From an uncultured Clostridium sp. (GTDB lineage Bacteria; Bacillota; Clostridia; Lachnospirales; Lachnospiraceae), in NCBI GenBank assembly GCA_900541315.1, contig UQJF01000028.1, positions 1 to 26,281 of the forward strand: 26,281 nucleotides of DNA. The letters run 5' to 3'. The stretch's first letter is position 1. Every line of letters begins with the position of its first letter. Of the stretch, positions 1 to 26,281 are shown in pieces. Below the pieces are notes generated by a model. That model was not told the DNA's origin. It searched no databases and saw only the letters and a list, made by a program, of their open reading frames with translations. The position numbers were made by a program, and so were the translations under genes.

Positions 1-77
1 AGATGGAAATTCAGGCAAGTCATTATGCGAAATGTGAATGATACAGTACACTAGTGCATGGAAGACTGTGAGAGGAC
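1..77 (+). other. Sequence upstream of the pilin gene; possible 3' end of a preceding gene
   Basis: This short left edge holds no complete gene. The first reading frame is open from base 1 to a TAG at 52-54, about 17 codons. It could be the last residues of an upstream gene, by Tad gene order perhaps a tadC-like gene, but the other two frames also close early and nothing in the 17 residues is recognisable. No convincing promoter for the pilin was seen here, which fits read-through from upstream. Confidence 0.2.
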
Positions 78-104
78 ATGGAAGATAAAATGGAGGATAT
101 AGGA

Positions 105-293
105 ATGAGAAAAGAAAATAATAGCTGTATTTTAAAGGAATTTGCGGCAGATGAGATGGGTGTGGGGGTTATAGAATTAGTATTGATCCTGGTTGTTTTG
201 ATAGGATTGACAATTGTGTTCAAAAAACAAATCAATACTTTGCTTGAAAATATCTTTAAGCAGATTAATACAAAAACCAAGGAAGTTTATTAA
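105..293 (+). CDS. Flp1-type type IVb pilin
   Basis: A 62-residue small pilin, probably the major subunit of a Tad-type (type IVb) pilus. It has a short polar, charged N-terminus, then a prepilin-like stretch (DEMGVGVIELVLIL) with glycines just before a hydrophobic helix that carries the usual Glu, then a short amphipathic tail rich in Lys, Asn and Thr. Processing by the A24 peptidase encoded at 3364 would be expected after one of these glycines. The start was set at 105 because GGAGG at 92-96 is 8 nt before it; the in-frame ATG at 78 has only a GAGG about 2 nt away. The gene ends 7 nt before the DUF5702 gene. Assignment to the Flp1 family rests on motif and context. Confidence 0.85.
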   Translation: MRKENNSCILKEFAADEMGVGVIELVLILVVLIGLTIVFKKQINTLLENIFKQINTKTKEVY

Positions 294-300
294 TACAGAA

Positions 301-2292
301 ATGTTTTCACATGGAAATCATTTACATAAGGACAAAAAAGGAGAAGTGACGGTATTCCTTGCAATGATCCTGGTAATGTTGATGACACTCCTTCTGGTCA
401 TGGCAGAATCAGCCCGGACAGCGGGAGAACGGCTGTATCTGCGCATGGCGGTGGATTCTTCCATGGACTCCCTTATGGCCCAGTACCACAGAAAATTGTG
501 GCAGAAGTACCGGATCCTGGGGCTGGAAGCGGACAGCAAAGAGCTTTTGGAGGAAGAATTAAAAGCTTTTTTAGATCCATATATGCAGGCAGAAAACTGG
601 TATCCTCTGAAAACAGAAGAGGCAGTTGTAAAAGATATGGCAGCTCTTACAGAAGGGAAGGGAAGCTGTATGGAGCGGGAGATACTGGAATATATGAAAT
701 ATGGCCTGGTGGGCGTATTATGGGATGCCATGACGGAAGGAGAAGCAAAAGAAGCTTTAGAAGGGATAAAAAATGCATCTGGTGTCAATCACGTATCCGG
801 TCTTTATGAAGAACATTGCAAAGAAGCAGTTGCCTTAGAAAAAGCCCTTGAAAAGCTGAATGGAAAGCTGGAGCAGCAGAAAATGGACTGGGAGGCGGGA
901 ATCAGCTGCCTGAAATCTCTGGATGGAAGGGGCATGGTAAAAAAATGCCGGTCTGTGATCAAAAGCCTGCAGGCAGTACCTGCTCTGGTGGAAGCTTACG
1001 AAAAGCAGGCTGACCGTCTGGAACGGGCATTAAGTGAAAGCAGGGAAAACTTTGAGACAGAAGAAGATCTTGAAGGTAATTCCAGGCAGCTGTTAAACGA
1101 ACAGATCCGGTCTTATGAAACCTATATTTCCCAGGATGGAGAGCGAAGAGGGCAGATCCGAAGTCTTACAGAAAGAAGCCGGGAAAATATTTCCTTTATG
1201 GAAGGTCTTATAAAAGAAGCTGAAGATGTGATCCGCTATATTGATGACTGGGAGCCTTCTGATGAAGAGGATGAACTGGACGAAGAAGAACTGTGGGAGC
1301 CGGTGATCCGTCATATGACGGGATATCCGGTACTGGCTTTAGATGTCTCTTTTGGAGTAAAGGACAAAGAAAAAGAAGGCTGGCTGGAGCGGATCAGATC
1401 CCTGACCGGAAAGGGTATTTTAAAGCTGGTGTTGCCAGAAGACAGTAAGATTTCTGGCGGAAAGCCAGATCTGTCCCAGGCACCTTCTACGCTTTCAGGA
1501 CGGGGAACAGAGCATTTTACCGGTGTCTCAGGTCTTGTGGACCGTTTGATGGTGGCTGAATACGGAGTCCGCTATTTTCCTCATTTTCAAAAGAAAATGG
1601 AGAATGGGGCTATTTATGAGATGGAATACGTCTTATATGGAAAAAAGACAGATAAGGAAAATCTGGAAGCATCGGTTTTAAGGCTGGTTACTGTAAGACA
1701 GGGGTTAAATCTGATCCATATCTTATCAGATGGGCAAAAACGACAGGAAGCAGAGGTTCTTGCAGCATCTATTACAGGAGGTATGGGACTTCTTCCGCTT
1801 ACAGCAGTGGTAACGTTCTTTGTGATGGGGATGTGGGCACTGGCAGAAGCATTTGTAGATGTGCGCTGCCTGCTTAATGGAGGAAAAGTACCTCTTGTGA
1901 AGGCGGTCTCAGACTGGCAGTTAAGTCTGGAAGGCGTTTTGAAAATAGGAGCAGAAGGAAAACTGCCTGATCTTGGGGAGAATATCACTGTTTGGGGTAA
2001 TGAAACTGCAGATGAAAGCAGATCCGGCAGTAAAAAAGGACTGGATCTGACAGGCTACCTCAGGATGTTTTTATTTGTCAGTTATGGAAGTGAGCCTCTT
2101 TTCCGGATGATGGATATGATGCAGATGAACATAAGAAAAGAACAGCCGGATTTCCTGCTGGAAAAGTGTGTCTGTATGGTGGATGCAGAAGCCGGATTTT
2201 GTGGAAAACCAGTATTTTTTTCATCTGGACCGTGGAAAACTTTAAGAAAAACCCGATTTTCAGTTAGTGGAAATTATTTTACTAAGCCTTGA
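301..2292 (+). CDS. DUF5702 domain protein (TadG-like Tad pilus component)
   Basis: A 663-residue protein with a TadE/TadG-style N-terminus: a charged segment with the motif KKGEVTVFLAMIL, then a transmembrane helix at about residues 16-34. A long, charged extracytoplasmic region follows, rich in Glu and Lys, with predicted coiled-coil character at about 190-370 and an acidic cluster near 320. A second hydrophobic segment lies at about 493-518, near the C-terminus. This architecture matches DUF5702 proteins, which occur in Tad loci of clostridia; their exact role is not known, and minor-pilin or assembly-platform roles are inference. The frame is open further upstream, but starting at 301 avoids overlap with the pilin gene. 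The ribosome site (AAGGAAG, 279-285) is distant, so the start is less certain than the gene. Confidence 0.82.
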   Translation: MFSHGNHLHKDKKGEVTVFLAMILVMLMTLLLVMAESARTAGERLYLRMAVDSSMDSLMAQYHRKLWQKYRILGLEADSKELLEEELKAFLDPYMQAENWYPLKTEEAVVKDMAALTEGKGSCMEREILEYMKYGLVGVLWDAMTEGEAKEALEGIKNASGVNHVSGLYEEHCKEAVALEKALEKLNGKLEQQKMDWEAGISCLKSLDGRGMVKKCRSVIKSLQAVPALVEAYEKQADRLERALSESRENFETEEDLEGNSRQLLNEQIRSYETYISQDGERRGQIRSLTERSRENISFMEGLIKEAEDVIRYIDDWEPSDEEDELDEEELWEPVIRHMTGYPVLALDVSFGVKDKEKEGWLERIRSLTGKGILKLVLPEDSKISGGKPDLSQAPSTLSGRGTEHFTGVSGLVDRLMVAEYGVRYFPHFQKKMENGAIYEMEYVLYGKKTDKENLEASVLRLVTVRQGLNLIHILSDGQKRQEAEVLAASITGGMGLLPLTAVVTFFVMGMWALAEAFVDVRCLLNGGKVPLVKAVSDWQLSLEGVLKIGAEGKLPDLGENITVWGNETADESRSGSKKGLDLTGYLRMFLFVSYGSEPLFRMMDMMQMNIRKEQPDFLLEKCVCMVDAEAGFCGKPVFFSSGPWKTLRKTRFSVSGNYFTKP

Positions 2293-2305
2293 AAGGAGGC
2301 CTGTG

Positions 2306-3271
2306 ATGATGCTCTTTTTTCGGAATTGTATTCAATCCAAATCTCTAACACGACACTCCAATCCCAGATATTTAAAAAAAATTTGTGCACCTCTCCAAGT
2401 ACAAATCTGCAAAATTCAAATTTATCTTAAGAAAAAAGAATCCGGAAAAAGAGCATTATCATGGGTCTCCTTCAAAGGAAGCCTTACCCTGGAGGCAGCT
2501 CTTTGCTTTCCGCTAATGGTATTTTTCTGTGTAACGCTGCTTATGCCTATGGTGTTAATGGACCGGCAGAGGCAGATCCAGGCGGTGGCAGAGGCTGTGG
2601 GAGAAGAAATCAGCCGGTATGCTTATGCAGCCTATTTATATGAAAACGAAAAAAAGGAAGAAATAGATGCCGGCCGGTCAGAGGAAGGGGCAGACAGCGT
2701 ACTCATTGAAAAGGCTACAGCCATCTATGCGGCAGCTGCGGTAAAAGGAAAGATACCGGAAAAATGGGTACGGGATCTGGATTTTTACGGAACACGGATA
2801 ACAGAAGATGAAAAGATACAGATTGTAATGCATTATAAGATGCCATTGCCATTTTCAGTGTTTGGGATAAACAGCGTATCTGTAGAAAACATATGTAGCC
2901 GAAGATTGTGGACAGGAGCAGATGGGAACAGAAACAGGAAAAATATATTGAATGGGGAAAAAGAAGAGATTATGGTGTATATAGGAAGATCCTCTACCAG
3001 ATATCACAGACAGAGAAACTGTCATTATCTGTTTCATGATCTAAAAAAGGTATCAGCAGAGGATGTAACCGGGCTTCGCAGTCAGGAAGGAAAGAAATAT
3101 AAGCCTTGTGCATCCTGTAAAAACAGAGGAACAGACGCATATGTTTATGTGCTTCCTTATGGGGAAAGCTATCATGCCAGAGAGGACTGCACCTCTCTCA
3201 GCGCTTATGTACAGGAAGTGCCCTTAAGCCAGGTGGAATATATGGGTGGATGTTCGTATTGCAGCCAATAG
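2306..3271 (+). CDS. TadE-like pseudopilin with C-terminal paired His/Cys metal-site-like repeats
   Basis: A 321-residue protein. Residues 57-85 carry the TadE-type signature (KGSLTLEAALCFPL) running into a transmembrane helix, as in minor pseudopilins of Tad pili. The extracytoplasmic part (about 90-225) is helical and unremarkable. The last 95 residues hold two copies of a YHxxxxCxxL...CxxC arrangement: His234, Cys239, Cys268, Cys271 and His290, Cys295, Cys316, Cys319. That spacing suggests two metal-binding or disulfide-forming knobs, similar to tails found on some secreted nucleases. The start at 2306 has GGAGG 6 nt upstream and overlaps nothing. It gives an unusually long N-terminal extension of about 56 basic residues before the helix, with codon choice unlike the rest of the gene. 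Two neighbouring starts (GTG 2303, ATG 2309) are possible. Confidence 0.8.
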   Translation: MMLFFRNCIQSKSLTRHSNPRYLKKICAPLQVQICKIQIYLKKKESGKRALSWVSFKGSLTLEAALCFPLMVFFCVTLLMPMVLMDRQRQIQAVAEAVGEEISRYAYAAYLYENEKKEEIDAGRSEEGADSVLIEKATAIYAAAAVKGKIPEKWVRDLDFYGTRITEDEKIQIVMHYKMPLPFSVFGINSVSVENICSRRLWTGADGNRNRKNILNGEKEEIMVYIGRSSTRYHRQRNCHYLFHDLKKVSAEDVTGLRSQEGKKYKPCASCKNRGTDAYVYVLPYGESYHAREDCTSLSAYVQEVPLSQVEYMGGCSYCSQ

Positions 3272-3363
3272 AGGTAATTTTGGCATGTTCCCACAAAATA
3301 AGTCGTAAAGGCAGATACAGGAAAGCTTCTGAAAGGATATTGACGGAAAAAGGAGAAGAAAAA

Positions 3364-3876
3364 GTGGATGTTACTTTGTATATAAAAGCAGGTTTTCGCA
3401 TAGGATTTTTATTATTTTTACTATCTGCTGCCTGGCAGGATCTGAGAAAGAAAAGCATCCGGGCATCTACTTTTTACATCTGGGGAATGATGGGACTGAT
3501 GTTTCGGGGTATACAGATCCTTTACAGACTGCAGCAGATGGTTTGCGAAGAAACAGGAAAAAGCGGGGAAGAGATATTCTGGTCTATGGCAGTCCTGGTT
3601 TTGGAACTGTTCCTTGATCTGTTTCCGGGACTGCTTCTTTTAGGAATATCTGTAGTCACCGAAGAAGCCATGGGAAAAGGAGATGGCTGGTTTTTTCTGG
3701 TTTCAGGCCTGTTTTTAGGATTTTGGAAAAATGTATTTTTACTTACAGGAGGCCTGTTCTTGTGTTTTCCGGTAGCAGTATGGCTGATGATAGGCAGGTG
3801 GGGAAAAAATACCGGAATAAAGCTGCCGTTGCTGCCATTTATGTTTCCGGTGGGACTGGGGGTGCTGTTTTTGTGA
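3364..3876 (+). CDS. A24-family prepilin peptidase (TadV/CpaA-like)
   Basis: A 170-residue polytopic membrane protein with about five hydrophobic segments. It shows the two aspartate motifs of A24 aspartic prepilin peptidases: an Asp in AAWQDLRKKSI near the N-terminus (about residue 20) and the GKGD motif near residue 101. It is the short type without the N-methylase domain, typical of Tad systems, and would cleave the Flp1 pilin and the TadE-like proteins at the cytoplasmic face of the membrane. The start was placed at GTG 3364 because AGGAG at 3351-3355 is 8 nt upstream and the product then begins just before the first helix. Upstream in-frame codons would overlap the preceding gene. The stop overlaps the next gene's GTG. 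Confidence 0.83.
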   Translation: MDVTLYIKAGFRIGFLLFLLSAAWQDLRKKSIRASTFYIWGMMGLMFRGIQILYRLQQMVCEETGKSGEEIFWSMAVLVLELFLDLFPGLLLLGISVVTEEAMGKGDGWFFLVSGLFLGFWKNVFLLTGGLFLCFPVAVWLMIGRWGKNTGIKLPLLPFMFPVGLGVLFL

Positions 3877-4244
3877 GAAAACAGGGAAGTATTACAGTAG
3901 AAGCAGCCTGTGTTATGGCGGTTGTTTTATTTTCCCTGGCAGCGCTTATAGAAAATGCCGGACGGATCCATGATGAGACAATATCAGCTATGGTACTTCA
4001 TGAGGCAGTGGAAAAATGCCGCCACGAAAGGGAAATAAGTGTCCGGGATGTGGAGCTGTTTTTCAAAGAACATAAGGGGCTGCGGCTGCGATTTACAGAT
4101 TTTGGCATTTCCATAAAGGAAAAGGGGGAAAAGAGAACAGGAATAGCTATGGGTGGAAATTGGAGTAAACAGATAGAAATGACTGCATTCCGGCCGGAAG
4201 CCTTCCTGAGAAAAGTGACTCTTATAGCCGGGGGAGACAAATGA
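3873..4244 (+). CDS. Small TadE-like pseudopilin
   Basis: A 123-residue protein that begins VRKQGSITVEAACVM, the TadE-type N-terminal signature (charged residues, Gly-Ser-x-Thr-x-Glu, then a hydrophobic helix at about residues 6-28). The rest is a small helical and beta domain without cysteines. It is probably a second minor pseudopilin of the same pilus. The GTG at 3873 overlaps the TGA of the peptidase gene (GTGA), and a G-rich stretch at 3857-3862 can serve as ribosome site. The frame is open upstream of 3873, but that part overlaps the peptidase gene and codes for unrelated residues. The 3' end overlaps the next gene by ATGA, which implies translational coupling. Confidence 0.75.
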   Translation: MRKQGSITVEAACVMAVVLFSLAALIENAGRIHDETISAMVLHEAVEKCRHEREISVRDVELFFKEHKGLRLRFTDFGISIKEKGEKRTGIAMGGNWSKQIEMTAFRPEAFLRKVTLIAGGDK

Positions 4245-5671
4245 AAATTGAATATATGCGTGAAATGAAGCGCAGCTATATGACGGTAAAAATGGAAGAC
4301 TGGGAAATAGCAGAAAGCTATGAAAGGGGAATGCTGTCCAGAAACCAGATTCCCGGTCTTTTAAAAATGAAGATCAAATATACAGATGGAATTCCCTGGT
4401 ATTGTTATGATATCACTTCCCGTCAGCCTGTCAGCCGGTTATTTGAAAGTCAGCCAGCAGATGAAAAACAGGTAAGAAGCTTTTTTTGCCAGTTGTATGA
4501 AACACTGGACCGGATGGAGGCCTATCTTTTAGGGGATGGAGGGATCCTTTTAGACCCGGATCTGGTCTATGTGGATCCGGAGGGATTTAAAACCGGTTTT
4601 TGTGTGATACCAGGGAGAAAAGAGGACTTTAACAGTCAGCTTTCTTTATTTATCCAGTATCTTATGAAGCATATTGATCACAAAGACAGGGAATGTGTAG
4701 TCCTTACTTATGGGCTTTACCAGACCTGTATGAAGGAAAATTACAGTCTGGAGGATATGATGAGGATACTGGCAGAAAAAATGCCGGAGAAACGATCAGA
4801 TCTGGTACAGGAAGAAGAAACAGTAAGAAATTTCAGAATAACAAAAGGAGAGGAAACTGACCGGAATTTCAGGGATTTCAGGGAAAACAGTGAAGATATC
4901 CGGGAATGGAAGGGGAAAGAGGAAACAGAGGAACAGGAAAAGCTGGAAATATCAGGATCGTATCAGAAAAGCAGTGTCCGGAGATTGGTTAAAAAGCTGT
5001 TTTTCCTGCTGGTATTCCTGGTTACAGTCATAGGAGGAACCTGGTTTTTATATGGAGCAGAAATTCTGGCACAGTTTTGGATCTACGAGGCTTTTGTAGG
5101 AGGTATACTGGCAGTTATCCTTATCCTGAGCCATTTTATTTTTGAAAAAGTGGGAAAACATGGAAAACTTAAGGCTGAAGAAGTGGAAACAGAAGATCCA
5201 TGGAGAGTTTTTTACGAAGACCCGGAAGAGCAGACCGCGGCTTATGATATTTGCGATAATAAAGACCCGGAAGAGCGGATATGCCCGGCACAAGTATCTG
5301 GACTAAAGGCACAGGTCAGAGCAGAAAATATAAAAGAAGCAGAAGAATTTCAGACCATGCTCCTTACGCCGAAAGAGAAGCCGGACCATATACTTGTGTC
5401 TGCGAAGCCTGAAAACGGAGATATCCCTGTTGGATATGTGCCTTTTGTAATAGGAAAACATACAGGATTGGCGGATCATATACTGGATAAGCCTACAGTG
5501 AGCCGTTTTCATGTGCGGATCATGGAAAAAGGAGGGGATTATTTCCTTACAGATCTGAATTCTACGAATGGTACAAAAGTCAATGGAAAGCTGCTGGCGG
5601 CCAATGAGGAGATCCTGTTAAAAGAAGGAGATGAAGTGCAGATTGCAGAAGAAAAGTATTTCTGGAAATAG
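4241..5671 (+). CDS. DUF6382 and FHA domain membrane protein
   Basis: A 476-residue protein. Residues 1 to about 190 match the DUF6382 type of domain that precedes FHA domains in clostridial Tad loci. A charged linker (190-245) follows, then two hydrophobic helices between about 250 and 300, a second acidic linker, and a C-terminal FHA domain (about 395-476) with the core residues visible: the beta-strand GK, then VSRFHVRI and LNSTNGTKVNG. FHA domains bind phosphothreonine peptides, so the protein probably links a Ser/Thr kinase signal to the pilus machinery at the membrane; that link is inference. It overlaps the preceding gene by ATGA, is the last gene of the Tad cluster here, and is followed by a 156-bp gap containing the HIT gene's promoter. 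Confidence 0.83.
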   Translation: MKIEYMREMKRSYMTVKMEDWEIAESYERGMLSRNQIPGLLKMKIKYTDGIPWYCYDITSRQPVSRLFESQPADEKQVRSFFCQLYETLDRMEAYLLGDGGILLDPDLVYVDPEGFKTGFCVIPGRKEDFNSQLSLFIQYLMKHIDHKDRECVVLTYGLYQTCMKENYSLEDMMRILAEKMPEKRSDLVQEEETVRNFRITKGEETDRNFRDFRENSEDIREWKGKEETEEQEKLEISGSYQKSSVRRLVKKLFFLLVFLVTVIGGTWFLYGAEILAQFWIYEAFVGGILAVILILSHFIFEKVGKHGKLKAEEVETEDPWRVFYEDPEEQTAAYDICDNKDPEERICPAQVSGLKAQVRAENIKEAEEFQTMLLTPKEKPDHILVSAKPENGDIPVGYVPFVIGKHTGLADHILDKPTVSRFHVRIMEKGGDYFLTDLNSTNGTKVNGKLLAANEEILLKEGDEVQIAEEKYFWK

Positions 5672-5751
5672 AAACCGGCATAATGCGGCAGGAGGTGACA
5701 AAAACAGACACGGCGAGGGGACGGTTTCTTGGAGATATTGCAGAAATACGC

Positions 5752-5780
5752 TTAACAATGGAAAAAAATTATGCTAGTAT
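5752..5780 (+). promoter_or_regulatory. Predicted sigma-A promoter of the HIT-sigma factor unit
   Basis: TTAACA (5752-5757) and TAGTAT (5775-5780) are separated by 17 nt, giving a start of transcription near 5787 and a leader of about 40 nt. The preceding part of the gap (5672-5751) shows only a weak inverted pair GAAACCG/CGGTTTC (5671-5677, 5722-5728), which might form a poor terminator for the Tad operon. Confidence 0.55.
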
Positions 5781-5827
5781 TATAAACAAGAAAAGCGCTT
5801 ATCGGCACAGAAGAGGAGGAATTAGAA

Positions 5828-6247
5828 ATGGCAGAAGACAATTGTATTTTTTGTAAGATTGCAAGGGGGGTGATTCCTTCAACGACCGTATATGAAGACG
5901 AGGACTTCCGTGTGATCCTGGATCTGGGACCGGCATCAAAGGGACATTCATTGATCCTGCCTAAAAAGCACTTTGCTAATGTATGCGAGCTGGATAAAGA
6001 AACAGCGGCAAAGGTGCTTCCACTGGGAGCGAAGATAGGAGCTGCTATGAAAAAAGGATTAGGCTGCGCCGGATTTAATCTGGTTCAGAATAATGGGGAA
6101 GCAGCAGGACAGACTGTAATGCATTTTCATATGCATGTGATCCCCCGTTATGAAGGCGGTCCAAAGGAAATCGCCAATTGGACACCAGGTTCAGCAACGG
6201 CAGAAGAATTGACGGAAGCAGCAGAGAAGATCAAAGGTTGTCTGTAG
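5828..6247 (+). CDS. HIT family protein (HinT-like nucleotide hydrolase)
   Basis: A 139-residue protein of the histidine triad family, close in length to bacterial HinT/Hit proteins. The N-terminus has the CIFCKIARG motif, whose two cysteines take part in zinc binding in many members. The catalytic triad motif is His99-Phe-His101-Met-His103 followed by VIPRY. These enzymes hydrolyse phosphoramidate or related bonds on AMP or GMP conjugates in the cytosol; the true substrate is usually unknown. GAGGAGG at 5814-5820 lies 7 nt before the ATG. The gene ends 6 nt before the sigma factor gene, so the two are likely co-transcribed from the promoter at 5752. Family assignment is secure. Confidence 0.93.
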   Translation: MAEDNCIFCKIARGVIPSTTVYEDEDFRVILDLGPASKGHSLILPKKHFANVCELDKETAAKVLPLGAKIGAAMKKGLGCAGFNLVQNNGEAAGQTVMHFHMHVIPRYEGGPKEIANWTPGSATAEELTEAAEKIKGCL

Positions 6248-6253
6248 TCATTT

Positions 6254-6802
6254 ATGATCAAACGGATGGATGAAGAGGCAAAAGCCCGTTTTGAGGAAAT
6301 GTATCTGACCTATCAGGATACGTTAAGACGTCTGGCTTATGCTTATGATATACCAGTGGATGATATTGACGATATCATTCAGGATACATTTGTTTCCTAT
6401 GCAAGATATGATTATTCCCTGGACCAGCCGGAAATGGGAAAGAAGCTCTTGCTTGGCAAAATCCTGAAAAACCGCTGTATGGATTATCACAGACAGAAAA
6501 AGAGACGGATCTGTGAAAATCTGGAAGGAGAAGAATTTGCTGCAGAAGAATACAGAATGCAGGCAGGCCAGCCCGGGTTGGTAGATATTTTCTCTGGAAA
6601 AGAGCGGTGTAAAGCGATTTTGGATGAGGTGGACCGGATGCCGGAAAAATGGCAGAAGGTTGCCGAGTTGAAATTAATAGAAGGACGGCCGACCAGTGAA
6701 GTATGTGATCAGCTTTCTATTTCAGAAAAAGCCTGTTATTCACGGGTCAGCCGTATCAGAAAGTACATAGAATCTCTTTTGAAACGGGAAGACTGGCCAT
6801 AA
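6254..6802 (+). CDS. ECF-like RNA polymerase sigma factor
   Basis: A 182-residue sigma-70 family protein with only the two conserved regions of ECF-type factors. Region 2 covers about residues 8-85 (DDIDDIIQDTFVSYARYD is the core-binding helix). A short variable linker follows, then region 4 at about 128-180, with a helix-turn-helix in which TSEVCDQLSISEKACYSRVSRI is recognisable (the HTH spans roughly 150-176). It would direct RNA polymerase to a small regulon. The start at 6254 has only a weak upstream AAAGG (6232-6236); Met5 at 6266 is an alternative. It follows the HIT gene by 6 nt and faces murG. The DUF4367 membrane protein at 8056, beyond murG, is a candidate partner. Confidence 0.85.
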   Translation: MIKRMDEEAKARFEEMYLTYQDTLRRLAYAYDIPVDDIDDIIQDTFVSYARYDYSLDQPEMGKKLLLGKILKNRCMDYHRQKKRRICENLEGEEFAAEEYRMQAGQPGLVDIFSGKERCKAILDEVDRMPEKWQKVAELKLIEGRPTSEVCDQLSISEKACYSRVSRIRKYIESLLKREDWP

Positions 6803-6840
6803 GATTGGACAAGTCCTCATATTAAAAAAGAAATTTTGTT

Positions 6841-6865
6841 ACTGGTCATGGAGTACATGACCAGT
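6841..6865. other. Perfect 10-bp hairpin between the convergent sigma factor and murG genes
   Basis: ACTGGTCATG (6841-6850) and its exact complement (6856-6865) enclose a 5-nt loop. It lies between two convergent stop codons, a usual place for a bidirectional terminator, but neither side has a clear T-run (only TTTTG at 6834-6838 on the left), so it may be a weak or factor-dependent terminator. Confidence 0.4.
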
Positions 6866-6876
6866 GATGAGCTGGT

Positions 6877-7947
6877 TTAAGAATGGGAAACGCAGGATTC
6901 GATCAGACCGGTAATGGTTTCTACCGCATTGCTGAGACTGCTTTTTTCCATAGTGTTTATATAAGCTTCCCTGTTTTTATAAAGATCAAAAACAGCAGTG
7001 CTTAAAGTTTCATCGGAAAGGTCTTCTTCCTTTAAGACTTTGCTGAAGCCCTGACGTGCAAAAGAATCTGCGTTTAAGATCTGGTCTCCGCGGCTGGCAG
7101 CAGCAGAAAGCGGGATCAGAAGATTCGGTTTGCGAAGAGCCAGGAGTTCGCAGATGGAGTTAGCTCCGGCACGGGAAATGACCACATCAGCAGCTGCAAA
7201 CAGATGCTTTAAAGGTGCATCTACGTATTCATACTGTACATATCCTTCGGTACTGATTAGGCTTTCATCCAGATTGCCTTTTCCGCAGATATGTATTATC
7301 TGGAATGTGTTTAAAAGCTGTGGAAGGATCTTTCGCACTGCAGTATTTACAGCAACAGATCCAAGGCTTCCGCCGATGATCAGAAGGACAGGCCTGTTTT
7401 CGTCTAAATGAGCGTAGGACAGACCAGCACTGCGGTCTCCTTCTAAAAGCTCTGCACGGATCGGAGAACCTGTGAGGACAGCCTTGTCTTTAGGGAGATA
7501 TTTAAGAGTCTCCGGGAAGTTGCAGCATACCTTAGCGGCAGATGGAATGCAGATCTTGTTTGCAAGACCAGGAGTCATATCTGATTCATGGATGATAACA
7601 GGGATCTTATAATGTTTTGCAGCCAGTACAACTGGTACAGCAACGAAACCGCCCTTGGAGAATACAACATCTGGTTTATAACGCTTCATAAGGTGAAGTG
7701 CCTCAAAATAGCCCTTTGCAACACGGAACGGATCAGAAAAATTCTTCAGATCAAAGTATCGGCGCAGTTTACCGGAAGAGATGCCGTCATAAGGAATACC
7801 GGCTCCTTCGATCAGCTTGCGTTCAATACCCTGATAAGAACCGATATAACGGATTTCATAACCTGCCTTCTTTAAAGAAGGGAGAAGTGCAAGATTGGGA
7901 GTAACATGACCGGCAGTACCGCCGCCGGTTAAAATGATTTTTTTCAT
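6877..7947 (-). CDS. murG: MurG, UDP-GlcNAc:lipid I N-acetylglucosaminyltransferase
   Basis: A 356-residue glycosyltransferase of family GT28, close to the 355 residues of E. coli MurG. It adds GlcNAc to undecaprenyl-PP-MurNAc-pentapeptide (lipid I) to make lipid II at the inner face of the membrane. The N-terminal domain opens with the glycine-rich [14 protein letters not shown] loop. The C-terminal domain has the second glycine loop [10 protein letters not shown] near residue 192 and the donor-site signature [15 protein letters not shown] near 258. AGGAGG lies 5 nt before the ATG on the minus strand. In many clostridia murG sits in a division/cell-wall cluster; here it stands alone between a sigma factor and a DUF4367 gene, both on the other strand. 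A promoter (TTGACT, TACTAT) is visible upstream. Confidence 0.95.
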
Positions 7948-7979
7948 AAAAACCTCCTGAAGGAAAAACGTCTACTAAT

Positions 7980-8007
7980 ATAGTAAGCATTAACTGTGAA
8001 AAGTCAA
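7980..8007 (-). promoter_or_regulatory. Predicted promoter of murG
   Basis: Read on the minus strand, TTGACT (8007-8002) and TACTAT (7985-7980) are 16 nt apart, placing transcription start near 7973 and a leader of about 25 nt. A second reading with TATATT as -10 needs a 19-nt spacer and is less likely. An 8-bp inverted repeat touches the upstream edge of the -35 box. Confidence 0.6.
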
Positions 8008-8034
8008 CCCTAAACCGAGTGGGAACTTTAGGGT
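8007..8034. repeat. 8-bp inverted repeat in the murG/DUF4367 divergent region
   Basis: ACCCTAAA (8007-8014) and TTTAGGGT (8027-8034) form perfect arms around a 12-nt centre. The left arm shares its first base with the -35 box of the murG promoter, and the right arm lies 21 nt before the GTG of the DUF4367 gene, so a regulator bound here could act on either gene. An operator role is inference. Confidence 0.4.
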
Positions 8035-8055
8035 ATCTGGCAATTGAGGTGTAAA

Positions 8056-8796
8056 GTGGGAAAAGCAGGAAAACTGGACTTGGAAATGAAGGAAATTTTA
8101 AGAAGTTTTGAAAAGGCAGAGAAAGACACCAGCAGTCTGCCCTTAAATCCGCCTCCAGCTGATGAATTTGACCGCATCTGGACCAGGATCCAGGCAGAAC
8201 GGGAACTGATCCCAGATTCTGTTCCAACCGTAAAACCCCGCAGACGCTGCATAAATAAGATATTTGCAGTTGGTGTAGCAGCAGCGGTGCTGACAGTTGG
8301 CGGATGTTTTGTAGCAATGGGAACGAAATCTTATTTTTATCGGGATGGGAGAAGAGTTAGTAATGGAGTTGTGTATAATAATGATTCCAATGCATTGTCG
8401 GTTAGGGATGAGGAAGAGGCCTATGCAAAGATTGCGCAGGAATTAGGAATGCAAACTTTGAAATTAGGATACATGCCAGAAGAGATGTATTTTCAAAGTG
8501 TAGTGATAGAAGATGGATACGGAAAGCTGCAATATAAATATAAAAATAGCCAAGTTTCATTTATCCAAGCAAAAGCGAATTCAAGTACATCCATGGTGCA
8601 TTCTTCTGATACAAATGTAATGGATGAAGTGAAAAATCAAGCCTTACATTTGAATTTTGAAATTTATGGTGAAGCTATAAATGGAAATGGAATGCGGTAT
8701 GAAACGTATTTTACTTACAAAGGAGTCTATTACCATTTGTTTGGAGAATTACCAAAGAAAGAGTTTGAGGAGATGTTAAAGAAAATTCATTTGTAG
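8056..8796 (+). CDS. DUF4367-like single-pass membrane protein, possible anti-sigma factor
   Basis: A 246-residue protein with a cytoplasmic N-terminal region (about 1-70, charged, with a Pro-rich patch SLPLNPPPADEFDR), one transmembrane segment at about 74-93 (IFAVGVAAAVLTVGGCFVAM) and an extracytoplasmic domain of about 150 residues that resembles DUF4367 domains in its PEEM and aromatic pattern. This layout, and the ECF-type sigma gene nearby, suggest an anti-sigma or sigma-regulating sensor, but the typical zinc anti-sigma HxxxCxxC motif is absent. The start was set at GTG 8056, with GAGG (8046-8049) 6 nt upstream; an in-frame TTG at 8044 is less likely. Base composition turns clearly AT-richer after about 8330. 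The next gene follows after 15 nt. Confidence 0.6.
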   Translation: MGKAGKLDLEMKEILRSFEKAEKDTSSLPLNPPPADEFDRIWTRIQAERELIPDSVPTVKPRRRCINKIFAVGVAAAVLTVGGCFVAMGTKSYFYRDGRRVSNGVVYNNDSNALSVRDEEEAYAKIAQELGMQTLKLGYMPEEMYFQSVVIEDGYGKLQYKYKNSQVSFIQAKANSSTSMVHSSDTNVMDEVKNQALHLNFEIYGEAINGNGMRYETYFTYKGVYYHLFGELPKKEFEEMLKKIHL

Positions 8797-8811
8797 AAGA
8801 TAGGAGATTAT

Positions 8812-9333
8812 ATGAAAAAACTATTACGTTTAGCAATGTGCTGTCTGGTAGCAGTTAATGTACTTGCGGTACCTGCATTTGCAGGGGTACCATCACCGGC
8901 AAATTATACATCTGTAGAGCAGAAATCTGATTTATGTGATAAGTCTGTATCTTATGATATAGATGTTGCCAGACCAGTCGCCAGACGAGGAAATTTCTTT
9001 ATATCGGCAGATGTTGCAATAAAGGATGGAGGAAATGGAAATATTATTGCAACAGGTCATGCGTATTTAGCTAAGCCGGTAACAGAATTGTATGTATCTT
9101 TTTATTTGGATCGATATGATGAAAGTCTAAAGAAATGGAAGCAGGTAGATTATCGTGATTTTGAATTTACTTTAGAAGAATATCCAGAAGGCATTGATGA
9201 TCCATCTATTACAGTTACATTTGAGAATCAGAAAAAAGGCTACTATTACCGAATTCGGGGTGCTTTCTCTGCAGGCGATGAAGAGAAATACGAAGGCTTT
9301 GGACCTATTACCGAAGGCATCTGGATCGAATAA
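8812..9333 (+). CDS. Small secreted protein, DUF6147-like
   Basis: A 173-residue protein with a clear Sec signal peptide: Lys-Lys start, hydrophobic core LAMCCLVAVNVLAV and a likely cleavage after AFA (about residue 24). The mature part (about 150 residues) is beta-rich with repeated Tyr and Phe and ends in a segment KKGYYYRIRGAFSAGD that recalls small secreted DUF6147 proteins of gut clostridia; that match is from memory of the family pattern and should be treated as tentative. No catalytic motif is seen. It is probably co-transcribed with the DUF4367 gene 15 nt upstream (ribosome site TAGGAGA just before the ATG) and is followed by a strong terminator. The coding sequence is AT-rich relative to neighbours. 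Confidence 0.6.
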   Translation: MKKLLRLAMCCLVAVNVLAVPAFAGVPSPANYTSVEQKSDLCDKSVSYDIDVARPVARRGNFFISADVAIKDGGNGNIIATGHAYLAKPVTELYVSFYLDRYDESLKKWKQVDYRDFEFTLEEYPEGIDDPSITVTFENQKKGYYYRIRGAFSAGDEEKYEGFGPITEGIWIE

Positions 9334-9360
9334 AAAACTGAAATATTTTAAATCTTTCCT

Positions 9361-9392
9361 ACAGCAGCTTCCCAACAGAAGCTGCTGTTTTG
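9361..9392 (+). terminator. Rho-independent terminator after the secreted-protein gene
   Basis: A perfect 10-bp stem (9361-9370 with 9379-9388) encloses an 8-nt loop and runs into TTTTG, 27 nt after the stop codon at 9333. It closes the DUF4367/secreted-protein unit. Confidence 0.8.
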
Positions 9393-9471
9393 TCTATGTT
9401 CATCTATTTTTCTCACCATACCATAACAATCGTTGAAACATTTCAATTGTGCATTTCTCAAAAAGTGTCAG

Positions 9472-9523
9472 TGGAAGTCTGGCGGGATATCATGTATAAT
9501 AAATGGATATGAGCATATGCTCA
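9472..9523 (+). promoter_or_regulatory. Predicted promoter with 14-bp palindrome at the start site
   Basis: A perfect TATAAT (9495-9500) is preceded at 17 nt by a poor -35 (TGGAAG, 9472-9477). The start would fall near 9507, immediately before a perfect 14-bp palindrome TGAGCATATGCTCA (9510-9523). A dyad at the start point of a promoter with a weak -35 is a plausible operator; the regulator is unknown. The rest of 9393-9566 shows nothing further. Confidence 0.5.
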
Positions 9524-9581
9524 CTGCCACAAAGGTGGATAATGCATTTAAAAACATTGAGAAATATTGAGGAGAAGACAA

Positions 9582-10010
9582 ATGCGTGACTACTTAAACA
9601 GACTGAGAATGCAGTTTCAGCGCTTTATGATAGGAAGATACGGAATGGACCAGTTTGGACGTTTCCTTTCAAGTCTTCTTTTAGCGCTGATCATTTTTAA
9701 TTTCCTGATCCCGGCGGCTTTGCCTTCCAGGATCCTGTGGGCACTGGAATGGATCGTACTCATTATCCTGTATGCAAGAATGTTTTCTAAAAACATTAAT
9801 AAACGTTATCAGGAAAATGAAGCCTTTTTAAGACGGCAGTTTTATGTATCTGAATGGTGGAAAAAATGGAAATTCCGCTTTCAGGAGAGCAGAAAGTACC
9901 ATATTTACCGCTGTCCAAACTGTAAACAGAAGGTGCGTGTCCCCAGGGGAAGAGGACGGATCAGCATCCACTGCCCGAAATGCGGAACCGATTTTATCAA
10001 AAAAAGCTGA
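9582..10010 (+). CDS. Small membrane protein with C-terminal zinc ribbon
   Basis: A 142-residue protein. After a basic N-terminal stretch (about 1-30), two hydrophobic helices cover about 28-70, separated by a short turn containing Pro and Arg. A basic, Trp-rich linker follows, then a C-terminal zinc ribbon at about 110-137 with CPNC and CPKC knuckles. The topology suggests both termini in the cytosol, with the ribbon free to bind nucleic acid or protein. No specific function is recognised; similar proteins are usually listed as zinc-ribbon domain proteins. The start at 9582 follows GAGGAG (9569-9574) by 7 nt; an in-frame TTG at 9567 lies within that ribosome site. It is monocistronic, with its own promoter and terminator. 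Confidence 0.78.
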   Translation: MRDYLNRLRMQFQRFMIGRYGMDQFGRFLSSLLLALIIFNFLIPAALPSRILWALEWIVLIILYARMFSKNINKRYQENEAFLRRQFYVSEWWKKWKFRFQESRKYHIYRCPNCKQKVRVPRGRGRISIHCPKCGTDFIKKS

Positions 10011-10038
10011 CAAAACAGGGAATAAATTCTTTTACACA

Positions 10039-10067
10039 GGCCGGCTGCGTTGCAGCCGGTCTTTTTC
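10039..10067 (+). terminator. Rho-independent terminator after the zinc-ribbon gene
   Basis: CCGGCTGC (10041-10048) pairs perfectly with 10052-10059 across a 3-nt loop, extended by G-U and G-C pairs, and is followed by TCTTTTT. It lies 29 nt after the stop codon. Confidence 0.85.
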
Positions 10068-10108
10068 TGCCCTTTTTCCGCGTCTTTTTCAGTGTACAAT
10101 GATTCTGA

Positions 10109-10174
10109 TTTACTTAAATTTTACAAAAGCTATACCATACCTTGCTTTCAGCTATTGTAAAACTTTTGTATACT
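10109..10174 (+). promoter_or_regulatory. Pst promoter with Pho-box-like 11-bp direct repeats and an inverted repeat
   Basis: TTTAC, TTTAC and TATAC begin at 10109, 10120 and 10131, exactly 11 bp apart, as expected for a response regulator of the PhoP/PhoB type binding one face of the helix. TTGTA occurs at 10155 and 10166, again 11 bp apart and in the opposite orientation. As a result 10119-10131 and 10150-10162 form a 13-bp inverted repeat with one mismatch. The -10 is TATACT (10169-10174); the -35 position (TTTCAG, 10146-10151) is poor, as in activator-dependent Pho promoters. Transcription would start near 10181, leaving a 100-nt AT-rich leader. Control by phosphate starvation is inferred from the gene content. 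Confidence 0.6.
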
Positions 10175-10281
10175 CCACAATGTAAGAACAAGAAAACAAC
10201 ATATTAAAAAATATAAGTACCGCAAAATAAATGCAAACATAAAAATAAAAACGGTACAAAAAAGTGGAGGAAAAGATAATT

Positions 10282-11220
10282 ATGAAAAAAAATGGCATGA
10301 AAGTAATGGCAGTGATCGGTTCAGCAGTAATGGCAGCAGGAATGCTTGCGGGATGTGGAAATTCCGGTGCAGCAGCTACCACAGCAGCGACCGCAACCAC
10401 AGAAAAGCAGACAACTGAAGCAAAGGCAGAAGAAACAACCAAAGAAGCAGCTACAGAAGCAAAGAGTGCAGATGCAGATTTAAGCGGTTCTATCAGCATG
10501 GTAGGTTCCACTTCTATGGAGAAGTTCGCAAATGCATTAAGCGAAGCATTTATGGAGAAATATCCAAAGGTAACTGTAACCGCTGAGTTCGTAGGTTCCG
10601 GCGCTGGTATCGAGGCAGTAAGCAATGGTACAGCAGATATCGGTAACTCTTCCAGAAACTTAAAGGATGAAGAAAAGGCAAAAGGTGTTGCAGAAAATAT
10701 CGTAGCGATCGATGGTATCGCAGTTGTAGTTGATCCGGCTAACACAGTAGAAGATCTGACCAAGGATCAGCTGACCAGCATTTATGACGGTTCTGTAACC
10801 AACTGGAAAGATGTAGGCGGAAATGATGCTCCTATCGTAGTAGTAGGACGTGAGGCAGGTTCCGGTACAAGAGGAGCTTTCGAGGAGCTGTTAAAGCTGG
10901 AAGATGCATGCAAGTACAGCAATGAATTAGACAGCACTGGCGCTGTAATGGCAAAGGTAGCATCTACCCCAGGTTCCATCGGATATGTTTCTCTGGACGT
11001 ATTAGATGATACTGTAAAGGCTGTAAAATTAGACGGCGCTGAGCCAACAGAAGAGAATATCAAGGCAGGAAAGTACTTCTTAAGCCGTCCATTCGTAATG
11101 GCTACCAAGGGCGAGATCAGTGAGCAGAGCGATCTTGTAAAGGCACTGTTTGACTTCATCTACTCTGATGAAGGTTCTGAGCTTGTAAAATCTGTAGGTC
11201 TGATCACAGCTGATAAATAA
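10282..11220 (+). CDS. pstS: PstS, phosphate ABC transporter substrate-binding lipoprotein
   Basis: A 312-residue lipoprotein that captures orthophosphate outside the membrane and delivers it to PstCA. The signal peptide ends in the lipobox LAGC with the lipid-modified Cys at residue 25. A low-complexity linker of Ala, Thr, Glu and Lys (about 26-72) follows, then the periplasmic-binding-like fold: GSTSMEKF near 76, the GSGAGIEA loop near 110 and the phosphate-binding SGTRGAFEE near 198. The ATG at 10282 follows GGAGG (10266-10270) by 11 nt; the in-frame GTG at 10264 is upstream of that site and was rejected. It is the first gene of the pst operon and its promoter has Pho-box-like repeats. Family assignment is firm. 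Confidence 0.95.
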   Translation: MKKNGMKVMAVIGSAVMAAGMLAGCGNSGAAATTAATATTEKQTTEAKAEETTKEAATEAKSADADLSGSISMVGSTSMEKFANALSEAFMEKYPKVTVTAEFVGSGAGIEAVSNGTADIGNSSRNLKDEEKAKGVAENIVAIDGIAVVVDPANTVEDLTKDQLTSIYDGSVTNWKDVGGNDAPIVVVGREAGSGTRGAFEELLKLEDACKYSNELDSTGAVMAKVASTPGSIGYVSLDVLDDTVKAVKLDGAEPTEENIKAGKYFLSRPFVMATKGEISEQSDLVKALFDFIYSDEGSELVKSVGLITADK

Positions 11221-11256
11221 TGAAGAGTTGTATGAAATGAAAGGAGACTGTCTGCA

Positions 11257-12189
11257 ATGACTCAGGAAACATTTTCCGTCCGTTCCCATCATGGCAGCAA
11301 GTCCACAGTTGAAAAAGCTGCAGAAGCGATCTTTACCGCATGCGGCTTTTTCGCTGTCCTGGCTGTTGCTTCCATTACATTATATATGATATTCAGTGGT
11401 ACACCGGCGCTGTTTAAAGTAGGTATTCTGGATATCCTTTTTGGTACCTTATGGCAGCCGGCTGCTGCTGCACCAAGCTTCGGTATCCTGTATGTTATCC
11501 TTACTTCTATAGTGGGAACCTTTCTGGCGATCCTCATTGGTGTGCCGGTTGGTGTGATGACAGCTGTTTTTCTGGCAGAAGTAGCGCCGAAAAAGCTGGC
11601 AAATGTGGTCCGTCCGGCAGTAGAGCTGTTAGCAGGTATCCCGTCCGTTATCTACGGTCTGTTAGGTATCCTGATCTTAAATCCACTGATGTATAAAATA
11701 GAATTGGCTGTATTTAAAGGTTCTTCCACTCATCAGTATACCGGTGGTGCAAACCTGATCTCTGCAGTTTTAGTGCTGGCGCTGATGATCCTTCCAACAG
11801 TCATCAATATCAGCGAATCTGCTTTAAGAGCGGTTCCGTTACATTTAAAAAGTGCTTCTCTGGCATTAGGTGCTACGAAGATCCAGACTATTTTCCAGGT
11901 GATCCTTCCGGCAGCAAAATCCGGTATTATCACAGCTGTTGTTCTGGGAACAGGAAGAGCCATCGGTGAGGCAATGGCTATTACGCTGGTATCAGGAAGC
12001 TCTGTAAACTTCCCGCTTCCATTTAACTCTGTCCGTTTCCTGACCACTGCAATTGTAGCAGAAATGGGATATGCATCCGGACTGCACAGAGAAGTATTAT
12101 TTACCATCGGTCTTGTATTATTTGCATTTATCATGATTATCAATGTTAGTTTAAACGGCATTCTGAAGAAGGGAGAGAAAACAAAATGA
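11257..12189 (+). CDS. pstC: PstC, phosphate ABC transporter permease
   Basis: A 310-residue inner-membrane permease with about six transmembrane helices, the first at about 25-50. The binding-protein-dependent transport fold includes the EAA-like loop in ALRAVPLHLKSASLALGATK, near residue 190-210, that contacts the PstB ATPase. It forms the channel with PstA for phosphate taken from PstS. AAGGAGA (11241-11247) lies 9 nt before the ATG. The gene lies 36 nt after pstS and its TGA overlaps the pstA ATG (ATGA), so the two permeases are translationally coupled. No unusual feature was seen. Confidence 0.95.
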   Translation: MTQETFSVRSHHGSKSTVEKAAEAIFTACGFFAVLAVASITLYMIFSGTPALFKVGILDILFGTLWQPAAAAPSFGILYVILTSIVGTFLAILIGVPVGVMTAVFLAEVAPKKLANVVRPAVELLAGIPSVIYGLLGILILNPLMYKIELAVFKGSSTHQYTGGANLISAVLVLALMILPTVINISESALRAVPLHLKSASLALGATKIQTIFQVILPAAKSGIITAVVLGTGRAIGEAMAITLVSGSSVNFPLPFNSVRFLTTAIVAEMGYASGLHREVLFTIGLVLFAFIMIINVSLNGILKKGEKTK

Positions 12190-13088
12190 CAGGTGAAGCT
12201 GCGATCCGCATTCATGAAGATTCCATTATCAAGGAAAGCATCTATGGAAAACGTGTCCGGAGCACCGATGTGATCTTAACAGGTATTATCTACGGATGTG
12301 CCAGTATCTCCATGCTCCTTCTCATCGGAATTTTAGGTTACACCTTTGTAAGAGGTGTCCCACATGTGACCTGGGCTTTTTTAAGCACTGTTTCCAGCGC
12401 CACAAAAGGAACCTTTGGTATTCTTGGAAATATAATCAATACCCTTTATATCGTAGTGATCACGCTGCTGATCGCCACCCCTATTGGTGTAGGTTCTGCG
12501 ATTTACTTAAATGAGTACGCAAAACCAGGCAAGATCGTCCGCCTGATCGTATTTACCACAGAAACACTTTCCGGTATCCCCTCTATTATATTCGGTCTTT
12601 TTGGAATGGTATTTTTCGGAAATACACTGAGACTGGGCTATTCTATTCTCACCGGTTCCCTGACACTGACCTTAATGATCCTTCCACTGATCACAAGAAC
12701 TACCCAGGAAGCTTTAAAGACAGTTCCTGACAGCTATCGACACGGTGCACTGGGAATCGGCGCTACAAAATGGTACATGATCCGCACCATCCTTCTTCCA
12801 AGCGCTATGCCTGGTATCCTTACAGGTGTTATCCTTGCCATCGGACGTATTGTAGGTGAGTCTGCAGCACTGCTGTTTACTGCAGGAAGCGGCTATTACC
12901 TGCCAAAGAACTTCCTGGGAAAAGTGCTTGAATCCGGCGGTACACTGACTATCCAGCTGTATCTGTTTATGCAGAAGGCAAAATATAATGAAGCTTTCGG
13001 CGTAGCAGTTGTACTTCTGGTGATCGTACTGGTTATTAATGCTCTGGCAAAATATCTTTCCCACCGTTTTAATGTAGAAACACGTTAG
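12186..13088 (+). CDS. pstA: PstA, phosphate ABC transporter permease
   Basis: A 300-residue partner permease with about six transmembrane helices (first at about 30-55). The EAA-type loop is visible as [20 protein letters not shown] near residue 178-197, and a conserved [15 protein letters not shown] segment follows near 220. With PstC it forms the transmembrane path for phosphate. Its ATG overlaps the pstC stop, with AGGGAGAG at 12170-12177 as ribosome site, and pstB begins 11 nt after its stop. PstC and PstA are told apart here by order in the operon and by the longer N-terminal loop of PstC; family assignment is firm. Confidence 0.95.
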
Positions 13089-13099
13089 GAGAAAATAGA

Positions 13100-13861
13100 A
13101 TGGAAAATAAAGTAAAGATCTCCACACAGGATCTGAATCTGTATTATGGAGAAAATCATGCATTGAAGAATATCAATCTGGATCTTTATGAAAATAAGAT
13201 CACCGCATTTATAGGACCATCCGGATGTGGAAAATCTACCTATTTAAAGACATTAAACCGTATGAATGACCTGGTTTCTAATGTAAAGATCGACGGAACC
13301 GTGCTTCTTGACGGAGAGGACATTTATGATCCCCAGGTAGATACTACTCTTCTTAGGAAAAAGGTGGGAATGGTATTCCAGCAGCCCAACCCATTTCCAA
13401 TGAGCATTTATGACAATGTAGCTTACGGGCCAAGGATCCACGGCATCAAGAATAAAGCACAGTTAGATGAAATCGTAGAGCGCAGTTTAAAGGGCGCAGC
13501 TTTATGGGATGAGGTTTCTGACCGTTTAAAGAAGTCAGCACTGGGACTTTCCGGTGGACAGCAGCAGCGTCTGTGTATTGCGAGAGCACTGGCAGTAGAG
13601 CCGGAAGTTCTGTTAATGGATGAACCTACATCTGCCCTGGATCCTATTTCTACCTTAAAGATTGAGGATCTGATGGATGATCTGAAGAGTAAATATACAG
13701 TTGCCATTGTTACCCATAATATGCAGCAGGCAACCCGTATTGCAGATTATACAGCATTTTTCCTGGTAGGCGAGGTAGTAGAGTATGCTACAACAGACGA
13801 ACTGTTTACCATGCCAAAGGATAAGAGAACGGAAGATTATATCACAGGACGTTTTGGTTGA
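13100..13861 (+). CDS. pstB: PstB, phosphate ABC transporter ATPase
   Basis: A 253-residue ATPase that powers phosphate import, close to the usual 250-260 residues. Walker A is GPSGCGKST at residues 39-47. The Q-loop is in [17 protein letters not shown], a PstB-specific sequence. The ABC signature is LSGGQQQR, Walker B is [13 protein letters not shown] and the switch histidine is in [13 protein letters not shown] at 13087-13091 lies 8 nt before the ATG and the gene is 11 nt after pstA. All catalytic motifs are intact, so the operon should encode a working transporter. Confidence 0.97.
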
Positions 13862-13941
13862 TAGTATATGATCCGGTGTGGGATTGCGAAAATGCAAAGT
13901 TGTAAAAATGTTTGAAAAACAACAGAAAGGGGAATGCCGGG

Positions 13942-14598
13942 ATGCGCATTACTTATGAACATGAATTAGAGGAGCTGAATAAATGCCTGCGGGATATGGC
14001 CATGATGGTGGAAAAAGCCATTGAACAGACTTTTGTGGCATTTGAAGACCAGAATTATACCATGGCAGAGGACGTTATTAAAGGAGACCGGAATGTAAAT
14101 GACATGGAACGTGCCATCGAGTCCCGCTGCCTGTCACTGATCCTTCGCCAGCAGCCGGTAGCAAAGGATCTGCGCCAGATATCTACAGCCCTTAAGGTGG
14201 TAACAGATCTGGAGCGTATTGGAGATCATGCATCAGATATTGCAGAGCTGATCTTAAGGATAAAAAGTGACCATGCCTATCACATTGTACAGCATCTTCC
14301 AGCTATGGCAGCCTCAGCCCAGAAAATGGTTCATGACGCGGTAGAAACATTTATTAAGCAGGATGTGGAAGAGGCAGAGGAGATCATCCGCAGAGATGAT
14401 GAGGTAGATGCACTGTTCAATCAGGTAAAAACTGATGTGGTGGAATTATTAAAGTCTTCTCCTTCTCATGCAGATCAGGGGATCGACCTGCTGATGATCG
14501 CCAAGTATTTAGAGCGTATTGGGGATCATGCAGTAAATGTATGCGAATGGACCCAGTTTTGCAAGACCGGTGCACTGAAAAATGTGCGTATTATGTAA
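13942..14598 (+). CDS. phoU: PhoU, phosphate signalling and Pst regulator
   Basis: A 218-residue all-helical protein, the usual PhoU length. The two tandem three-helix repeats each contain a LERIGDHA motif (near residues 90 and 190) whose acidic residues bind metal clusters. PhoU sits at the membrane, limits uptake by the Pst transporter and passes the phosphate status to the PhoR kinase where present; no phoR or phoB is in this window. The ATG at 13942 has GAAAGGGG (13925-13932) 9 nt upstream, so the in-frame TTG at 13912 was rejected. It ends the pst operon, 80 nt after pstB. Confidence 0.95.
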   Translation: MRITYEHELEELNKCLRDMAMMVEKAIEQTFVAFEDQNYTMAEDVIKGDRNVNDMERAIESRCLSLILRQQPVAKDLRQISTALKVVTDLERIGDHASDIAELILRIKSDHAYHIVQHLPAMAASAQKMVHDAVETFIKQDVEEAEEIIRRDDEVDALFNQVKTDVVELLKSSPSHADQGIDLLMIAKYLERIGDHAVNVCEWTQFCKTGALKNVRIM

Positions 14599-14691
14599 AA
14601 TAACTTATAAGTATAGGTGTAAAAAGTATAAATGTAAATGCAGCTGTCTGGAAAGAACAGGCAAATATGAAAAATCGAAGATATAAATCCG

Positions 14692-14716
14692 AAAGAGTCC
14701 GCATGTCGGGCTCTTT
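14692..14716 (+). terminator. Probable terminator of the pst operon
   Basis: A 10-bp stem with one G-T pair (14692-14701 with 14707-14716) encloses a 5-nt loop. The stem ends in CTCTTT and is followed by GCTTTGC rather than a clean T-run, so termination may be partial. It lies 93 nt after the phoU stop; the sequence in between holds nothing recognisable. Confidence 0.55.
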
Positions 14717-14807
14717 GCTTTGCATGTTTTTGCGTAATATATAAATTTTAAATGCGTTATTATGCATGTATAACGGGAAAATATAGCAAACTGATGCGGA
14801 TATTTGC

Positions 14808-14835
14808 TTGACATGTGTAGGCCATGCGCTATAAT
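14808..14835 (+). promoter_or_regulatory. Consensus promoter of the transaldolase/FSA gene
   Basis: TTGACA (14808-14813) and TATAAT (14830-14835) are both perfect, with a 16-nt spacer. Transcription would begin near 14842, giving a 67-nt leader. A short inverted pair CGTTAT/ATAACG (14755-14760, 14770-14775) lies upstream. A promoter this close to consensus suggests high, perhaps constitutive, expression. Confidence 0.8.
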
Positions 14836-14908
14836 ACAAGTATAAAAATTCAGTGGGAAGCAGAATGAGAAGCTGTTTCCAGGGGAAATTTAAGAGGAGG
14901 ATTATTTC

Positions 14909-15562
14909 ATGAAGTTTTTTATCGACACAGCAAATGTAGATGATATCCGCAAGGCAAATGATATGGGAATTATCTGTGGTGTTACCACAAATCCATCTCT
15001 GATCGCAAAAGAAGGCCGTGACTTTAACGAAGTGATCAAAGAGATCGCATCCATTGTTGACGGACCTATCAGTGGTGAAGTTAAGGCAACTACTGTAACT
15101 GCAGAAGGAATGATCGCAGAAGGCCGTGAGATCGCTAAGATCCATCCAAACATGGTTGTTAAGATCCCTATGACTGTTGAAGGCTTAAAGGCAGTAAAGG
15201 TTCTTCACGCAGAAGGCGTTAAGACTAATGTAACGCTGATCTTCTCCGCAGCTCAGGCTCTGTTAGCTGCAAGAGCAGGTGCTACATATGTATCCCCATT
15301 CTTAGGACGTCTGGATGATATTTCCATGCCAGGTATTGATCTGATCTATGACATCACTGAAATCTTCCAGATGCACAACATCGAAACTGAGATCATCGCA
15401 GCAAGCGTTCGTAATCCGATCCATGTGATCGACTGCGCAAAGGCTGGTGCTGATATTGCAACTGTTCCATACAAGGTATTAGAGCAGATGACCAAGCATC
15501 CTTTAACTGACCAGGGAATTGCCAAGTTCCAGGCTGATTATAAGGCTGTATTTGGGGAATAA
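14909..15562 (+). CDS. fsa: Transaldolase / fructose-6-phosphate aldolase-like protein (TalC/FSA type)
   Basis: A 217-residue class I aldolase of the small transaldolase group, the length of E. coli FSA (220). The N-terminus [11 protein letters not shown] and [13 protein letters not shown] are family hallmarks, and Lys85 in MVVKIPMT is the Schiff-base lysine at the same position as in FSA. Two residues that separate the activities favour transaldolase: Glu57 where FSA has Gln59, and Phe131 where FSA has Tyr131. It is therefore more likely to move dihydroxyacetone units between sedoheptulose-7-P and glyceraldehyde-3-P in the pentose phosphate pathway than to cleave fructose-6-P. GGAGG (14896-14900) lies 8 nt before the ATG. 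It is monocistronic with a consensus promoter. Confidence 0.9.
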
Positions 15563-15663
15563 GTATAGAGGAAAAAGCTGTGCCGGTATGTGTACGATCA
15601 ACATTTGCAGATTGAATGACTATCTAGATGCAGTTTTTTACTTGGAAAGAGTGAGTAAGAAAA

Positions 15664-15697
15664 GAGCCGCCCAACATGGGCGGCTTAAACTATTTTT
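15664..15697. terminator. Bidirectional terminator between fsa and the DeoR-family gene
   Basis: AGCCGCCC (15666-15673) pairs perfectly with 15679-15686 across a 5-nt loop. On the + strand it is followed by TTAAACTATTTTT; on the - strand the exit reads CTTTTCTT. It can serve both convergent genes. Confidence 0.75.
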
Positions 15698-15711
15698 ATA
15701 GAAGATCCAGT

Positions 15712-16461
15712 CTACAGAAAATCCAGTCCCCTGTTTTTATACCGGGATGCCATCTCCTGCGGCACATGTCCATCTGTGATCAGTGTTGTAAAATCCTCGA
15801 TCCCGCACACCTGATACCGGGAAACGGTGTTCAGCTTAGCCGGGTTTACCAGTGCAATAACACGGCTGGAGGAGCGGATCAGCTGGCGTTTGATGCTGAC
15901 CTCTTCTGGATAGGGAATGGTCATGCCGTATTCCGGATGAATAGCATAGACTCCCATAAAGCACAGGTCCGGGTGGTATCCGGCAGCCTGGGCGGCGGCA
16001 ACCTCCCCTACTGTGGTCATGGAATCTTTTAACAGATCGCCGCCTAAGATAATGACCCGTATCTGCTCCTTCAGGGAACATACATGGGCGATGCTGTAGC
16101 TGTTGGTAAGGACTGTAAGCTTTAAATTGTCAGGTATATTTTTGGCAAACTGGAGATTGGTGCTGCTGCCATCAATGGCAACTAACTGGTCAGACTCCAG
16201 AAATTCCAGCGCCCTTATGGAAAGCTGCTGCTTTAAGGCAACATCTGCCGTTTCCCGGTCAAAGAAGTTAATGACCGGCTTTTCTAAAGGAATGGCACCA
16301 CCGAATACACGTTTTAACTGTCCTTTCTGATCCAGGTCTAAAAGGTCACGGCGTATAGTATCTTCAGAAACCTTTAATTCTCCTGCCAGATGGCTTACTA
16401 CTACCTTTCCGGAGGTATGAAGCTTATTTAAGATCCAGTTCTGTCGTTCTTCTTTTAACAT
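15712..16461 (-). CDS. DeoR/GlpR-family transcriptional regulator
   Basis: A 249-residue regulator of the DeoR family, typical in length. The N-terminal winged helix-turn-helix spans about residues 1-57, with the family signature VSEDTIRRDLLDLDQKGQLKRVFGGA. The C-terminal sugar-phosphate sensor domain (about 75-235) has AIDGSSTN and ILGGDLLKDSMTTVG, the loops that bind phosphosugar effectors. It probably represses a carbohydrate or sugar-phosphate gene set in the cytosol; the target is not visible. AAAGGA is 7 nt before the ATG. It lies 24 nt downstream of the DUF554 gene on the same strand, so the two are likely one operon, and it is convergent with fsa. Confidence 0.9.
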   Translation of the reverse strand: MLKEERQNWILNKLHTSGKVVVSHLAGELKVSEDTIRRDLLDLDQKGQLKRVFGGAIPLEKPVINFFDRETADVALKQQLSIRALEFLESDQLVAIDGSSTNLQFAKNIPDNLKLTVLTNSYSIAHVCSLKEQIRVIILGGDLLKDSMTTVGEVAAAQAAGYHPDLCFMGVYAIHPEYGMTIPYPEEVSIKRQLIRSSSRVIALVNPAKLNTVSRYQVCGIEDFTTLITDGHVPQEMASRYKNRGLDFL

Positions 16462-16485
16462 GATAATGTCCTTTCATAACCCACT

Positions 16486-17208
16486 TTAAAAACCTAACAG
16501 GCATACGATAACCGGCAGGAATACAGCAGGAAGCAGATTTGTGATCTTGATCTTTGTTCCAATGGTCAGATTTAAACCAAGGGCAAAGATAAGGATAGAA
16601 CCGATACAGGAAAGGCGTCCGATCATCAGGTCGGTAAGATATGGCTTTACCAGGCCCGCAAGAAGAGTGATGCCTCCCTGGTAAATACCAATGGGAAACA
16701 TAGAAAATGCCACTCCAATACCCATGGATGCTGCAAAAACAATAGAAAGCACACCGTCCATAACGGCTTTTGTAAAGAGTATGGTGTAATCATGGTTTAA
16801 ACTGTCTTCAATAGAACCAACGATCGCCATGGCACCGATGCAGAAAACAAGGGAGGTGCTTACAAAGGCTTCTGTAAAGTTGGAAGTGGAAGCGCCCCTT
16901 GGAAGTTTGGATTTGACCCAGTCTCCCAGATTTTCCATTTTCTGTTCCAGATCCAGCCACTCTCCGATGGCTGCGCCTACGGCCATGCAGATGACTACGA
17001 CTAATGTGTCCTTGGTCTCAAAGGTAGTTCCCGATACATTCATCAGACCCTTGATAGCCCCTGTAATGCCTACAAAGATCAAACAAAGGCTAACTGCGCT
17101 GGAAATAGTAGTCTGCAGCCGCTTTGGAATACCATTTTTTAATAAAAGTCCCAGGCCGCTTCCTATAAGTATGGCAGCCATATTTACAAGTGTACCTAAG
17201 CCAGTCAT
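16486..17208 (-). CDS. DUF554 family membrane protein
   Basis: A 240-residue polytopic membrane protein with about seven hydrophobic segments. The N-terminus (TGLGTLVNMAAILIGSGLGLLLKNG) and the internal GAMAIVGSIEDSL and GGITLLAG segments fit DUF554, a widespread family of putative transporters without a proven substrate. The start is at 17208, where GTGAGG lies about 8-9 nt upstream on the minus strand; the frame is open for 19 more codons, but that part has no ribosome site and codes for an atypical Cys-rich stretch. It is the first gene of a probable two-gene unit with the DeoR-type regulator, which may control it. A plausible promoter is TTGTTA-17-GATATT, just upstream. Confidence 0.85.
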   Translation of the reverse strand: MTGLGTLVNMAAILIGSGLGLLLKNGIPKRLQTTISSAVSLCLIFVGITGAIKGLMNVSGTTFETKDTLVVVICMAVGAAIGEWLDLEQKMENLGDWVKSKLPRGASTSNFTEAFVSTSLVFCIGAMAIVGSIEDSLNHDYTILFTKAVMDGVLSIVFAASMGIGVAFSMFPIGIYQGGITLLAGLVKPYLTDLMIGRLSCIGSILIFALGLNLTIGTKIKITNLLPAVFLPVIVCLLGF

Positions 17209-17372
17209 ATGTAAAACCTCACAATATCTCAATGTGTTTTGAAAATAACAAGGACATATTACCATATTTTTAGGGAGATGGGAATAAAGATTTAAGAGAA
17301 AAGAGGGGGCTATACAGCGGTCGGACTGGCAGAAAATACAGGAAAAATGGCGGTTTGGGAAGATGCCTGGGG

Positions 17373-17401
17373 TTTACAGTGTCCGTCAGAGCAAGTATAA
17401 T
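17373..17401 (+). promoter_or_regulatory. Predicted promoter of the apt leader
   Basis: TTTACA (17373-17378) and a perfect TATAAT (17396-17401) are separated by 17 nt. Transcription would start near 17408, about 15 nt before the first helix of the structured leader and about 209 nt before the apt ATG. The region between the DUF554 start (17208) and this promoter shows no other feature apart from the DUF554 promoter. Confidence 0.7.
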
Positions 17402-17422
17402 AATAGTGATTGCGCACCATAG

Positions 17423-17584
17423 ATGAAAGTCAGTTGTTACGTGCCGCTGGCACTCCCACAACTGCCGCCAGTATTCGTAATCCGGGCTGTCGCCCTGCTT
17501 ACTCATACCGGCTTGGTTGCCAAATGTCTATGGTTCCTTGCGTGCAAGCACGCAGTCCCCATAGCCGCTTGGCAACACTTTCAT
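17423..17584 (+). ncRNA. Candidate structured RNA (four-way junction) in the apt leader
   Basis: Four nested helices fit together with few unpaired bases. P1 pairs 17423-17430 with 17577-17584 (8 bp, perfect). P2 is 17431-17464: a 7-bp outer stem (17431-17437/17458-17464) and a 5-bp inner stem with triloop. P3 covers 17467-17512: GTAT/ATAC and GTAA/TTAC around a 2x2 internal loop, a 3-bp base (17467-17469/17510-17512) and a GGGC/GCCC tip. P4 is 17516-17576: 8-bp, 6-bp and 6-7-bp stems with internal loops. P2 starts on the base after P1 and P4 ends on the base before it. A promoter lies 15 nt upstream. It is a candidate cis-regulator or small RNA; it matches no riboswitch known to the annotator, and no T-run terminator follows it. 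Confidence 0.55.
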
Positions 17585-17616
17585 AGTAAATAATTTAAAG
17601 AAACGAGGATATAAAT

Positions 17617-18141
17617 ATGAAAAAGCTGGAAGAATATGTAAGAAGCATACCTGATTTCCCGGAACCTGGCATTATTTTCAGGGATGTAACCACCATCCTT
17701 CAGGATGCAGACGGCCTGCACCTGGCAGTGGACAGCATCCGCAACATGTTAAAGGATGTAGATTATGATGTAGTAGTAGGCCCTGAATCCAGAGGATTTA
17801 TCTTTGGTGTGCCGGTTGCCTATGCAGAGCACAAGGGTTTTGTACCGGTCCGTAAAAAGGGCAAATTGCCATGTGAGACTGTTTCAGTAAAATATGCCCT
17901 GGAATACGGCACCGCAGAGATCGAGATGCACAAGGATTCTATTATTCCGGGACAGAAGGTGGTTATTATCGATGACCTGATCGCTACCGGCGGTACTACA
18001 GAAGCGATCATTAAGCTGATCGAAGGCCTTGGCGGCAAAGTAGTAAAGATCTGCTTTGTAATGGAATTAGCAGGTCTTAAGGGAAGAGAGCTTTTAAAAG
18101 GGTATGATGTAGATTCTGCCATTATTTATGACGGAAAGTAA
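17617..18141 (+). CDS. apt: Adenine phosphoribosyltransferase
   Basis: A 174-residue purine-salvage enzyme that makes AMP from adenine and PRPP in the cytosol. It is a little shorter than the 183 residues of E. coli Apt. The N-terminus (IPDFPEPGIIFRDVTTIL) is specific for Apt, GPESRGFIFG lies near residue 50, and the PRPP loop VIIDDLIATGGTT is at about 112-124. ACGAGGA (17603-17609) lies 7 nt before the ATG. The gene follows a structured leader of about 200 nt and precedes rel, as in many clostridia, where purine salvage and ppGpp metabolism are neighbours. All key residues are present. Confidence 0.96.
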   Translation: MKKLEEYVRSIPDFPEPGIIFRDVTTILQDADGLHLAVDSIRNMLKDVDYDVVVGPESRGFIFGVPVAYAEHKGFVPVRKKGKLPCETVSVKYALEYGTAEIEMHKDSIIPGQKVVIIDDLIATGGTTEAIIKLIEGLGGKVVKICFVMELAGLKGRELLKGYDVDSAIIYDGK

Positions 18142-18143
18142 TT

Positions 18144-18166
18144 GGTGCGCTGCACCTTGCTTTTTT
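18144..18166 (+). terminator. Weak terminator after apt
   Basis: GGTGC and GCACC (18144-18148, 18152-18156) form a 5-bp stem with a 3-nt loop, followed by TTGC and then six T. The short stem suggests partial termination, so rel may also receive transcripts from apt. Confidence 0.45.
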
Positions 18167-18185
18167 ATTTAAAAAAAATTATAAT
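18157..18185 (+). promoter_or_regulatory. Predicted promoter of rel
   Basis: TTGCTT (18157-18162) and a perfect TATAAT (18180-18185) are spaced by 17 nt. The -35 box overlaps the tail of the apt terminator. The start would be near 18192, giving a leader of about 29 nt. Confidence 0.6.
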
Positions 18186-18220
18186 GATAACTAATTATTC
18201 GTAAAAAGGTGGCCACATAT

Positions 18221-20506
18221 ATGGGAAAAGAGGGAACAAAAGAAAAACTGGATATAGAGCTTGAGGCTCCGGCGGACTTTACCAGTCCGGAAGTATTGTA
18301 TCAGGATCTGGTAAAGACAATCCATAAATATCATCCTTCCGATGATATTTCCATGATCGAAAAGGCATATAAGATCGCAGCACAAGCCCATAAGGATCAG
18401 AAGAGAAAGTCCGGAGAGCCTTATATCATCCATCCTTTATGTGTGGCTATTATTCTGGCTGATCTGGAGATGGACAAGGAGACCATTGCAGCAGGACTTT
18501 TACATGACGTAGTAGAAGATACGGTCATGACACTGGATGAGCTGACTAAAGAGTTTGGACCAGAGGTTTCTTTTCTGGTAGACGGCGTTACAAAGCTGAC
18601 CCAGTTAAACTGGGATAAGGATAAAGTGGAGATCCAGGCAGAGAACCTGCGAAAGATGTTCCTTGCTATGGCAAAGGATATCCGGGTCATCATCGTTAAG
18701 CTGGCAGACCGTCTTCACAATATGCGTACCGGTCAGTACTGGAAGCCGGAAAAGCAGAAGGAAAAAGCAAGAGAGACCATGGAGATTTATGCTCCTATTG
18801 CAGACCGTCTGGGTATTTCCAAGATCAAGATCGAATTAGATGACTTATCACTTAAATTTTTAAAGCCGGAAGTCTACTATGACCTGGTAGAAAAGGTAGA
18901 TCTGCGTAAAGATGCCAGGGAAGCCTTTGTCCAGTCTATTGTAGATGAAGTAAAGGCACATTTAGACGAAGCAGGTATTGAAGCTACTGTAGGCGGCAGA
19001 GTAAAGCACTTTTTCAGTATTTATAAGAAAATGTTAAAGCAGAACAAGACTCTGGACCAGATCTATGATCTTTTTGCTGTTCGTATTATGGTAGATACGG
19101 TAAAGGACTGTTATGCGGCACTTGGTGTGATCCATGAAATGTACAAGCCGATTCCTGGTCGTTTTAAAGACTATATCGCTATGCCGAAGCAGAATATGTA
19201 CCAGTCTCTGCATACAACTCTGATCGGCAGCACAGGACAGCCATTTGAGATTCAGATCCGTACCTATGAGATGCACCGTACTGCTGAATATGGTATTGCT
19301 GCTCACTGGAAATACAAAGAGAGCGGAAGCGGACAGGTTGCTGCAGGAAAAGAAGAAGAAAAATTAAGCTGGCTGCGTCAGATCCTGGAATGGCAGCGTG
19401 ATACAGATGATTCCAAAGAGTTTTTAAGCATGGTAAAGGGTGATCTTGATCTGTTCTCTGACAGCGTTTACTGCTTCACCCCATCTGGTGATGTAAAAAC
19501 TCTTCCAAGCGGCTCCACACCTATTGATTTTGCTTATTCTATACACAGTGCAGTGGGAAATAAGATGGTTGGCGCAAGAGTCAACGGAAAACTGGTTCCT
19601 ATTGAATATCAGATCCAGAATGGAGACCGTATTGAGATCATCACCTCCCAGAATTCCAAGGGACCAAGCCGCGACTGGCTGAAAGTGGTACACAGCACAC
19701 AGGCTAAAAATAAGATCAATCAGTGGTTCAAGACCCAGATGAAAGAGGATAATATCATCCGCGGCCGTGACGCCATTGACCGTTATTGTAAAGCAAAAGG
19801 CATTAATCTGTCGGAACTTTCCAAACCGGAATTTATGGAAAAGGTAATGAAACGTTATGCCTTTAAGGATTGGGATTCTGTGCTGGCATCTATCGGACAT
19901 GGCGGCCTGAAAGAAGGCCAGGTCATCAACAAGATGTTAGAAGAACGGGAGAAGAAGCTAAAACGGGAGATCACGGATACAGAGGTTTTAGACGGTATTG
20001 CTGATACTGACGGAAGAAGCGGTGAAGCTACAGTCCGTAAAAATAAGAGCGGGATCGTGGTCAAAGGACTTCATGATCTGGCAGTGCGTTTCTCCAGATG
20101 CTGTAATCCGGTACCTGGTGATGAGATTGTTGGTTTTGTTACCAGAGGAAGAGGTGTTTCCATTCATCGTACGGATTGTATCAATGTGATCAACCTGCCG
20201 GAAGATGAAAGAGGAAGACTGATTGATGCAGAGTGGCAGGTAGAGGAAAATCCTTCCAGTACAGAGCAGTATTCCACAGAAATCCAGATTTTTGCAAACA
20301 ACCGGATCGGTCTTTTTGCAGATATTTCCAAGGTATTTACAGAAAAGCAGATCGATATCACTTCCATGAACGTGCGCACCAGCAAGCAGGGTCGTGCGAC
20401 GATCATTATGACCTTTGATATCCATGGAACAGAGGAACTGAACCGTATTACAGATAAGATCCGCCAGATCGACGGTGTTCTGGATATCCAGAGAACCACC
20501 GGTTGA
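18221..20506 (+). CDS. rel: Bifunctional (p)ppGpp synthetase/hydrolase Rel
   Basis: A 761-residue long RelA/SpoT homologue. In order: an HD hydrolase domain with an intact LLHDVVEDT motif (near 91-99), the RelA/SpoT synthetase domain (YDLFAVRIMV near 281, then RFKDYIAMPKQNMYQSLHT), a TGS domain (about 406-470), a helical region, a zinc-finger-like domain with CCNPVPGD near 626 and a C-terminal ACT domain (about 684-761). Both active sites look complete, so it should make and degrade the stringent-response alarmone and sense uncharged tRNA on the ribosome. AAGGTGG (18206-18212) lies 8 nt before ATG 18221; the in-frame GTG at 18209 is part of that site and was rejected. It is followed after 59 nt by the MBL hydrolase gene. 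Confidence 0.95.
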   Translation: MGKEGTKEKLDIELEAPADFTSPEVLYQDLVKTIHKYHPSDDISMIEKAYKIAAQAHKDQKRKSGEPYIIHPLCVAIILADLEMDKETIAAGLLHDVVEDTVMTLDELTKEFGPEVSFLVDGVTKLTQLNWDKDKVEIQAENLRKMFLAMAKDIRVIIVKLADRLHNMRTGQYWKPEKQKEKARETMEIYAPIADRLGISKIKIELDDLSLKFLKPEVYYDLVEKVDLRKDAREAFVQSIVDEVKAHLDEAGIEATVGGRVKHFFSIYKKMLKQNKTLDQIYDLFAVRIMVDTVKDCYAALGVIHEMYKPIPGRFKDYIAMPKQNMYQSLHTTLIGSTGQPFEIQIRTYEMHRTAEYGIAAHWKYKESGSGQVAAGKEEEKLSWLRQILEWQRDTDDSKEFLSMVKGDLDLFSDSVYCFTPSGDVKTLPSGSTPIDFAYSIHSAVGNKMVGARVNGKLVPIEYQIQNGDRIEIITSQNSKGPSRDWLKVVHSTQAKNKINQWFKTQMKEDNIIRGRDAIDRYCKAKGINLSELSKPEFMEKVMKRYAFKDWDSVLASIGHGGLKEGQVINKMLEEREKKLKREITDTEVLDGIADTDGRSGEATVRKNKSGIVVKGLHDLAVRFSRCCNPVPGDEIVGFVTRGRGVSIHRTDCINVINLPEDERGRLIDAEWQVEENPSSTEQYSTEIQIFANNRIGLFADISKVFTEKQIDITSMNVRTSKQGRATIIMTFDIHGTEELNRITDKIRQIDGVLDIQRTTG

Positions 20507-20565
20507 TAAATTTGTGCCGGTAACTGTTTGCGGCAGCAGGCGGTTTGTATAATAAAAGGAGAATT

Positions 20566-21210
20566 ATGAGCAATAACTTCAGGATAAAGACCATGGTGCT
20601 TGGAATGGTGAGCACAAACTGTTATCTGGTCTACAATAACGATACAAAAGAAGGCGTAGTGGTAGATCCGGCAGATAATGGAGCCTATATTTTAAATAAA
20701 TGCAGTGAACTGGGGGTAACACCGGTGGCAGTGCTTTTGACACATGGGCATTTTGACCATATTATCGGAGTGCCTGAGGTAAAACGGGCGTTCCACCTTC
20801 CTGTCTATGCTTCTGAAACAGAAGATGCCATGCTGGCAGATACTTCTTTGAACCTGTCTTGTCATCTGCCGGGAAAACAGACCAGTTTCCATGCAGATGT
20901 ACTGGTCCGTGATGGGGACGAATTAGAACTTTTAGGATATAAATGGAAGGTGATTGCTACCCCCGGACACACATCTGGTTCTGTCAGCTATTATATTCCC
21001 CAGGAGGGAGTCCTTCTTTCCGGCGATACGCTGTTTTATGAGTCTTACGGCCGTACAGACCTGGCAACAGGAAGCAGCAGTGATATAACAGATTCACTTT
21101 TAAACAAATTATTTGTGCTTCCGGAAGATACCATGGTTTATCCGGGACATGGTGATCCAACTACCATTGGTTATGAAAAAGAACACAATCCTATTCCGTA
21201 TTACAGATAG
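20566..21210 (+). CDS. MBL-fold metallo-hydrolase (glyoxalase II-like)
   Basis: A 214-residue metallo-beta-lactamase fold protein of the glyoxalase II-like group. Metal ligands are visible as His60-Gly-His62-Phe-Asp64-His65, then TPGHTSGS, SGDTLF and YPGHGD. Proteins of this size and order, lying beside rel and hemZ, are common in clostridia and are usually annotated as hydroxyacylglutathione hydrolase-like, but the substrate is not known and glutathione is not expected in most of these bacteria. AAAGGAG (20555-20561) lies 4 nt before the ATG at 20566; the in-frame ATG at 20545 lacks such a site. It ends 14 nt before hemZ. Confidence 0.92.
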   Translation: MSNNFRIKTMVLGMVSTNCYLVYNNDTKEGVVVDPADNGAYILNKCSELGVTPVAVLLTHGHFDHIIGVPEVKRAFHLPVYASETEDAMLADTSLNLSCHLPGKQTSFHADVLVRDGDELELLGYKWKVIATPGHTSGSVSYYIPQEGVLLSGDTLFYESYGRTDLATGSSSDITDSLLNKLFVLPEDTMVYPGHGDPTTIGYEKEHNPIPYYR

Positions 21211-21224
21211 AAAGCAGGAAAAAA

Positions 21225-22784
21225 ATGATCGGATTATTAATACAGGATAATGCGTATGAACAGGACATCAGAGAACTTCTGATGTCTTTTTATCCGGGTG
21301 AGACTTATGCCCATGAAGTAAAAGAGAACATTGATTTTTATGTGCAGACTAGATTAAAAGATGGGGAAGCTGTCATTGGGATCTGGGAAAAACTGGAAAA
21401 TGGGGAAGAAAGCGCTGGCGCAGCTGTTAATGCAGCTGGTGTTGAAGCAAAAGATAGCGCAGTAGCTGTTGAAAAGCAGACGGATTCAAACATGTCCGCC
21501 CCAGAAGGACTGGAAGGCTGGACACTGACCGCCCATTTTGCAGGAAAAGCAGACTTATCAGACCACTCCGCTACCAAAAATGTGATAAAAAAATTATTCT
21601 ACCAGATGCTTGTAGGACGCACCGGCCATGAACTTCCATGGGGATCTCTTACGGGGATCCGTCCTACCAAGATCGCGTTGAGCCGTCTGGAAGCTGGCTG
21701 GAAAGAAGACGATATCCGCAGGTTCATGAAGGAAACTTATATGACCAGCGATGAAAAGATCAATCTGAGCGTTGAGATCGCAGCAAGAGAAAAGCGCCTG
21801 ATGGAATCGATTAATTATGACAGTGGATATAGTCTGTATGTAGGTATCCCGTTCTGCCCTACTACCTGCCTGTATTGTTCCTTTACCTCTTATCCTATCA
21901 GCAAGTGGAAAGGCCGTACGGGACTGTATCTGGAAGCTTTATTTAAAGAACTGGAATATACAGCAGAAAAGATGAAGGGAAGACCTCTTGACACCATTTA
22001 TTTTGGCGGCGGTACACCTACTTCACTGCCGGCAGAGGACATTGATGCTATTTTATGCAAATTAGAGCAGCTGTTTGATACAAAAAATGTTCTGGAATTT
22101 ACTGTAGAAGCAGGCCGTCCGGACAGCATTACAGAAGAAAAGTTAAAGGTTTTGGCTTCCCATGGCATCAGCCGTATCTCTATTAATCCCCAGACCATGA
22201 ACCAGAAGACCTTAGACCTGATCGGACGCCGTCATACAGTGGAAAATGTAAAAGAAAAATTTCATATGGCAAGAGCGCTGGGATTTGACAACATCAACAT
22301 GGACCTGATTATGGGACTTCCAGGAGAAGATCTGGATGATGTAAAACATACTTTAGAAGAGATCGAAGCCTTAAATCCGGATTCACTTACCGTTCATTCT
22401 CTTGCGATCAAACGTGCTGCAAGACTTAATATGTTTAAAGAAGAATATGCAGACTTAAAGATCAGCAACACACCGGAAATGATCGCCTTAAGTGAAGCCT
22501 GTGCCCGCAGAATGGGCATGGAACCGTACTATCTCTACCGCCAGAAAAACATGGCAGGCAACTTTGAAAACGTAGGTTATTCCCTTCCGGGAAAGGCATG
22601 TCTGTACAATATTTTGATCATGGAGGAGTTAGCAACGATCGTCGCCTGCGGCGCCGGAACTACCACAAAAGTGGTGTTCCCGTCTGAAAACCGCAGGGAG
22701 CGATGCGAGAATGTAAAGGAAGTAGAACAGTATATCAGCCGGATCGATGAGATGATCGGGCGGAAAGAGAAGATTCTTTACTAA
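21225..22784 (+). CDS. hemZ: HemZ, radical SAM coproporphyrinogen dehydrogenase-like protein
   Basis: A 519-residue radical SAM protein of the HemN/HemZ group. The N-terminal domain carries LPWGSLTGIRPTKIA, typical of HemZ. The radical SAM core begins at about residue 205, with the [4Fe-4S]-binding Cys211, Cys215 and Cys218 (PFCPTTCLYCSF), followed by the glycine-rich FGGGTPTSLPAEDI and a C-terminal HemN-like part. It would act in anaerobic porphyrin metabolism, but HemZ function is less well proven than HemN, and some family members have other roles. An Ala/Glu-rich insert of about 35 residues lies at about 62-95. A weak AGGA lies before the ATG. It is 14 nt after the MBL gene and is probably part of the rel unit. 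Confidence 0.9.
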   Translation: MIGLLIQDNAYEQDIRELLMSFYPGETYAHEVKENIDFYVQTRLKDGEAVIGIWEKLENGEESAGAAVNAAGVEAKDSAVAVEKQTDSNMSAPEGLEGWTLTAHFAGKADLSDHSATKNVIKKLFYQMLVGRTGHELPWGSLTGIRPTKIALSRLEAGWKEDDIRRFMKETYMTSDEKINLSVEIAAREKRLMESINYDSGYSLYVGIPFCPTTCLYCSFTSYPISKWKGRTGLYLEALFKELEYTAEKMKGRPLDTIYFGGGTPTSLPAEDIDAILCKLEQLFDTKNVLEFTVEAGRPDSITEEKLKVLASHGISRISINPQTMNQKTLDLIGRRHTVENVKEKFHMARALGFDNINMDLIMGLPGEDLDDVKHTLEEIEALNPDSLTVHSLAIKRAARLNMFKEEYADLKISNTPEMIALSEACARRMGMEPYYLYRQKNMAGNFENVGYSLPGKACLYNILIMEELATIVACGAGTTTKVVFPSENRRERCENVKEVEQYISRIDEMIGRKEKILY

Positions 22785-22810
22785 AATGCTTGCAAAATCA
22801 GGAAAGTTCA

Positions 22811-22838
22811 TTACAATAAAAAAGGAATAGTATAGTAT
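22811..22838 (+). promoter_or_regulatory. Possible promoter of the hisS leader
   Basis: TTACAA (22811-22816) and TAGTAT (22833-22838) are separated by 16 nt. The start of transcription would be near 22845, almost at the first base of the long hairpin arm (22847). The sequence is very AT-rich, so other -10 choices are possible. Confidence 0.4.
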
Positions 22839-22846
22839 ATAGAAAG

Positions 22847-23015
22847 TACTAGTATATCGTTTTCAAAATAACTATACCACGCACTTGTCTGGGAATCTGA
22901 TCGCACAGTTCTAAAAGCTTCAGCGTAGCCCGCTACGCCTGCATTTTTAGACCTGCATACTCAAATCCGCATCCTATGTGATTAGTACAGTTATTTACGA
23001 AATGATGTACTAGTA
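22847..23015 (+). repeat. Long imperfect hairpin (about 170 nt) in the hisS leader; RNA element or MITE-like repeat
   Basis: Bases 22847-22877 pair with 22985-23015: 31 positions with 25 Watson-Crick pairs, three G-U pairs (22855/23007, 22859/23003, 22863/22999) and three mismatches. Inside, 22910-22916 pairs with 22945-22951 (7 bp), and the tip GCGTAG/CTACGC (22923-22928/22933-22938) closes a small loop. Weaker pairs fill the space between. The G-U pairs only work in the + strand RNA, which favours a transcribed structure. No T-box sequence is present. The ends TACTAGTA/TACTAGTA could also mark a miniature transposable repeat; a target duplication was not convincingly found. Confidence 0.6.
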
Positions 23016-23051
23016 GAATTAAAATGTACTTAAAAGATTAGGGAGAAAAAT

Positions 23052-24317
23052 ATGGCATTAACAAAGAAGCCGGTTACCGGCATGAAAGATATCACTCCTG
23101 CAGAGATGCAGATCCGCGAATATGTTATGAACCAGATCCGCGAGACCTACAAGGGCTTCGGCTTTTCTCAGATCGAGACTCCTTGTGTAGAGCATATTGA
23201 AAACCTGACCAGCAAGCAGGGCGGTGACAATGAGAAGCTGATCTTTAAGATCTTAAAGAGAGGTGACAAGCTGAATTTAGAGACTGCAAAGGAAGAAAAT
23301 GATCTGGCAGACAGCGGTCTGCGTTATGACCTGACATTGCCGTTGTCCCGTTATTACGCAAATAACGCAGCAAACCTTCCAAGCCCTTTTAAGGCATTGC
23401 AGATGGGAAGCGTATGGAGAGCAGACCGTCCTCAGAAGGGCCGTTTCCGCCAGTTTACCCAGTGCGATATTGATATTTTAGGCGATCCTACCAGTCTGGC
23501 AGAGATCGAACTGATCTTAGCTACCACCACTGCATTAAGCAAGATCTGCCCGGACAATGCATTTACTGTAAGGATCAACGACAGAGGTATCCTCTTTGGC
23601 ATGGCACGTTACTGCGGTTTTGCAGAAGAGGCTATGGACAGTGTTCTGATCACACTGGACAAGATGGACAAGATCGGTTTTGAAGGTGTAGAGAAAGAGC
23701 TTCTGGAAAATGGAAATGCTCCTGAAAGCGTAAGCCGTTATATGGAGATTCTCCGTACTGTTACCAGAGATGCAGATGGTGTTAAGAAGTTAGGTGAGAC
23801 CTTAAAGGATGTTATGGATCCGGCTGTATGCCAGGGACTGGTACACATTATGGAGACTGTAAAAGATGTAGCAGAGGCTGATTTTGGTCTGGAATTTGAC
23901 CCGACTCTGGTACGTGGAATGTCCTACTACACAGGAACCATTTTCGAGGTTTCCATGGAGGGGTTCGGCGGTTCTGTAGCAGGCGGCGGAAGATATGACA
24001 AGATGATCGGCAAGTTTACCGGCATGGAGACACCTGCATGTGGATTCTCCATTGGTTTTGAACGTATCGTTACCATTCTCTTAGACAATGGCTTTACTGT
24101 TCCGGGTGCTGGACAGAAGAAGGCATTCCTCTTTGAAAAGGGAATTGACTCTGCTTCTTTAGCTGCAGTGATCCGTGAAGCAATGGAAGAGAGAAAGAAT
24201 GGCGTTCAGGTTCTGGTAGCCCAGATGAACAAAAACAAGAAGTTCCAGAAGGAACAGCTTGGAAAAGAAGGCTATCAGGAGTTTAAGGAATTTTATAAAG
24301 AAAGCCTGAAACATTAA
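23052..24317 (+). CDS. hisS: Histidine--tRNA ligase
   Basis: A 421-residue class II aminoacyl-tRNA synthetase that charges tRNA-His. Visible motifs are TGMKDITP at the N-terminus, motif 2 with MGSVWRADRPQKGRFRQF near residue 117-134, the histidine-binding LVRGMSYYTGTIFEV near 286 and motif 3 GFSIGFERI near 333. The region after motif 3 (about 88 residues) should be the anticodon-binding domain, but it does not show the familiar GxRFALxxGE-type segment, so that domain looks short and divergent. AGGGAGA (23039-23045) lies 6 nt before the ATG. It follows a structured leader and is 55 nt before aspS; hisS-aspS is a common clostridial pair. Confidence 0.95.
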   Translation: MALTKKPVTGMKDITPAEMQIREYVMNQIRETYKGFGFSQIETPCVEHIENLTSKQGGDNEKLIFKILKRGDKLNLETAKEENDLADSGLRYDLTLPLSRYYANNAANLPSPFKALQMGSVWRADRPQKGRFRQFTQCDIDILGDPTSLAEIELILATTTALSKICPDNAFTVRINDRGILFGMARYCGFAEEAMDSVLITLDKMDKIGFEGVEKELLENGNAPESVSRYMEILRTVTRDADGVKKLGETLKDVMDPAVCQGLVHIMETVKDVAEADFGLEFDPTLVRGMSYYTGTIFEVSMEGFGGSVAGGGRYDKMIGKFTGMETPACGFSIGFERIVTILLDNGFTVPGAGQKKAFLFEKGIDSASLAAVIREAMEERKNGVQVLVAQMNKNKKFQKEQLGKEGYQEFKEFYKESLKH

Positions 24318-24372
24318 TCATACTTATTAAACAGAAAGCTTATGAAGTAATAGTTATAGAAGGAGAAAAATC

Positions 24373-26169
24373 ATGGCAGAATCAATGGTAGGACTGAAGC
24401 GGTCCCACAGATGTACAGAATTAACGTCTGCCCAGATCGGCGAGAAAGTAACCGTCATGGGCTGGGTCCAGAAGAGCAGAAACAAAGGCGGAATTATTTT
24501 CGTTGACTTAAGAGACCGTTCCGGTATCCTTCAGATCATTTTCGAGGAAAATGACTGTGGAACTGAAAACTTTGAGAAAGCTGAGAAATTAAGAAGTGAA
24601 TTTGTTATTGCAGTAGAAGGCCGTGTAGAAGCACGTTCCGGCGCTGTAAATGAAAATCTGGCTACAGGTGCCATCGAAGTAAGAGCAGAGTCCTTACGTA
24701 TCCTGGCAGAGTCTGAGACACCTCCTTTCCCAATTGAAGAAAAGAGCAAGACAAAAGAAGATCTGCGTCTGGAATACCGTTTCCTGGATCTTCGCCGTCC
24801 TGATATCCAGAGAAATCTGATCCTGCGAAGCCGTGTTGCTACTCTGACCCGTGCATTTTTAGCAGAAGAAGGATTTTTAGAGATTGAAACCCCAACTCTC
24901 ATCAAGAGTACACCAGAGGGTGCAAGAGACTACCTGGTACCAAGCCGTGTACATCCAGGCTCTTTCTACGCACTTCCACAGTCTCCACAGCTGTTTAAGC
25001 AGTTACTGATGGTTTCCGGTTATGACCGTTACTTCCAGTTAGCACGCTGCTACCGTGATGAGGATCTTCGCGCAGACCGTCAGCCTGAGTTTACCCAGAT
25101 CGATATGGAGCTTTCTTTCGTAGATGTTGATGACGTTTTAGACGTAAATGAGCGTCTGTTAAAGAAGCTGTTTAAGGAGATCTGCAACTATGATCTTCAG
25201 CTGCCCATCCAGCGTATGACCTGGAGAGAAGCTATGGACCGTTTTGGTTCTGACAAACCAGATCTTCGTTTCGGAATGGAATTAAAGAACGTTTCTGAGG
25301 TTGTTAAGGACTGTGAATTTGTTGTATTTAAGGGCGCTTTAGAGAATGGTGGCTCTGTCCGTGGTATCAATGCAGAAGGACAGGGACATATGCCAAGAAA
25401 GAAGATCGATGCCTTAGTAGAATACGCAAAGAGCTTTGGTGCAAAGGGTCTTGCTTATATTGCAATTAATGAAGACGGCACCTACAAGTCTTCCTTCGCT
25501 AAATTCATGAAGGATGAAGAAATGGCAGCTTTAGTTGCAGCTATGGACGGTAAGCCAGGTGACTTATTACTCTTTGCAGCTGACAAGGACAAAGTAGTAT
25601 TTGACGTACTTGGCAACCTGCGTCTGGAGCTGGCAAGACAGTTAGACCTGTTAAAGAAAGATGACTTTAAGTTCCTCTGGGTAACAGAGTTCCCGTTATT
25701 AGAGTATTCCGAAGAAGAAGGACGTTTCGTAGCAATGCATCATCCATTTACTATGCCTATGGATGAAGACCTTCAGTATATTGATTCCGATCCAGGCAGA
25801 GTACGTGCAAAGGCTTACGATATCGTATTAAACGGCGTAGAAATGGGCGGCGGTTCTGTGCGTATCCACCAGGCAGATATCCAGTCCAAGATGTTTGAGG
25901 TTCTTGGCTTTACACCAGAAAGAGCAAATGACCAGTTTGGCTTCCTGTTAAAGGCATTTAAGTATGGAGTACCACCTCACGCAGGTCTGGCATATGGTTT
26001 CGACCGTATGATCATGCTCATGGTTGGCGCAGACAGTATCCGTGACGTAATCGCATTCCCGAAGGTAAAGGATGCTTCCTGTCTTATGACAAAGGCACCG
26101 GCACCTGTAGATCCAAAGCAGTTAGGGGATCTGGGAATTGAAGTGATTCCAGAAGAAAAAGAAGAATAG
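24373..26169 (+). CDS. aspS: Aspartate--tRNA ligase (bacterial type)
   Basis: A 598-residue class II synthetase, the length of E. coli AspRS (590). Order of parts: an N-terminal OB-fold anticodon-binding domain (about 1-110), the catalytic core starting at RLEYRFLDLRRPDIQRN (about 134-150), motif 2 with CYRDEDLRADRQPEFTQID near 225-245, the GAD insertion (about 290-410, starting near FGSDKPDLRFGMEL) that marks the bacterial type, and motif 3 with GLAYGFDRMIML near 540. AAGGAG (24359-24364) lies 8 nt before the ATG. It ends the cluster and is followed by a strong terminator. Whether it is discriminating or also charges tRNA-Asn depends on residues that were not assessed. Confidence 0.97.
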   Translation: MAESMVGLKRSHRCTELTSAQIGEKVTVMGWVQKSRNKGGIIFVDLRDRSGILQIIFEENDCGTENFEKAEKLRSEFVIAVEGRVEARSGAVNENLATGAIEVRAESLRILAESETPPFPIEEKSKTKEDLRLEYRFLDLRRPDIQRNLILRSRVATLTRAFLAEEGFLEIETPTLIKSTPEGARDYLVPSRVHPGSFYALPQSPQLFKQLLMVSGYDRYFQLARCYRDEDLRADRQPEFTQIDMELSFVDVDDVLDVNERLLKKLFKEICNYDLQLPIQRMTWREAMDRFGSDKPDLRFGMELKNVSEVVKDCEFVVFKGALENGGSVRGINAEGQGHMPRKKIDALVEYAKSFGAKGLAYIAINEDGTYKSSFAKFMKDEEMAALVAAMDGKPGDLLLFAADKDKVVFDVLGNLRLELARQLDLLKKDDFKFLWVTEFPLLEYSEEEGRFVAMHHPFTMPMDEDLQYIDSDPGRVRAKAYDIVLNGVEMGGGSVRIHQADIQSKMFEVLGFTPERANDQFGFLLKAFKYGVPPHAGLAYGFDRMIMLMVGADSIRDVIAFPKVKDASCLMTKAPAPVDPKQLGDLGIEVIPEEKEE

Positions 26170-26180
26170 GAAATGACAAA

Positions 26181-26217
26181 GAAGCCTCTGAAGAGTTAAT
26201 TCTTCGGGGGCTTTTTC
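26181..26217 (+). terminator. Rho-independent terminator after aspS
   Basis: A 12-bp stem with two G-U pairs (26183-26194 with 26201-26212) encloses a 6-nt loop and leads into TTTTTCTG. It lies 13 nt after the aspS stop and closes the hisS-aspS unit. The last 64 bases of the window show nothing recognisable. Confidence 0.85.
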
Positions 26218-26281
26218 TGTTCTATGTATTGTTGACTAAGGTCCGAAAGCCACCGGTACACATGACAGATGCGCATTTGGG

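Follow-up and report, generated by a model that had tools for sequence, protein, structure and literature searches.

In the window (the whole 26,281-nucleotide stretch of DNA that was analyzed), apt, which encodes a phosphoribosyltransferase with a PF00156 domain match, lies at 17617..18141 on the + strand, downstream of a promoter, TTTACA-17-TATAAT (17373..17401, +), that matches at 11 of 12 positions. A DUF554 protein is encoded before apt on the opposite strand. A RelA/SpoT protein (18209-20506, +) follows directly 3' of apt, and after it come metallo-beta-lactamase-fold, radical SAM, and histidyl-tRNA synthetase-like proteins. The leader between promoter and gene holds an inserted element of 177 bp (17409..17585, minus strand) whose relatives occur in two forms, A and B; the window copy is of form B.

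The Rfam scan of the whole window returned RF01699 (Clostridiales-1) as its single match at cut-off, on the minus strand at 17424-17583 and over model positions 1-166, with 116.3 bits versus a cut-off of 48 (E 3.6e-26). The same model gave 12.2 bits on the + strand, which reverses the strand assigned in the initial annotation. No purine riboswitch, T-box, or other Rfam leader matched at the model cut-offs within the window, in agreement with the earlier statement that the structure is neither of the first two. A model derived from form-B copies (R1) scored 162.1 bits on the window, which was itself part of the training set. On the + strand, positions 17408-17616 folded at -69.7 kcal/mol into P1 and three hairpins, with a z score of -4.42 that was equaled by 0 of 200 shuffles. 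For the 177 bases of the element, the minus-strand fold was -81.6 (z -6.72) versus -69.7 on the + strand (z -5.74); both strands fold because the helices are inverted repeats.

The minus-strand core (17424..17583, the full RF01699 model) is closed by P1, of which the 5' strand at 17577..17583 pairs with the 3' strand at 17424..17430 in the model alignment (96.9% of helix-1 cells paired). P1 encloses P2, a long hairpin with a GCUUGC loop (17516..17576; covariation helices 2 and 3 of the model alignment), P3, a hairpin with conserved inner loops (17467..17512; helices 4 and 5), and P4, a hairpin with one conserved inner loop (17431..17464; helices 6 and 7). The core is followed by a short 3' tail (17409..17423, minus strand). 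It contains TATGGTG, as do other form-B copies in their longer hairpin tails. In an alignment of 14 form-B copies on the Rfam pairs, 91.0% of the cells were paired compared with a shuffled mean of 75.3%, both sides had changed at 47 of 59 pairs compared with 22.0 after shuffling, and the covariation score was 0.517 versus 0.206; none of 500 shuffles reached any of these three values. Sliding the partner columns by 1-3 lowered pairing to 30-34%. All 14 copies left the same two model pairs (of 59) unpaired, both in P2. The high pairing and the covariation in excess of the shuffles therefore support the junction and its arms. With a score over the curated cut-off and P1 closing three covarying hairpins, the four-way junction that the initial annotation proposed for the apt leader is real, and it is a minus-strand copy of RF01699, full-length and with the same helices and inner loops as Clostridiales-1.

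To place this copy at the locus, we compared 80 related apt loci, whose apt proteins are 78-87% identical. In four of them (L005, L013, L014, and L077) the sequence comprised about 190-460 bases upstream, which still covers the leader. A search with the form-B model found the element at apt in 0 of the 80 loci; the sole match outside the window scored 24 bits and lay ~1.8 kb downstream of apt (L061). A scan of 11 of the related loci with all of Rfam at cut-offs found RF01699 in none. The initial annotation had named covariation and a location upstream of apt in relatives as the marks of a cis-regulator; the former was found and the latter was not.

The apt promoter motif was seen without the element in five of 10 inspected loci (L004, L006, L007, L008, and L011), so the promoter is apt's own and predates the insertion. 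Two promoter-like sites in a 601-base stretch, versus a shuffle mean of 1.4, are no excess; the call of a good promoter stands because the motif is conserved at apt of relatives, not by motif count. With 17409-17585 removed, the window reads TATAATAATAGTG-GTAAAT, and L007 and L011 read TATAATGTAGTG-GTAAAA, so that removal of the element restores the leader of these relatives. Read on the minus strand, TTTAC immediately precedes the element and CACTA follows it, and no base of the site was duplicated or deleted. The pentamer at its 5' end (17586..17590; GTAAA on the + strand) is kept without the element in both L007 and L011. This base-exact empty site is known from a single locus, by comparison with two relatives that have 10 bases in common with it across the joint; the leaders of L004, L006, and L008 do not define the joint.

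The element would thus have entered the leader in antisense orientation, 3' of the old apt promoter and 5' of the apt ribosome-binding site, and the leader transcript is the antisense of Clostridiales-1. The bases before the apt start codon were unpaired in one fold and partly paired when 24 more apt bases were included, and no terminator-like site was found within 17200-17800. The insertion lengthens the apt leader, and any putative effect on apt is probably incidental.

Scores over the RF01699 cut-off were obtained in 16 of 44 genomes reached via apt loci and in none of 14 control genomes. The family of G018 was sampled with 299 genomes, of which 130 passed the cut-off and 161 had a match with E no higher than 0.001. 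With that E limit, at least 49 matches were counted in G018, at least 44 in G041, and at least 93 in G234. These copy counts are lower bounds, as at most 49 candidates per genome were scored in the 44-genome scan, 106 in a 13-genome scan, and 9 in the 299-genome scan. By plain DNA comparison, the window copy matched in 14 of the 299 genomes, best in G234 at 81-82% identity; the 13 more deeply scanned genomes were chosen from these matchers, G018 excepted. The dispersed structured repeat that had been listed among the initial possibilities is therefore what the genomes contain. The copies described below were taken mostly from the top of the carrier score lists, not at random, and sorting by the form-A pattern divided 129 of them into 71 of form A and 58 others.

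By a crude gene call, both neighbors of intergenic copies ran in the direction of the element in 14 cases for form A and 22 for form B, and both ran opposite in 22 and 16, respectively. Divergent neighbors were found for 19 and 7 copies, convergent neighbors for 5 and 3, and 6 and 9 copies lay inside a called frame. No fixed regulatory layout was seen in these counts. Tandem copies were present at six loci (L115, L116, L152, L174, L246, and L252); those at L246, L252, L152, L174, and L116 are form-B tandems arranged head-to-tail, some with a common GTTTAC joint. Several contigs of G041 terminate within a form-A end, about 55-100 bases in, which is what near-identical repeats would produce in draft assemblies.

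Form A has defined ends. Its copies have starts of the kind TGATNNNNGGGTCAAAA, and the tail after the closing helix is typically a hairpin ending CCCCAACATCA, an inverted repeat of the start. Exact direct repeats of at least 5 bp flanked 45 of the 55 form-A copies with a recognized tail, compared with 2.0% of 2970 control pairings between flanks of different copies. Thirty-eight of the duplications were exactly 5 bp, the longest was 10, and the commonest target was A-TNNNA-T. No tail was recognized in 16 of the 71 copies, and no duplication in 10 of the 55 with a tail. Among 20 further copies, the pattern found a tail in 11, of which seven had duplications of 5 or 6 bp and one of the other four was mis-parsed; the nine without a recognized tail included all six from G310. 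These six (L411-L416) have form-A-type cores with another 3' tail, and further end types may exist.

We screened 34 transposase loci (PF00665 and PF01609) for form-A ends, which were found on both sides at L392 and as one end at L378. An IS1182-like element of 1855 bp in G010 has correctly oriented form-A ends, TGATGCCGGGGTCAAAA and TGATGCTGGGGTCAAAA (in full, TGATGCCGGGGTCAAAACA and TGATGCTGGGGTCAAAAGC), between flanks TATAA and TAAAA that are alike in four of five bases. Its transposase frame of 537 residues contains DUF772 and DDE domains; the closest family is IS1182, from which it differs in scoring 125.9 bits, under the NCBIfam cut-off of 270. L378, at a contig end in G030, has a right end near-identical to that of the G010 element; no relative of the transposase was found in G030. 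In G152, a transposase 58% identical to that of G010 lies between two TGATGTTGGGGTCAA ends, with TCAATA as the duplication. The usual form-A right end is TGATGTTGGGGTCAAAAG, and G152 itself carries form A. Six of 27 carrier genomes contained relatives of the G010-type transposase, of which some were fragments and one (G121) was a weak match. Three of the carriers (G081, G310, and G272) have one end each near transposase fragments, with GCGTCAAAAGG or GTGTCAAAAGG in place of the form-A GGGTCAAAAGG, so the IS and form A are without a common end there.

An end was counted as an IS end only where it was one of a correctly oriented pair next to a transposase, because single near-matches also occur in the background of the apt loci. 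Single end matches with up to 4 mismatches at L363, L371, and L387 were set aside against a background of 17 in 905,140 apt-locus bases; a looser end pattern with up to 2 mismatches occurred 35 times in the same bases. Form A thus shares the end TGATNNNNGGGTCAA and target duplications with the IS1182-like elements of G010 and G152, and both features of a MITE, inverted repeats matching those of an IS and target duplications, were found in it. As matching IS1182-like ends are present in two carrier genomes, form A looks like their MITE. The most plausible reading is that IS1182-like transposases, presumably acting in trans, mobilize form A as a MITE. The interior of form A, a covarying four-way junction, sets it apart from IS1182-family insertion sequences and from MITEs in general.

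An autonomous element with exact form-A ends was sought in G234, where 20 stretches of at most 2.6 kb next to unpaired ends contained none. Three of the stretches were much shorter and lay at contig ends, and no pair of ends was spaced for a transposase gene. Six of the 20 held short derivatives of 38-112 bp, three of them with an exact 5 bp duplication; both short derivatives found in G027 and G030 also had one. Five derivatives (L242, L243, L331, L332, and L337) of 38-72 bp have kept exact 5 bp duplications with no full RNA core. Such short derivatives are no proof that the core is dispensable, because deletion in place looks alike. Another 11 copies (L227, L228, L230, L234-L238, L240, L244, and L245) have an intact 3' end and a 5' side that is cut or rearranged at varying points; they were found by a 3'-end search, which any bias toward 5' loss may reflect.

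The window copy is of form B, which differs at its ends. The minus-strand ends of this copy are TATGAAAG and GCGCAAT, with no duplication at TTTAC/CACTA. Neither the inverted repeats nor the duplication of an IS1182-type MITE were found in it, and it lacks IS1182-like ends. In the alignment of 37 form-B starts, window included, TTTAC occupies positions -7 to -3 (T in 32 of 37, T in 35, T in 33, A in 31, and C in 32); it is followed by T and A, each in 28 of 37, and nothing is conserved further out. The ten form-B copies of G018 have a median identity of 94% and unrelated flanks. One of their sites was spanned by a single match in eight other genomes and is empty there, at a divergence too great to place the exact joint. 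No match crossed the joint at five sites in G234 and at one more in G018 among the 3 or 4 candidates scored per genome, a weak test. A stem preceded the insertion site in 13 of 43 form-B copies, three of which have the stem of the preceding tandem copy, versus 29 of 221 TTTAC sites and 5 of 21 TTTACTA sites in the same loci, copies included; the excess is too weak to claim insertion at terminators.

IS200/IS605-related palindromic elements of the REP/RAYT type have a fixed one-sided target motif, no target duplication, and a subterminal hairpin. The window copy likewise lies 3' of a fixed short motif without duplication, base-exact at one locus, and many form-B copies have a hairpin near the right end. 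Genes for a Y1 transposase (PF01797) were found in six of 10 carriers searched. They were absent from the other four (G181, G277, G295, and G010), all of which have form B, although these genomes may be incomplete. We therefore regard movement of form B as a palindrome-type element by an IS200/IS605-type single-strand (Y1) transposase, a variant of the mobile-element reading, as possible but unlikely, and our data neither support nor exclude an IS200/IS605 driver for form B.

Together, these data indicate that the feature in the apt leader is very probably a copy of a non-autonomous mobile element that has the Clostridiales-1 four-way junction as its body, and not a switch for apt. The Clostridiales-1 family would spread by transposition. 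Form A would do so with IS1182-like inverted repeats and duplications of 5 bp, sometimes longer, at A-TNNNA-T; form B would enter 3' of TTTAC without duplication, by a putative mover and at a site defined from one locus.

Two other readings were weighed against transposition. Rfam lists the family under the type Gene; sRNA, and a stand-alone small RNA gene that was incidentally amplified would account for the strong covariation and for an excess of G-U over A-C pairs on the Rfam strand. It would also agree with the paper of 2010 (Weinberg et al., PMC2864571), which rates Clostridiales-1 as probably RNA, not cis-regulatory, and not a switch. Against such a gene, no promoter is conserved upstream of the copies, conservation begins at the element end, that is, at the first base of P1 in form A or 7 bases before it in form B, and the form-A target duplications abut that end. 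The promoter that the initial annotation had assigned to a small RNA precedes apt in element-free relatives. A small RNA gene is thus improbable. A riboswitch-like or attenuator role on the + strand for apt and the purine/ppGpp genes, which had also been put forward, is consistent with the position between promoter and start codon and with the good fold of that strand, but it is highly improbable given an element present at this apt locus and at none of the 80 related ones, a model that fits the opposite strand, and other copies with unrelated flanks and both orientations to their neighbors.

On the mobile-element reading, what differs from Clostridiales-1 as described is that the structure here makes up the interior of a mobile element that is dispersed and has defined ends, and the "sRNA" family of 2010 is best read as a transposable element. 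Main-text passages of PMC2864571 on transposition, mobility, and repeats do not concern Clostridiales-1, and our literature search, whose coverage left out most subscription papers, returned no paper treating it as mobile. Rfam authors warn of MITEs behind plant miRNA families (PMC4383904). With the present assignment, an Rfam family of unsettled function since 2010 acquires an identity, and its copies should be annotated neither as sRNA genes nor as regulators of adjoining genes. The assignment also describes a gut-bacterial MITE family with an unusually strong, covarying secondary structure.

The two forms have a core in common. Form-A copies are recovered by the form-B-only model with E values down to 2e-23, and of 11 columns invariant over 22 copies of both forms, five lie in inner loops (A88, G101, G127, G144, and A146 in window-element numbering); thus, the core persists when the ends change. 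G-U exceeded A-C by 113:50 on the Rfam strand at 53 well-paired positions in 75 copies under 90% identity (22:11 in form A and 72:36 in form B). The excess has a p of about 9e-7 if cells are independent, which they are not. G-U pairs make up about 3% of cells, and the aligning model allows G-U and may lean the same way, so that the excess modestly suggests, and does not prove, that selection acts on the RNA strand. It is conceivable, if rather doubtful, that the core is a module that functions as RNA or single-stranded DNA and rides on two unrelated transposition systems, its fold being selected because the structure drives or controls spread. If so, one core would be combined with IS1182-like ends in form A and with TTTAC-directed ends in form B, and a fold needed for spreading would offer a tractable case of structure-guided transposition.

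Searches beyond these genomes gave no match in viral contigs with four form-B patterns and none in plasmids with the window copy. A form-A copy matched nine unannotated faecal "Bacteriophage sp." records, the best being MT835871.1 at 13732-13946. Ten translated frames of element copies had no Pfam match over the curated cut-off and were rejected as real genes. The 58-aa frame of the window copy (17410-17586, +) has relatives in three clusters of predicted proteins, at 98, 84, and 89% identity. All three start the frame differently from the window, with two types of start, and hence come from other copies of the element, bearing out the suggestion that the reverse reading might recur as a false gene.
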